Assembly: GCA_902524955.1 (NCBI GenBank)
Contig: CABZEY010000006.1
Span: 1 to 52,848, forward strand
Direction: 5' to 3'
DNA from: an uncultured Pelagibacteraceae bacterium
GTDB lineage: Bacteria > Pseudomonadota > Alphaproteobacteria > Pelagibacterales > Pelagibacteraceae
Length of the DNA: 52,848 nucleotides
Shown: positions 1 to 52,848 of the stretch, one piece after another
Layout of the letters: each line of letters opens with the position of its first letter
Numbering within the stretch: the stretch's first letter is position 1
Notes under the pieces: generated by a model
What the model saw: the letters and a program-made list of their open reading frames with translations, nothing else
Database searches by the model: none
What the model was told of the DNA's origin: nothing
Translations under genes and position numbers: made by a program

Positions 1-1
1 A

Positions 2-478
2 GACCCTTTGAATGCGAAAGTGATTTTGACAGTTATGGCTAAGAATATGAAAATGATGGATAAGAAAAATTCAGCAAAATATGACGCAAATTTAAAAAAA
101 GCTAATGCAAAGATAGATGGTTTAGTTTCTGAAATTAATAAGGATATTAATAAAAATGCGAAATACGTAGTTTTTCATGATGCGTATCAATATTTCGAAA
201 AACGTTTCGGTCTAAAAACACTTGGCGCTTTGACTGTAAATACAGATGTACTTCCAGGTGCAGAGCAATTGAAACATATAAGAAAAGTTATTAAAAAAGA
301 AAACGCAAAATGTATATTTTCAGAGCCACAATTTAATCCAAAAATAATTAAGGCAATCGCAAAAGATACAAATATTAAAACTGGTGTATTAGACCCTCTT
401 GGTGCAGATCTTAAAAATAATAAGGATCTTTATTTTAAATTATTAAATAATTTATCTAATTCACTTAGAAAGTGTTAA
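2..478 (+). CDS. znuA: Zinc/manganese ABC transporter substrate-binding protein, ZnuA-like (3' part only)
   Basis: This is the C-terminal ~158 residues of a periplasmic metal-binding protein of the ZnuA family, which captures Zn2+ and hands it to an ABC permease. The frame is open to the first base, and the in-frame TTG at 8 reads as Leu inside 'DPLNAK', the conserved D-P-x-N-A segment, so the start lies outside the window. Visible family features are 'VVFHDAYQYF' (a metal-ligand His), the 'PGAEQLKHI' helix and a late 'VLDPLG' segment near the final Asp ligand. The stop overlaps the converging rlmN 3' end by 18 bp. ZnuA rather than a manganese paralogue is inferred from overall look; metal specificity cannot be read from this fragment. 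Confidence 0.85.
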   Translation, partial: DPLNAKVILTVMAKNMKMMDKKNSAKYDANLKKANAKIDGLVSEINKDINKNAKYVVFHDAYQYFEKRFGLKTLGALTVNTDVLPGAEQLKHIRKVIKKENAKCIFSEPQFNPKIIKAIAKDTNIKTGVLDPLGADLKNNKDLYFKLLNNLSNSLRKC

Positions 479-1537
479 TTTTTTCTCGCGCTCGCTTGCG
501 GTCTTTAATTGGCCGCAAGCTCCTAAAATATCATCTCCTCTAGATTTTCTCAAAGTAACAATATGACCATTGTTCTTTACAATATTGATGAATTTAGAAG
601 TTTGTTCACTTGAGGAGGTTTTGTATTTTACTCCTGGCCACGGATTAAATTGAATTAAATTTAACTTACACGGAAATTTCGACATAATTTTTGAAAGTTG
701 TTTTGCACACTCCTCACTATCATTAACATCTTTAAGCAAAACATATTCAATAAATATTTTTTCTTTGTTTTCTATCGCGTATTCTTTGCAATGATTAATT
801 ACATCCTCAATATTATATTTTTTATTTATTGGCATAATTGAGTCTCTAATTTTGTTATTAGGTGCATGCAAAGATAGAGCAAGATAAGTACCAATTTCTT
901 TAGCTGCTTTTTTTATATTAGGAGATATACCTGATGTTGAAATAGTAATTCTTTTATTTGAAAAATTTAAACCATTAATATCTTTTAAAATTTCAACAGA
1001 TTTTTTTATATTCTCAAAATTGTAAAAAGGTTCTCCCATACCCATATAAACAATATTATTAATTTTTTTTCCTTTATCCCATTCTTTGAGCTCGTCTTTT
1101 GCAATCAAAATTTGATTTATAATCTCATGTGCTGATAAATTTTTTACCAATGGTTGAATGCCTGTATGACAGAATTTGCAATTTAAAGTACAACCCACCT
1201 GTGAAGATATGCATAAAGTTGCGTGATTATCAGATGGAATATAAACAGTTTCAATTAAATTTTTATCATTTAATTCTAATAACCACTTGATAGTGCCATC
1301 GTTTGATATTTGTTTACTTTTAATCTTCGGTCTTTCAAAGTTAATTTCTTTTTTAAGTTTTTTTAATATTTCTTCTGGTAAATTTGAAAAAAGATTTAAG
1401 TCGAAATATCCTTTTTGATAATAAAATTTCCATACTTGATTAGACCGCATTGATATATTTTTTTTATCTAGATTTAAAAAAATATTGGAAAAAGTATTTT
1501 TAAGATCTATGTAGTTAAGATCAGCAAAATTAAGCAT
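461..1537 (-). CDS. rlmN: Dual-specificity RNA methyltransferase RlmN
   Basis: Radical-SAM enzyme that methylates C2 of A2503 in 23S rRNA and A37 in some tRNAs. The 358-residue protein has the iron-sulfur motif C-x3-C-x2-C at Cys116, Cys120 and Cys123 ('CTLNCKFC'). It also has 'MGMGEPFYN', the 'SLHAPN' segment, and a C-terminal Cys341 in 'LGACGQL' that matches the cysteine forming the protein-methyl intermediate in this family. Length and motif order are normal. It is followed on the same strand, upstream, by a small membrane gene 12 bp away and converges on the znuA fragment. A GC-rich inverted repeat (494-501 / 513-520) lies within its last codons. Confidence 0.96.
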   Translation of the reverse strand: MLNFADLNYIDLKNTFSNIFLNLDKKNISMRSNQVWKFYYQKGYFDLNLFSNLPEEILKKLKKEINFERPKIKSKQISNDGTIKWLLELNDKNLIETVYIPSDNHATLCISSQVGCTLNCKFCHTGIQPLVKNLSAHEIINQILIAKDELKEWDKGKKINNIVYMGMGEPFYNFENIKKSVEILKDINGLNFSNKRITISTSGISPNIKKAAKEIGTYLALSLHAPNNKIRDSIMPINKKYNIEDVINHCKEYAIENKEKIFIEYVLLKDVNDSEECAKQLSKIMSKFPCKLNLIQFNPWPGVKYKTSSSEQTSKFINIVKNNGHIVTLRKSRGDDILGACGQLKTASEREKKLTLSK

Positions 1538-1549
1538 TTTAAATCAAAT

Positions 1550-1738
1550 TTAGAAAATTTTATTTATCGCGTAATAAGTAGCGCCAACTAAAATAACTGC
1601 AAACATTACACTTTGTATCCAGAAATTTAATAATTTTATGAACGGGGCTTTAGTGAATCTTTTCCACGGTATAAAGTAGTATGCAATCAAAGTAACTAAA
1701 ATAAAAAATAATATAACTTCAGAGAGTGTAATTATCAT
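1550..1738 (-). CDS. Small two-helix membrane protein, unknown function
   Basis: A 62-residue protein with hydrophobic segments at about residues 5-23 and 40-58, separated by a short basic stretch ('PWKRFTKAP'). I do not recognise a family. The gene is credible because its ATG overlaps the stop of the upstream DUF1244 gene in an ATGA arrangement and rlmN starts 12 bp downstream, so the three probably form one transcript. No catalytic motif or signal peptide cleavage site is seen; both helices probably stay in the inner membrane. Confidence 0.6.
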   Translation of the reverse strand: MIITLSEVILFFILVTLIAYYFIPWKRFTKAPFIKLLNFWIQSVMFAVILVGATYYAINKIF

Positions 1739-1980
1739 TTTTGATATTTATCTTTCCATTCTGAGTATGGCATACCATAAACATGTTCTCTTGAATCTGG
1801 GTCAGATATATCGATACCCTTTTTACTAGCTTCTTCTCTAAACCACTTTGAAAGACAATTTCTACAAAAACCAGCTAGATTCATCAGATCTATATTTTGA
1901 ACATCTTTTCTATCTCTAAGATGGTTGATAAGTCTTTCCAAAGTTTTTGATTGTATTTCTTTTTTTGTAGCTTCATCCAT
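1735..1980 (-). CDS. DUF1244 family protein
   Basis: An 81-residue soluble protein whose sequence 'NLAGFCRNCLSKWFREEA' and the following 'DPDSREHVYGMPYSEWK' are the hallmark of the small DUF1244 family found across alpha- and gammaproteobacteria; its biochemical role is unknown. Two cysteines are spaced C-x2-C. I chose the ATG at 1980 over a longer reading starting at 2034, because the extra 18 residues are hydrophobic, not family-like, and would run into the divergent coxG start at 2004. The stop overlaps the start of the next small membrane gene. Confidence 0.85.
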   Translation of the reverse strand: MDEATKKEIQSKTLERLINHLRDRKDVQNIDLMNLAGFCRNCLSKWFREEASKKGIDISDPDSREHVYGMPYSEWKDKYQK

Positions 1981-2003
1981 AAAAATAATTATAAGAACCT
2001 CAA

Positions 2004-2558
2004 ATGAAACTAACAGGTTCTTATAAAATTCCAACAGATAAACAGACCGTTTGGGAGGCTTTAAATAATCCCGAAATACTTCAAAAGTGTATTCCTGGGT
2101 GCGAAGAATTTAAAAAAAACTCTGATACTAGTTTTACTGCTACAGCAACTAACAAGATTGGACCATTTAATGCAAGTTTTACAGGGGATGTTGAGTTGCA
2201 GGACTTAAATCCACCAAACAGCTATACTCTGGTTGGGCAAGGAAATTCACCAGTGGGTTTTGCGTCAGGTGAAGCAAAAGTTACTTTAACTGAAGAGGGT
2301 GGGCAGACAGTCCTAACCTATAACGTTGAAGCAAACGTCGGTGGTAAAATAGCCCAAGTAGGTAGTAGATTAATTGATATGACTGCAAAAAAAATGGCAG
2401 ATATTTTTTTTGGAAAATTTAGTGATGAAGTTTCTCCAGCAGGTTCAGTTGCTTCAAGTCAAAGCAGTTCAGCTTCAGCTCCAAGGTTAAATAAAAAAAT
2501 AATTTATGCAGTTGCAGCATTAGTTTCTTTATCCTTAATTTTATTAGCTATTTTTTAA
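2004..2558 (+). CDS. coxG: CoxG / SRPBCC family protein with C-terminal membrane anchor
   Basis: A 184-residue protein whose first ~145 residues are a CoxG-type SRPBCC domain ('WEALNNPEILQKCIPGCEEF', 'GNSPVGFASGEA', 'GKIAQVGSRLID'). A Ser/Ala-rich linker and a single membrane helix (about 163-182) follow. In carboxydotrophs CoxG anchors CO dehydrogenase to the cytoplasmic membrane, and the tail helix here fits that membrane-recruiter role. It heads the operon coxG-coxS-coxL-coxM-xdhC-mocA, reading in one direction with gaps of 80, 29, 17 and 36 bp. The start lies 23 bp from the divergent DUF1244 gene, so the operon promoter must be very compact or overlap that gene. Confidence 0.88.
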   Translation: MKLTGSYKIPTDKQTVWEALNNPEILQKCIPGCEEFKKNSDTSFTATATNKIGPFNASFTGDVELQDLNPPNSYTLVGQGNSPVGFASGEAKVTLTEEGGQTVLTYNVEANVGGKIAQVGSRLIDMTAKKMADIFFGKFSDEVSPAGSVASSQSSSASAPRLNKKIIYAVAALVSLSLILLAIF

Positions 2559-2638
2559 TCAACTTATAATTGAATTATTGTGCCGCACTTGTTTTTTGCT
2601 CTTTATGTGAGAGAATATCAATGAGGGGAAGTAAAATA

Positions 2639-3100
2639 ATGGCAAAAATTGCACTTAAAGTTAACGGTAATAAAATTGAAAAAGAGGTTGCCGACAACAC
2701 TTTGTTAGTTTCTTTTATTAGAGAAAACTTAAATTTAACAGGAACACATGTAGGATGTGACACTAGTCAATGTGGATCTTGTGTAGTTCATGTAGACGGC
2801 AAATCCGTTAAAAGTTGTACAATGTTGGCTGCTGATGCAAATGGTGCTGATATTACGACTATAGAGGGTTTAGAAAAAGGAGGAAAATTACATCCTGTTC
2901 AAGAATCGTTTAAAAAACATCACGGATTGCAGTGTGGCTACTGTACTCCCGGAATGGTCATGAGTTCAATTGACTTATTGAAAACTCATAAGAATCCTAG
3001 TGATGAAGAAATAAGAAAAGGTTTAGAAGGTAACATTTGTCGTTGCACAGGTTATCAAAATATTGTTGCTTCAGTTAAAGGCGCAATAGGAAAAGTTTAA
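2639..3100 (+). CDS. coxS: Molybdenum hydroxylase small subunit, [2Fe-2S] protein (CoxS-like)
   Basis: Electron-transfer subunit of a xanthine-oxidase-family enzyme, carrying two [2Fe-2S] clusters. The N-terminal plant-type ferredoxin site is '[16 protein letters not shown]', and the C-terminal four-helix site is '[11 protein letters not shown]' with '[12 protein letters not shown]'. The protein is 153 residues, the usual size. I placed the start at the ATG at 2639, preceded by a GAGGGG ribosome binding site at 2623-2628. The in-frame TTG at 2570 would add an unrelated 23-residue extension. It lies between coxG and coxL, as in other operons of the family. Confidence 0.93.
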
Positions 3101-3129
3101 TAATTAACAATAAAAAAGGAGAAAAAAAA

Positions 3130-5505
3130 ATGGCAAGCATGATAGGGTCTAAAGTTGAAAGAAAAGAAGATAAAAAGTTTTTAACAGGTAAAGGTCGATA
3201 TACAGCAGATATAAATTTACATAATCAGTTACACGCTGTGTTTATTAGATCACCTCATGCAAGAGCTAAGATAAAAGGTATTGATACATCAAAAGCTAAA
3301 AAGGCAGCAGGTGTTGTAGATGTATTAACAGGCAAAGATATGCAAGACGACAAAATTGGTGGTCTTATTGCTGGATGGAAAATAGTAAGTAAAGATGGAA
3401 CGGATATGAAATGTCCTGCACATCCTCCACTAGCAACAGACTCTGTTAATTATGTTGGTGATCACATTGCATTAGTTGTAGCTGAAACTCTCCAAGAAGC
3501 TAAAGATGCGGCAGATTTAGTAAAAGTTGATTACAAAGTTTTAAAAGCTGTAGCAAGTACAGCTGAAGCAATGAATTCAGATGTTATTCACGAGGGTATT
3601 GAAAAGAATTTATGTTTTGATTGGGAGCTAGGTGATAAGGCAAAGACTGATGAAGCTTTTTCTAGTGCAGAAAAAGTTGTAGAGATGGATATTCTTAATA
3701 ATCGTTTAGTACCGAACGCTATGGAACCAAGAGCTTCAATTGGTGATTATAATTCTTCTTCTGAGGAACTTACTTTATATACTACAAGTCAAAATCCTCA
3801 TTTATCTAGATTAGTCATGTCAGCATTTAATGCTGTACATCCTGAACACAAGTTTAGAGTTATTGCACCAGATGTTGGCGGAGGGTTTGGATCAAAAATT
3901 TATCCTTATTCAGAAGATGTAATAATGGCATGGGCAGCAAAAAGATTACAAAGACCAGTAAAATGGGTTTGTGAAAGAACAGAGTCATTTTTATCTGACT
4001 GCCACGGCAGAGATCACATTACAAAATGTTCAGTTGCATTGAAAAATGATGGAACTGTTACTGGTCTAAAAGTTGATACAATTGCAAATCTTGGTGGATA
4101 TGCATCACTATTTGCTACAGTCACACCAACTTATTTATATGGTCCATTAGTTCTTGGTCTTTATAATATTCCAACAGCTTACTGTAACGTAAAAGCTGTA
4201 TATACAAACACCGCACCTGTGGATGCGTATCGTGGCGCAGGTCGTCCAGAAGCAACTTATTTAATTGAGAGAATTATGGATAAGGCTGCAAAAGAATTAG
4301 GTATGGACAGAGCTGAATTTAGAAAGAAAAATTTTATAAAACAATTCCCTCACCAGCAGTGTTTGGTTCATAATATCGATTCAGGTGATTATGATGCACA
4401 CTTTGATAAAGCTTTAAATTTAGCTGATTATTCAGGTTTCGAGAAAAGAAAAGCAGAGTCTGCTGCAAAAGGAAAACTGAGAGGTATTGGTTTTTCAACA
4501 TACATTGAAGCTTGTGGTATCGCTCCATCAGCTGCAGTTATGTCTCTTGGTGCAGGCGTAGGACTTTGGGAATCTGCAGAAATTAGATTTAATCCAACTG
4601 GGAATATTTCGGTATTTACAGGAACACACAGCCATGGACAAAGTCATGATACTACATTTGCACAAATCGTAGCTGACAAATTAGGTGTTCCAATGGAAAA
4701 CATTGAGTTAGTACATGGTGATACAGATAAAGGTCCATTTGGAATGGGTACTTACGGATCGAGATCGCTTGCTGTTGGTGGAACTGCAATTGCCAAAGCT
4801 TGTGATAAAATTGTCGAGAAGGGTAAAGCTGTAGCTGCAAATATGCTTGAAGCTAAGGCAGATGAAATTGAATTTAAAGATGGAGAGTTTATCGTTCCAA
4901 ATACAAATAAGAAAAAAACGATCGGTGAAATAGCATTTGCATGTTACTTACCAGGTACTTATGGTGAAATTAAATCACCACTACCAGAAGGCATGGAGCC
5001 GGGATTAAAAGAAACAGCATTCTACGATCCAGTTAACTTTTCTTTTCCAGCAGGTTCGCATATTTGTGAAGTTGAAGTTGATCCAACGACTGGTGAAACT
5101 AAAGTTGACACCTACACTTGTGTTGATGATTTTGGAAATTTAATCAATCCAATGATTGTTGAAGGACAAATTCATGGTGGATTAGCTCAAGGAATTGGTC
5201 AAGCTTTATATGAAAATGCATATTATGATGAAACCGGTCAATTAGTGACAGCATCTTATATGGACTATTGCATGCCAAGAGCGGATAATTTTCCAGAGTT
5301 TAGAATTGATTATACTTGTACACCAGCAACATCAAATCCTTTAGGTGTTAAGGGTTGTGGTGAAGCAGGTGCAATAGCATCACCACCAGCAGTAATGAAT
5401 GCTGTAGTTGATGCAATTGGTACTGAAGTAACAATGCCAGCAACTGCTGAGAAAGTTTGGAAAGCACTTAAAGAGAAAAGTAAATCAGCTAAAAAAGCTG
5501 CATAG
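3130..5505 (+). CDS. coxL: Molybdenum hydroxylase large subunit, form II CO-dehydrogenase-like (CoxL-like)
   Basis: Catalytic molybdopterin-cytosine-dinucleotide subunit, 791 residues. Mo-cofactor motifs are present: 'GGGFGSKIYPYSED', 'GTHSHGQSHDTTFAQ', 'GTYGSRSLAVGG' and the catalytic Glu745 in 'GCGEAGAI'. The active-site loop is AYRGAGR (residues 366-372), the form II signature, not the AYxCSFR loop of genuine form I CO dehydrogenase. CO oxidation is therefore unproven; an aldehyde, purine-like or other small heterocycle substrate is equally possible. It is preceded by an AAGGAG ribosome binding site and followed by coxM after 17 bp. Confidence 0.92.
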   Translation: MASMIGSKVERKEDKKFLTGKGRYTADINLHNQLHAVFIRSPHARAKIKGIDTSKAKKAAGVVDVLTGKDMQDDKIGGLIAGWKIVSKDGTDMKCPAHPPLATDSVNYVGDHIALVVAETLQEAKDAADLVKVDYKVLKAVASTAEAMNSDVIHEGIEKNLCFDWELGDKAKTDEAFSSAEKVVEMDILNNRLVPNAMEPRASIGDYNSSSEELTLYTTSQNPHLSRLVMSAFNAVHPEHKFRVIAPDVGGGFGSKIYPYSEDVIMAWAAKRLQRPVKWVCERTESFLSDCHGRDHITKCSVALKNDGTVTGLKVDTIANLGGYASLFATVTPTYLYGPLVLGLYNIPTAYCNVKAVYTNTAPVDAYRGAGRPEATYLIERIMDKAAKELGMDRAEFRKKNFIKQFPHQQCLVHNIDSGDYDAHFDKALNLADYSGFEKRKAESAAKGKLRGIGFSTYIEACGIAPSAAVMSLGAGVGLWESAEIRFNPTGNISVFTGTHSHGQSHDTTFAQIVADKLGVPMENIELVHGDTDKGPFGMGTYGSRSLAVGGTAIAKACDKIVEKGKAVAANMLEAKADEIEFKDGEFIVPNTNKKKTIGEIAFACYLPGTYGEIKSPLPEGMEPGLKETAFYDPVNFSFPAGSHICEVEVDPTTGETKVDTYTCVDDFGNLINPMIVEGQIHGGLAQGIGQALYENAYYDETGQLVTASYMDYCMPRADNFPEFRIDYTCTPATSNPLGVKGCGEAGAIASPPAVMNAVVDAIGTEVTMPATAEKVWKALKEKSKSAKKAA

Positions 5506-5522
5506 TTTCAAAAGGGGGGACA

Positions 5523-6311
5523 ATGAAACAATTTAATTTTCACGAAGCAAAGAGTGTGAAAGAAGCGGTCAAAGCTGCATCTAAAAATTCTGCTTTTTTA
5601 TCAGGTGGACAAACTTTAATTCCATCGATGAAACTTAGATTATCAAGTTTTAGCGATGTGATTAATGTAAAAAATATCAAAGATCTACAAGGGATAAAAG
5701 TAAGTGGAAAGTCAGTTAAGATTGGTGCTGCAACAAAGCATGCTGAGGTTGCTTCATCCAAAGATGTAAAGAAGGCAATTCCAGCATTAGCAGCTTTGGC
5801 GGGCGGTATTGGTGATATGCAAGTTAGAAATAAAGGAACGCTTGGTGGTTCAATAGCAAATAATGACCCAAGCGCATGTTACCCATCTGCATGTATCGCT
5901 TTAAACGCGGTGATTCATACATCAAACAGAAAGATCGATGCAGAAAAGTTTTTCAAAGGAATGTTTGAAACAGCTTTAAAAAAAGATGAATTAGTTACAG
6001 CTGTCGAATTTACTATTCCTGAAAAATCTGCGTATATAAAAATACCTAACCCGGCATCTCGTTATGCGCTTGTGGGAGTATTTTTAGCTAAATATAAGAA
6101 AGAAACAATTTGTGCGGTTACAGGTGCACAACCGGTAGTTTTTAGATCGAAAGAAATTGAAAAAGCTTTAAATAATAATTTTGATCCAAATTCATTGAAT
6201 GATTTAAACCTAAAATCAAATGAAATGAATGCTGATATTCATGCATCAGCTGAATATAGAGCTAGTCTAGTCGTAACTGCAGCACAAAAAGCAGTTATTA
6301 ATTGTAAATAA
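5523..6311 (+). CDS. coxM: Molybdenum hydroxylase FAD-binding subunit (CoxM-like)
   Basis: Flavoprotein subunit that passes electrons from the iron-sulfur subunit to the acceptor. It has the FAD-binding segments 'SGGQTLIPSMKLRL' near residues 27-40 and 'QVRNKGTLGGSIANNDPS' near 100-117, both diagnostic of the CO dehydrogenase flavoprotein family. At 262 residues it is slightly shorter than the usual 280-290. The ribosome binding site GGGGGGA sits immediately upstream. With coxS and coxL it completes the heterotrimer. Confidence 0.93.
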   Translation: MKQFNFHEAKSVKEAVKAASKNSAFLSGGQTLIPSMKLRLSSFSDVINVKNIKDLQGIKVSGKSVKIGAATKHAEVASSKDVKKAIPALAALAGGIGDMQVRNKGTLGGSIANNDPSACYPSACIALNAVIHTSNRKIDAEKFFKGMFETALKKDELVTAVEFTIPEKSAYIKIPNPASRYALVGVFLAKYKKETICAVTGAQPVVFRSKEIEKALNNNFDPNSLNDLNLKSNEMNADIHASAEYRASLVVTAAQKAVINCK

Positions 6312-6347
6312 TTTAAATTTTTTAAAATTTTCTGATAAGGTATTGAA

Positions 6348-6686
6348 ATGATCAATACCTTTGACGAAAAAATTCTTGATGAAGCTCAACAATGGATTGA
6401 GCAAAAAAAAACAGTTATTTTAGCTACAGTAATTCAGACATGGGGATCTTCTCCAAGACCAATTGGCAGTTTAATGATTGTAAATGATTCTGGCGATTTT
6501 TCTGGTTCAGTATCAGGTGGTTGCGTAGAAGGGGAGGTAGTAAGGCAATGTATGGATTTAATAAAAGATAAAGATAAATTTAAAAAAATTGAGTTTAAGG
6601 TGTCTGATGAAAGTGCATGGAATGTTGGATTAGCCTGTGGTGGCGAGATAGCGATTTTTTTAGAAAAATTTTCTGATGCAGCTTAA
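6348..6686 (+). CDS. XdhC/CoxI family protein, N-terminal domain only
   Basis: A 112-residue protein matching the N-terminal XdhC_CoxI domain: 'WGSSPRPIGSLMIV', 'GSVSGGCVEGEV' and 'GLACGGEI'. XdhC-type chaperones bind, sulfurate and insert the molybdenum cofactor into xanthine-oxidase-family enzymes. The usual protein also contains a C-terminal Rossmann domain, which here is encoded by the next gene, overlapping by 11 bp in another frame. It acts on the coxSLM product directly upstream. Two-gene forms of this chaperone occur elsewhere, so this need not be a frameshift. Confidence 0.88.
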   Translation: MINTFDEKILDEAQQWIEQKKTVILATVIQTWGSSPRPIGSLMIVNDSGDFSGSVSGGCVEGEVVRQCMDLIKDKDKFKKIEFKVSDESAWNVGLACGGEIAIFLEKFSDAA

Positions 6687-7356
6687 TATTTTACAAGAAA
6701 TTATTAATCTTAAAAATTCGAAAAAAGAATTTTCTGTTATCACAGATACAAAAACTTCTAAAACATATATTTTTTTTGCTAATAAACCAATAGATATTAA
6801 TCTTAAAAGTTTTGAAACCGAAATTAACAAATTATATAATTCCAGAAAAGATGGAATGATAAAAGATAGTGATTTATTCATTAAGCATTACCATCGCCCC
6901 ATTAAAGTTGTAATAGTTGGTGCTGTTCATATTTCTCAATATTTTGTTGAATATGCAAAGCCATTAAATCTTGATATTAATATTATTGATCCTAGAGGGT
7001 ATTTTGCATCTGAAAAAAGATTCCCAAACGTTAGAATTATAAATTTATGGCCACAAGAAGCATTTCAACATTGTCCACTTGATGATAAAACCGCTTTAAT
7101 TGCATTAACACATGATCCTAAAATTGATGATCCAGCAATTCATGAAGCTTTAAAATTGAAATGTTTTTACATTGGTGCTTTAGGTAGTAAAAAGACACAT
7201 GAAAATAGATGTAAAAGATTGATGGAGAATGGTTTTAAAGAAGATGATATTAAAAAAATATTTGGACCGATTGGAATTAAATTTGGTGGTAGATCAGCAC
7301 CAGAGATTGCATTGTCAATAATTTTTCAGTTAATGACCGAAATTTACAAAAAGTGA
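6676..7356 (+). CDS. XdhC family protein, Rossmann C-terminal domain
   Basis: A 226-residue protein carrying the XdhC C-terminal Rossmann domain: 'KVVIVGAVHISQYFVEYA', 'IDPRGYFASEKRFP', 'ALTHDPKIDDPAI' and 'YIGALGSKKTHENRC'. It presumably partners the preceding N-terminal-domain protein in loading Mo cofactor onto CoxL. The nucleotide-loop motif is 'GAVHIS', where the family usually has G-x-G-H-V/I. Residues 1-70 are unrecognised. The ATG lies inside the end of the upstream gene and the stop overlaps the next start (GTGA), showing tight translational coupling. Confidence 0.85.
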   Translation: MQLNILQEIINLKNSKKEFSVITDTKTSKTYIFFANKPIDINLKSFETEINKLYNSRKDGMIKDSDLFIKHYHRPIKVVIVGAVHISQYFVEYAKPLNLDINIIDPRGYFASEKRFPNVRIINLWPQEAFQHCPLDDKTALIALTHDPKIDDPAIHEALKLKCFYIGALGSKKTHENRCKRLMENGFKEDDIKKIFGPIGIKFGGRSAPEIALSIIFQLMTEIYKK

Positions 7357-7928
7357 TTTCAGCCATATTATTATCAGCAGGTTTATCTAAGAGATTTAAA
7401 AATGGAAATAAATTAATCCATAAGTTTTATCGGAGAGAAATTCTTCTTCACTCACTTAAAAATATATTAAAAAGTAAAATAGACGAAATTTTGATTATCA
7501 CTGGGAAAGATCATAATAAAATTAAAAAGATACTACCAAAAAATAAAAAAATTAAAGTTATAAAGAACCTTAAGTACAAAAACGGTTTATCTTCTTCCAT
7601 CAAATCAGGAATTAAAAATATAAATTATAATTCTAAAGGGTTTTTTATTTGTTTAGGAGATATGCCGTTTTTTACAAACAATTCTTATAATAAAATGATT
7701 AAATATTTTAACAAATCAAGCAAATATCCCCTTGTTCCTTTTTTTAAAGATCAAATGAGAAATCCAGTGCTATTCCCTATGCGTTTTTTAAAAAAATTAA
7801 ATACAATTAAAGGAGATGTAGGTGCAAAAAAAATAATCATTAAAAATAAATATAATAAAATTAAGTTTTCAAAATCTAAAATTTTTTGTGATATTGATAC
7901 GTTAGATGATATTAAAAATTTTAATTAA
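7353..7928 (+). CDS. Molybdenum cofactor cytidylyltransferase-like NTP transferase (MocA family)
   Basis: A 191-residue nucleotidyltransferase with the family opening 'ILLSAGLSKRFKNGNKL', where the usual LAAG(x)S(x)R(x)G core is recognisable, and 'GDMPFFT' as the metal-binding Asp motif. MocA enzymes convert molybdopterin to the cytosine dinucleotide form needed by CoxL-type enzymes, which fits its place at the end of this operon. The GTG start overlaps the previous stop by 4 bp. The protein is very Lys/Asn-rich, as expected in this genome. A MobA (guanylyl) role is less likely from context. Confidence 0.85.
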   Translation: MISAILLSAGLSKRFKNGNKLIHKFYRREILLHSLKNILKSKIDEILIITGKDHNKIKKILPKNKKIKVIKNLKYKNGLSSSIKSGIKNINYNSKGFFICLGDMPFFTNNSYNKMIKYFNKSSKYPLVPFFKDQMRNPVLFPMRFLKKLNTIKGDVGAKKIIIKNKYNKIKFSKSKIFCDIDTLDDIKNFN

Positions 7929-8481
7929 GGGGAACTTGATTTAACGCACCTTTGCATTTGATATTTTGGTTTGCATTTGGGTGATCTAGCTCAATATTAA
8001 TAATAGTTTTTTTTATAATTTCTTTTTTTTCTTCGTTATTTAAGTCAATATTTTTAAGTAAAAATATTGCATTGTTTGTAATGTAATTTTTTGTAAAATA
8101 GTTTGTTGGTTTTTTTGAAAATAGCATCCCATAACCATATTTATTAACAAAAATTCTATTTCTTATGATATTACAATCTCTGTTTCTTATTTTAATCTCT
8201 TTTTGGCTATATCTTCTTTGATCCGCACGTGCATATAAATCAATAATAAACAGTTGCATTTCTTCATCAAAAGTAAAATCCATTTTAATTTGATCTAATC
8301 GAACTCTAAAGGTATCAGTTTCGTTCATGTATCTAGATATTTGTAAATTAATTGCATCACGATAAGCTTTTAATAAAAAATCAAATTTAGTAACAGGAGT
8401 TGCCTTGAGGTTTGCAATTACATTAGCTTTTAACTCTGTTACAGTTAAAAAAATTATGAATATTAAGATAGTTTTCTTCAT
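7921..8481 (-). CDS. Secreted or periplasmic protein of unknown function
   Basis: A 186-residue protein with a clear signal peptide (Lys-Lys start, hydrophobic residues 4-16, likely cut after Ala19). The mature part is mostly charged and predicted helical, with two cysteines that could form a disulfide (near residues 104 and 179). I do not recognise a family. Its ATG overlaps the stop of the HAD hydrolase by 4 bp, so it is the last gene of the minus-strand hisI operon. It converges on mocA with 8 bp of 3' overlap. Confidence 0.7.
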   Translation of the reverse strand: MKKTILIFIIFLTVTELKANVIANLKATPVTKFDFLLKAYRDAINLQISRYMNETDTFRVRLDQIKMDFTFDEEMQLFIIDLYARADQRRYSQKEIKIRNRDCNIIRNRIFVNKYGYGMLFSKKPTNYFTKNYITNNAIFLLKNIDLNNEEKKEIIKKTIINIELDHPNANQNIKCKGALNQVPLN

Positions 8482-9083
8482 ATGAAATTAAACTTTTTTA
8501 TATACTCCCCAAGTTTATCAGGTTGATCCAATGTTATAGTTTGGAAATTTAGTTTTTTAGCAGCCATGGTGTTTTCCGGACGGTCATCTACAAATAGTGT
8601 TTTTTTTGGGTTACAGTTAAATTTTGAAATACATAGTTTGTAAATTTCAGGATCGGGTTTTTTCATACCCACTTTTCCAGAAATTATCATATCATCAAAT
8701 TCTTTAACAAAATCATAGTTTGATGCAAAAATATCAAATTGATCTCCAGGAAAATTGCTTAAAATATAAATTGGTATATTTTTCTTTTTAAGTTCTAATG
8801 CTATTTTTATATTTTGATCATAAACTCCTACAATCATTTCTTGAAATCGTCCATAAAATGCATTGATAGCTTCTCTAAATTCAGGATATTCCTTTATTTT
8901 TTTTTCAGTAGCTGGTCGGGTATCATAAACAATATCTTGATTGATATGCCATTCCCATGTGCAGATATTTTTAAAAAAAAAATTAATTTTTTCTTCTGAT
9001 TTCAAAATATTTTTAAAAGGATTTTTAGGATCAAATTTTACTAAAACTTTTCCAAGATCAAAAATTACTTTCTCAATTTTCAT
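8478..9083 (-). CDS. HAD superfamily hydrolase (YihX-like subfamily)
   Basis: A 201-residue haloacid-dehalogenase-fold phosphatase. Motif I is 'IFDLGKVLV' with the nucleophile Asp near residue 9. Motif II Ser lies in 'YILSNFPG', the motif III Lys in 'GKVGMKKPDPEIY', and motif IV is 'LFVDDRPEN'. The position two after the nucleophile is Gly rather than Asp, as in the YihX glucose-1-phosphatase branch. The substrate is not determinable. The start directly abuts the TAA of the 28-aa ORF upstream (TAAATG). Confidence 0.87.
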   Translation of the reverse strand: MKIEKVIFDLGKVLVKFDPKNPFKNILKSEEKINFFFKNICTWEWHINQDIVYDTRPATEKKIKEYPEFREAINAFYGRFQEMIVGVYDQNIKIALELKKKNIPIYILSNFPGDQFDIFASNYDFVKEFDDMIISGKVGMKKPDPEIYKLCISKFNCNPKKTLFVDDRPENTMAAKKLNFQTITLDQPDKLGEYIKKFNFI

Positions 9084-9170
9084 TTAATTTATTTTAGGAG
9101 CTACAAATACTAAAAAAGTTGCAAATGCGGCAACAATTATAATAAATACAAAAGGATCAATATCTTTCAT
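9084..9170 (-). CDS. 28-residue single-helix membrane micro-ORF
   Basis: Reading on the minus strand from ATG 9170, this encodes 28 residues: a short acidic N-terminus (M-K-D-I-D-P), one hydrophobic helix of ~19 residues and a short basic tail. Its ATG overlaps the TGA of the DUF2237 gene (ATGA). Its TAA is directly followed by the ATG of the HAD gene, so it exactly fills the gap between two genes in the operon. That perfect coupling on both sides is the main evidence that it is translated. Function unknown; chance remains possible at this length. Confidence 0.5.
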   Translation of the reverse strand: MKDIDPFVFIIIVAAFATFLVFVAPKIN

Positions 9171-9541
9171 GCTAAATCTATCGCGTGTTTTTTTAAAGTT
9201 TCTAAATTTATTATTTCTAATGTTTTTTTATTCGTACTTTTTAAAAAAATTTTACAAGGATGACCAGCTGCAACTGCTCTTTTAAACCATATAGCACATA
9301 CACACCAGCAATCTCCATCTTTTAATCCATCAAAATTATACTCTGGTTTAGGAGTTATAAGATCATTCCCATTTTCTTTACAAAAATTTAAAAAATCATC
9401 ATTGACTTTTGCACATACAGTATGCGTTCCAACATCATTTTCATCTGTATTACAACAACCGTCTCTATACCATCCAGTTAAAGGGTCCAAAGAGCAAGTT
9501 TCTAGTTTCTCGCCAAGAACATTTTGCTGATCTTTAGTCAT
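9167..9541 (-). CDS. DUF2237 family protein
   Basis: A ~124-residue Cys-rich soluble protein with the family features 'LDPLTGWYRDGCCNT', 'GTHTVCAKV', 'FCKENGNDL' and 'GDCWCVCAIWF'. DUF2237 proteins are widespread in proteobacteria and of unknown function; the conserved cysteines suggest metal or redox chemistry. I used the ATG at 9541 because it starts the family-like 'MTKDQQNVLG'; an upstream in-frame ATG at 9568 adds nine residues inside the preceding gene. It overlaps the oxygenase stop by 8 bp. Confidence 0.87.
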   Translation of the reverse strand: MTKDQQNVLGEKLETCSLDPLTGWYRDGCCNTDENDVGTHTVCAKVNDDFLNFCKENGNDLITPKPEYNFDGLKDGDCWCVCAIWFKRAVAAGHPCKIFLKSTNKKTLEIINLETLKKHAIDLA

Positions 9542-10142
9542 GGAAAATATTTGTTGTTTTTTGATCAAGTTGAATATTCATCGAAAAAGACCTTCTTTCA
9601 CCGTCTACATGAAATGGATAGGCAGTGTGCATCAGATAATTTGGAAAAAGTATTATATCTCCAACTTTAGGAACATGGTTATAAATACTTTCACAGAGAA
9701 AATTTTTTGAACCACTAATAAAGTCTATTGTTCCATTTGTTTTAATTTGTTTTTTACTTTTACTTAAATTTTTAGGCACTTTTAGATATCCAACTGCTGA
9801 CAAGTGTCCATCGTGATAATGTATCGGATTATATTCATTTTTATACTGTCTAACTATCCAAAAATTTAAAATTTTTACTTTTTGAACTTTTTTATTTGTC
9901 ACTTTATGAATAAAAAATTTTACTTCTTTTTCAATAATCTTATGTAAAAATTTTTGTATAAATTCTTTTGGTAATTGAAATTCCTGTTTTACTTGTCCAA
10001 CAAGCTGTTTTGAATAATTTAATTTTTTATAAAGTGACTTCTTTTTTAGGACTCTTTCAACTTCTGTATTAATTTTCTTAATAACCCGGTTCGATAGTTT
10101 AAACCTACCTATTTTTGGTCCAAATGGTGAAATTACTTTCAT
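9534..10142 (-). CDS. Putative 2-oxoglutarate/Fe(II)-dependent oxygenase
   Basis: A 202-residue protein whose C-terminal half is a double-stranded beta-helix oxygenase of the type annotated as 'putative 2OG-Fe(II) oxygenase' and common in marine bacteria and cyanophages. The metal site is His108/His110/Asp111 in 'PIHYHDGHLSAVGYLKVP' with distal His172 in 'FPNYLMHTAYPF'. Arg183 or Arg184 in 'GERRSFSMNI' would bind 2-oxoglutarate. Substrate unknown. Its start overlaps the last base of the hisI stop. Residues 1-90 are unrecognised. Confidence 0.8.
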   Translation of the reverse strand: MKVISPFGPKIGRFKLSNRVIKKINTEVERVLKKKSLYKKLNYSKQLVGQVKQEFQLPKEFIQKFLHKIIEKEVKFFIHKVTNKKVQKVKILNFWIVRQYKNEYNPIHYHDGHLSAVGYLKVPKNLSKSKKQIKTNGTIDFISGSKNFLCESIYNHVPKVGDIILFPNYLMHTAYPFHVDGERRSFSMNIQLDQKTTNIFHD

Positions 10143-10603
10143 TATAGCTTTGTCGGATTTGGTTGGCCTTTGTAAACTTCTTCAGGATCAAAGGATTTTT
10201 CTTTCTCCTCAAATTTTAACTCAATATTACTGATATCTCTATCAAGTGGGATCGATCTATAAAAGCAAGAATAATATCCCACGTGACAACTTGCGCCATC
10301 ACCAATATCTACAGAGATCCAAACAGAATCTTGATCGTCATCAATACGAATAAACTTAACTTTTTGTACCCATCCGCTTGTTTCTCCTTTGTGCCAAACA
10401 GAATTTCTTGATCTACTAAAATAATGTGCCTCTCTTGTTTCTATTGTTTTTTTAAAGGCTTCTTCATTCATGAAACCATGCATTAGTATTTCGCCAGTTT
10501 TGAAATCAGTGGTGATCACTGGAATAAGCCCTTTTTCGTCAAACTTGGGGCATAATTCTTTACCCTCTTCAACCTGTTCTATTGATATTCTTTTTTTAAA
10601 CAT
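10142..10603 (-). CDS. hisI: Phosphoribosyl-AMP cyclohydrolase HisI
   Basis: Third step of histidine biosynthesis, hydrolysing phosphoribosyl-AMP to ProFAR. The 153-residue protein is the stand-alone HisI form without a HisE domain. Conserved segments are 'MHGFMNEEAFKKT', 'YFSRSRNSVWHKGETSG' and the zinc/magnesium site 'GASCHVGYYSCFYR' (the family's D-x-D-x-x-x-C is seen as 'DIGDGASCH'). It begins a minus-strand operon that runs into unrelated small genes and is divergent from folE across 60 bp. Confidence 0.95.
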   Translation of the reverse strand: MFKKRISIEQVEEGKELCPKFDEKGLIPVITTDFKTGEILMHGFMNEEAFKKTIETREAHYFSRSRNSVWHKGETSGWVQKVKFIRIDDDQDSVWISVDIGDGASCHVGYYSCFYRSIPLDRDISNIELKFEEKEKSFDPEEVYKGQPNPTKL

Positions 10604-10663
10604 TGTAATAAGTGTATCTATAGTTGTATATTAGAATAATCAAATTTAATTAATAGGGAATTA

Positions 10664-11278
10664 ATGACAAATAAAAATGTAGCAGAATTTAAAGCAAAAT
10701 TATTGGAAAAAGTAAGCAAAGATGAAGCCCAAAAAGCTATCCAAATAATCTTAAAATATATCGGAGAAAATCCAAATCGTGAGGGTTTATTAGAAACACC
10801 CAAAAGAGTAATCAAGGCTTTCGATCAATATTTTTCTGGTTATTCGGAAAACCCGCAAGAATATTTAGAGAAGACATTTGGAGATGTTGAAGGCTATGAC
10901 GATATGGTTATTCAAAAAAATATATCAATTCAAAGTCATTGTGAACATCACATGGCTCCAATAATAGGAATAGCACATGTTGCTTATATACCATCTGAAA
11001 AAGTTGTGGGCTTAAGTAAACTTGCAAGAGTAGTAGAGGCTTATGCAAGAAGGTTGCAAACGCAAGAAAGATTAACCATGCAGATTGCAAATGCAATTAA
11101 CAAAGGTTTAAAAGCACAGGGCACTGCGGTAAGCATAGATGCAACACACCAATGTATGACAACAAGAGGTGTCATGAAAGAAAATGCTACAACAGTGACT
11201 AACTATTTCACTGGCTCTTTTAGAGATAGTCAAAACCTACAGCAAAGATTTCTAACATATATTAATCAAAAAAAATAA
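10664..11278 (+). CDS. folE: GTP cyclohydrolase I FolE
   Basis: Converts GTP to 7,8-dihydroneopterin triphosphate, the first step of tetrahydrofolate (and possibly queuosine) synthesis. The 204-residue protein has the family start '[18 protein letters not shown]' and the zinc site Cys/His in '[12 protein letters not shown]' with the second Cys in '[11 protein letters not shown]'. It also has '[23 protein letters not shown]'-type core elements in the usual order. An AGGGAA ribosome binding site lies just upstream. The stop overlaps the next ATG (TAATG). Confidence 0.96.
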
Positions 11279-11532
11279 TGGTCAATATTCCTAAAGAGCA
11301 TAATTCTTTGAAAAAAGTTTATGTAGATACAACTAACATTGCAACTCAAATAGACAGTCCTAAAGTTTATTATAAAATTAAACCTGAAATTGGTTATGTG
11401 ATTTGTGGATATTGTAATATTTGTTTTGTTTTGAAAGAAGATGCAGATTTGGATACTGATAGAGTTTATTTTTATGATGAAAGAATGAGTAAACTTGAAG
11501 AAAAATTAAATTCAGAAGAAAGGAGAATATAA
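11278..11532 (+). CDS. Small zf-CHCC-like protein lacking the N-terminal metal ligands
   Basis: An 84-residue protein. Its centre, 'SPKVYYKI...YVICGYCNICFVLKED', resembles the zf-CHCC zinc finger related to the NDUFS6 subunit of complex I. The C-x2-C pair is kept (Cys43, Cys46; also Cys49), but the usual preceding Cys and the His of 'HPxVYL' are absent (Ser27 sits at the His position). A highly charged tail follows. It is translationally coupled at both ends (TAATG with folE and TAATG with acuI). Function unknown; metal binding is doubtful unless Cys49 compensates. Confidence 0.65.
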   Translation: MVNIPKEHNSLKKVYVDTTNIATQIDSPKVYYKIKPEIGYVICGYCNICFVLKEDADLDTDRVYFYDERMSKLEEKLNSEERRI

Positions 11533-12527
11533 TGGCCTTTAAAGCTATTATGATAAATAAAGACGGAGAAAATTTTACAAGAGAAGTTAAAGAAATTGAT
11601 CAGTCATTTTTAAAACATGGAAATGTGTTAGTGAAAATTGATTATTCGTCGTTAAATTATAAAGATGGAATGATTTTAAAAAATGGTGGTAGTTTAGTAA
11701 AAGAATATCCGCACATTCCAGGTATAGATTTTTCTGGAACAGTTGAAGAAAGTGATTCCAAAAAATTTTCAAAAGGTGACAAGGTTATTTTAACTGGTTG
11801 GAGGGTTGGTGAAATTTATTATGGCGGGTATTCTCAGTACGCAAAAGTGCAAGATGATTTTTTAGTAAAAATGCCTTCTGACTTGGACAGTAAAAAAGCT
11901 ATGATTTTAGGTACCGCTGGACTTACAGCACTTATGTGTGTTCTTGCCATACAAGCTAGAGAAACAATTTTATTAGGTGATCCAATTAAAGATGTTTTGG
12001 TTACTGGCGCCTCTGGTGGTGTTGGTAGTGTTGCAGTTTTAGCATTAAGCAAACTTGGGTATAATGTTTCAGCAGTAACAGGAAAAAAGGACAAAGCGGA
12101 TTTTTTAAAATCTCTTGGTGCAAAGACTATTGTGAATAGAGATGACATGGATCAAGATGCAAGACCAATTGACAAAGGTCTATATGATGGCGTCGTTGAT
12201 ACAACTGGTGGAAAAATTTTATCCAAGGCTCTTTCTCATACAAGACCAAACGGTATAGTTGCAGCGTGTGGACTTGCCAGTAGTTATAAACTCGAGACTA
12301 CGGTAATGCCTTTTATTATTAGAGGAGTTAAGTTATGGGGAATAGACTCAGTAACTGCCCCAGCAAAAAGAAGAGAATTTTTATGGTCTCAAGCAAATAC
12401 TTATATTGATTTTTCAAAATTATCTGAAGGCGTACAAGAATGGGGATTAAATGACTTAGTAAACAACTCATCAAAAATTTTGAAAGGTGAAGTTTCTGGA
12501 AGAGTTGTTGTAAATGTTAATAAATAA
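11532..12527 (+). CDS. acuI: Acryloyl-CoA reductase AcuI / YhdH family zinc-free MDR
   Basis: NADPH-dependent reductase converting toxic acryloyl-CoA to propionyl-CoA. In SAR11 and other marine bacteria it protects cells degrading DMSP-derived acrylate. The 331-residue MDR protein shows 'SSLNYKDGMI', 'PHIPGIDFSGTV', 'GWRVGEIYYGGYSQYA' and the NADP-binding 'VTGASGGVGSVAVL', all typical of the YhdH/AcuI branch. No zinc-ligand set is seen. It is coupled to the small Cys protein upstream and to a LysR gene 2 bp downstream. Confidence 0.88.
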   Translation: MAFKAIMINKDGENFTREVKEIDQSFLKHGNVLVKIDYSSLNYKDGMILKNGGSLVKEYPHIPGIDFSGTVEESDSKKFSKGDKVILTGWRVGEIYYGGYSQYAKVQDDFLVKMPSDLDSKKAMILGTAGLTALMCVLAIQARETILLGDPIKDVLVTGASGGVGSVAVLALSKLGYNVSAVTGKKDKADFLKSLGAKTIVNRDDMDQDARPIDKGLYDGVVDTTGGKILSKALSHTRPNGIVAACGLASSYKLETTVMPFIIRGVKLWGIDSVTAPAKRREFLWSQANTYIDFSKLSEGVQEWGLNDLVNNSSKILKGEVSGRVVVNVNK

Positions 12528-12529
12528 TT

Positions 12530-13414
12530 ATGGACTGGGACAAGCTTAAAATATTTCATGCAGTTACTCAAGCAGGAAGCTTTACAAAAGCTGGTGAAGT
12601 ACTAAATCTAAGCCAGTCAGCAATTAGTAGACAAATACAATCTTTAGAATATGAATTAAAATGTAGTTTATTCCAAAGGCACGCAAGAGGCCTTTCGTTA
12701 ACGGAGAACGGTGAGACACTTTATAAAACTGCAAATGAGGTAATATCCAAAATAAAAGAGGTTGAAACTGATTTAGTTGAAAGAAAAGATAAACCAAGCG
12801 GCAAGTTAATTATCACAACCGTTGTAGGGTTTGGTGGAATCTGGTTAACACCAAGAATTAAAGAATTTAGAGATAAAAATCCTGATATTGAGGTCGAGCT
12901 AGTTGTAACAAATGATGAACTTGATTTAAGTATGAGAGAAGCTGATATTGCTATATGGATGAGACAGCCCAAGCAGTTAAATTATATACAAAAAAAGTTA
13001 GTAGATATTAATTATCATATCTATGGGTCATCTAAGTATATCGCAAAAAAAGGTGCACCAAAAACTTCAAAAGATTTAGATAAACACGATTTAATTACCT
13101 ATGGAAAAGGATCTCCCTCTCCATTGTCAGAAAAAGAGTGGATTTTAAAACTTGGAACTAAACAGAAAAGAAAACCAATTATGAAAGTTAATAATATTTA
13201 CTCATTAATGTTAGCTGTAGATGCTGGAGCGGGGTTAGCGGCGCTTCCGGATTACATGGTTGGAGACAATAAAGGATTAGTGAGAGTATTGCCTGAAATT
13301 GAAGGACCAAAATATGAAGCTCACTTCGTTTACCCTCAATCTTTAAAAAATGTAGCTAGAGTTAAAGCATTCAGAGACTTTATTTTTAATAAAGTTGCTG
13401 AGTGGAATTTTTAA
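12530..13414 (+). CDS. LysR family transcriptional regulator
   Basis: A 294-residue LysR regulator. It has an N-terminal winged helix-turn-helix (about residues 2-60; 'AGSFTKAGEVLNLSQSAISRQI') and a C-terminal periplasmic-binding-like effector domain from ~90 on. It lies 2 bp after acuI on the same strand, so it is co-transcribed with folE-acuI and may control genes elsewhere or autoregulate the operon; the effector cannot be inferred. It converges on the small basic membrane protein, with the two stop codons directly abutting. Confidence 0.92.
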   Translation: MDWDKLKIFHAVTQAGSFTKAGEVLNLSQSAISRQIQSLEYELKCSLFQRHARGLSLTENGETLYKTANEVISKIKEVETDLVERKDKPSGKLIITTVVGFGGIWLTPRIKEFRDKNPDIEVELVVTNDELDLSMREADIAIWMRQPKQLNYIQKKLVDINYHIYGSSKYIAKKGAPKTSKDLDKHDLITYGKGSPSPLSEKEWILKLGTKQKRKPIMKVNNIYSLMLAVDAGAGLAALPDYMVGDNKGLVRVLPEIEGPKYEAHFVYPQSLKNVARVKAFRDFIFNKVAEWNF

Positions 13415-13678
13415 TTATCTTCTTCTTTTTTTAGCTTTTCTTCTACTCGTTTTTCTTTTTGCTGGCTTCCTTTTCCTAGATGAAGAAATTTTTTTTCTTT
13501 TTCTTAATTTAGCTTCCCATTCTTTTAGCTTACCTTTTCTAGCTTTTAGATTTGCCTGACGTTCTTTATAATCCGCCATAATGTTCGCTTGAAAAGCTGG
13601 TAATCTAAAATGTGCTAAAATTAGTAAGAAGAAATAAATTGATATAACAAATATTCCTTGATGACCCAGTGTTCCCAT
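13415..13678 (-). CDS. Membrane-anchored Arg/Lys-rich protein, unknown function
   Basis: An 87-residue protein with one N-terminal membrane helix (about residues 8-24). A coiled-coil-like segment follows, then a C-terminal tail of ~30 residues made almost entirely of Arg, Lys and Ser. I do not recognise a family. It lies 2 bp downstream of a bactofilin gene on the same strand, so it is probably a partner in the bactofilin operon. The basic tail could bind nucleic acid, acidic polymer or phospholipid at the membrane. Function is inferred from position only. Confidence 0.65.
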   Translation of the reverse strand: MGTLGHQGIFVISIYFFLLILAHFRLPAFQANIMADYKERQANLKARKGKLKEWEAKLRKRKKISSSRKRKPAKRKTSRRKAKKRRR

Positions 13679-13680
13679 TT

Positions 13681-14001
13681 TTATACTCCCTTTTTAGTTA
13701 AAGCTTGAATTTTTATATTTGCACCCTCTTCGATTGATATGCTTTCACCAACAACATCACCTTCAAAGTTGCATCCTGCATTAATCTTAACTCTTTTAGC
13801 TGCAAGTGAACCATTAATTTTTCCATTAACCTCAATTTCATTAGCATTGATGTCACCATTAATTATTGCTGTATCTGATAAATTTACTTTGTTTGCAACA
13901 ATATTGCCGTCAAATTTACAGCCAAGAATTATATCATCTTTTTCTGTAATCTTACCTTTTAACTCAACATCGGAAAGTAAAAGTGAGTTAGATGAAGACA
14001 T
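13681..14001 (-). CDS. Bactofilin family protein (short form)
   Basis: A 106-residue polymer-forming cytoskeletal protein. Most of it is the right-handed beta-helix bactofilin repeat, seen as alternating hydrophobic/Gly pattern: 'GKITEKDDIILGCKFDGNI', 'INGDINANEIEVNGKINGSL', 'GCNFEGDVVGESISI'. Bactofilins polymerise without nucleotide and often position cell-wall or envelope enzymes. It is the second of two bactofilins in tandem (16 bp apart) and is nearly all core domain with minimal tails. Confidence 0.9.
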   Translation of the reverse strand: MSSSNSLLLSDVELKGKITEKDDIILGCKFDGNIVANKVNLSDTAIINGDINANEIEVNGKINGSLAAKRVKINAGCNFEGDVVGESISIEEGANIKIQALTKKGV

Positions 14002-14017
14002 AATGTAAGTTTAAATA

Positions 14018-14527
14018 TTATTTATCTTCTTCTTTGGCAGTTCCAAAGAAGCCACCACCAGATTTTTTGTTTTCTTCTTCGTCTTTAACTAACTTAATTT
14101 TTGATTTTTGGAAATCTTCGTCGGACATTTCTGCAATTGTTCCACTTATTTTTCCACCTAAAGCAATTTCTAAATCTTTATATCGAATTTCACCTTTTGC
14201 TACACCAGAGGATGATACTGATAAAGTTCCGGCAACTTCTAAGTTTCCATCATAATTACCTTCTATGTCAGCTGTCTCAACAGCGGTTTCGCCGTCTACA
14301 CCGCCACCATTTTTCACACTAATTTTTCCAGCAGCCACTTTTCCAGTGTGCTTACCGTTAACTATAACCTCGTTTGGAGCGTTAATTTCTCCATTAACTG
14401 CAACTCCTGATCCAATGTGGATATTACCCTCTTTTGTACCATCTAATGTTGAAGTTCTAGAAGAAGTAGATCTTGTAAAAGGACTACTGCCACCTTGATT
14501 ATTATTTTCGTCGTCAAAAATTGCCAT
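14018..14527 (-). CDS. Bactofilin family protein (long form)
   Basis: A 169-residue bactofilin with a Ser/Thr-rich unstructured N-terminus (about 1-38), a beta-helix core (~40-135) and a charged, Gly-containing C-terminal tail. Core repeats include 'IHIGSGVAVNGEINAPNEV' and 'GEIRYKDLEIALGGKISGTI'. I set the start at the ATG at 14527, preceded by AAAGGAA, rather than an upstream ATG that would add 13 non-family residues. It heads the minus-strand set bactofilin-bactofilin-basic membrane protein and is divergent from a LysE gene. Confidence 0.92.
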   Translation of the reverse strand: MAIFDDENNNQGGSSPFTRSTSSRTSTLDGTKEGNIHIGSGVAVNGEINAPNEVIVNGKHTGKVAAGKISVKNGGGVDGETAVETADIEGNYDGNLEVAGTLSVSSSGVAKGEIRYKDLEIALGGKISGTIAEMSDEDFQKSKIKLVKDEEENKKSGGGFFGTAKEEDK

Positions 14528-14613
14528 GTTTAATTCCTTTATTTCCTTTACTATATAAAACAACATATTGCTAGAATCTAGTGAATTAATGCATTAAAAT
14601 TGGTTTTTTTTGA

Positions 14614-15228
14614 ATGATTTACCTTTTTGCAGGTCTCATTATAGGTTTTTTTGTGGCTTTGCCCGTAGGAGCCTCAGCTGTTATGTGTATAAGCAGATCG
14701 CTCCAATACGGATTTTTAGCTGGATTATATACTGGTTTTGGAGTTGCTTTGGCTGATTTAGCGTATGGAATACTCGCAGTTTTTGGACTGTTTGCAATTT
14801 CTGGAGAAACTTTAGAAAGTCAACCCGTATTACGTTTGGCAGGAGCTTTTTGTATTATGTTTCTTGGTTTAAGAATGATGTCTAAAATTGAAGTTTCTAC
14901 TAATAAAAATATTGATCATGAAACAGTGATCAAAGATATTATTACAGGTTTTTTAGTTACAATTAGCAATCCGTTGACCATAATAGCATTTATTGCTGCT
15001 ATTTCTTATGTGAATTATTTAATGGAACAAATAAATTATCTAGGATCATTTCTGATTGTCCTAGGTATTTTTATCGGTTCATTTACCTGGTGGTTAATAT
15101 TATGTTCATTTTCAATAAAATTTAAAGAACGATTAACCCCAAAGTTAATGCGAAAAATTAATTTAATTTCTGGCGGATTAATTTTTATTTTTGGTATATT
15201 ACTTGTTATAAGTATTAAAGGAATTTAA
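14614..15228 (+). CDS. LysE family translocator
   Basis: A 204-residue inner-membrane protein with about six helices and the LysE/RhtB family features: the opening 'FAGLIIGFFVALPVGASAVMCI', 'GFLAGLYTGFGVALADLAYG', and 'ITGFLVTISNPLTIIAFIAA' with the conserved N-P. The family exports amino acids or related small molecules; the substrate here is unknown. Its stop overlaps the rseP start codon by one base. Confidence 0.88.
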   Translation: MIYLFAGLIIGFFVALPVGASAVMCISRSLQYGFLAGLYTGFGVALADLAYGILAVFGLFAISGETLESQPVLRLAGAFCIMFLGLRMMSKIEVSTNKNIDHETVIKDIITGFLVTISNPLTIIAFIAAISYVNYLMEQINYLGSFLIVLGIFIGSFTWWLILCSFSIKFKERLTPKLMRKINLISGGLIFIFGILLVISIKGI

Positions 15229-16328
15229 TGTTACAATATATTTTATCGTTTATAGTCTTAATTTCTATCGTTGTATTTATTCACGAGTATGGACATTATT
15301 ATTTTGCTAAAAAATATAAAGTAGGTGTTACAGATTTTTCTATAGGGTTTGGAAAAGAATTATTTGGATTTAATGATAAGGATGGTACTAGGTGGAAAAT
15401 TTGCGCCATACCGCTTGGTGGATACGTAAAATTTTTTGGCGATAGTAATTCGGCATCTCAACCTACCAGCTTATCAAAAATTAATGAGGATGATCATTCA
15501 AAACTTTTAACAACCAAACCCCTGTATCAAAGGGCAATTATCGTATCGGCAGGACCAATTGCTAATTTTATTTTAGCAATTTTTATTTTTGCAATTATTT
15601 TTATGACTGTAGGAAAAGATATTACAATACCAGTCATATCTGAAGTTAAAGATAATTCCCCTGCTCAAGAAGCAGGTTTAAAAAGCAAGGATCAAATAAT
15701 ATTTATCGATGACAAAAAAATTGAAAGTATTAATGATGTGGCTTTATTTATTACAACTAGTAAAAATAATAGTGTTAAAATTGACGTTTTAAGAGATCAA
15801 AAAGAATTGTCATTTTCTGTAATTCCAGAAAAAAAAATGACCAAAGACAACTTTGGTAATAATATAGAAAGAAAATTAATAGGTATAAAAATCGCCCCCT
15901 TGCGAGGAAAATTGAACAGAGAAAAAATGGGACCAGCCAAGGCTTTGATTTTATCAATGAAAGAAACTTATAACACTATAGCAATGACATTATCTTATAT
16001 TGGTAGAATGATTTCAGGACAAGAAAGTGCTGATCAGCTAGGTGGTCCTATCAAAATTGCCCAAATATCTGGCAAAGTTGCTGAACATGGATTGGTACCA
16101 TTTTTATCTATCATGGCTTACATTTCCATAAGTTTAGGATTAATAAACCTTTTCCCAATACCATTACTTGATGGCGGTCATTTGTTTTTTTATTTAATTG
16201 AGTTTATTAGAGGCAAACCATTAAGCGAAAATGTTCAAATTTACTTTTATAAATTTGGAATGGCAGTACTTTTTACTTTAATGTTTTTTGCGACCTTTAA
16301 TGATCTTAAAAGTTTAGGATTGTTCTAA
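15228..16328 (+). CDS. rseP: Site-2 intramembrane zinc metalloprotease RseP
   Basis: Cleaves membrane-bound anti-sigma factors or leftover signal peptides within the inner membrane. The 366-residue protein has the H-E-x-x-H zinc motif at His19, Glu20 and His23 ('FIHEYGHYYFAKK'). One PDZ domain covers roughly residues 125-200 ('NSPAQEAGLKSKDQIIFID'), and the second metal motif is 'FPIPLLDGGHLFFY'. It is shorter than E. coli RseP (~450), having a single PDZ. In many alphaproteobacteria rseP lies next to bamA and dxr; here it is separated from them, between LysE and HU. Confidence 0.94.
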   Translation: MLQYILSFIVLISIVVFIHEYGHYYFAKKYKVGVTDFSIGFGKELFGFNDKDGTRWKICAIPLGGYVKFFGDSNSASQPTSLSKINEDDHSKLLTTKPLYQRAIIVSAGPIANFILAIFIFAIIFMTVGKDITIPVISEVKDNSPAQEAGLKSKDQIIFIDDKKIESINDVALFITTSKNNSVKIDVLRDQKELSFSVIPEKKMTKDNFGNNIERKLIGIKIAPLRGKLNREKMGPAKALILSMKETYNTIAMTLSYIGRMISGQESADQLGGPIKIAQISGKVAEHGLVPFLSIMAYISISLGLINLFPIPLLDGGHLFFYLIEFIRGKPLSENVQIYFYKFGMAVLFTLMFFATFNDLKSLGLF

Positions 16329-16451
16329 ATTTTAGTTATTTTAAAACTTTGGGTTGAAAACTGTGGTTAAATATCCCCCCAAACTGAATTTTCGTTGATT
16401 TTATTGAGTTTTTGCAGGACAGTTAATTATTAACGATTCGAAAGGACCAAA

Positions 16452-16727
16452 ATGAACAAAAAACAGCTTGTTGCTAAAATTTCTAGCACTTTAAACTTAA
16501 GTAAAGCTGATGCCGAAAGAACATTTGATAGCATAACTAATATTATTTTAGATGCATTGAAAAATGATGACGCGGTTAAAATTGCAGGTTTTGGCACTTA
16601 CAAAGTAGCGAAAAGAAAAGCAAGACAAGGTAGAAATCCAAGAACTGGTGAAACTATTCAAATCTCAGCTTCTCAAAAAGTTAAGTTTTTGCCTGCAAAA
16701 GCTTTAAAAGACATGTTCAATAAATAG
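16452..16727 (+). CDS. hup: HU family DNA-binding protein
   Basis: A 91-residue nucleoid protein that bends and compacts DNA as a dimer. It shows the full family pattern: 'MNKKQLVAKIS', 'VKIAGFGTYKVAKRKARQGRNPRTGE' with the DNA-intercalating Pro arm, and 'VKFLPAKALKDMFN'. It stands alone, with a 123-bp upstream gap that should hold its own promoter (no clear -35/-10 chosen), an AAAGGA ribosome binding site and a strong terminator directly after it, as expected for an abundant protein. Confidence 0.97.
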   Translation: MNKKQLVAKISSTLNLSKADAERTFDSITNIILDALKNDDAVKIAGFGTYKVAKRKARQGRNPRTGETIQISASQKVKFLPAKALKDMFNK

Positions 16728-16733
16728 TCTTTC

Positions 16734-16771
16734 AAAACAGCCTTATTTTTCAACAAAAATAAGGCTGTTTT
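16734..16771 (+). terminator. Rho-independent terminator after HU
   Basis: A perfect 17-bp inverted repeat (16734-16750 with 16755-16771) with a 4-nt loop CAAC, starting 6 bp after the HU stop. The stem's GC core is CAGCC/GGCTG, with A-run and T-run flanks. Because the flanks are A-rich on one side and T-rich on the other, it can act in either direction. Confidence 0.9.
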
Positions 16772-16849
16772 AAAATAATAATCACTTTATTCATTGAAAT
16801 ATAAATCTTTCTGAATATTGTTAATTTTAAAGATTTGAAAGGAATTTAA

Positions 16850-17521
16850 ATGTTTTCAAAAAAATTAGCAGACAAATTAGATGAATATCATTTATTAAAA
16901 CATCCTTTTTACCAAGCATGGAATGAAGGAAAATTAAACAGAGAAATTATTAAAGATTATGCTGAGCAGTACTACCAGCACGTTAAAGCATTTCCAAGAT
17001 ATATTAGCGCAACACATTCATTATGCGATGATATAGAAAAAAGAAAAGTTTTGTTAGAAAATTTACAAGAAGAAGAAGATAAAGACAACGATCATCCAAG
17101 ACTTTGGAAACAATTCGCATTAGCTTTGGGTGCAGATGAAAAGGAAATTGAAACTAAGGATCAAGATAGTTACACAAAAGACATGATTGATAATTTTTTC
17201 AAACAAGCAAGATCAAGTTATGCAGAAGGTCTTGGATCTTTTTATACTTATGAAAGGCAAGTTCCTGAAGTTGCCGATGTAAAAATTTCAGGATTAAAAT
17301 TGCATTATGAAGTTAATACAAAAGAAGGCCTACAGTTTTTTGAAGTTCACAAGGATGCTGATGTTATCCATAGAGCAGAATGCGAAAAGCTTTTAGATGA
17401 ACTTTCTCCAGAAGATCAAAAAAAAGCGGAGCGAGCAGCTCTAACTACAGCAAAGTTTATGTGGAATTTTTTATCAGGTGTAGCTCTAAAACATAAGCTA
17501 CCACTTGAATGTGCAGCATAA
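16850..17521 (+). CDS. CADD-type diiron protein, putative p-aminobenzoate synthase (TenA/PqqC fold)
   Basis: A 223-residue all-helical protein of the heme-oxygenase-like diiron family. It resembles Chlamydia CADD (CT610), which makes p-aminobenzoate for folate from its own tyrosine. Comparing from memory with CADD, the metal ligands are all kept: Glu75, His82, Glu135, His167, Asp171, His174 (spacing H-x3-D-x2-H in 'HKDADVIH'). So are the equivalents of the sacrificed Tyr27 (here Tyr21 in 'HPFYQAW') and the amino-donor Lys152 (here Lys145 in 'VKISGLK'). A TenA thiaminase or PqqC role is less likely, given these residues and the absence of thi or pqq neighbours. It stands alone upstream of serC. 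Confidence 0.78.
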   Translation: MFSKKLADKLDEYHLLKHPFYQAWNEGKLNREIIKDYAEQYYQHVKAFPRYISATHSLCDDIEKRKVLLENLQEEEDKDNDHPRLWKQFALALGADEKEIETKDQDSYTKDMIDNFFKQARSSYAEGLGSFYTYERQVPEVADVKISGLKLHYEVNTKEGLQFFEVHKDADVIHRAECEKLLDELSPEDQKKAERAALTTAKFMWNFLSGVALKHKLPLECAA

Positions 17522-17576
17522 ACTGAAGTTAACGTATATTATTATATTATTTTAGAAGTGATAAAATTGTTATACA

Positions 17577-18725
17577 ATGAGTAAACCTAATACAAAACCT
17601 ACAAGTGCATATTTTTCTTCCGGACCATGTAAAAAAAGACCAGGATGGGATACTTCAAAATTTGATTTTGAAACTTTAGGTAGATCACATCGTGCCAAAT
17701 TAGCAAAAGTAAAATTGATTGAAGTAATTGAAAAATCAAAAGAAATTCTGAAATTGCCCAAAGATTATCATGTAGGAATAATAGCAGCATCAGACACTGG
17801 CGCTGTTGAAGCAGCGATGTGGAATTTACTTGGACCCAATGGTGTGGAGGTTCTTGCGTGGGAAAGTTTTGGATTAGATTGGGCAAAAACTATCACTGAT
17901 CAATTAAAGATTAATGGTGCAAATATTCATAAAGCTGATTACGGAAAATTACCTAATTTAGCAAAAATTGATTTTTCAAAGGATGTTTTGTTCAATTGGA
18001 ATGGAACTACGTCCGGTGTGAGAGTTCCAAATGCTAATTGGATACCAGAAGATAGAGAGGGATTAATCATATGCGATGCTACATCTGCAGTCTTTGCAAT
18101 GAACATTGAATTTGAGAAGCTTGATGTTATTACCTGGTCATGGCAGAAAGTTTTAGGGGGAGAGGCAGCTCATGGAATGATCGCTTTATCTCCAAAAGCA
18201 GTGGAAAGATTAGAAAAATATACCCCAAGTTGGCCATTACCAAAAATTTATAGATTAACTAAGAAAGGAAAATTTGCAGTGGATATTTTTAAAGGCGCAA
18301 CCATTAATACACCTTCGATGTTATGTGTAGAAGATGCTTTAGATGCATTAGCATGGGTTGAGTCAATAGGTGGTTTAAGTAGTGCAATTAAAAGATCAGA
18401 AAATAACCTTGAGGCTATAAAACATTGGGTAAAAAATAGTCATTGGATTGATTTTTTATGTGAGGACTATGATAATTTATCATCCACAAGTATTTGCCTG
18501 AAAATTAAAGATAAAGCATTCTTAAATTTAAGTGATGATATGCAAAAATCGAAAATTAAAGAGATCAATACTATTCTGGAAAAGGAAAATGTTGCTTATG
18601 ATATAAATTCATATCGAACAGCACCACCTGGCTTTAGAATTTGGGGAGGATCTACTGTGGAAACTTCAGATATTGAAAACTTATTACCTTGGTTAGACTG
18701 GTCATATACGATAGTTAATGGTTAA
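17577..18725 (+). CDS. serC: Phosphoserine aminotransferase SerC
   Basis: PLP-dependent class V aminotransferase forming phosphoserine from 3-phosphohydroxypyruvate and glutamate. The 382-residue protein is of the alphaproteobacterial type ('[12 protein letters not shown]', '[11 protein letters not shown]'), with the PLP lysine in '[14 protein letters not shown]' and '[16 protein letters not shown]' in the cofactor pocket. The first gene of a serC-serA-serB operon, it overlaps serA by one base. Confidence 0.95.
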
Positions 18726-20308
18726 TGTATAAAGTTTTAATTGCAGATAAGTTAAGTGAAGAAGCTGTAAAGATTTTTAAGGATAATGGCATAGAAACAG
18801 TTGTAAAAACTGGCTTAAGTGAGGATGAGTTAATTAAAGAGCTCGAAACATGTGATGGTTTAGTAGTTAGATCGGCAACTAAACCTAATAAAAAAATAAT
18901 TGAAAAATCTAAAAGATTAAAGGTTATAGGTAGAGCTGGTATAGGTGTAGACAACATTGATCTTGATGCAGCAACCAATAATGGAAAGGTTGTCATGAAT
19001 ACACCCTTTGGGAACTCTATAACTACAGCTGAACATGCAATTACTTTGTTATTATCTACAGCAAGACAGATACCTTACGCAGACAAAACATCACATGAAG
19101 GGAAATGGGAAAAATCTTCAATTAAAGGCGTTGAAGTTACAGGAAAAATACTTGGAGTAATTGGTTGTGGAAATATCGGGTCTATTGTAGTTGATCGAGC
19201 ATTAGGTCTTAAGTTTAAAGTTATTGTATTTGATCCTTTTTTACAAAATGAAAAAGCTAAAGAAATGGGTGTTGAAAAAGTTGAGTTAAAGGATTTATTT
19301 GAACGATCAGATTTTATTACAATACACACTCCTTTAACTGAAAAGACAAAAAACATTATTGATAGCGATGCATTCAAGATTATGAAAAAGGGAGTTCGAA
19401 TAGTTAATTGTGCTAGAGGCGGATTAATTGACGAGGAGGCACTTAAAAAAAATCTAGAAAGTGGGCATGTTGCCAGTGCTGCGTTAGACGTTTTTGTCAA
19501 CGAACCACCAAAAAATAGTCCATTAATTGGTACTAAAAATCTAATAATGACACCTCATTTAGGAGCCTCAACTACTGAAGCTCAAGAAAAAGTTGCACTT
19601 CAAGTTGCAGAACAAATATCGGATTATTTAAAAACAGGTGCAATTACTAATGCAGTGAATACATTTTCTTTGACTGCATCGGAATACAATACGGTTCAAC
19701 CTTATCTTAAATTATCAGAGCAACTTGGAGGATTTGCAGGCCAGCTTACTGAAAATGCTATTAAAAAAATCATTGTTGAATTTGAGGGAGCAATTTCAAA
19801 AATTAATACTCAACCTTTAATTCAAACCATTATTTGTTTTCTATTAAAAAAAAATTTTGACGGTATAAATGTAATAAATTCTGTGTCTGTCGCTAAAACG
19901 AAGTCAATACAAATTACAACAATTAAACATGAGAACGCTGGTGAGTATCAATCAAGCGTTACACTCACAATTGAAACAGAAAAGCAAACTAGATCAGTTT
20001 CAGGCACGTTGTTTGGAGGTAAGCCTAGGATAGTGAATGTTAAAGGGATTAAAATTGAAGCGGAGTTATCCAAATACAATTTATATATAAGCAATGAGGA
20101 CAAACCTGGATTTATAAGTAATTTATCAAAAATATTATCTGACAACAAAATCAACATAGCAACTTTTAATCTTGGAAGAAAAAAATCTGGTGGAGAAGCA
20201 ATTGCGTTAATTTCTACAGATAATGAAATCAAAGATAATGTGATTGATCAGATAAAAAAAATTCCATTAGTAATTCAGGTAAAACCCTTAACTTTTAATG
20301 AATCATAA
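18725..20308 (+). CDS. serA: D-3-phosphoglycerate dehydrogenase SerA
   Basis: First step of serine synthesis. The 527-residue enzyme is the long form. A catalytic/NAD-binding domain (~1-310) has 'GVIGCGNIGSIVVDRA', 'NCARGGLIDEEAL' and the catalytic His in 'TPHLGASTTEAQ'. An intervening domain follows, and a C-terminal ACT domain (~450-527, 'YISNEDKPGFISNLS') may mediate serine feedback control. It overlaps serB by 11 bp. Confidence 0.96.
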   Translation: MYKVLIADKLSEEAVKIFKDNGIETVVKTGLSEDELIKELETCDGLVVRSATKPNKKIIEKSKRLKVIGRAGIGVDNIDLDAATNNGKVVMNTPFGNSITTAEHAITLLLSTARQIPYADKTSHEGKWEKSSIKGVEVTGKILGVIGCGNIGSIVVDRALGLKFKVIVFDPFLQNEKAKEMGVEKVELKDLFERSDFITIHTPLTEKTKNIIDSDAFKIMKKGVRIVNCARGGLIDEEALKKNLESGHVASAALDVFVNEPPKNSPLIGTKNLIMTPHLGASTTEAQEKVALQVAEQISDYLKTGAITNAVNTFSLTASEYNTVQPYLKLSEQLGGFAGQLTENAIKKIIVEFEGAISKINTQPLIQTIICFLLKKNFDGINVINSVSVAKTKSIQITTIKHENAGEYQSSVTLTIETEKQTRSVSGTLFGGKPRIVNVKGIKIEAELSKYNLYISNEDKPGFISNLSKILSDNKINIATFNLGRKKSGGEAIALISTDNEIKDNVIDQIKKIPLVIQVKPLTFNES

Positions 20309-21179
20309 ATTATTTACTTTAGTTGCAAAAGAGAGTTTCAGTGAAGATGAAGTAAAAAATTTTTGCAAAAATAATTTTGATTTGTCAATTAAGGAATCAA
20401 AAGTTCTAGCTGAAAATGCTGTTCAACTAACTATATCTAAATATGATATTATTAAATCGCCAGATATCGAAGAGACACTTGATTTAAAAAAAGTTGATTT
20501 TTGTGTACAAGAAAAAACAGATACACAATTTAAGGTTTTATTATGCGATATGGACGCGACTATAATTGCAAATGAAACGCTAGACGATCTTGTTAAATTA
20601 ACTGGAGTTAAGACAAACATTGACGAAACTAGTAAATTAGCAATGGAAGGAAAAATAGATTTAAAAACAACACTTAAAAATAGAGTTCAATTATTAAAAG
20701 GTCATCCAAAAAGTTTAATAGAAGAAGTTAAAAATGGAATTTTATTTAATCCTGGCGGAGAAACAATGGTACGAACGCTTAACAGCCATGGTTTAATTAG
20801 TAACTTAGTTACGGGTGGTTTTGAGCCGATATCAACTTACGTCGGTGAAAAACTTGGATTTCACAATGTTATTAGTAATCAGTTTGTTTTCGATAAGAAT
20901 AACTGTTTTACAGGAGAATATCATTTAGTTAATGGAGAAAAAAATTCAAAATATAAATTTATGGAAAAATTATCAGAGGAAAAGAATTTAGATTTTTCTG
21001 AGATGGTATCAATTGGGGATGGGTCTAATGATCTTGAAATGTTAAAAAATTCAGGTCTAGGTGTAGGTTATTATGCTCATGATATCGTAAAAAAGAGTAT
21101 TTTAACTCAAATAAAGTTTACAGATTTAAAAACAATTCTTTTTTTTCTTGGTATAAAAGAAAGTGAATTTTCAAAATAA
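20298..21179 (+). CDS. serB: Phosphoserine phosphatase SerB
   Basis: Final step of serine synthesis, a HAD phosphatase of 293 residues. Motif I 'LLCDMDATIIANETLDDL' carries the nucleophile Asp in D-M-D-A-T. The phosphate-binding Ser/Thr is represented by 'VTGGFEP', and the metal motif by 'SIGDGSNDLEMLKNSGLGV'. The N-terminal ~75 residues are the less conserved extension seen in proteobacterial SerB. It completes serCAB. Confidence 0.94.
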   Translation: MNHKLFTLVAKESFSEDEVKNFCKNNFDLSIKESKVLAENAVQLTISKYDIIKSPDIEETLDLKKVDFCVQEKTDTQFKVLLCDMDATIIANETLDDLVKLTGVKTNIDETSKLAMEGKIDLKTTLKNRVQLLKGHPKSLIEEVKNGILFNPGGETMVRTLNSHGLISNLVTGGFEPISTYVGEKLGFHNVISNQFVFDKNNCFTGEYHLVNGEKNSKYKFMEKLSEEKNLDFSEMVSIGDGSNDLEMLKNSGLGVGYYAHDIVKKSILTQIKFTDLKTILFFLGIKESEFSK

Positions 21180-21199
21180 CAAAATTTAAATTTGAAACA

Positions 21200-22195
21200 A
21201 TGTCTTTAAAAATTGCAGTAGTTTACTCTCATCACAAATTAGGTGATTTGATATGGCAATTACCTTATTTAAAATCAATAAGTAAAAACTTCAATCTTCC
21301 CATAACTCTTATAACGAGACCTAAAACACAGGCCAAAGATATTTTAAAAGATAATAATTATATCCGGGAAGTTTTCTATTGCGAGTTTAGAAAAAAACTT
21401 TGGTATTTTGTTGAAATTTTTAATTTGTATCGTTTTTTTAAAAAAGAAAAATTTAGTCATTTATTTATATTAGATAAAATTTCTAGACCAGCTATAGCAG
21501 CTAAATTAGCTGATATTAAGAATATAATTGGTCCTGGAATCAAAAACCAAAAAAAATGGTTAACAAATAAAAACTTTTTAAGTAATGAAGATTATCAAAA
21601 TTTAGATTACTCAGATCAATCAAAAAAAATATTAGAAATAAATAATTATAAAGTTTTTGAAACTATACCTTCACTCACTATAAAAGAAGATACTTTGATT
21701 AATATAGAACCAAAAATAGATAATAGCGCTCAAGGCATAGTTACATTTGGTGTAGACTCTTTCGAAATATTTAAAATGTGGTTTGAAGAAAATTTTGCTG
21801 AATTAGCTAATAAATTAATCGATGCTAACTTAGCAAAAAAAATTTACTTAATAGCGAGTCCTCAAAATCAGAATGTAGTTAACAAAATAATACATTTATC
21901 TGGTAAAAATAATTTTTTCGATTGCTCATCTTTAAATTTACTTCAAGTAATTAAAGTAATTAAATATTCAAATTACTTTGTTGGCAATAATTCAGGTCCT
22001 CTTAACTTAGCTTCTGCTTTGGGAGTAAAAGCATTTGGCTTAATTGCAAATGACAGAGTAAGTGAATTAAAAAACAGTAATATAAAACCTATTCTTCCAC
22101 AAAATTATAGAAATGAGATAAACCGCGAAAGAGAGGGTATGAAAAAATTAGATGTAGAAACGGTTTTTGATCAAATTAAAGAAAATATTAACTAG
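21200..22195 (+). CDS. Glycosyltransferase family 9 (heptosyltransferase-like) protein
   Basis: A 331-residue protein with the family 9 pattern: N-terminal 'HHKLGDLIWQLPYLKSI' (donor/acceptor loop) and C-terminal 'YFVGNNSGPLNLASALGVKAFGLI', equivalent to the N-D-T/S-G-P-x-H-x-A motif although the His is replaced by Asn. Such enzymes add heptose or other sugars to lipopolysaccharide core. The start is 20 bp after serB; a second GT9 paralogue lies at 38379-39299. The acceptor is unknown. Confidence 0.82.
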   Translation: MSLKIAVVYSHHKLGDLIWQLPYLKSISKNFNLPITLITRPKTQAKDILKDNNYIREVFYCEFRKKLWYFVEIFNLYRFFKKEKFSHLFILDKISRPAIAAKLADIKNIIGPGIKNQKKWLTNKNFLSNEDYQNLDYSDQSKKILEINNYKVFETIPSLTIKEDTLINIEPKIDNSAQGIVTFGVDSFEIFKMWFEENFAELANKLIDANLAKKIYLIASPQNQNVVNKIIHLSGKNNFFDCSSLNLLQVIKVIKYSNYFVGNNSGPLNLASALGVKAFGLIANDRVSELKNSNIKPILPQNYRNEINREREGMKKLDVETVFDQIKENIN

Positions 22196-22653
22196 ATATT
22201 TTTTACAAATTCGTAAACATTTTTAACATGATCTTTTACTTTAATATTATTCCAAATTTTAATAATTTTTTGATTTTTACCAATTAAAATTGTTGTTCTC
22301 TTCACACCCATAAACTTTTTACCATACATTGACTTTTCACCCCATGCCCCAAGTATTTTTATGATTTGTAATTTTTCATCTGATAAAAGATCAAATGGAA
22401 ATTTAAATTTTTTTTTAAATTTTAAATGACTATCTATACTATCTTTAGATAACCCAAATATTTGAACATTTAACTTTTTAAACTTACTGTAGTAATTTGC
22501 AAATTCAACAGATTCAGTTGTGCAGCCAGGAGTATTATCTTTCGGATATACGTATATTATTAAGTTTTTTTTAACCTCTTTTTTTAATTGAAAGTTATTA
22601 CCATTAGTTGATGGAAGTTTAAAATCTTGAATTTTTTTATTTTCTTTAATCAT
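22192..22653 (-). CDS. bcp: Thioredoxin-dependent thiol peroxidase, Bcp/PrxQ type
   Basis: A 153-residue peroxiredoxin reducing peroxides with thioredoxin. The peroxidatic Cys44 is in 'KDNTPGCTTESVEF'. The resolving Cys that E. coli Bcp has five residues later is absent (a Glu there), so this is a 1-Cys variant or uses an external thiol. 'FGLSKDSIDSHLKFKKKF' and 'FPFDLLSDE' follow as usual. Its stop overlaps the converging GT9 3' end by 4 bp, and its start is 28 bp from the divergent rhodanese gene. Confidence 0.92.
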   Translation of the reverse strand: MIKENKKIQDFKLPSTNGNNFQLKKEVKKNLIIYVYPKDNTPGCTTESVEFANYYSKFKKLNVQIFGLSKDSIDSHLKFKKKFKFPFDLLSDEKLQIIKILGAWGEKSMYGKKFMGVKRTTILIGKNQKIIKIWNNIKVKDHVKNVYEFVKNI

Positions 22654-22681
22654 TTTTATAAAAAATTATAATGAATATAAT

Positions 22682-23074
22682 ATGAAATTAAAAACTTCGA
22701 AACAGCTTGTTCAAGAAGCTATGGATAAAATAAAAACTATTTCTCCATCTGACTTAAAAGATTTACAGAAAAAAAAACCAGATTTAATTTTAATTGATAT
22801 TAGGGATATAAGAGAATTGAAGAAAACTGGAAAAATTTTGGGAGCAAAACATATGCCGAGAGGAATGTTAGAGTTCTGGCTAGATCCAGAAAGTCCATAT
22901 TATAAAAAGGAAATCGCTCCTGAAAAAACAAAGGTTTTATATTGCGCTTCTAACTGGCGAAGTGCTTTGGCCACAAAATCAATTCAGGACATGGGTTTTG
23001 ATAATGTCTGTCATGTTCTGGGTGGATTTCAAGCAATTAAAGATGAAGGTTTTGAAATCGAGAGTATTGAATAA
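22682..23074 (+). CDS. Rhodanese-like domain protein
   Basis: A 130-residue single-domain rhodanese. Family features are 'ILIDIRDIRELKKTGKILGA', 'HMPRGMLEFWL' and the active-site loop 'LYCASNWRSALA' with Cys88. Such stand-alone domains move persulfide sulfur or act in redox control. It converges tail-to-tail, with stops abutting, on the DsbA-like isomerase gene. The substrate is unknown. Confidence 0.9.
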   Translation: MKLKTSKQLVQEAMDKIKTISPSDLKDLQKKKPDLILIDIRDIRELKKTGKILGAKHMPRGMLEFWLDPESPYYKKEIAPEKTKVLYCASNWRSALATKSIQDMGFDNVCHVLGGFQAIKDEGFEIESIE

Positions 23075-23659
23075 TTATTTTTTAGCCTCGCGGTAAACAA
23101 ATTCGAGTCTATCTTGACCAAAAAACATTTTAGATCCTACAATAAAAGTTGGAGCTCCAAATACACCTTTCTTGTATGCTGCAGTGGTTCTATTTTTAAG
23201 GTCATCTTTAATTTTCTGATTATTAATTTTCTCTAAAAATTTTGAAGGATTAATGTCTAAATTTTTTAAAAATTTTTCTAATATTTTATTATCATTGAGA
23301 TTTAAAGAGTCTACCCAGGCAGCTTTAAAAAAACTTTCAGTATAATTTTTTAAGAACCCTTCTTTCTCTGCTACTATTGCTCCCCTCATTATATTGATTG
23401 TTTTTAAGGGAAAATATCTGTTAAACTGAAATTTAATTTTGTACCAATCAGCACAAATTTTTAAATCTTTTATCATGTGTTTCGCTCTAGATGGATTTAA
23501 ACCAGGCGCTGTAATATTTGCCAATTGATGAATACCACCCAACAAAATTGGCATATAAGTTACACTAAACTTATTGTTTTTTTCAAATAATTTTATCTGT
23601 TCATGTGCCAAATATGAATAGGGGCTACTAATATCAAAATAAAATTCTATTTTTTTCAT
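23075..23659 (-). CDS. 2-hydroxychromene-2-carboxylate isomerase-like protein (DsbA family)
   Basis: A 194-residue thioredoxin-fold protein of the HCCA isomerase/glutathione transferase kappa group. It opens with 'EFYFDISSPYSYLAHEQI', where Ser replaces the DsbA Cys, and ends with 'TAAYKKGVFGAPTFIVGSKMFFGQDRLEFV', the diagnostic 'GVFGxPTF...FGxDRL' pattern. The family isomerises glutathione adducts in aromatic breakdown, but no such pathway is nearby, so the role is open. The start overlaps the ABA4-like stop by 4 bp (ATGA). Confidence 0.88.
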   Translation of the reverse strand: MKKIEFYFDISSPYSYLAHEQIKLFEKNNKFSVTYMPILLGGIHQLANITAPGLNPSRAKHMIKDLKICADWYKIKFQFNRYFPLKTINIMRGAIVAEKEGFLKNYTESFFKAAWVDSLNLNDNKILEKFLKNLDINPSKFLEKINNQKIKDDLKNRTTAAYKKGVFGAPTFIVGSKMFFGQDRLEFVYREAKK

Positions 23660-24198
23660 AGATCATGTAACCTAAATTTTCGTGCAATTATTAATCTCAA
23701 AATTAAATACAAAAATAATCCTATCGGTCCACTAAAATAAGTTAAAATTAAAGGAAAAAAAACTATATACTTATGAATATTATATTTAATGGCATCATTA
23801 GCTATCCAAACTCCTAAAAACAAACTAATGGTCAGAAAATGTATCCAAAAAATTAAAACAAAAAGTGTGTTATCCATTAATACCATTAAATGATCTAATC
23901 CTAAGTAAAGTTTGAAATTATTTAAAAAATCTAACGGGTTTTGTTTTAATCCGCTCAATAAACCAGACGAGTCTTTTTGTGTAACATTATTTAAAGAGTC
24001 TGAGGGATATATTTGTTCCAATGCTAAGAAACCATAGGTGAAAGCTAGAATTGCTGGAATAAAAAGATTATTTACTAATGCTTGAGTAATTTTTGATCTT
24101 GGTGCAAAAATAATCAACAACCACAAGGGGATAACCCCAATATTTGCTAGCTGGTAAATTGTTCCCAAAGTAAATAAATCTTTGATCGATTCAATCAT
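23656..24198 (-). CDS. ABA4-like (DUF4281) membrane protein
   Basis: A 180-residue protein with four or more membrane helices. 'TIYQLANIGVIPLWLLIIFAPR' at the start, 'DHLMVLMDNTLFVLIFWIHFLT' and 'SLFLGVWIANDAI' match the ABA4 family, related to the plant protein needed for neoxanthin formation. Bacterial members have no proven function, though a link to carotenoids has been suggested from the plant homologue; no carotenoid gene is in this window. It is coupled with the DsbA-like gene and divergent from recX. Confidence 0.75.
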   Translation of the reverse strand: MIESIKDLFTLGTIYQLANIGVIPLWLLIIFAPRSKITQALVNNLFIPAILAFTYGFLALEQIYPSDSLNNVTQKDSSGLLSGLKQNPLDFLNNFKLYLGLDHLMVLMDNTLFVLIFWIHFLTISLFLGVWIANDAIKYNIHKYIVFFPLILTYFSGPIGLFLYLILRLIIARKFRLHDL

Positions 24199-24220
24199 AT
24201 GTTATTCTGTTAGTTTATAT

Positions 24221-24781
24221 ATGAATCAAGCTAAATCAATCTATGATAATCTAGAAACAGTTGATGAAATTAAGGAATTAGCTTTAAAGTATCTCGATAA
24301 ATATCAACCTTCAAGAAAAAGTTTGCAAATTTATCTCTTCAGAAAGGTAATTGATACACAAAGTAACTCAATTGAAAAAAGTGAAATACTTAAAAAAATT
24401 GAGATTGTACTGAATGATCTTGAAGAAAAAGGTATTTTGAATGATAGTCTTTATTCAGAAATAAAATCTAAAAATTTTTTAAAACGTGGGTATTCATTAA
24501 ATAAAATTAAACAACATTTATCACAAAAAGGAATTTCAGGTGAATTATTAAAACAAACAATAGAAAAGATACAAAATGATGAAACTAATCCTGATTTTTA
24601 TTCTGCAATAAGAATTTGTAAAAAAAGACGGATTGGACCTTATAGACCTGATGCCAACAAAGAAATTTTTTATAAGAAAGACATGGGAGTTTTAGCCAGA
24701 TCAGGGTTCAGTTACGATCTTGCCAAAGAGATTTTGGCTTTAGATTCAAGGCAATTAAGAATGTATGAAAAAAAACTTTAA
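24221..24781 (+). CDS. recX: Regulatory protein RecX
   Basis: A ~186-residue RecX-type modulator of RecA made of helical triplet repeats. 'ALKYLDKYQPSRKSLQIYLFRKV' matches the family's opening 'L..L..R..S..EL...L', followed by 'VLNDLEEKGILNDSLYSE', 'KNFLKRGYSLNKIKQHL' and 'GFSYDLAKEIL'. I prefer the ATG at 24221. The upstream ATG at 24182 lies inside the divergent ABA4-like gene and adds residues not seen in the family. recA is not in the window. The last codons overlap the 46-aa minus-strand ORF. Confidence 0.85.
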   Translation: MNQAKSIYDNLETVDEIKELALKYLDKYQPSRKSLQIYLFRKVIDTQSNSIEKSEILKKIEIVLNDLEEKGILNDSLYSEIKSKNFLKRGYSLNKIKQHLSQKGISGELLKQTIEKIQNDETNPDFYSAIRICKKRRIGPYRPDANKEIFYKKDMGVLARSGFSYDLAKEILALDSRQLRMYEKKL

Positions 24782-24918
24782 TTTTTTTTTTGTTTTTCTT
24801 TATTTTCATTTTTAACTAATTCATTAATTTTTTTTTGCATAGTTTGTCTTACTATACTGAATACCAATATCCCAAAAATTGATACACAAATTACAATAGT
24901 TAAAATAGTTTTGATCAT
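24778..24918 (-). CDS. 46-residue membrane micro-ORF
   Basis: On the minus strand from ATG 24918, this encodes 46 residues: an N-terminal membrane helix (about 3-23) and a Lys/Asn/Glu-rich cytoplasmic tail. Its ATG shares a base with the stop of cysQ (TAATG), indicating translational coupling, and it fills the gap between recX and cysQ. Only 4 bp overlap the recX 3' end. No family recognised; a single-pass membrane protein is all that can be said. Confidence 0.5.
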   Translation of the reverse strand: MIKTILTIVICVSIFGILVFSIVRQTMQKKINELVKNENKEKQKKN

Positions 24919-25688
24919 TAAATACTAGAGTTCCTTCTAACCAAAAGCGATGGATTTTTAAAACCTTTTTTTCCATATAATATTTTTTTATTTTGAAAGG
25001 TTCTGATTATTGCTCCCGCACTTTCTGCAATTGCATGACCTGCAGCATAATCCCATTCTCTTGCTCTAGGCTTAGCAGAATATAAATCAAATTCTGAAGT
25101 AGCAATCATACAAAACTTTAAAGAACTTCTCATACTTACAAACTTTTTTATTTTATATTTTTTTATTATATTTTTAATTCTTTTTGAGGGTAAAGTTGAA
25201 TTTGTCAGTGCAATCTTTTCACGGTTTAATTTTTTTGAACAATTTAGTTTAATTTTTTTAAATTTATTAAAAATTTCATAAGCTTTACCTTTTCCATATG
25301 CATAAAATAATCTCTTTTTTTTAGGGGCATAAATTATACCTGCAAGGGGTCTTTGATTAATTATTAAACCAACGTTAATTGTATACTCCGAACCTCCTTT
25401 AATATAAGAGCTTGTTCCATCAATAGGATCAATTAGCCAAAATGTTTTCCTTTTTTTTATCTTAGATTTTTTTATGGTTTCCTCAGAAACAATTTCAATA
25501 GTTGGTGATATTTTTTTTAAAAAATTTTGTAACATTTTATCTACTTCTAGATCGCCATTAGTTACAGGAGTTTTGTCATCTTTAGTAAAAACCTTTAGTT
25601 TTTTTGAGTATTTTATAGATACAGCTCCCGCTTTGTAAATTATAGGTATTAATTTTTTAATTAGATTTTCTGCGTTAATTTTTTTCAT
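24918..25688 (-). CDS. cysQ: 3'(2'),5'-bisphosphate nucleotidase CysQ / inositol monophosphatase family
   Basis: A 256-residue lithium-sensitive phosphatase removing the 3'-phosphate from PAP, the by-product of sulfate activation or acyl-carrier loading. The metal sites are Glu in 'VSEETIKKS', 'WLIDPIDGTSSYIKG' and the distal 'AREWDYAAGHAIAESAGA'. 'DDKTPVTNGDLEVDKML' is the family's substrate-loop region. It overlaps the DUF3553 gene by 14 bp upstream. CysQ is favoured over SuhB from the 'DKTPVTxGD' segment. Confidence 0.9.
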   Translation of the reverse strand: MKKINAENLIKKLIPIIYKAGAVSIKYSKKLKVFTKDDKTPVTNGDLEVDKMLQNFLKKISPTIEIVSEETIKKSKIKKRKTFWLIDPIDGTSSYIKGGSEYTINVGLIINQRPLAGIIYAPKKKRLFYAYGKGKAYEIFNKFKKIKLNCSKKLNREKIALTNSTLPSKRIKNIIKKYKIKKFVSMRSSLKFCMIATSEFDLYSAKPRAREWDYAAGHAIAESAGAIIRTFQNKKILYGKKGFKNPSLLVRRNSSI

Positions 25689-25854
25689 TATATTTCTCTA
25701 ATGTAATATTTTGAATATTGATTGTTTTTTTTCCAACATTCTGGAAATTAACTGTAACTTTGTCATCTACGATTGATTGCACTTGTCCAATACCCCACTC
25801 TTTTTTTGATGGATTTACTACAAAGTCGCCAGGATCAAAGTCATATACACGCAT
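25675..25854 (-). CDS. DUF3553 family protein (59 residues)
   Basis: Minus-strand ORF from ATG 25854 encoding 59 residues. 'FDPGDFVVNPSKKEWGIGQVQS' split across residues 6-27 and 'DKVTVNFQNVGKKTI' at 31-45 match the short DUF3553 family, whose consensus is G-x-V-x-x-P-x-x-x-E-W-G-x-G-Q-V-Q followed by V-T-V-N-F-E-x-x-G-K-K-x-I. The fold looks like a small beta barrel, similar to CarD/UvrD-tail type modules; function is unknown. It is divergent from mnmA (33 bp) and overlaps cysQ downstream. Confidence 0.8.
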   Translation of the reverse strand: MRVYDFDPGDFVVNPSKKEWGIGQVQSIVDDKVTVNFQNVGKKTINIQNITLEKYNEKN

Positions 25855-25887
25855 TTTAAAATATAAATATCGTGATATACCGATGTT

Positions 25888-27021
25888 ATGAGTTTAGCAA
25901 CGTCTGACATTGTTAAAAATAATATTTTAGGATTTGACAAAGATAAATCCAAGACGAAAGTAGTAGTAGCAATGTCAGGAGGGGTTGATTCTTCAGTAGT
26001 AGCGGCATTATTAAAGATCCAAGGCTATGATGTTGTAGGTATTACACTGCAGTTATTTGATTATGGTAAAATTGGAAAATCCAAAGGTACTTGTTGTGCA
26101 GGAAAAGATATTTATGATGCAAAAAAGGTTTGCGATCAACTTGATATAAAACACGAAGTTTTTAATTATGAATCAATTTTTAAAGAAGAGGTCATGACAA
26201 AATTTGCAGATAGTTATGTTAGAGGCGAAACTCCAGTTCCTTGTATTGATTGTAATCAAACAGTTAAATTTAGAGACCTTTTTAAATCTGCTAAAAAATT
26301 AAATGCTGATGCTTTAGCTACAGGGCATTATGTAAGAAGAATTTTTAATAATAATGCCAAGATGTATAGACCTGATGATATAAATCGAGATCAAAGTTAT
26401 TTTTTATTCAATACTACTCAACAACAATTAGAATATTTAAGATTTCCATTAGGAAATATTTCTAAAGTTCTTACGAGAAATATAGCTAGAGATTTAAATT
26501 TACAGGTTGCTAATAAACCAGATAGCCAAGATATTTGTTTTGTACCAAATGGTAATTATAAAACTATAGTCGAAAAGCTGAAACCAGAGTCATTTATAGA
26601 GGGAAATATTACTGACACATCTGGTAAAATTATTGGTAAACATAAGGGCATAGCAAACTTCACAATTGGTCAAAGAAAAGGGATTAAAGTCGCATCATCT
26701 GAACCTTACTTTGTTATAAAAATTGATACAAAAAAAAATGAGATTATAGTCGGTTCAAGAGATGATCTTTTGGTTAAGCATATTTTTTTAAGAGATGTGA
26801 ATTTATTATGTGAAAGTAATGAGTTAAAAGGTGAATTTTTAGTAAAGGTCAGATCGACTGGTGGTCTTCTACCCTGCAAAATATTAGAAAATGGAACAAA
26901 AGTTCTATTAGAAAAGGGAGAGGGCGGGGTATCTCCAGGTCAAGCATGCGTTTTTTATAAAAAAGACGATTTAGGAGTAAGAGTCTTTGGCGGAGGCTGG
27001 ATAAAAAAGACCGAAAAATAA
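25888..27021 (+). CDS. mnmA: tRNA-specific 2-thiouridylase MnmA
   Basis: Catalyses the ATP-dependent 2-thiolation of U34 in Lys, Glu and Gln tRNAs. The 377-residue protein has the PP-loop S-G-G-V-D-S-S at residues 30-36. It has the catalytic cysteine pair in 'ETPVPCIDCNQTVKF' and 'SQDICFVP', the latter carrying the persulfide Cys. 'FTIGQRKGIKVA' and 'GGVSPGQACVFY' mark the C-terminal beta-barrel domain. An N-terminal extension of ~20 residues precedes the domain, common in alphaproteobacteria. Confidence 0.97.
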   Translation: MSLATSDIVKNNILGFDKDKSKTKVVVAMSGGVDSSVVAALLKIQGYDVVGITLQLFDYGKIGKSKGTCCAGKDIYDAKKVCDQLDIKHEVFNYESIFKEEVMTKFADSYVRGETPVPCIDCNQTVKFRDLFKSAKKLNADALATGHYVRRIFNNNAKMYRPDDINRDQSYFLFNTTQQQLEYLRFPLGNISKVLTRNIARDLNLQVANKPDSQDICFVPNGNYKTIVEKLKPESFIEGNITDTSGKIIGKHKGIANFTIGQRKGIKVASSEPYFVIKIDTKKNEIIVGSRDDLLVKHIFLRDVNLLCESNELKGEFLVKVRSTGGLLPCKILENGTKVLLEKGEGGVSPGQACVFYKKDDLGVRVFGGGWIKKTEK

Positions 27022-27022
27022 A

Positions 27023-27106
27023 CTACTTCTTTTTGTTTTTTCTTCTGTTTCGTCTTCTCTTGGATCCTATTTTTCTTCGACCTCTATGTTTTTTTGGATA
27101 ACCCAT
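27023..27106 (-). CDS. 27-residue very basic micro-ORF, possibly ribosome-associated
   Basis: Minus-strand ORF from ATG 27106: 27 residues, of which 18 are Arg or Lys, opening 'MGYPKKHRGRRKIGSK'. It lies 1 bp from the converging mnmA stop. Size and composition are reminiscent of small ribosomal proteins (bTHX, or the mS38/COX24-like bacterial proteins), but I cannot assign it to either from memory. Alternatively it is a chance reading frame in A/T-rich DNA; the run of Arg codons (CGA, AGA, CGT-type mixture) without an early stop argues mildly for coding. Confidence 0.45.
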   Translation of the reverse strand: MGYPKKHRGRRKIGSKRRRNRRKNKKK

Positions 27107-27170
27107 TTTAGTTTTATCAATTAAATTACAAGTTGTGTTTAGCAGAATTTTATTTTAATTACTACCAAAT

Positions 27171-27365
27171 ATGAGTTCATCTTTTGAAAAAAATAAAAAT
27201 CTAGATTTTACGAGAGACGAAAAAATTTCAAAAAACAATATAGATTACTTTAATTTAAAAGAGGATAGGGCAAATGAGGAAAAGAAAGAAAAGTTTCAAA
27301 ATTTCGTATTTGTATCAGTTGCAGCAATAGCTGTTATAGCTTTTGTAGCTATTATTTATTCATAA
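27171..27365 (+). CDS. Small tail-anchored membrane protein, unknown
   Basis: A 64-residue protein with a hydrophilic, charged N-terminal ~42 residues and one C-terminal membrane helix (about 44-62). No family recognised. It starts 64 bp after the basic micro-ORF's divergent start and is followed 18 bp later by a LysE gene. The topology suggests a tail-anchored protein exposing its charged part to the cytoplasm. Confidence 0.55.
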   Translation: MSSSFEKNKNLDFTRDEKISKNNIDYFNLKEDRANEEKKEKFQNFVFVSVAAIAVIAFVAIIYS

Positions 27366-27383
27366 ATACTTTATAATTTTATT

Positions 27384-27983
27384 ATGATTACCGCCGAACT
27401 TTTTTTCGGTCTCATTACATATTATTTTATCATGTTTATGACGCCCGGACCTAATAATGCGATGTTAGCTATTTCAGGTATTAAATTTGGTTTTAAAAGA
27501 TCCATACCACATATGATTGGTATTCCAATTGGACATACTATCCAAATAATTACAGTTTGTTTAGGACTTGGAACTTTGTTTCAAAAATTTCCTGAGATAC
27601 AGTTTGTTTTAAAATTTGTTGGATGTGGTTATTTATTTTATCTTGCATTTAAAATGTTTGGTTCATTTAATTTTAAATCGCAAAAGAATAGAGGACGACC
27701 AATGAAAATTTATGAAGCTTTATTATTTCAATTTTTGAATCCAAAAGCATGGGTTGTTGCTTTAACTGTAGTTACAGTTTTTTTTCCAAATGAAGAAAAT
27801 TTTGTAAAAGCAACTTTATTCGTTTCACTTTCTGCGCCATTAATGTGTTTTTTTTCAGTAATAACTTGGGCGGGTTTTGGTTCATCTATAAGGGTATTTA
27901 TTTCAAATGAAAAAATAAAAAAATTTATAGAAGTATCGATGGCATTACTTTTGGCAGTGACCGCAGTGTTTATGTTAATATGA
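27384..27983 (+). CDS. LysE family translocator (second copy)
   Basis: A 199-residue six-helix exporter. It has the LysE/RhtB signature 'FMTPGPNNAMLAISGIKFGFKRS', 'PHMIGIPIGHTIQII' and 'LLFQFLNPKAWVVALTVV', and is a better family match than the copy at 14614-15228. It exports an amino acid or analogue; the substrate is unknown. Its stop overlaps the start of the YjbQ gene by 4 bp (ATGA). Confidence 0.92.
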   Translation: MITAELFFGLITYYFIMFMTPGPNNAMLAISGIKFGFKRSIPHMIGIPIGHTIQIITVCLGLGTLFQKFPEIQFVLKFVGCGYLFYLAFKMFGSFNFKSQKNRGRPMKIYEALLFQFLNPKAWVVALTVVTVFFPNEENFVKATLFVSLSAPLMCFFSVITWAGFGSSIRVFISNEKIKKFIEVSMALLLAVTAVFMLI

Positions 27984-28399
27984 TACAATTTTTTAAAGAA
28001 ATTAAAATTAAAACAAATGGTCAAGAACTTATAGAGATAACAAGTAATATATTAGATATTGTTGAAAGCACCTCAATTAAGGAGGGTATTCTTAATTTAA
28101 GTATTTTACATACAAGCGCATCTTTACTTGTACAAGAAAATGCTGATTCAGATGTTAAAAAAGATTTATTAAATTTTTTTGATAGCACTGTACCGATGGA
28201 TCCCAGCTTGTATATTCACAACATCGAGGGAAAAGATGATATGCCGGCTCATATCAAAACAGCCTTAACTAATACACACATCACGTTAAGTATAAGATCA
28301 AAAAAATTAATTTTAGGAACTTGGCAAGGTATTTACTTATTCGAACACAGATTAATTAACCAAAATAGAACTATTTTGGCACATATCATAGGAAATTAG
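27980..28399 (+). CDS. yjbQ: YjbQ / UPF0047 family protein
   Basis: A 139-residue protein of the YjbQ family. Conserved elements are 'LNLSILHTSASLLVQENADSDV', 'GKDDMPAHIKTALTNTHITLSI' and 'LGTWQGIYLFEHR'. The family is sometimes annotated as a secondary thiamine-phosphate synthase from weak complementation; the true role is uncertain. The conserved His/Asp cluster suggests metal binding. It is coupled to the LysE exporter. Confidence 0.93.
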   Translation: MIQFFKEIKIKTNGQELIEITSNILDIVESTSIKEGILNLSILHTSASLLVQENADSDVKKDLLNFFDSTVPMDPSLYIHNIEGKDDMPAHIKTALTNTHITLSIRSKKLILGTWQGIYLFEHRLINQNRTILAHIIGN

Positions 28400-28444
28400 T
28401 ATTGACCAAATTCAATCATTCAAATAAAAGCACTGTTTATTACT

Positions 28445-28909
28445 ATGGTAAAAAAACGAAAATCAAAAAGAGTTTCTAAAAGCAAAAGAAGAAACTCGTC
28501 TAAAAAGGGTTCTAAAGAAAATAGAATTTTAATTTATGGACTAGCAGCTGCCATAGCTTTGGCATTTATTGTAATGGCTTTTCCAGGCGGTAATCAAAAA
28601 AAAGATGTAAAAAGAGTAAGTCCAGCTAAAGAAGTTAAAGAAAATAAAGTTTCTGATATTAAGCAAACAAAAGAGGTTAAACTAAATCTTCCCAAAAAAA
28701 CTAAAGCAATAAATACTCCTAGCTTTAATGAAAAAGCAGTTCAAATTAGATTTGCTGAAATAGATTATAATAGTAATAAAAAAATTTCGTTAAGAGAATA
28801 CTTATATTATTTTAAAGACAAGGCAGTAGGAAAAAAGAAATTTAAATCTATAGATAAAAACAAAGATAGAAATATTACATACGACGAGTATTTAGCATCT
28901 AGAAAATAG
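28445..28909 (+). CDS. Membrane-anchored EF-hand calcium-binding protein
   Basis: A 154-residue protein: a very basic N-terminus (1-26), one membrane helix (~28-46), a Lys-rich linker, and a C-terminal pair of EF-hand loops. Loop 1 has Asp107, Asn109, Asn111, Ser115, Glu118. Loop 2 has Asp137, Asn139, Asp141, Asn143, Thr145, Glu148. Both keep the Ca2+-ligand spacing 1-3-5-7-9-12. By the positive-inside rule the basic N-terminus is cytoplasmic and the EF-hands face the periplasm, where sea-water calcium is plentiful. Function unknown; a calcium-dependent envelope scaffold is possible. Confidence 0.75.
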   Translation: MVKKRKSKRVSKSKRRNSSKKGSKENRILIYGLAAAIALAFIVMAFPGGNQKKDVKRVSPAKEVKENKVSDIKQTKEVKLNLPKKTKAINTPSFNEKAVQIRFAEIDYNSNKKISLREYLYYFKDKAVGKKKFKSIDKNKDRNITYDEYLASRK

Positions 28910-28942
28910 TTTTAATTATCTGAATTGTCGCAATTTAATAAA

Positions 28943-28972
28943 TTGACATTTAAGTCCGCCTAGTTCATTTTT
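28943..28972 (+). promoter_or_regulatory. Candidate glcB promoter with consensus -35 element
   Basis: A perfect TTGACA at 28943-28948 lies 29 bp before the glcB ATG. With 16-17 bp spacing the -10 would be TTCATT/CATTTT near 28965-28971, a poor match. If used, transcription would begin within a few bases of the ATG, leaving almost no 5' leader. Assigned by eye only. Confidence 0.35.
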
Positions 28973-28977
28973 AATTT

Positions 28978-31140
28978 ATGAGCGCAAATTACATTAGTAT
29001 TAATAACTCTCAAGTTCATAAAACATTATATGATTTTGTAAATTTAGAGGTATTACCTAATTTAAAAATATCAGAAAAAGAGTTTTGGAATGGTTTTATC
29101 GAAACTGCAAATGGGCTAGCTCAAGAAAATAGAGATCTATTACAAAAAAGAGATGAAATTCAGAAAAAATTAGATGATTGGTATAAATCAAAAAATAAAA
29201 AAATAAATTTCGAAGAATATAAAAAATTTCTATATGAAATAGGTTATCTTGTTGATGAGAAAGAGGATTTTAAGATTGAAACCTCAGATGTAGATGATGA
29301 GATTGCTAAAATTGCTGGACCTCAATTAGTTGTTCCCGTCGATAATGCAAGGTATGCAATTAATGCAGCAAATGCAAGATGGGGCAGTATGTATGATGCA
29401 TTATATGGCTCAGATATTATTGATGATAAAAATGGTTGTGACAAATTAAAAGTTTATAATCCAAAACGTGGTGAAGAAGTTGTAAACAAAGGTAGAGAAT
29501 TTTTAGATCAAAATTTTTCACTAGAAGATGCAAGTTGGAAAAATGTTAAAAGCTTTATTAAAAATAAAAGTGATTTAAAAATAATTCTTGAGGATAAAAA
29601 AGAAACACATCTGATAAATAAAAGACAATTTATTGGATATACAGGTAATAAAGAAAATCTTGATACTATTATACTAAAAAATAATAACCTTCACATAGAA
29701 ATTAAAATTGATGCTAATCATCCTATTGGGAAATCAGATAAAGCAAATATATGTGATATTATAATTGAATCTGCCATTTCGACAATTATGGATTTAGAAG
29801 ATTCTGTTGCTGCTGTTGACGCTGATGACAAAGTAAAATGTTATAGAAATTGGCTTGGCATTATGATGACCACTCTAGAGACTGAGATGAAAAAAAATGG
29901 AAAATCATTTGTAAGAAAATTAAATCCTGACAAAGTATATTATGATAAAGAGGAAAACAAAAAATATTTACATGGAAGATCTCTTTTACTTATAAGAAAC
30001 GTGGGCCATTTGATGACCAGTTCAGCAATTATTCTTGATGATGGCTCTGAAATTCCTGAGGGTATTATGGATGCGTTTATAACTGTATTATGTGCAGTTC
30101 ATGATTTTAAATTGAAAAAAAACTCTAGAAAAAATTCAGTTTACATCGTTAAACCTAAAATGCATGGTCCAGAGGAAGTCGCATTTACAGATAAAATATT
30201 CTGTAAAGTTGAAAATGTTTTAAAACTGGATCCAAATACAATTAAAATGGGTATAATGGATGAAGAGAGGAGAACTACTGTAAATTTAAAAGAGTGTATT
30301 CGTAATGCAAAAAAAAGAATTGTATTTATAAATACAGGTTTTCTAGATAGGACCGGTGATGAAATGCACACATCGTTTGAAGCTGGACCTATGATTTTTA
30401 AGGGAGAGATGAAAAAGTCAAGTTGGTTAAACACTTATGAGGATTGGAATGTGGATATAGGTTTAGAGTGTGGTTTCTCAGGAAAAGCCCAGATTGGAAA
30501 AGGAATGTGGGCGATGCCAGATAAAATGAAAGATATGATAGAGCAAAAAATTGGACATCCTAAGTCAGGCGCTAATTGTGCTTGGGTTCCATCACCAACT
30601 GCTGCCACGTTGCATTCAATGCATTATCATCAGGTCAATGTTTTCGATCAACAAAAAAAGTTAGTATCTAGAAAAAGAGCTAATTTAGATAATATATTAA
30701 CAATTCCAATTGCAGACCGACCAAATTGGTCAATAGAAGATATTAGAAAAGAGATAGAAAATAATTGCCAAGGTATACTGGGCTATGTTGTGAGATGGAT
30801 TGATCAAGGCGTTGGTTGTTCTAAAGTTCCAGACATTAATAACGTTGGTTTGATGGAGGACAGAGCAACATTAAGAATTTCTTCACAGCACATTGCTAAT
30901 TGGTTACATCATGAAATTTGCACTAAAGAGCAAGTGATTGAAGCAATGAAAAAAATGGCTAAAGTTGTAGATGATCAGAATTCTAAAGATAAAAATTATG
31001 TAGCAATTAGTAATAATTTTGATAATTCAATTGCTTTTAAAGCTGCTTGTGAACTTGTATTTGAAGGTAAATTACAACCTTCTGGATATACAGAGCCCAT
31101 ATTGCATAAAAAAAGACTAGAAAAAAAATTAAGTAATTAA
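28978..31140 (+). CDS. glcB: Malate synthase G
   Basis: Condenses glyoxylate with acetyl-CoA to malate. The 720-residue length and sequence blocks '[16 protein letters not shown]', '[15 protein letters not shown]', '[20 protein letters not shown]' and '[21 protein letters not shown]' are those of the monomeric G isoform. In SAR11 it is used to assimilate glyoxylate and glycine carbon. The 68-bp upstream gap contains no recognisable glycine-riboswitch core, unlike some cultured SAR11 strains. No ribosome binding site is evident before the ATG. Confidence 0.97.
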
Positions 31141-31151
31141 ACTTTTCTCTT

Positions 31152-31583
31152 ATGAAATTATTAATTTATTTGACTGTTTTTATATTTATTTTAATTCCTA
31201 AATCGTATTCTGAAAATATGATACCTTTAAAAACTTACTTAAAAAATAATAAAAATTTTAAAGACTTAAGTAGAACTATATATCTTTTAAAAAGATGTAC
31301 TTCTTTACATTATTTTTTATCTAATAATGAGTTTACAAAAAAGGATAATAATGTTCGCATAAGATACGAAAAGGATTATAATTTTTTCTCTATAAGACTT
31401 TATAAAATTTTAAATATTGACAATACTGATTTTACTAAATTAAATAAAAAAGTTGATGATGAAATGATAAAATTTTCAAAAATATATTCTAATGATGGTA
31501 GAAAAAATTTATCTAAAACAGGGTCCTATTTTAAAAAAAGTTATATACTTGAAGATTTAAAGATATGCTCAAAAATTCAATAG
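31152..31583 (+). CDS. Exported protein of unknown function
   Basis: A 143-residue protein with a signal peptide (hydrophobic residues 3-16, probable cut after Ser20). The mature part is charged and probably helical, with two cysteines (about residues 49 and 138) that could pair in the periplasm. No family recognised. It starts 11 bp after glcB on the same strand and may be co-transcribed. It loosely resembles the secreted protein at 7921-8481 in size and Cys count, but I see no convincing sequence match. Confidence 0.65.
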   Translation: MKLLIYLTVFIFILIPKSYSENMIPLKTYLKNNKNFKDLSRTIYLLKRCTSLHYFLSNNEFTKKDNNVRIRYEKDYNFFSIRLYKILNIDNTDFTKLNKKVDDEMIKFSKIYSNDGRKNLSKTGSYFKKSYILEDLKICSKIQ

Positions 31584-31683
31584 AGTTGTAATTAAATATT
31601 TTATCGTAAAATATAAAAATATTTGCAATAAATATATTCAACTAATAGTTGTATTTTAACCAGATAATTATATTAGCTTAACT

Positions 31684-31910
31684 ATGAAAAAAATTTTATA
31701 TTTTTTTACCCATCATAATCATGAGCTGTGCGTTTCCCAACGGCATTTATGAGTAATGGAATATTTTCTATCGGTGCAACACAATCTCTAAACAAAGCTG
31801 CTATAACAACTGGCACTGATTATGTGATTAAAAAAGAGACAGGAAAAAATAAAATTGAGCATTTTTCCTCAAGAATGTTAAAAAAGATTGTACTCAAAAA
31901 AGCAATCTAA
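31684..31910 (+). pseudogene. Decayed small lipoprotein gene with two apparent frameshifts
   Basis: Three consecutive frames together spell one lipoprotein. An ATG at 31684 gives a Lys-Lys signal start in frame 1. A one-base change in the T-run at 31701-31707 moves to a frame with 'LPIIIMSCAF' (a lipobox ending in Cys). One extra C in the CCC at ~31736 then moves to a third frame reading 'PTAFMSNGIFSIG', 'TTGTDYVIKKETGK' up to the stop at 31910. The last part resembles small SAR11 proteins with a conserved K-E-T-G-K segment. Each frame alone has no sensible start. Homopolymer sequencing error is an alternative. The rest of the 31584-31962 gap is AT-rich with a 13-nt palindrome at 31639-31651 and nothing else I can name. 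Confidence 0.5.
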
Positions 31911-31962
31911 AAATTAATTGCAAATAAATATTCAAAATTTATAATATTTTATAATTAAATTT

Positions 31963-32268
31963 ATGAAAAAAATATTAATTTTTGTTTTTCTATCAAGTGT
32001 TTTTACTCAGACATCTTATGCAGTTTCATTTAAAGATGCTAAATTAGCAGTTCAAAAAGCAAGAACTTGTTACCTATCATTACCTAGTAATTATAGGAGT
32101 GCAGTTAGCAAATCTTATTACGATGCAAGCAATTATTTGAGTGATGGTCGAAAATATTTAAATATGAAAGGTCAAGAAAGATTAGCATCTGCATTTTTTC
32201 GAAATGCCAAAGTCTATGCTGACCTGGTATTACAGGTTGGTAGGAATATGGGAAGCAGATCTTGCTAG
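31963..32268 (+). CDS. Small exported protein of unknown function
   Basis: A 101-residue protein with a clear signal peptide (hydrophobic 4-15, cleavage likely after 'SYA' at residue 20). The mature ~81 residues are helical with many Tyr, Arg and Ser. Two cysteines sit near the start (Cys36) and at the very last residue (Cys101), well placed for one disulfide. No family recognised. It is transcribed alone upstream of tRNA-Met. Confidence 0.65.
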   Translation: MKKILIFVFLSSVFTQTSYAVSFKDAKLAVQKARTCYLSLPSNYRSAVSKSYYDASNYLSDGRKYLNMKGQERLASAFFRNAKVYADLVLQVGRNMGSRSC

Positions 32269-32349
32269 AGTGAAATTTGATTAAAAAAAAATTTTTTTAA
32301 CAATTATCTTTAACTCTTTCATTGTCTAATTATCTTTTTTAAGAGAGAC

Positions 32350-32377
32350 GTGACAAAAAAGACATTATATTGTAAAT
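32350..32377 (+). promoter_or_regulatory. Possible promoter for tRNA-Met
   Basis: GTGACA at 32350-32355 and GTAAAT at 32372-32377 are separated by 16 bp and end 11 bp before the tRNA. Both are partial matches to -35/-10 consensus, chosen because a tRNA promoter is needed here; no other candidate fits better. Confidence 0.3.
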
Positions 32378-32388
32378 AATTCAGTATT

Positions 32389-32465
32389 GGCGGGATAGCT
32401 CAGTTGGTTAGAGCACGGGACTCATAAGCCCGGGGTCGGCAGTTCAAATCTGCCTCCCGCTACCA
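32389..32465 (+). tRNA. tRNA-Met (anticodon CAU), CCA encoded
   Basis: A full cloverleaf: acceptor GGCGGGA (32389-32395) pairs with TCCCGCT (with G1-U72 wobble). The D arm is GCTC/GAGC, the anticodon stem CGGGA/GCCCG with loop CTCATAA (one A-G mismatch at the loop side), the T arm GGCAG-TTCAAAT-CTGCC, discriminator A and encoded CCA. The absence of the initiator's 1-72 mismatch type and of three GC pairs at 29-31 argues for the elongator. A tRNA-Ile2 with modified CAU cannot be fully excluded by eye. Confidence 0.93.
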
Positions 32466-32470
32466 AAAAC

Positions 32471-32863
32471 ATGAAAAAAAATTATAAAGCTATGGTTCTC
32501 ACTTGTATTGATCCAAGGTGTCAACCAAAAATAAATACCATAATGAAGAATAAAAAACTAATAGGTAAATATAGTTTATTTTCTATTGCAGGCTCAACAT
32601 TAGGTATTACATCCAAAAAATTGAGTAATTGGGACAAGGTATTTTGGAAAAATTTTTCTATTTCTTCTCAAATACATGGCATCAAAAAATTAATTGCAAT
32701 TAACCATTATGATTGTGGTTTGGCTAAAATGCTTAATAAAAAAAAAATATTTAATAAAAAAATAGAAAAAAAAATACATGATAATTCATTTAAATCTTTT
32801 AAAAAGAGTTTTTCAAAAAAATATCCAAAATTTAAATTAGAAACAAAAATTATATCAGTTTAA
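32471..32863 (+). CDS. Minimal beta-carbonic-anhydrase-like protein
   Basis: A 130-residue protein with the beta-carbonic anhydrase zinc site: Cys12-x-Asp14-x-Arg16 in 'LTCIDPRCQPK' and His79-x2-Cys82 in 'INHYDCGLAKM', plus 'SIAGSTLG' at the position of the family's 'RNAG' loop. It is much shorter than usual (~200) and lacks the C-terminal helices that form the dimer, so activity is uncertain; short members of this group are often called carbonic-anhydrase-like. Its ATG lies only 5 nt after the tRNA CCA end, leaving no room for a ribosome binding site. Confidence 0.75.
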   Translation: MKKNYKAMVLTCIDPRCQPKINTIMKNKKLIGKYSLFSIAGSTLGITSKKLSNWDKVFWKNFSISSQIHGIKKLIAINHYDCGLAKMLNKKKIFNKKIEKKIHDNSFKSFKKSFSKKYPKFKLETKIISV

Positions 32864-32868
32864 TTATG

Positions 32869-33396
32869 TTAGTGGCCAGGAAATTTAATTAAACTAAATG
32901 TTTTATATCCTTTTGACTTTAATTTATTATTACCAGGGAGATCAAATAAATTAATTAAAAATATAAAACCTGAAACTTTTGCTTTTGCTTTTTCAACAAG
33001 CTTTGCCCCAGCTAGTGCCGTCCCTCCTGTAGCAATTAGATCATCAATAATTAAAACTTTATCATTTTTTTTTAAAGAAGATTTGTGTATTTCCAAAATA
33101 TCAAAACCGTATTCTAATTTAAATTTTTGAGAGTGAGTTTTTCCAGGTAATTTGCCTTTTTTTCTTAAAAGCACTAAAGGTCTATTAGTTAAAAAACTTA
33201 GAACCGCTGCAAATAAGAAACCACGAGACTCAATTGCCGCGATTTTAGAAAAACTCAATTTTTTACTAATTGTTCTCATTTTTTTTATCGTAAAATTGAA
33301 AGCTTTTTTGTTTTCAATAAGAGAGGTGATATCCCTAAATAAAATTCCCTTTTTTGGATAATTTGGAATACTTCGAATTATTTTTTCTAATTTCAT
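32869..33396 (-). CDS. apt: Adenine phosphoribosyltransferase
   Basis: Salvages adenine to AMP using PRPP. The 175-residue protein has 'IRSIPNYPKKGILFRDIT' at the N-terminus, 'AAIESRGFLFAAVL', and the PRPP motif 'VLIIDDLIATGGTALAGAKL'. Its divergent neighbour mtnP (30 bp away) releases adenine from methylthioadenosine, so the two are functionally matched and may share a promoter region. Confidence 0.95.
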   Translation of the reverse strand: MKLEKIIRSIPNYPKKGILFRDITSLIENKKAFNFTIKKMRTISKKLSFSKIAAIESRGFLFAAVLSFLTNRPLVLLRKKGKLPGKTHSQKFKLEYGFDILEIHKSSLKKNDKVLIIDDLIATGGTALAGAKLVEKAKAKVSGFIFLINLFDLPGNNKLKSKGYKTFSLIKFPGH

Positions 33397-33426
33397 TTTA
33401 CTAGTTATTAATATAAATAATCAATT

Positions 33427-34293
33427 GTGAATAAATTAGCAATCATTGGTGGTAGCGGGCTCTATAACATTGATGGTATTAAAGACGAAAAGTGGATAAC
33501 AGTCAAAACTCCATGGGGTGAACCATCAGATCAAATTTTAGAGGCCAAAATTTATAATAAACAAATTTTTTTTTTGCCGAGACATAGTAGAGGGCATAAA
33601 ATTAATCCATCCAATATTAATTTTAGGGCAAATATTGATGCTTTAAAACAGTTGGGAGTAACAGACATATTATCAGTATCAGCTGTAGGTTCGTTAAAAG
33701 AAGAGTTAGAGCCTGGAAAATTTGTTCTTGTTGATCAATTTATTGACAGAACGTTTGCAAGAGTAAAAACTTTTTTTGATAAGGAAATAGTAGCCCATGT
33801 TTCAATGGCAAAACCTGTAAGCCCAGGATTAATTAGGGCATGTGAGGCAACACTCAAGAAAATTAATTTAAAATATCAGGTTGGTGGAACCTACTTAGTA
33901 ATGGAGGGACCGCAATTTTCGTCTTTAGCTGAGTCAAAACTTTATAGATCGTGGGGTTGTGATGTTATTGGTATGACCAATATGCCTGAGGCGAAATTAG
34001 CTCGAGAAGCAGAAATTAGATATGCATCAGTTGCGATGGTTACAGATTATGATTGCTGGCATGAAGATCACGATGACGTTTCTGTTGATCAAGTCATAAA
34101 AACATTAATTGGCAATGCTGACAACGCCAGAAAAATGATTGTAGAAGTTGTTAAAAGTTTTGAAGAGCATATAGACCCAAAAGATCCTGCAATTAATTGT
34201 TTAGATACTGCTATTATAACTGATAAATCAAATTGGACAGAAACAACTGTAAAGCAGTTACAAAATATAGCCGGACGTGTTTTTAAAAATTAA
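33427..34293 (+). CDS. mtnP: S-methyl-5'-thioadenosine phosphorylase MtnP
   Basis: Phosphorolyses methylthioadenosine to adenine and methylthioribose-1-phosphate. The 288-residue purine-phosphorylase-fold enzyme starts at GTG with 'LAIIGGSGLYNIDGI'. It has 'FLPRHSRGHKINPSNINFRAN', 'GGTYLVMEGPQFSSLAES' and 'DVIGMTNMPEAKLAREAEI', the last with the MTAP specificity segment. No methylthioribose kinase is needed after this enzyme. The stop overlaps the mtnA ATG by one base. Confidence 0.95.
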   Translation: MNKLAIIGGSGLYNIDGIKDEKWITVKTPWGEPSDQILEAKIYNKQIFFLPRHSRGHKINPSNINFRANIDALKQLGVTDILSVSAVGSLKEELEPGKFVLVDQFIDRTFARVKTFFDKEIVAHVSMAKPVSPGLIRACEATLKKINLKYQVGGTYLVMEGPQFSSLAESKLYRSWGCDVIGMTNMPEAKLAREAEIRYASVAMVTDYDCWHEDHDDVSVDQVIKTLIGNADNARKMIVEVVKSFEEHIDPKDPAINCLDTAIITDKSNWTETTVKQLQNIAGRVFKN

Positions 34294-35345
34294 TGAAAAT
34301 TAATGGCAAACATTACCTGACTATATGGCACGATGATAATGAAAATAATGTTCACATTATAGATCAAACAAAATTACCATTTAAATTTGAAATTAAGAAA
34401 CTCGAAACATTTGAGGATGGGTATAATGCTATTAAAGATATGCTTGTTAGAGGTGCACCGTTAATAGGAGCAACAGCAGCTTATAGTTTATATTTAGCGT
34501 CAAAACAAAATGAAGATTTTGCTTTTATACAAAACAAAGTAAATGAAATCAAAACTGCAAGACCCACTGCAGTAAATCTTTCATGGGCAGCAGAAAGAGT
34601 ATTAAAAAATTTAGATAAAAATAACATAAAAAGTTCGATACTAAATGAATGCAAAAAAATTTGTAAAGATGATATTAAAATTTCTGAAAGTATTGGAGAT
34701 CATGGATTGAAACTTATAAAAAAGATTAAAAAAGATAAAATCAATATTTTAACTCATTGTAATGCCGGATGGTTAGCAACTATCGACTGGGGAACAGCTA
34801 CAGCTCCAATATACAAAGCTAGGGATGCAAACATCAATGTTCACACATGGGTTGATGAAACTAGGCCTCGTAATCAAGGTTCTTCACTTACTTCATATGA
34901 ATTATTAAATGAAAACATTGATCATAAAGTTATTGCAGATAATACTGGTGGACTATTAATGCAAAAGGGAATGGTTGATATGTGTATAGTAGGGACTGAT
35001 CGCGTCAGCAGAAATGGAGATGTAGCTAATAAAATAGGCACTTATCTAAAGGCGCTAGCTGCAAAAGATAACAATGTCCCATTTTATGTTGCTCTACCAA
35101 GCACTACATATGACAAGAATATCTCAAGAGGAGAAGATATTCCAATTGAAGAAAGATCTGATGATGAATTAAAATTCATTACTGGTTATGATGATGATGG
35201 TAAAGTTAAAAAAATAAAAATATATCCTGAAAAAAGCAAGGGTTTCAATCTAGGTTTTGATATAACACCTGCAGAACTTGTTACTGGATTTATTACAGAA
35301 AAAGGCATTTTTAAACCTCAAGAACTGATTGAAGTTTTCAAATGA
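34293..35345 (+). CDS. mtnA: S-methyl-5-thioribose-1-phosphate isomerase MtnA
   Basis: Isomerises methylthioribose-1-phosphate to methylthioribulose-1-phosphate. It is related to eIF2B subunits, 350 residues. Conserved blocks are 'MLVRGAPLIGATAAYSL', 'ILTHCNAGWLAT' with the catalytic Cys, 'DETRPRNQGSSLTSYEL' and 'GTDRVSRNGDVANKIGTY' with the catalytic Asp. It may also accept the 5'-deoxyadenosine-derived sugar phosphate. The stop overlaps the aldolase ATG (ATGA). Confidence 0.95.
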   Translation: MKINGKHYLTIWHDDNENNVHIIDQTKLPFKFEIKKLETFEDGYNAIKDMLVRGAPLIGATAAYSLYLASKQNEDFAFIQNKVNEIKTARPTAVNLSWAAERVLKNLDKNNIKSSILNECKKICKDDIKISESIGDHGLKLIKKIKKDKINILTHCNAGWLATIDWGTATAPIYKARDANINVHTWVDETRPRNQGSSLTSYELLNENIDHKVIADNTGGLLMQKGMVDMCIVGTDRVSRNGDVANKIGTYLKALAAKDNNVPFYVALPSTTYDKNISRGEDIPIEERSDDELKFITGYDDDGKVKKIKIYPEKSKGFNLGFDITPAELVTGFITEKGIFKPQELIEVFK

Positions 35346-35980
35346 ACGAGTTTTCTTTAAGAAAAAATATTATCAAGTATTCAAAACTTTTAAATCAAAC
35401 TAATCTATCACCTTTAAGATCTGGAAATATTTCTGCAAGATACAAAGATGGTTTCTTAATTACGCCCAGCGGAGTGAAATATAAAAACTTAAAACCGAAA
35501 GATATAGTTTTTGTTAATTTAAAAGGCATTTTTAAAAAAGGAAAAAATAAACCATCTTCAGAATGGAAATTACATAAAGACATATATCTTGATAAAATAA
35601 ATTCCAAAGCAATAGTCCACTGTCATTCTAAACATGCACTTATCCTCTCATGTTTTAAAAAAAAAATTCCCCCATTTCATTATATGGTCGCAGTTGCAGG
35701 TGGCGAAGATATAAAATGTGCTAAATATGCAACCTATGGTACTAGCGAATTATCAAAAAATATTATTAAAGCACTTAATGAAAGAAGCGCATGTTTAATT
35801 GAAAATCACGGTCAGGTTTCATTTTCAAATAGTTTACCGGAAGCTTTTGAACTAGCTCAGGAGGTAGAATATTTATCTGAGCAATATCTTGGCTGTTTAC
35901 GAACAGGTAAGCCAAAAATTTTATCAAAATCACAAATGCAAAAAGTTCTATTAAAAGTGAAAAATTATAAACAGGACTAA
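35342..35980 (+). CDS. ald2: Class II aldolase, probable methylthioribulose-1-phosphate aldolase (DHAP shunt)
   Basis: A 212-residue zinc-dependent aldolase of the fuculose-phosphate aldolase type. Zinc ligands are His93 and His95 in 'IVHCHSKHAL' and His156 in 'IENHGQVSF', with catalytic Glu74 in 'PSSEWKLHKD'. Placed after mtnP and mtnA with a 4-bp overlap, it most likely performs the 'DHAP shunt' reaction: methylthioribulose-1-phosphate to dihydroxyacetone phosphate plus (methylthio)acetaldehyde. The dehydratase MtnB belongs to the same fold and is the main alternative, but no mtnC, mtnD or mtnE follows. The symbol is by context. Confidence 0.75.
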   Translation: MNEFSLRKNIIKYSKLLNQTNLSPLRSGNISARYKDGFLITPSGVKYKNLKPKDIVFVNLKGIFKKGKNKPSSEWKLHKDIYLDKINSKAIVHCHSKHALILSCFKKKIPPFHYMVAVAGGEDIKCAKYATYGTSELSKNIIKALNERSACLIENHGQVSFSNSLPEAFELAQEVEYLSEQYLGCLRTGKPKILSKSQMQKVLLKVKNYKQD

Positions 35981-36118
35981 AAAAGGTTGATAATGCTGAG
36001 AGTCGGTATATACCGCGATAATTAGGGAGCTAAAAATCTTGTCGAAATCTCTAATGAACAAGATTTTAAAGTTTAAGCTTTAGCAAGCTTTAAATTTTTT
36101 TATAAAAAGGGAGGCCGA
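35981..36118 (+). promoter_or_regulatory. Structured leader / attenuator of the speD-speE gene
   Basis: The 138-nt gap holds several hand-checked elements: a palindrome CGGTATATACCG (36004-36015); 36021-36028 complementary over 8 positions (one G-U) to 36048-36055; and 36033-36042 perfectly complementary over 10 positions to 36058-36067. The last two pairs interleave (A-B-A'-B'), allowing an H-type pseudoknot or two exclusive hairpins. A terminator-like hairpin follows (next entry), then the GGGAGG ribosome binding site at 36109-36114. A -35-like TTGATA (35987) and TATATA/TATACC near 36007-36014 could be the promoter, in which case the RNA would start near 36020, just before the interleaved helices. 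The family is unassigned. Confidence 0.5.
36068..36101 (+). terminator. Terminator-like hairpin in the speD-speE leader
   Basis: Left arm 36068-36080 and right arm 36085-36097 pair at 11 of 13 positions around loop TAGC, followed by T's to 36101 (seven T's in a row from 36095). It lies 7 bp upstream of the ribosome binding site, so it would stop transcription before speD-speE (attenuation). The stem is AT-rich and weak, so it needs testing; ordinary termination of the mtn operon is an alternative role. Confidence 0.5.
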
Positions 36119-37162
36119 ATGAATAATAAAGTAGGCGAACATATCACTCTTGATTTTCATGGTGTTCATGAAAACCACAAAGCTGAATTTTACGAAAAAA
36201 TTTTTAAAAAAATCGCACAAGCAGCAAAAGTTGAAATAGTTAATATTTCTAAATACGTATTTACACCGCAAGGTGTTACTCTTTTATGTTTGTTGAAAGA
36301 AAGTCATATGAGTTTTCATACTTTTCCAGAAAAGGGTGTTGTGAGCTTTGATTTTTTTACTTGTGGGACGGTTAGTCCGAACATTTCAATTGAAATATTA
36401 AAAAAAGAATTGCCACATTCGATTGTTGTAAAAAAAGATTTTGATAGAGACTCAATCCATCACTACAAAGATATTTATAGCTCTGAAGGAATTAAAAAAT
36501 TTTATATGGTTGAAAAAATAATTAAAAACTTCAAATCCAAGATGGGTCAACATATTGAAATTTTGAAATTAAAAGAATTTGGAAATGCTCTTTTTATAGA
36601 CGGTGAAATACAAGTTGCTGAAAAAGACGAGGAATTATATTCAAGTACGTTTGTAAATTCTGGACTAAGGTTATCAAAGAAAAACTCAACCGCTGCAATT
36701 ATAGGAGGTGGCGATGGAGGTGTTGCAAGAGAATGTATTAAAAGTAACTTTAACTATATTGATTGGTTTGAGCTTGATAAAGAAGTAGTAGAGGCATGCC
36801 AAGAATATTTACCAGATGTATTTAAAAATATTAATAATAGTAATAAAGTTAATTGTATTTGGGGTGACGCTTTTAAAAATATTATTTCATGTGATGATAA
36901 AAAATATGATCATTTATTTATAGATTTAAACGATGATCAATTTTGTATTGATTTAGCATCTAAAAATATTAAAGAAATTAAAAGAATTACAAAAAAAAAT
37001 GGAATAATTACTGCACAAGTCGGTTCAAAAGATAAAAAACCAAAACAAGTCAACAACTGGATTAATACTTTAGAGGATGCTTTTGGAAATTCTAAAATTT
37101 CTGAAATTTACATTCCAAGCTTTGATTGTAGTTGGAATTTTGTTAGTTCAGTAAATAAATGA
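36119..37162 (+). CDS. S-adenosylmethionine decarboxylase - aminopropyltransferase fusion (SpeD-SpeE)
   Basis: A 347-residue two-domain polyamine enzyme. Residues ~1-120 are a class 1b AdoMet decarboxylase: self-cleavage between Glu61 and Ser62 in 'KESHMSFHTFPEKG' (Ser becomes the pyruvoyl group), His67, and Cys82 in 'FFTCG'. Residues ~125-347 are a spermidine-synthase-like domain with 'IIGGGDGGVAREC' (196-201 core), acidic 'WFELDKE' and 'HLFIDLNDD'. The domain lacks the usual Y-H-E after D-E (here Tyr174-Ser-Ser) and the D-P after the catalytic Asp269 region, so the amine acceptor may differ. Such fusions are known in several bacterial groups. It supplies MTA to the mtn genes upstream. Confidence 0.88.
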   Translation: MNNKVGEHITLDFHGVHENHKAEFYEKIFKKIAQAAKVEIVNISKYVFTPQGVTLLCLLKESHMSFHTFPEKGVVSFDFFTCGTVSPNISIEILKKELPHSIVVKKDFDRDSIHHYKDIYSSEGIKKFYMVEKIIKNFKSKMGQHIEILKLKEFGNALFIDGEIQVAEKDEELYSSTFVNSGLRLSKKNSTAAIIGGGDGGVARECIKSNFNYIDWFELDKEVVEACQEYLPDVFKNINNSNKVNCIWGDAFKNIISCDDKKYDHLFIDLNDDQFCIDLASKNIKEIKRITKKNGIITAQVGSKDKKPKQVNNWINTLEDAFGNSKISEIYIPSFDCSWNFVSSVNK

Positions 37163-37956
37163 AACTAAACGCTGCATGTTTGCAGCTTACATCAAATGAT
37201 CAGCCAAATGAAAATTTGGATCAAGTAATTAAATTTAGTGAACAAGCAATTCAATCTGGTGCTGATTTTGTTTTAACACCTGAAAATACTTTTTTGTTCA
37301 CCATGGACAAAAAAATATTAGAAGCTAAATCTGAAACTTATGAAAAAGGAAATTGCCTTAATCATATAAAGAAATTTGTTAAATCAAAAAAAATTTGGTT
37401 TTTAATAGGAGGTACTCCTGTTAAAGAAGGTAGGCATATTTTTAATAGATCAATTTTACTTAATCCAAATGGAGAAATAGTTTCAACATATGATAAAATT
37501 CACATGTTTGATGTTGATCTGCCAAATGGTGAGATTTATCGAGAATCTGAAAAGTTCAAAGCTGGAAACCAAATTGTCGTAACAAAACTACCTTGGGGCA
37601 ATTTAGGTTTATCGATATGTTATGATTTAAGATTTCCAAATCATTATAGGCAGCTCATGAAAAAGAAAGCAGAATTTATTACTGTTCCCTCAGCATTTAC
37701 TAAAAACACAGGTGAAAGACACTGGCATATTTTAATAAGATCTAGAGCTATTGAAAATTTTTGTTACGTTTTAGCACCAGCACAAACTGGATTACATCAA
37801 AATGGAAGAGAAACCTATGGTCATTCAATGATTGTATCTCCAGATGGAAATATTCTTAGTGAAATGGAGAATGAGACTGGTTTTGTTATTTCGGAAGTTG
37901 ATACAGAAATTATCAAAAAATTAAGGTCTGAAATTCCAAGTACAAAATTTGATTAA
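37159..37956 (+). CDS. Carbon-nitrogen hydrolase, Nit1/Nit2 type
   Basis: A 265-residue nitrilase-superfamily amidase with the Glu-Lys-Cys triad at Glu42 ('TPENTF'), Lys113 ('YDKIHMFDVD') and Cys154 ('LSICYDLRFP'). Pattern and length match the deaminated-glutathione or omega-amidase branch (Nit1/Nit2) widespread in proteobacteria. Its ATG overlaps the speD-speE stop by 4 bp. N-carbamoylputrescine amidase is an alternative suggested by the polyamine context, but the 'DVDLPNGEIYRES' segment is Nit1-like. Substrate unproven. Confidence 0.88.
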   Translation: MKLNAACLQLTSNDQPNENLDQVIKFSEQAIQSGADFVLTPENTFLFTMDKKILEAKSETYEKGNCLNHIKKFVKSKKIWFLIGGTPVKEGRHIFNRSILLNPNGEIVSTYDKIHMFDVDLPNGEIYRESEKFKAGNQIVVTKLPWGNLGLSICYDLRFPNHYRQLMKKKAEFITVPSAFTKNTGERHWHILIRSRAIENFCYVLAPAQTGLHQNGRETYGHSMIVSPDGNILSEMENETGFVISEVDTEIIKKLRSEIPSTKFD

Positions 37957-38351
37957 TATTCATTATAGCTTTTTACTTCAGAAATATTTGATCCAGAAAT
38001 TTTGTTGATTTTATTTTTAATTTTGGCTCTTTGATCATTTTCAATATAGACACTACGAGCAAGTTGAATAAACTTTTCTCCAAAATCGCCATTTCTTTCA
38101 CAGTCTCTCTTTCCATCCTCAATATTCCAAAGTTTTATATTTATTTTTTTTAAATCCTCATACAATGATTTAATTTCATCGGTAATATGAACATCTTTTT
38201 TAAGGCTATAATTTAAGCTTTCTAATTCTTTTGAAATTATTTTAATTTTCTGCTCATCCTTGATGTTTTTTTGCTTTATTTCTAAAATGCTTATTTTGTC
38301 CAATAGTTCACCCACAGAAATTTCTGCAAAGATTTTGTTAGCTGAATTCAT
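37953..38351 (-). CDS. DUF6165-like protein
   Basis: A 132-residue helical, charged protein. 'FAEISVGELLDKISILEIKQKNI', 'INIKLWNIEDGKRDCE', 'FIQLARSVYIENDQRAKIKNKIN' and 'GSNISEVKSYNEY' match a family I recall as DUF6165, often found with glycan-related genes. I placed the start at the ATG at 38351, with 'MNSANKIFAE'. An upstream ATG at 38375 reads back towards the divergent GT9 start. It converges on the nitrilase gene (4-bp overlap). No function known. Confidence 0.7.
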   Translation of the reverse strand: MNSANKIFAEISVGELLDKISILEIKQKNIKDEQKIKIISKELESLNYSLKKDVHITDEIKSLYEDLKKINIKLWNIEDGKRDCERNGDFGEKFIQLARSVYIENDQRAKIKNKINKISGSNISEVKSYNEY

Positions 38352-38378
38352 ATGATATTGATAATACTTAATCAATTT

Positions 38379-39299
38379 ATGTCAAATATTCTAATAATTA
38401 AACATGGTTCCCTTGGTGATATTGTACAAATTTCTGGTGCATTATTAGATATAAGGAGTCATTTTAAAAATAAAAAAATTTATATTTTAACAACATCAAA
38501 ATATAAAAACTTATTTAAAAGTTGTCCATATGTAGATGAGGTCTTGATAGATAAGCGATTACCAAGATGGAATTTTTTTTATTTACTAAATTTGATTAAA
38601 GATATTAGAAAATTGAATTTTGAAATTTGTTTTGACTTACAGAATTCATCAAGAACAGATTTTTATAGAAAAAACTTTAAGATCAAAAGCTGGTCATCTT
38701 CTATCACTACTTTAAAAAAAGGAGAGACGAAAAAAACATTTGATCAAAATGGAGTAATTGAACGTTTTAAAATCCAATTGGAACGATCGGGGATATCTAA
38801 TACTATCAACGTAGTCAAACCAGACTTTTCATGGGCTATAGATCAAAATTTCGTAGTAAACGAAAAACCATATATTTATATAGCACCATTTTGTTCACCT
38901 AAATTAAAGCATAAAGTATGGCCTTATTATAAAGAGTTGATTGAGCTTTTAAAACAAAATTTTAAAAATCTTGAAATATTAACTGCTCCCGGACCCAGTG
39001 AAATAGGTCTTTGCAAAGATTTAAAATTAAAAATGATTTTAAATAATGAGAAACCAACAAATATTAATCAGTTGTCAAAAATCATTAAAGAAGCCTCATT
39101 TGTAGTTGCAAACGATACAGGTCCTGCGCATATTGCAGCACATCTTAACGTTAAAGGTCTAGCTTTATTTGGTAGTCATACTTCTGCAAAAAAAGTTAGT
39201 ATTGAAACGAATAATTTTAAAGTTCTTGAAAAAGAGAACTTGGACAAATTAACTCCACTTGAGGTTTTAGATACTATTATTAAACAATTTTCTACATAA
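38379..39299 (+). CDS. Glycosyltransferase family 9 protein (heptosyltransferase-like)
   Basis: A 306-residue ADP-heptose:LPS heptosyltransferase-like enzyme. It has 'ILIIKHGSLGDIVQISGALLDI' at the N-terminus and 'FVVANDTGPAHIAAHLNVKGLALFG' at the C-terminus, the full N-D-T-G-P-x-H motif. I used the ATG at 38379, which begins the family pattern, rather than 38352. It is closer to the family consensus than the paralogue at 21200-22195. Likely role is sugar transfer to the lipopolysaccharide core; donor unknown. Confidence 0.9.
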   Translation: MSNILIIKHGSLGDIVQISGALLDIRSHFKNKKIYILTTSKYKNLFKSCPYVDEVLIDKRLPRWNFFYLLNLIKDIRKLNFEICFDLQNSSRTDFYRKNFKIKSWSSSITTLKKGETKKTFDQNGVIERFKIQLERSGISNTINVVKPDFSWAIDQNFVVNEKPYIYIAPFCSPKLKHKVWPYYKELIELLKQNFKNLEILTAPGPSEIGLCKDLKLKMILNNEKPTNINQLSKIIKEASFVVANDTGPAHIAAHLNVKGLALFGSHTSAKKVSIETNNFKVLEKENLDKLTPLEVLDTIIKQFST

Positions 39300-39519
39300 A
39301 GAAATATTTATAAAAGCCAATTATAGAAAACGGAATTTGTAAAGCAAAGTTGGTCAAGACAGCTTTGTCTTTATAGATATAGCCGTGAATTGTCCATGCA
39401 ACAATTCCTGGTCCATGAAAAAAAATATTTAATGGGTAAATATTAAGATACATTAATAAAATACCCATAAAAACTAGAACAGTTCCAATCCATTTTAAAT
39501 TTTTTTTTATTAAATTCAT
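39292..39519 (-). CDS. Small membrane protein, DUF6552-like
   Basis: A 75-residue protein with two or three hydrophobic segments (about 8-25, 35-47, 55-72) and the distinctive 'MYLNIYPLNIFFHGPGIVAWTIHGY' region, which I associate with a small family found in SAR11 and cyanophage-rich marine data (possibly DUF6552). Function unknown. It abuts the GT4 gene upstream with no gap and overlaps the converging GT9 gene by 8 bp. Confidence 0.6.
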   Translation of the reverse strand: MNLIKKNLKWIGTVLVFMGILLMYLNIYPLNIFFHGPGIVAWTIHGYIYKDKAVLTNFALQIPFSIIGFYKYFFM

Positions 39520-40620
39520 CTAATGCTTTTTTATTAGATCTATGTATTTTTTTATCTGGTTTTCCCATGCAAATAGTTTTGCATTAGTCTTAGCATTATC
39601 GCCAAAAACTTTATAATTGTTATTTTCCATTATAAGAATTAAGCTTTTATAAATATCTTCATGACTGTTACCATCGCAAAGTAATCCTGTTTTTTTATTT
39701 TTTATAATATCTGATGCACCACCCTGTATTCCACCGATTGAAGCCGTACCATATTTAGCAGCTTCTAAAAAAGAAATACCAAAACCCTCTACAGATTTAC
39801 CAACTTGTATTGATGGCATAATGAAGAAATCAGCATACTTAATAAGGGTATTTTTTAACTTTGTGTCAATATTCTGAAACAAAATAATATTTTCTGATAA
39901 GTTAAGATTTTTAATTTGATCTTTTAAACTTTTCTTTTCCTCACCATCACCAATAATAGCAAATTTAAAATTTTCGTATTTAGATTGAAAATTCTTTAAT
40001 GCTAATAAAGTATTTTCCAGACCTTTTCTTTTTTCTAATCTACATACAGATATAATTTTAGGGTTTGCATTATTAAAAATTTTTTTTGCATAATTTTCAT
40101 CTAAATCATCATTTTCATGAATGTCAGTACCAGGATTGATGATAAATAATTTATTTTCATCTACCCCTTTCTCGATTGCAAGATTTTTTGTAAATTCTGA
40201 ATTGGCAATCACATATTTTGCTTTTTTTAATGAGTTGAGCATTCGGATATTTAATGGTGATCCTGTAGGATGATTTATTTCTTTTCCGTGTATTAAGCAC
40301 ATTGTGCAAGTTGAAAGACAAGTATTTTTTGATATTTTTTCAATACTTTTCCAATGATCAGATAAAAGGGCTGTAATATCTTTTTTCTTTAAAAATAAAT
40401 CTTGAATTTGATTAGCTTTTCTAAATTTTCTAATAAATTTAAATCCTTTTATTCTAATAATTTCATAATTTTGATCTTCATCAAATTTATCAGAACCTTT
40501 GCTAACTTCTGCATAAACTTTTACTTTATAAAATTTAGATAAGTGTTTAGCTAAATCTGACATTAAAATTTGCATTCCACCTATCTCAGGTAAAAAATTT
40601 CTAGTCGTGATGACAATCAT
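39520..40620 (-). CDS. Glycosyltransferase family 4 protein
   Basis: A ~366-residue GT-B glycosyltransferase. The N-terminal acceptor domain starts 'VITTRNFLPEIGGMQILMSDLAKHL'. The C-terminal nucleotide-sugar domain has 'ISVCRLEKRKGLENTLLAL', 'FAIIGDGEEKKSL' and the E-x7-E motif in 'VEGFGISFLEAAKYG'. I chose the ATG at 40620, since the 18-residue upstream extension overlaps the preceding gene. It probably builds cell-surface glycan; the sugar is unknown. Together with the two GT9 genes it marks envelope polysaccharide functions here. Confidence 0.9.
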   Translation of the reverse strand: MIVITTRNFLPEIGGMQILMSDLAKHLSKFYKVKVYAEVSKGSDKFDEDQNYEIIRIKGFKFIRKFRKANQIQDLFLKKKDITALLSDHWKSIEKISKNTCLSTCTMCLIHGKEINHPTGSPLNIRMLNSLKKAKYVIANSEFTKNLAIEKGVDENKLFIINPGTDIHENDDLDENYAKKIFNNANPKIISVCRLEKRKGLENTLLALKNFQSKYENFKFAIIGDGEEKKSLKDQIKNLNLSENIILFQNIDTKLKNTLIKYADFFIMPSIQVGKSVEGFGISFLEAAKYGTASIGGIQGGASDIIKNKKTGLLCDGNSHEDIYKSLILIMENNNYKVFGDNAKTNAKLFAWENQIKKYIDLIKKH

Positions 40621-40621
40621 A

Positions 40622-41173
40622 TTATTTCCATTTAATATTGCATCCCATGCTTGGATACTGCTCTTTAGGACCATCTCCAGTCATTGAAATTTCAATCATT
40701 GCTTCAAGTAATTCATTTTTACTATTTTTTACAGGTTTTAAATCTTTTAATGGTCTTAGCCTCCCCCTGTATTGAAGCTCATTATTAGAATTATAACCAA
40801 AGAAATCTGGTGTACATACAGCCCCATAATTTTTTGCTATTTCTTGACTTTCGTCAATTAAATAGGGAAATATAAAATTATTTTGTTTAGCAAAAATTTT
40901 CATATTATCAAAACTGTCGTCTGGATAATTTAAAGTATCATTAGACATTATTGCAGCTACATTAATTTCATATTTTTTTAATTCTGTTGCTGTTTCACCA
41001 ATCTCTCTTGATATTGCCCTAACATAAGGGCAATGATTACATATAAACATTATCAAAGTTCCCTTGACACCGACTATATCTTTTAAAGAGTATTTTTTTT
41101 CATCAACACTCTTAAGGTTGAAGTCTTTTGCTTTTTCTCCAAAATTACATAGAGGTGTTTTTTCAAGTGCCAT
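40622..41173 (-). CDS. Thioredoxin-like redoxin family protein
   Basis: A 183-residue cytoplasmic thioredoxin-fold protein with C-x2-C at Cys45 and Cys48 ('MFICNHCPYVRAI'), the signature of the AhpC/TSA-like 'thioredoxin family protein' group. 'YGAVCTPDFFGYN' gives the cis-Pro region with an extra Cys. No signal peptide. It stands divergent from the gamma-carbonic anhydrase gene across 28 bp. A peroxidase or disulfide reductase role is likely; the substrate is not known. Confidence 0.87.
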   Translation of the reverse strand: MALEKTPLCNFGEKAKDFNLKSVDEKKYSLKDIVGVKGTLIMFICNHCPYVRAISREIGETATELKKYEINVAAIMSNDTLNYPDDSFDNMKIFAKQNNFIFPYLIDESQEIAKNYGAVCTPDFFGYNSNNELQYRGRLRPLKDLKPVKNSKNELLEAMIEISMTGDGPKEQYPSMGCNIKWK

Positions 41174-41201
41174 AGTATTTTTTTTAATATATATGTTAAA
41201 T

Positions 41202-41714
41202 ATGATTCATCAACTCGGAGATAAAACAGTTATAAGAGATGGGCATAATTGGATAGCTGATAATGCTAAAGTTATTGGAAATATACATTTAAAAAACGAA
41301 AGTAGTGTATGGTTTGGAGCTGTTTTAAGAGGTGATATAGAAAAAATTACCCTTGGCGAAGGTTCAAATATTCAAGATAACAGTGTCATACATACAGACC
41401 CTGGTTGCCCAGTAAATATTGGTTCAGGTGTTACTATAGGTCATTTAGTGATGTTGCATGGGTGTACAATTAAAAATGACAGCTTAATTGGTATTGGTTC
41501 AGTCATTTTAAACAAAGCAGTTATTGGAAAAAACTGTATTATTGGAGCTAATGCTTTAATTACCGAAAAAAAAGAAATACCAGACAATTCTTTGGTCATG
41601 GGGTCTCCAGGTAAAATAATTAGACAAATAGAAGAAAAAGAAATCATGGCAATTAAGGAAAACGCTCGAAGATATATCAATAATTGGAAAAATTATGAAA
41701 AAAATCTTAAGTAA
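41202..41714 (+). CDS. Gamma-carbonic anhydrase family protein (left-handed beta-helix)
   Basis: A 170-residue hexapeptide-repeat protein of the YrdA/PaaY type. Zinc ligands are His64 in 'SVIHTDPG' and His81 and His86 in 'IGHLVMLHGCTI'. The start 'HNWIADNAKVIGNIHL' and 'SVWFGAVLRGDIEKI' are family hallmarks. I used the ATG at 41202; another ATG at 41193 is possible. The much longer frame opening at 41064 would lie inside the divergent redoxin gene. Activity as carbonic anhydrase or a thioesterase-like role cannot be told apart by eye. Confidence 0.9.
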   Translation: MIHQLGDKTVIRDGHNWIADNAKVIGNIHLKNESSVWFGAVLRGDIEKITLGEGSNIQDNSVIHTDPGCPVNIGSGVTIGHLVMLHGCTIKNDSLIGIGSVILNKAVIGKNCIIGANALITEKKEIPDNSLVMGSPGKIIRQIEEKEIMAIKENARRYINNWKNYEKNLK

Positions 41715-42329
41715 TTAGGGTGTTAACCACTCTGTGGTTACATTATTTTCATTAATTTTAATCAAAGCTCTTCGATGACCTTGGGATGCTAAATATAACC
41801 ATTCCATTTCATCTATTTTACTTTCAATGACGCAAAAATTTTCAAATCCTATTTCTGTATCCTCTATTTTAGGATTTTTACCTTCTAGTTCTTTAGGATA
41901 ACCTGGGTTAGGAGAAATAGAAACAGTACCTGGAGCTTTTTCTGCCAAGTAACATTTTCTACTTATAATTTGCGTTTTTTTCCATGCTTGCTCAGTTATT
42001 TCATTTTTATAATGTATAGTTGCAATACCTTTTGCTCTTACCTGAATTTTTCTTTTTTTATTATAAAATAAAAAATATATATTATTATTTTTTTTCAATG
42101 CCTCTATTTTGGAAGATCGTAAATCAGTATGAAATCTGAGTATTTTTTTTTCTTTGAACGCACCTCTTAAAACAACAACCCTACCATCAGATGTAGAATT
42201 TCTGTTAACAATAACTACTGGTAATCTAAAGTCTTCAGAGCGATCGACAACACCTCTTGATAAAAGTGTCCATATTTCATCATAAATCAAATCTTTATTA
42301 TTGTAGTAATCTGGAATTTTTTCCTTCAT
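41715..42329 (-). CDS. Pyridoxamine 5'-phosphate oxidase-like FMN-binding protein
   Basis: A 204-residue split-barrel flavoprotein. 'LPVVIVNRNSTSDGRVVVLRGAF', 'LRFHTDLRSSKIEAL', 'ARKCYLAEKAPGTVS'-type segments and 'WLYLASQGHRRALI' place it in the Alr4036-type PNPOx-like group rather than canonical PdxH. It may bind FMN and reduce or oxidise an unknown substrate; B6 metabolism is unproven. It abuts the converging gamma-carbonic anhydrase gene with no gap and follows the hydroxyacid dehydrogenase by 13 bp. Confidence 0.82.
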   Translation of the reverse strand: MKEKIPDYYNNKDLIYDEIWTLLSRGVVDRSEDFRLPVVIVNRNSTSDGRVVVLRGAFKEKKILRFHTDLRSSKIEALKKNNNIYFLFYNKKRKIQVRAKGIATIHYKNEITEQAWKKTQIISRKCYLAEKAPGTVSISPNPGYPKELEGKNPKIEDTEIGFENFCVIESKIDEMEWLYLASQGHRRALIKINENNVTTEWLTP

Positions 42330-42342
42330 ATGACTCCGTTTT

Positions 42343-43215
42343 TTATTTTTTTGGTAATAGTTTTATTAAGCTTGATGTATCAAGTCTATTACCACCATCG
42401 TTTTGAATCCTTTCGTAGTATTGGTCGATAATCTCAGTTATTGGTAATATTGATCCATTTGATCTTGCTTCATCCATTGCAATCTTAAGATCTTTCCTCA
42501 TCCAATCAACTGCAAAACCATAATCAAATTTATCTTCTATCATAGTTTTGTATCTATTTTCCATTTGCCACGACTGCGCAGCTCCTTTTGATATAACCTC
42601 TATTACATCCTCGACATTAAGTCCTGCATTTTGCCCAAATCTTAATCCCTCTGACAACCCTTGTACTAAACCTGCGATACAAATTTGATTAACCATCTTA
42701 GCAAGCTGCCCACTTCCAGATTTACCAAGTAGTTTAATTTTTTTACTATAGCAGTTTATAATAGGTTCAGCTTTATCATAATCGGTTTGTTCCCCGCCAA
42801 CCATTACTGTGAGTGAACCATTTTCCGCACCTGCTTGGCCTCCTGAGACTGGTGCATCTAAAAAACCGAAGCTTTTTTCTGTAGCAATATTAAATAATTC
42901 TCTAGCAATTTTTGCGGACGCTGTAGTATTATCAATAAAAATTGCTCCTTTTTTTGTATTCTGAAATGCACCGTTTGAGCCTATGGTGACTTCTTTTAAA
43001 TCATTATCATTACCGACACATGTAAAAATAAAATCAGCATCTTTTGCTGCATCTGCTGGAGTTGGTGCAGTATTACCTTTAAAGGTCTCAGCCCATTTAT
43101 TTGCTTTTGCTGATGTTCGGTTATAAACCGTTACATCGTGCCCAGCTTTTGATATAAAACCTGCCATTGGAAAACCCATGACACCTAAACCGATAAATGC
43201 AACTCGATAAGACAT
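42343..43215 (-). CDS. 3-hydroxyisobutyrate dehydrogenase family protein (or tartronate semialdehyde reductase)
   Basis: A 290-residue NAD(P)-dependent beta-hydroxyacid dehydrogenase. It has the Rossmann loop 'VAFIGLGVMGFPMAGFIS', 'DAPVSGGQAGAENGSLTVMVGG' and the catalytic Lys in 'GSGQLAKMVNQI'. Valine breakdown (hydroxyisobutyrate) and glyoxylate metabolism (tartronate semialdehyde) are the two usual roles. With glcB in the same genome the latter is plausible but unproven. The start at 43215 is backed by a GGGAG ribosome binding site and excludes a 26-residue antisense extension. It is divergent from the MFS gene by 19 bp. Confidence 0.9.
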   Translation of the reverse strand: MSYRVAFIGLGVMGFPMAGFISKAGHDVTVYNRTSAKANKWAETFKGNTAPTPADAAKDADFIFTCVGNDNDLKEVTIGSNGAFQNTKKGAIFIDNTTASAKIARELFNIATEKSFGFLDAPVSGGQAGAENGSLTVMVGGEQTDYDKAEPIINCYSKKIKLLGKSGSGQLAKMVNQICIAGLVQGLSEGLRFGQNAGLNVEDVIEVISKGAAQSWQMENRYKTMIEDKFDYGFAVDWMRKDLKIAMDEARSNGSILPITEIIDQYYERIQNDGGNRLDTSSLIKLLPKK

Positions 43216-43234
43216 ATGTTTACTCCCTATAAAT

Positions 43235-44452
43235 ATGTTTAATATTAAATTTATAAAATTTAATTCTAAATACCTATTTTTCGGTTTCCTCATGACTTTT
43301 TGTTCAAGCTTTGGGCAAACTTTTTTTTTAGGTATTTTTAATCCATTTATAAGGGAAGATTTAAATTTAAGCCACTCTGAATTTGGTGGAATTTATTCAA
43401 TAGCCACACTTGTTAGTAGTTTAACTATAATATGGCTTGGAAAAAAAATTGACGATTTTAAATTAAGAAATTTTGCTATTTTTGTTTGTTTATCTCTTTT
43501 CTCTGCGGCTGTTTTTATGAGTCAACTATCAGGATATATTCATCTTATTTTTGCAATTTTTTTCTTAAGACTATTTGGTCAGGGCTTAATGAGTCATACA
43601 TCAAGTACATCAATGGCAAAAATATTTAATAAAAATAGAGGTAAAGCACTTGCAATTTCATGGCTAGGTTTATCATTCGGAGAGGGGATATTACCAGCAT
43701 TAATCATTAATTTATTAAACATTTTATTTTGGAAAAAAATCTGGATAATTATCGCTGGTTTTTTAATTATAATAGTGCTGCCATTGATTATATATTTATT
43801 GAAAAATTTCAAAGACAACGAATCAGCAGAGGATGAGAAAAAAATAAATTTTAAAATTAAACACTGGACAAGAAAAGAAGTTTTGAAAGATATAAAATTT
43901 TATTTTTTATTACCTGCTGTATTGTGCCCACCATTTTTGATAACTGGAATTTTCATAAACCAAATATATTTATTCGAAAATGCAGGTTGGAGTCTGAATT
44001 TTTTAGCATTAAGTTTCACAGCTTATGCTATCACTACTGTCCTTTCCTTGCAGATTTCTGGATATTTAATCGATAAATTCAGTGCAGTGAAAATTCTACC
44101 ATTTTACTTGCTCCCAATGATTTTTGGTTTCGTAATATCGATTCTATTTAAATCAGCATTTTCACCAATTTTATTTTTCATTTTTGTTGCGATCACAAAT
44201 GGAACAGCAAATGTATTAATAACCTCTACTTGGTCAGAAATATATGGAACTAGAAATTTAGGCGCTATAAGATCAATCACAATATCCTTGATGGTTTTTT
44301 CAACTGCATTATCTCCAATTTTGTTTGGTTTTTTGATCGATTTTGGATTGTCTTCATTTAAAATACTGCTCTATATGTTAATTTATGCATTATTTTCCAA
44401 CTTATTACTTTTGTGTAAAATAAGAAGTTATAAACCAGTTATTACTACTTGA
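43235..44452 (+). CDS. Major facilitator superfamily transporter
   Basis: A 405-residue inner-membrane protein with about 12 helices in two six-helix halves separated by a charged loop (~residues 185-215, 'KDNESAEDEKKINFKIK'). The motif 'WLGKKIDDFKLRNFA' is an MFS loop 2-3 variant. Overall it looks like the oxalate/formate or monocarboxylate antiporter branch. The substrate is unknown. Divergent transcription with the hydroxyacid dehydrogenase suggests a hydroxy- or keto-acid, but that is inference. Confidence 0.85.
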   Translation: MFNIKFIKFNSKYLFFGFLMTFCSSFGQTFFLGIFNPFIREDLNLSHSEFGGIYSIATLVSSLTIIWLGKKIDDFKLRNFAIFVCLSLFSAAVFMSQLSGYIHLIFAIFFLRLFGQGLMSHTSSTSMAKIFNKNRGKALAISWLGLSFGEGILPALIINLLNILFWKKIWIIIAGFLIIIVLPLIIYLLKNFKDNESAEDEKKINFKIKHWTRKEVLKDIKFYFLLPAVLCPPFLITGIFINQIYLFENAGWSLNFLALSFTAYAITTVLSLQISGYLIDKFSAVKILPFYLLPMIFGFVISILFKSAFSPILFFIFVAITNGTANVLITSTWSEIYGTRNLGAIRSITISLMVFSTALSPILFGFLIDFGLSSFKILLYMLIYALFSNLLLLCKIRSYKPVITT

Positions 44453-44485
44453 AATTTTTTTACAAAATCATTATAAGCCTCGTTC

Positions 44486-44959
44486 ATGGCAAGAGTTACG
44501 GTTGAAGATTGTTTAGAGGTAGTAGATAACCAATACGATTTAGTCATTTTAGCTAAAGAAAGAACACTTCAAATTGGTGCAGGTGATAAGCCAATGGTTC
44601 AAGAAAACAATGATAAAAAAACAGTGTTATCCTTAAGAGAGCTTGGAGAGAAATTATTAGACCAAAAAGGTTTAGAAAATCAAACAATCGATAGAGCTAG
44701 AGAACACCCTGAAGATACCGTTGAGCAAGAAGAGTATGACTCATCTGAGGGAGACGCATTCGAAGAAATTTATAAAGGGGAAGTTTCGAAATCTGGACAA
44801 GCAATTTTGCCTTCAAAAAGGTCAAGAAAAGTTCCAGCTGCAAATATTAAGACTAATGAGAATTCTACTTTAGAAGATGATGACTTTACAGAAGATAATG
44901 TTGATGATATTGAAGTAAATGAGGTATCAGAAGAAGCTCCAGAAAATCAAAATCCTTAA
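44486..44959 (+). CDS. rpoZ: RNA polymerase omega subunit with long acidic tail
   Basis: The conserved omega core covers residues ~1-60 ('MARVTVEDCLEVVDNQYDLVILAKERTLQI' region, then 'LSLRELGEKLL'), and helps assemble the beta' subunit. The protein is 157 residues, longer than most omegas (~90-130). The extra ~95 residues form a low-complexity acidic tail rich in Glu and Asp, probably disordered. relA/spoT, the usual neighbour, is not next to it here. It converges on the CoA-transferase gene with 4 bp overlap. Confidence 0.93.
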   Translation: MARVTVEDCLEVVDNQYDLVILAKERTLQIGAGDKPMVQENNDKKTVLSLRELGEKLLDQKGLENQTIDRAREHPEDTVEQEEYDSSEGDAFEEIYKGEVSKSGQAILPSKRSRKVPAANIKTNENSTLEDDDFTEDNVDDIEVNEVSEEAPENQNP

Positions 44960-46104
44960 TTATCAAATTCTTTTAAAATCTTATCTCTATGTTGGTCTAA
45001 ATTTGGGATATCACCCCGGGTATCTGGATCCTCATAAGATGACATTTTTATAGGATTGCCCGGCATTTTAAATTGACCAATTTTGTCATGAATAGCGCTA
45101 ACAATCATATTTCTAGCTTTTGTTTGCGGGCTATCAACCACTTCTTTTATATTATTAATAGGTCCACAAGGTATTTTATTTTCTTCAAGAATTTTACACC
45201 AATAAACAGTAGTATTTTTTTTTAATTCATTTTCTAATATTTTTTTTAGTTCATCAATATTTTTATTTCTATTGGCATTTGTTTTAAATTTGTCATTTTC
45301 ATATAAACTCAAATTAAATACTTTACACATACCTTCAAATAATTTGTCATTACCTGCTGCTATAATTATGTAACTATCTTTAGTTTTGAAAGCTTCAAAT
45401 GGTGAGATTGAAGGATGTCTTGAACCCATAGGTTTTGGAATTTCACCCTTTGTTAAATACCTTGCTACAGCATTTTCTAAAATTGCAATTTGACAATCTA
45501 ACATTGCTACATCAATGTACATCCCCTTGCCAGTTTTTTGTCTATCATACAATGCAGCATTTATACCAATTGCTGTAAAGAGACCCGCAGTGATATCACC
45601 AATCGATGTTCCAACTCTTGTAGGTTCGCTATCAGGTTGCCCAGTTACACTCATTAAACCACCCATGCCTTGAACAACCATATCGTAAGCTGGAAGTCCT
45701 TTTAGTGGACCAGTCTGACCAAAACCTGATGCAGAGGCATAAATTAATTTTGGGTATTTATCTTTTAAACTCTCCCAACCATAGCCCCATTTACTTAATG
45801 TGCCAGGTTTAAAGTTTTCTATTAAAATATCTGCTTTTGGTAAAATTTTTTCAAAAATTTTTTTATCTTTTTCATCTTTTAAATTGAGTGCTATGCTTTC
45901 TTTATTTCTATTTAACGACATAAAGTATGCTGATTGATCTTCTACAAAAGGTCCAAAATTTCTAGAGTCATCACCAACTTCTGGAGCCTCTACTTTAATA
46001 ACTCTAGCTCCTAAATCTGATAAAATCATAGTACAATAAGGACCCACAAGAACCCTTGTTAAATCAAGTACTAATAATCCAGATAATGGGCCATTATTCG
46101 TCAT
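44956..46104 (-). CDS. Class III CoA-transferase (CaiB/BaiF family)
   Basis: A ~382-residue family III CoA-transferase. It has 'GLLVLDLTRVLVGPYCTMILSDLGA', 'FMSLNRNKESIALNLK', 'NFKPGTLSKWGYGW' and the catalytic Asp141 in 'LPAYDMVVQGMGGLM'. It moves CoA between carboxylic acids. The start is uncertain: I give the ATG at 46104, but a TTG at 46119 has a better placed AAAGGA ribosome binding site. It is divergent from the TRAP-malonyl-CoA decarboxylase operon across ~90 bp, so it may activate the imported acid (malonate is the obvious guess). Confidence 0.9.
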   Translation of the reverse strand: MTNNGPLSGLLVLDLTRVLVGPYCTMILSDLGARVIKVEAPEVGDDSRNFGPFVEDQSAYFMSLNRNKESIALNLKDEKDKKIFEKILPKADILIENFKPGTLSKWGYGWESLKDKYPKLIYASASGFGQTGPLKGLPAYDMVVQGMGGLMSVTGQPDSEPTRVGTSIGDITAGLFTAIGINAALYDRQKTGKGMYIDVAMLDCQIAILENAVARYLTKGEIPKPMGSRHPSISPFEAFKTKDSYIIIAAGNDKLFEGMCKVFNLSLYENDKFKTNANRNKNIDELKKILENELKKNTTVYWCKILEENKIPCGPINNIKEVVDSPQTKARNMIVSAIHDKIGQFKMPGNPIKMSSYEDPDTRGDIPNLDQHRDKILKEFDN

Positions 46105-46144
46105 TTTTGAGTTATGCAATATTGTCCTTTATTATGTAATCTTG

Positions 46145-46172
46145 TTGAACTTAATATCAAAATATAGTTCAA
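46145..46172. promoter_or_regulatory. Candidate operator: inverted repeat TTGAACT-N14-AGTTCAA
   Basis: A perfect 7-bp inverted repeat with 14-bp spacer (half-site centres 21 bp apart, two helical turns) in the gap between the divergent CoA-transferase and dctP genes. Such symmetry suits a dimeric repressor/activator controlling both directions. No regulator gene lies adjacent. Found by eye; no statistical test was done. Confidence 0.35.
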
Positions 46173-46206
46173 TGGCCAATAATTTAACAAACAGGGGAGA
46201 CAATAA

Positions 46207-47220
46207 ATGAACATGAGAAAATCATTTATATATCTATTTACTGCTGTTTTCTTATTTGCTGGTATCGGTGAATCATTTGCTAAAACTTTAAAAGCAAGTC
46301 ACCAATGGCCTGGCACAAAAAGAAAAGACGGTAAATTCGACGTTCGTCACGAAATGGTACAAATCATTGCTGACGAAATGAAAAAAGCAAATGTTGGAGT
46401 AAACATTAGAATTTATCCAGCTAAATCACTATATAAGCCAAAAGAACAATGGAAGCCTATGACAACAGGTCAATTAGATATTTCAGCGTTTCCTTTAGCT
46501 TATGCTGCAAAGTTTCATCCAGAGTTCGATATCACTTTAATGCCTGGTATGGTCAAAAACCATAAACACGCATTAAGAGTGAACAACTCACCAATGATGA
46601 AAACGATTAAGAAAATCATTAACGATGCTGGCGTTGTAGTTTTATCTGACGCTTGGTTAGCTGGTGGTTTCGTTTCAAAAAAGAACTGCATTACAAGTCC
46701 AGGTACTGTTAAAGGTCAGGTTTTCAGAGCTGCAGGAAAAGCGTTTAACCAAATGCTTGAAGGTGCGGGAGCTGGTATTCAAGGAATGCCTTCATCTGAA
46801 ATTTATAATGGTCTTCAAACAGGAGTACTTGATGGAGCTAACACGAGTTCAGGAAGTTTTGTATCTTACAGAATTTATGAACAAGTTAAGTGTGCTACAC
46901 CTCCAGGTAAATACGGACTATGGTTTATGTATGAGCCAATTCTTATGTCAAAAAAATCTTTTGATGCTTTAACTTCAAAACAACAAAAAGCTTTAATGAA
47001 AGCTGGTAAAGTTGCTGAGAAGTATATGACAAAAGAGGCAGCTGGTTTGGACACTACAATGGAGAAAGCTTACAAAAAAGCTGGTGTTAAACTTGCTTAC
47101 ATGACTAAATCAGATTTTGATGCTTGGTTAGAAATAGCTAAGAAAACATCATACAAAAATTTTGCTACAAAAGTTCCAGGTGGTCAAAAATTAATTGACC
47201 AAGCTTTAGCAGTAAAATAA
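46207..47220 (+). CDS. dctP: TRAP transporter substrate-binding protein DctP (possible malonate binder)
   Basis: A 337-residue periplasmic binding protein with a signal peptide (residues 1-25, cut after 'SFA'). Family features are 'IRIYPAKSLYKPKEQWKPMTTGQLDIS', 'GQVFRAAGKAFNQML' with the carboxylate-binding Arg, and 'GMPSSEIYNGLQTGVLDGANTS'. It captures an organic acid for the DctQM permease. Gene order P-Q-M followed by malonyl-CoA decarboxylase matches the rhizobial matPQMA malonate cluster. The ribosome binding site AGGGGAG is strong, as expected for an abundant binding protein. Confidence 0.92.
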   Translation: MNMRKSFIYLFTAVFLFAGIGESFAKTLKASHQWPGTKRKDGKFDVRHEMVQIIADEMKKANVGVNIRIYPAKSLYKPKEQWKPMTTGQLDISAFPLAYAAKFHPEFDITLMPGMVKNHKHALRVNNSPMMKTIKKIINDAGVVVLSDAWLAGGFVSKKNCITSPGTVKGQVFRAAGKAFNQMLEGAGAGIQGMPSSEIYNGLQTGVLDGANTSSGSFVSYRIYEQVKCATPPGKYGLWFMYEPILMSKKSFDALTSKQQKALMKAGKVAEKYMTKEAAGLDTTMEKAYKKAGVKLAYMTKSDFDAWLEIAKKTSYKNFATKVPGGQKLIDQALAVK

Positions 47221-47232
47221 TAATCTTAAATT

Positions 47233-47264
47233 AATACCCCTGCTTAAGCAGGGGTATTTTTTTT
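47233..47264 (+). terminator. Intercistronic terminator between dctP and dctQ
   Basis: A perfect 11-bp stem (47233-47243 / 47248-47258; core CCCCTGC/GCAGGGG) with TTAA loop followed by eight T's ending directly before the dctQ ATG at 47265. Partial read-through would give high binding-protein and low permease expression. The hairpin may also stabilise the dctP mRNA 3' end. Confidence 0.9.
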
Positions 47265-47759
47265 ATGGCTGACAAGTTTATTAGATTTACCGAAAAGATT
47301 GCCAAGCTGTGTGGTATATTTGCAGCTGGCTGTTTACTTTTATCAATTGTTTTAATTACAGAATTAGTTTTCGAGCGGTATATTTTTAGAAACGCTATAA
47401 CTTGGCAAACTGAATTAGTTACCATGTTGCTAGTCGCATCTACTTTTATTGGAAGTGCTTATGTTTTAAGTGAAAAAGGGCATGTTAACATGGAGTATTT
47501 GTATTCTTTTATGTCTGAAAAAAATATTACTAAACTAAAAATTTTTACAGATTCGCTATGTTTGATTTTTTTCCTCATTTTATTTTATGTTAGTTTTGAG
47601 ATAACAGCTGAAGCATTTATTAAAAATCATAATACAGGTACTATTTGGGGACCGCCATTATGGATACCTTATTCTTCTATGTTAATTGGAGCAACATTAA
47701 TGACCATGTCTTACATTGCTGAATTAATAAAATTAATAAGAAAACTTAAGGAATTTTAA
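47265..47759 (+). CDS. dctQ: TRAP transporter small permease DctQ
   Basis: A 164-residue membrane protein with four helices, the standard DctQ layout. Conserved 'ELVFERYIFRNAITWQTELVTMLLV' and 'IWGPPLWIPYSSMLIGATLM' segments are family-typical. The ATG follows the terminator T-run without any ribosome binding site, so translation probably depends on read-through RNA and weak initiation. It overlaps dctM by one base. Confidence 0.92.
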   Translation: MADKFIRFTEKIAKLCGIFAAGCLLLSIVLITELVFERYIFRNAITWQTELVTMLLVASTFIGSAYVLSEKGHVNMEYLYSFMSEKNITKLKIFTDSLCLIFFLILFYVSFEITAEAFIKNHNTGTIWGPPLWIPYSSMLIGATLMTMSYIAELIKLIRKLKEF

Positions 47760-49108
47760 TGGAATTTATAAATAATATGGATCCATTACTACTAGGTTTA
47801 GTTGTAGGAGTGTTCACAGTCGCAATGTTGTTTTCAGGAATTCCTATTGCTTTTGGTTTATGTTTTATTTCATTAATATTTTTATTTTTAGCTGAAGGAT
47901 TTCAAATATTAAATGTATACGCGGAGACCTTTTATGCTGGTTTAAATTCATTTGTTTTACTCTCAATACCAATGTTTATTCTAATGGGTATGGCTGTTGC
48001 AAATTCTCCCGCAGGTAAAGATTTATATACAGGATTGGATAGATGGCTCTGGAGGTTACCAGGAGGTTTAGTTGTCTCAAACATAGGGGCATGCTCCATC
48101 TTTGCAGCATTAAGCGGATCGAGCCCTGCTACCTGTGCAGCAATTGGTACTATGGGTATTCCAGAGATGAGGAAAAGAGGTTACTCTGCTGAATTAGCTA
48201 CTGGATGTATTGCAGCTGGTGGGACATTAGGAGTTTTAATACCACCAAGTATTGTTTTAATTGTTTATGGTCTTGCCACAGGCACTTCTATTGGAAGATT
48301 ATTTTTATGTGGAGTTATTCCAGGTTTATTACTGGCAGGTTTATTTATGTTGTGGGCTTATATTTATTCGTATTTTATTGATAAGTCATATGCAGAAAGA
48401 GCAAGAAACAGAGTTCCACCAACACTAAAAGAAAAGTTAGAAGTAATACCAAGAGTTCTTCCTTTTTTAGCGATTGTGGTTGGAGTTTTATATGTGCTTT
48501 ATGGAGGAATAGCGACACCGTCAGAAGCCTCTGGCGTTGGAGCATTTTTAGTTTTTGTAATGATTGCTCTTGTTTACAGAATTTATCAACCAAAAAAAAT
48601 ATGGGACATTGTCAAAGTATCAATGAAAGAAAGTGTAATGATTATGTTTATCATTGCTGGATCTTACATTTTTGCGTTTAGCTTATCATCTTTATATGTC
48701 ACTCAATCAATTGCACAAACTATTGTTGAGATGGGTTTAAATAAATGGCTTTTATTTTTTTATATTAATATATTTCTATTAATTGCTGGCTTCTTTTTAC
48801 CACCCGTTGCCGTCATAGTTATGACGTCTGCGATTTTATTGCCTATTATTACTGAGTTTGGATTTGATCCTTACTGGTTTGCAATTGTATTTACAATAAA
48901 TATGGAAATAGGATTAATAACACCACCCGTTGGACTTAATTTATATATTATAAAAGGTATCACTCCTGATGTTAGCCTTAATCAAATTTTAAGAGGCTCA
49001 ATACCATTCATGGTAATGATGATGATTTGCATTGTAATATTATGCATTTTCCCAGAGCTTGTTACTTGGCTACCAGACAAGTTGATGGGCAAAGATGCTG
49101 GATTTTAA
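47759..49108 (+). CDS. dctM: TRAP transporter large permease DctM
   Basis: A 449-residue inner-membrane protein with about 12 helices that couples Na+ flow to substrate uptake. Signature regions are 'IPMFILMGMAVANSPAGKDLY', 'SGSSPATCAAIGTMGIPEM' and 'GTLGVLIPPSIVLIVYG', then 'GLITPPVGLNLYIIKGI' near the end. It overlaps the malonyl-CoA decarboxylase gene by 14 bp, so the transporter and the enzyme are translationally coupled. Confidence 0.94.
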   Translation: MEFINNMDPLLLGLVVGVFTVAMLFSGIPIAFGLCFISLIFLFLAEGFQILNVYAETFYAGLNSFVLLSIPMFILMGMAVANSPAGKDLYTGLDRWLWRLPGGLVVSNIGACSIFAALSGSSPATCAAIGTMGIPEMRKRGYSAELATGCIAAGGTLGVLIPPSIVLIVYGLATGTSIGRLFLCGVIPGLLLAGLFMLWAYIYSYFIDKSYAERARNRVPPTLKEKLEVIPRVLPFLAIVVGVLYVLYGGIATPSEASGVGAFLVFVMIALVYRIYQPKKIWDIVKVSMKESVMIMFIIAGSYIFAFSLSSLYVTQSIAQTIVEMGLNKWLLFFYINIFLLIAGFFLPPVAVIVMTSAILLPIITEFGFDPYWFAIVFTINMEIGLITPPVGLNLYIIKGITPDVSLNQILRGSIPFMVMMMICIVILCIFPELVTWLPDKLMGKDAGF

Positions 49109-50396
49109 AAAATTATTTACATCGGTAGCTGATGCAAGTTTAAGGCTAATTGGAAAGAGGTTTGTTAAAAAAGATTTAACCACGGCCCTTCAATTCTGTG
49201 ATGACTTAATATCTTTTAAGGGAATAGCTTCTGGAATTGCCATAGCAAGAGAAATTACTGATATTTACTCTACATTTGATACTGATCAAAAATTAAGTTT
49301 TTTTAAGGAGATTAATAATAGATTTGCCCCAAGTAAAAATGAAGTCGAAAAAAAAATTACCCATTATTTAAGTAATAAAAATGATAAAAGTTTAAAGCAA
49401 CTTGGAGAGGCGGTTGAGGGAAAACGTCAGGAGCTAATTCGACGTTTAAATATGGCACCTAATGGCACTCCATTTTTAGTTTCTATGCGAGAAGACTTGA
49501 TAAAATTTTTACCTATTAACACTGAGCTTAAAAATCTAGATGAAGATATAAGGCATTTATTTAAATCGTGGTTTAATCCAGGTTTTTTAAGATTAGAAAA
49601 AATAACATGGGAGACTAAAGCTGCAATTTTAGAAAAAATCATAAAATATGAAAAAGTTCATCAAATCAAAGATATGAACGATTTAAAAAGAAGACTACAA
49701 CAAGATGATAGAAGGTTTTTTGCATATTTTCATCCAATTTTAAAAGACGAACCTTTAATATTTGTAGAAGTTGCATTTACAAAAGGAATAGGAAAATCAA
49801 TTCAACAATTAATTAAACCTAAAACAGATGAAAATTTAAATTATGACACAGCAACATTTTATTCAATTAATAATTGTCAAGATGGATTAATGAGGGTGAC
49901 GCTTGGTAATTTTTTAATTAAGAGAGTGGTATTTGAAATTCAACAAGAAAATCAGAAAATAAAAAACTTTGGAACCTTATCTCCACTTCCAGGATTTGCA
50001 GATTGGTTTTTTTCTTTAAACAACACTAAATTACAAGATATTTTAAAAAATTACGATATTTCAAAATTAGAATTTTTAAAATCTCCTCAATTAAAAGTTG
50101 GTGATCCTAAAATTGTAGAAGAAGAGGTAGCTTTAAAAAAACTTGTTTGCCATTATTTGATTCATGAAAAAATAAATAACAAACCATTAAATCCTGTGTC
50201 TAGGTTTCATTTAGGCAATGGAGCCAGTATTCATGATGTTATTATTAATGGCAATACTAGTGATTATGGGTACTCTGAATCCTTTGGTATTATGGTCAAT
50301 TATGGCTATCAACTTGATAAATTAGAGCATATTCACGAAGATTTTATTACAAAAGGAAAGATATCTTTTTCAGATAAAATAAAAAAATATGTCTAA
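49095..50396 (+). CDS. matA: Malonyl-CoA decarboxylase
   Basis: Converts malonyl-CoA to acetyl-CoA and CO2. The 433-residue protein has the helical N-terminal domain (~1-180, 'GTPFLVSMREDLIKFL') and the acetyltransferase-like catalytic domain. That domain has 'FFAYFHPILKDEPLIFVEVAF', 'FGTLSPLPGF' and 'HLGNGASIHDVIINGN...SFGIMVNYGYQ' with the catalytic Ser/His and family ending. It follows dctPQM as in matPQMA. MatB (malonyl-CoA synthetase) is not found in the window. Confidence 0.93.
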   Translation: MLDFKKLFTSVADASLRLIGKRFVKKDLTTALQFCDDLISFKGIASGIAIAREITDIYSTFDTDQKLSFFKEINNRFAPSKNEVEKKITHYLSNKNDKSLKQLGEAVEGKRQELIRRLNMAPNGTPFLVSMREDLIKFLPINTELKNLDEDIRHLFKSWFNPGFLRLEKITWETKAAILEKIIKYEKVHQIKDMNDLKRRLQQDDRRFFAYFHPILKDEPLIFVEVAFTKGIGKSIQQLIKPKTDENLNYDTATFYSINNCQDGLMRVTLGNFLIKRVVFEIQQENQKIKNFGTLSPLPGFADWFFSLNNTKLQDILKNYDISKLEFLKSPQLKVGDPKIVEEEVALKKLVCHYLIHEKINNKPLNPVSRFHLGNGASIHDVIINGNTSDYGYSESFGIMVNYGYQLDKLEHIHEDFITKGKISFSDKIKKYV

Positions 50397-51381
50397 AAAA
50401 ATGAGAATGATTTCAATGGCACCTATGATGGACTGTACGGATCGCCATGATCGTTTTTTTCTAAGACTAATTAGTAAAAATATATTTTTATACTCAGAAA
50501 TGATCGCTACTGGAGCTATATTAAATGGTGATAAAAAAAAAATATTAGAATTTAATGAATTTGAAAAACCAGTTGCTTTACAATTGGGTGGTAGCAATTT
50601 AAATGAATTATCTAAATGTTGTAAAATCGGTGAAGACTTTGGATACGATGAAATAAACCTGAATCTTGGTTGCCCAAGTAAAAAAGTTCAAAAAAATAAA
50701 TTTGGGGCATGTCTTATAAAAGAACCTGATCTAGTCGCAGATTGTTTATCTAAAATGATAAATTCAACAAGTTTACCTGTAACTGCTAAGACTAGAATTG
50801 GTTTTGATGATGTTGAAAATTTTGAGTATTTAAATTCTTTTATTGAAAAAATAAAAAAAACAGGTGTGAAAACGATAATTCTTCATGCTAGAAAAGCAAT
50901 TTTAAAAGGTTTAAGTCCTAAAGAAAATTTAAGAATTCCAAAATTAAATTATCGAATGGTATACGATATTAAAAAAGCTAATCCAGAAATCGAGATTATA
51001 ATTAATGGGGCAATTACAAACACAAAAGATATAAAGCAACACTTAAATAAAGTGGATGGAGTTATGATTGGGAGAGCAATATATCAATCACCTTATTTTT
51101 TAGCTGATATTGAACGCGATATTTTTAATAATAATAACATTTTATCAAGGGAGGAAATTGTAGAAGAATTAGTAGAATATGTAGATAAAGAAGTACAAAA
51201 AGGAACAAGGGTAAATCAAATTATGAGGCATACAGTTGGATTATATCATGGTCAGAAAGGCGCAAGTAAATGGAAAAGATATTTATCAGACAATATGATG
51301 GCCAGAGACTCTGATTTTCAAAAAGTGAAGCATATTTTAGAAGTAGTTCAAAATAATGAAAAGTTAGCTTTGGTGGATTAA
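50389..51381 (+). CDS. dusA: tRNA-dihydrouridine(20/20a) synthase DusA
   Basis: FMN-dependent reductase that forms dihydrouridine in the tRNA D-loop. The 330-residue TIM-barrel protein has 'ISMAPMMDCTDRHDRFFLRLIS', the catalytic Cys in 'NLNLGCPSKKVQKNKFGACL', and 'HARKAILKGLSPKENLRIP', the last being typical of the DusA subfamily. 'GVMIGRAIYQSPYFLADI' is also present. It overlaps the decarboxylase stop by 8 bp but is unrelated in function. Confidence 0.95.
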   Translation: MSKKMRMISMAPMMDCTDRHDRFFLRLISKNIFLYSEMIATGAILNGDKKKILEFNEFEKPVALQLGGSNLNELSKCCKIGEDFGYDEINLNLGCPSKKVQKNKFGACLIKEPDLVADCLSKMINSTSLPVTAKTRIGFDDVENFEYLNSFIEKIKKTGVKTIILHARKAILKGLSPKENLRIPKLNYRMVYDIKKANPEIEIIINGAITNTKDIKQHLNKVDGVMIGRAIYQSPYFLADIERDIFNNNNILSREEIVEELVEYVDKEVQKGTRVNQIMRHTVGLYHGQKGASKWKRYLSDNMMARDSDFQKVKHILEVVQNNEKLALVD

Positions 51382-51382
51382 A

Positions 51383-52216
51383 TTGACATCTTTAGCTTAC
51401 GATCAAATTATTCCATTAATCATAGTTTTGTCTATAGCGGCAAGTCTTTCAGGTTTTATTGCTGGTTTGTTAGGTGTTGGTGGCGGTATAATTATGGTAC
51501 CAGCTCTATATTACGCCTTTGGAAAACTTGGATATAATGCAGAATTAATTATGCACATGGCCATTGCTACTTCCTTAGCAATTATAATACCAACATCAAT
51601 AGTCTCAGCTTTATCACATATGAGGTATAAAGCTGTAAACTTTGATCTTGTAAAAACTTTTGGTGTAAGTGTAGCTATTGGTATTTTAATAGGAACTTTT
51701 GTAGCAACAAATTCTAAAACTCCACAATTACTTTTAATGTTCTCATTTTTCGCATTTTGTGTTGCAATTTTCTTTATTTTTTTTAGAGACAAAGCAGGTT
51801 CAAATGTAAAAAAAGTACCCAATTTTTTTAAAAATATTTACGGCGTATTTATGGGTTTCATGTCTGTGCCTCTAGGCATTGGCGCAGGTTCTCTTGGAGT
51901 ACCTTTTTTAAAAACGCTCGGTTATTCTATTAATATAGCAATAGGTACCTCGGCTACAATTGGAATTGTAAATGCTGTTTGTGGAGCTACAAGTATGGCG
52001 ATAAGTGGAATATTGTTTTTTGATATATCTGTGCCTTACAGTTTTGGGTTTATCAATATTGCAGGTTTTTTGGTATTTGTGCCGATTACAATGATATTTG
52101 CTCCTTTAGGAGCAAAAATAACTCATTCAATTGACAAAAATTTATTGAGCAAAATTTTTGGACTTTTCTTGATGATAATATCAATAAGAGCTTTTGTTGA
52201 ATATTTGAAATTTTAA
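51383..52216 (+). CDS. TauE/SafE family membrane protein
   Basis: A 277-residue protein with about eight helices and the duplicated TauE/SafE motif: 'SGFIAGLLGVGGGIIMVPALYYAF' in the first half and 'VPLGIGAGSLGVPFLKTLGY' in the second. The family exports sulfite, sulfoacetate or similar anions. The only reasonable start is TTG at 51383, directly after the dusA stop; the next ATG is inside the first motif. It converges on the quinone oxidoreductase gene with 4 bp overlap. Confidence 0.9.
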   Translation: MTSLAYDQIIPLIIVLSIAASLSGFIAGLLGVGGGIIMVPALYYAFGKLGYNAELIMHMAIATSLAIIIPTSIVSALSHMRYKAVNFDLVKTFGVSVAIGILIGTFVATNSKTPQLLLMFSFFAFCVAIFFIFFRDKAGSNVKKVPNFFKNIYGVFMGFMSVPLGIGAGSLGVPFLKTLGYSINIAIGTSATIGIVNAVCGATSMAISGILFFDISVPYSFGFINIAGFLVFVPITMIFAPLGAKITHSIDKNLLSKIFGLFLMIISIRAFVEYLKF

Positions 52217-52848
52217 GGAATTAATATTGCAGGACCAAGCAGTTTTCTTGCGTGTAAATCTTCATGTGATTTTTGAGCTTCATCCAGTGAGTATTTGTGA
52301 GCTATATCAATTTTGATTTTACCCTCCTTCATTATACGAAACAGTCTATCAGCAGATAATTCAAGATCAGAACGTAGTGCCGTGTATGGCATGACAGATG
52401 GCCTTGTTAAAAATATAGCTTTTGGAGCTAAATGTTTTTTTACATCTATTTTTTCAACCATCCCTGATGCATTTCCAAAAGATAAAAACATACCTCTTGT
52501 TTTTATAGCCTCTAATGACTTTTCGAATGTTTTAAGCCCAACTCCATCATAAACAGCATCTACTCCTTTGCCATTAGTGATCTCAAGTACTTCTTTGGCA
52601 AAATTTTGAGTTGAGTAATTAATAACATGGTCACAACCATTTTGTTTTGCAATTTTTATTTTTTCATCAGAACCAACTGTACCAATCAACGTACAACCAA
52701 TTGCTCTTGCCCATTGACAAAAAATTTGCCCAACCCCACCAGCTGCAGCGTGGAATAAAATTACATCTTCTTTTTTTACTTGATAAGCCCTGTGTAGTAA
52801 ATATTCACAAGTCATTCCTTTTAATGTTATAGCACCTGCATCTTCAAA
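52213..52848 (-). CDS. qor: NADPH:quinone oxidoreductase, Qor-like (5' end outside window)
   Basis: The C-terminal ~211 residues of a zeta-crystallin-type MDR. The frame stays open to the window end, where 'GAITLKGMTCEYLLHRAY' shows the usual region before the cofactor domain, so the internal Met at 52815 is not the start. The NADPH loop is 'HAAAGGVGQIFCQWARAIG', followed by 'GVDAVYDGVGLKTFEKSL'. It reduces quinones or enals with NADPH. No zinc ligands are seen, as expected. Confidence 0.92.
   Translation of the reverse strand, partial: FEDAGAITLKGMTCEYLLHRAYQVKKEDVILFHAAAGGVGQIFCQWARAIGCTLIGTVGSDEKIKIAKQNGCDHVINYSTQNFAKEVLEITNGKGVDAVYDGVGLKTFEKSLEAIKTRGMFLSFGNASGMVEKIDVKKHLAPKAIFLTRPSVMPYTALRSDLELSADRLFRIMKEGKIKIDIAHKYSLDEAQKSHEDLHARKLLGPAILIP

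Follow-up and report, generated by a model that had tools for sequence, protein, structure and literature searches.

A relic ald2 tail as the probable promoter and leader of speD-speE in one SAR11 genus

The stretch between ald2 and the speD-speE fusion gene (speDE) of a SAR11 bacterium is very probably a second, relic or duplicated, tail of ald2, because profiles of ald2 tails match it and a model built from the seven leaders of its genus matches, in reverse, an ald2 tail of another genus. It probably acts as the promoter and leader of speDE, and the best explanation as a whole, which we hold with a little less assurance, is that a relic ald2 tail was reused as a speDE promoter and short leader. 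In the streamlined genomes of SAR11, with their few regulators, any conserved non-coding stretch comes at a cost and calls for an explanation. The real anomaly here, which an initial annotation centred on a pseudoknot-capable leader had missed, is the conservation of approximately 70 nt together with homology to the end of ald2.

Genomic setting and distribution

The window is the whole stretch of DNA analysed, 52,848 nt of an uncultured Pelagibacteraceae genome (contig CABZEY010000006.1). The features used below, with the basis for each, are:

33427-34293: PNP-family phosphorylase (Pfam family)
34293-35345: IF-2B family isomerase (Pfam family)
35342-35980, + strand: ald2, class II aldolase, intact (Pfam Aldolase_II, E=4.3e-48)
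35984-36118, + strand: probable relic or duplicated ald2 3' tail, now the putative speDE promoter and leader (nhmmer profile, RNA model R1)
35987-35992, + strand: -35-like TTGATA, invariant in 7 leaders
36009-36014, + strand: -10-like TATACC, 16 nt after the -35, its first four bases (TATA) invariant in 7 leaders
36021, + strand: approximate transcription start, placed 6-8 nt after the -10 from the promoter position
36025-36029, + strand: GGGAG, likely mini-ORF ribosome-binding site (sequence), overlapping segment A (36021-36028)
36033-36042, + strand: segment B, containing the TTG start (sequence, leader comparison)
36039-36083, + strand: predicted mini-ORF TTG...TAG, (M)SKSLMNKILKFKL and stop, 14 codons in the ald2 reading frame
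36048-36055, + strand: segment A' (TCTCTAAT), fully paired with A only in the window
36058-36067, + strand: segment B', pairing with B in 7/7 leaders, no covariation
36072-36101, + strand: weak hairpin (TTTAAGCTT/AAGCTTTAAA) plus T7, conserved in 7 leaders and absent from ald2 tails
36109-36114, + strand: GGGAGG, speDE ribosome site (sequence)
36119-37162, + strand: speD-speE fusion, SAM decarboxylase plus spermidine synthase (Pfam AdoMet_dc, Spermine_synth)

A nitrilase-family gene follows speDE. The phosphorylase, isomerase and aldolase families are compatible with methylthioadenosine (MTA) salvage of the DHAP-shunt kind (PMC10986504), a function that we infer from the families, and the gene cluster is coherent in that MTA is made by SpeE. 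A promoter-like pair on the minus strand, TTATCA-N18-TATAAT (10/12; 35993-35964), is oriented antisense into ald2.

We found speDE at 15 genome loci, and in seven of the eight genomes of the window's genus. The leader, likewise present in 7/8 of these genomes, is restricted to this genus (HIMB114-type SAR11), in which it occupies an ald2-speDE gap of 134-158 nt. It is a conserved leader, and the initial annotation's reading of the stretch as a speD-speE leader with a terminator-like hairpin is supported. The gap is close to zero at most other SAR11 loci with ald2 (-4 to +3; -11 at the relic locus L013), and in many other lineages speDE is not preceded by ald2 and its upstream region is unrelated. 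A search of viral contigs for the exact core pattern found none.

At three loci that lack ald2 upstream of speDE (L083, L084 and L085), an apparent nucleosidase/phosphorylase-type gene occurs instead, and TTGATT-N16-TATAAA lies immediately 5' of speDE. Several other SAR11 genera without ald2 carry a conserved motif resembling TTTTTAGTTGTNAAAAANAAAATAACAAGTNTAAAAAA approximately 20-90 nt before speDE (L087-L089, L091, L095-L097, L100 and L101), possibly an operator or a promoter of a different type.

Origin from the ald2 tail

Six-frame and nhmmer comparisons identify the 3' end of ald2 as the parent or sister of the leader. When 27 ald2 tails of other SAR11 genera are combined into an nhmmer profile, it matches 35984-36114 (E=2.3e-6), collinear over the whole leader; in the window, only ald2 itself scores better and the next match has E=2.2. 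With an ald2-tail protein profile, the frame at 36000-36080 (E=0.0063) is second only to ald2 in a six-frame search of the window. The similarity of the leader to ald2 3' ends is therefore both collinear and above background, as for a relic or duplicated tail.

The reverse comparison agrees. It was a DNA search with the leader that uncovered its ald2 origin, through an out-of-genus match in genome G028 to the last ald2 codons, directly before speDE; the leader aligned locally to this tail scores z 10-16 relative to shuffled sequence. When 397 family genomes were searched with a covariance model built from the seven leaders (R1), the only matches were those seven and the G028 ald2 tail (E=9.2e-5), and an additional search, labelled 'order', returned the G028 match again and no other from outside the genus. 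Other weak DNA matches to the leader in family genomes were, where inspected, unrelated AT-rich coding or intergenic sequence.

These comparisons suggest the following course of events. The ancestral arrangement would have been that of other SAR11, with the ald2 stop codon abutting the speDE start. In the ancestor of the genus, an extra ald2 tail with its speDE junction would have been placed behind an intact ald2. The upstream half of this tail would then have decayed, save for the TTGATA-N16-TATA pair and the ribosome-binding site, and the downstream half would have kept its ald2 frame in the form of a mini-ORF of 14 codons and acquired the hairpin with T7, with the stop codon in its loop.

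A separate lineage has an ald2 relic of its own. At L013:2740-3000 (genome G050; the same locus as L086), the stretch from an mtnP-like end to speDE holds the relic of an mtnA start joined to an ald2 tail, which has an in-frame stop. A deletion of approximately 1.4 kb apparently removed mtnA and most of ald2 and spared the tail before speDE; the mtnA part of this relic is our own reading of the sequence.

Promoter

The pair TTGATA-N16-TATA is constant in the seven leaders and the intervening bases are variable, the pattern of conserved hexamers at fixed spacing in variable surroundings expected of a putative sigma-70-type promoter, from which speDE transcription would start at about 36021. The pair falls on the ald2 codons EVExxxxQYI. 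At the same codons, other SAR11 ald2 tails have 7-10 of 12 consensus matches, most often 10, and the relic tail at L013 reads TTGAAT-N16-TATAAA; the intact ald2 genes of the window's genus have only 4-6/12. These reciprocal scores, with the pair kept in the relic and eroded in the genus's own intact ald2, suggest that the relic took over a promoter formerly inside ald2.

The TTGATA pair, with a -10 that ends in CC, is absent from the output of a promoter scan, and TTGAT-N17-TATA occurs three times in the window against two expected by chance, such matches not being rare in AT-rich DNA. A scan for synonymous constraint over 87 ald2 genes shows ATA as the Ile codon at the -10 in 59/70 (against 34% overall). 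Conservation is highest over the last ~18 codons, with other segments nearly as high and relatedness not removed, so that the pattern is only suggestive.

Conservation of the core

From GCTAAAAATC through the T-run, the seven leaders are nearly identical over a core of approximately 70 nt. Between the window's subclade, L005 and the L004/L006/L007 subclade, identity at fourfold-degenerate sites of speDE is only 33-48%, and against this divergence a near-invariant core indicates strong selection, in a comparison of only seven sequences from one genus. Upstream of the core, invariance is limited to GGTTGATA, TATA and a few isolated bases; even L006 and L007, which share 97% identity in SpeDE, differ widely in this part.

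An alternative account gives a role to the promoter and the speDE ribosome site alone, and treats the mini-ORF and hairpin as neutral leftovers of the ald2 tail. The ald2 origin, the weakness of the hairpin and the lack of a significant coding signal in the mini-ORF would all fit such a passive fossil. We nevertheless consider it unlikely: the core, which lies between promoter and speDE, is the most conserved part despite the divergence at fourfold sites, it holds where the promoter spacer differs even between L006 and L007, and the hairpin with T7, which ald2 lacks, is retained in 7/7 leaders. A neutral fossil would not show this pattern of conservation.

Helices, hairpin and folding

In the window itself, the pairings described by the initial annotation are present: A (36021-36028) pairs with A' (36048-36055) over eight positions including one G-U, B (36033-36042) pairs perfectly with B' (36058-36067) over ten, the order is A-B-A'-B', and the GGGAGG site lies where it had been placed. 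Across the seven leaders, 71% of A/A' cells are paired, all eight pairs form only in the window, and the helix is essentially the ribosome site pairing with TCTCT. B/B' forms in 7/7 leaders, with nine of its ten pairs unvarying and the tenth changing only from U-G to U-A. No helix pair changed on both sides among the seven leaders, and every structure measure was reached by shuffles; the two helices conserved with covariation that mark an H-type pseudoknot were not found in these leaders. The initial annotation's caution that a full pseudoknot was improbable is borne out, A/A' being unconserved and covariation absent.

At the same codons of intact ald2 genes, 6-10 of the ten B/B' pairs are already present, most often eight or nine, as AT-rich sequence makes the codons for Lys-Ile-Leu and Lys-Val-Leu complementary. 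B/B' is thus largely inherited from ald2 codons. Relative to G028, one pair has changed from U-A to C-G on both sides through synonymous codons, which would favour some selection on B/B'. The 98-nt leader, taken from the likely start, is not more stable than shuffles (-16.9 kcal/mol against a mean of -16.6; z=-0.12), nor is the 138-nt intergenic stretch (z=-0.10).

The terminator-like hairpin consists of arms 36072-36080 and 36085-36094 followed by T7 (36095-36101), with the TAG stop of the mini-ORF in its loop. Its presence and its conservation in the genus stand (94% of cells paired over seven leaders), but as a terminator it is weak: at -5.6 kcal/mol it ranks 12 of the 132 T-runs in the window that have any hairpin, and a consensus terminator scan did not call it. 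By comparison, the leader hairpin is far weaker than a strong terminator of the classical kind elsewhere in the window (47231-47264, + strand), which consists of AATACCCCTGCTTAAGCAGGGGTATT and T8 and has -17.9 kcal/mol.

Kinship with SAM-II RNAs is not supported. The run GATAA...AGCTAAAAA, in which the initial annotation saw a likeness to the 3' part of that class, is the region 3' of the -10, the ribosome-binding site and former ald2 codons. An Rfam search of 35981-36118 returned no gathering-score match and, up to E=10, only eukaryotic-type or unrelated noise. The SAM-II covariance model (RF00521) has no match at the leader at the gathering threshold or at E up to 10, and that of SAM-V (RF01826) has none there either. 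As a control, SAM-V was recovered at 68.8 bits on another contig of the same genome (C9:3929-3993); none of the genus's seven other genomes yielded a SAM-V match. SAM-II-like matches in the source genome and its relatives lie at other loci and below the cut-off.

A metabolite-binding pseudoknot at the leader is accordingly unlikely. We likewise give very little credence to the wider proposal of a pseudoknot or alternative-hairpin riboswitch that binds SAM, decarboxylated SAM, MTA or a polyamine. The gene context, the strong conservation of the core and the formation of B/B' and the hairpin in nearly all leaders would suit it, but A/A' is incomplete in 6/7 leaders, B/B' derives largely from ald2 codons, covariation is absent with a fold z of about 0, and the RNA lacks an Rfam match and is confined to one genus. 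Aligning the leaders across SAR11, the check that the initial annotation had proposed, gave conservation without covariation and exposed the ald2 origin.

Mini-ORF and control of speDE

The GGGAG site ends 9 nt before the TTG start of the predicted mini-ORF (an alternative start is ATG at 36054). The frame is open in 7/7 leaders and the ribosome site is AGGG-like in six of the seven, L002 having AGAAAG, which is not a good site; a short ORF with a ribosome site that stays open in relatives is what a leader-peptide attenuator would have. Five sites in the mini-ORF vary among the seven leaders, three synonymously, one as K/R and one as I/V (P about 0.12), a pattern compatible with coding but not significant. 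Invariance also covers GCTAAAAATC, 5' of the TTG start, for which coding does not account.

Translation-coupled control of speDE through this mini-ORF is plausible but tentative. A ribosome that reached the stop codon of the mini-ORF would sit over the hairpin and keep it open, and transcription would continue into speDE; if the mini-ORF were not translated, the hairpin would tend to halt transcription. The ribosome site and start codon of the mini-ORF lie within the A/A' and B/B' pairings, which would tune its translation rate. It is a long shot that the tail of a metabolic gene became a translated mini-ORF with a regulatory role, one that senses polyamines or MTA through its nascent peptide or its rate of translation and gates a bacterial SAM decarboxylase-spermidine synthase. 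If true, this mini-ORF would be a bacterial parallel to uORF control of eukaryotic SAM decarboxylase.

The same elements could be read as a small trans-acting regulatory RNA of approximately 80 nt (36021-36101), derived from the former gene tail with its own promoter and terminator, and with speDE transcribed by read-through. Its own promoter-like pair, a length of ~80 nt ending at a hairpin with T7, and conservation at the level of sequence speak for such an RNA. We judge it rather unlikely, given the weakness of the terminator, a ribosome site and open frame that suit a translated leader, and a position directly before speDE in every case.

Implications

If the reuse of an ald2 tail as speDE promoter and leader is right, the rise of a promoter and leader within a tiny genome can here be traced: a promoter-like pair and the ribosome site of the next gene would already have been present at the end of the gene upstream, and both would have been kept when it was duplicated or lost. 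It also carries a caution, in that base pairs spotted by eye in an AT-rich leader can be a legacy of codons.

Comparison with known systems

Known spermidine riboswitches, a class of SAM-I variants reported in Gram-positive genera, have a multi-helix aptamer and use a terminator to control polyamine genes, speD and speE among them (PMC10853860). The speDE leader differs from this class in having no sequence or structure match to it. No title or opening of an abstract in our literature search describes the speDE leader, and the main text of the SAR11 RNA survey (Meyer 2009, PMC2704228) does not mention speD, speE or polyamines.

Pelagibacter has a tandem SAM-II/SAM-V riboswitch (PMC2704228, PMC11508383). 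In the window's own genome (G000), SAM-V likewise adjoins a sub-threshold SAM-II-like match (C9:3929-4101; L164, L166), in tandem as described for Pelagibacter. SAR11 hosts, SAM-related genes and H-type pseudoknots give the tandem and the structure proposed for the speDE leader their likeness; the speDE leader differs in its lack of an Rfam match.

In DapZ and MicL, a promoter within the end of a coding sequence yields a short RNA that ends at a hairpin. The promoter-like pair in a gene 3' end with a hairpin downstream is similar here, but the tail before speDE is a relic apart from the intact gene and lies directly before another gene. Leader-peptide transcription attenuators and SpeFL of Escherichia coli have a short ORF with a ribosome site just before a polyamine gene and a stop in or near a terminator-like hairpin. 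Although the predicted peptide of the speDE leader is a gene-tail relic with no run of a single amino acid, and the hairpin is weak, the leader shares with these systems a predicted short ORF, a likely ribosome site and a stop codon in the hairpin loop.
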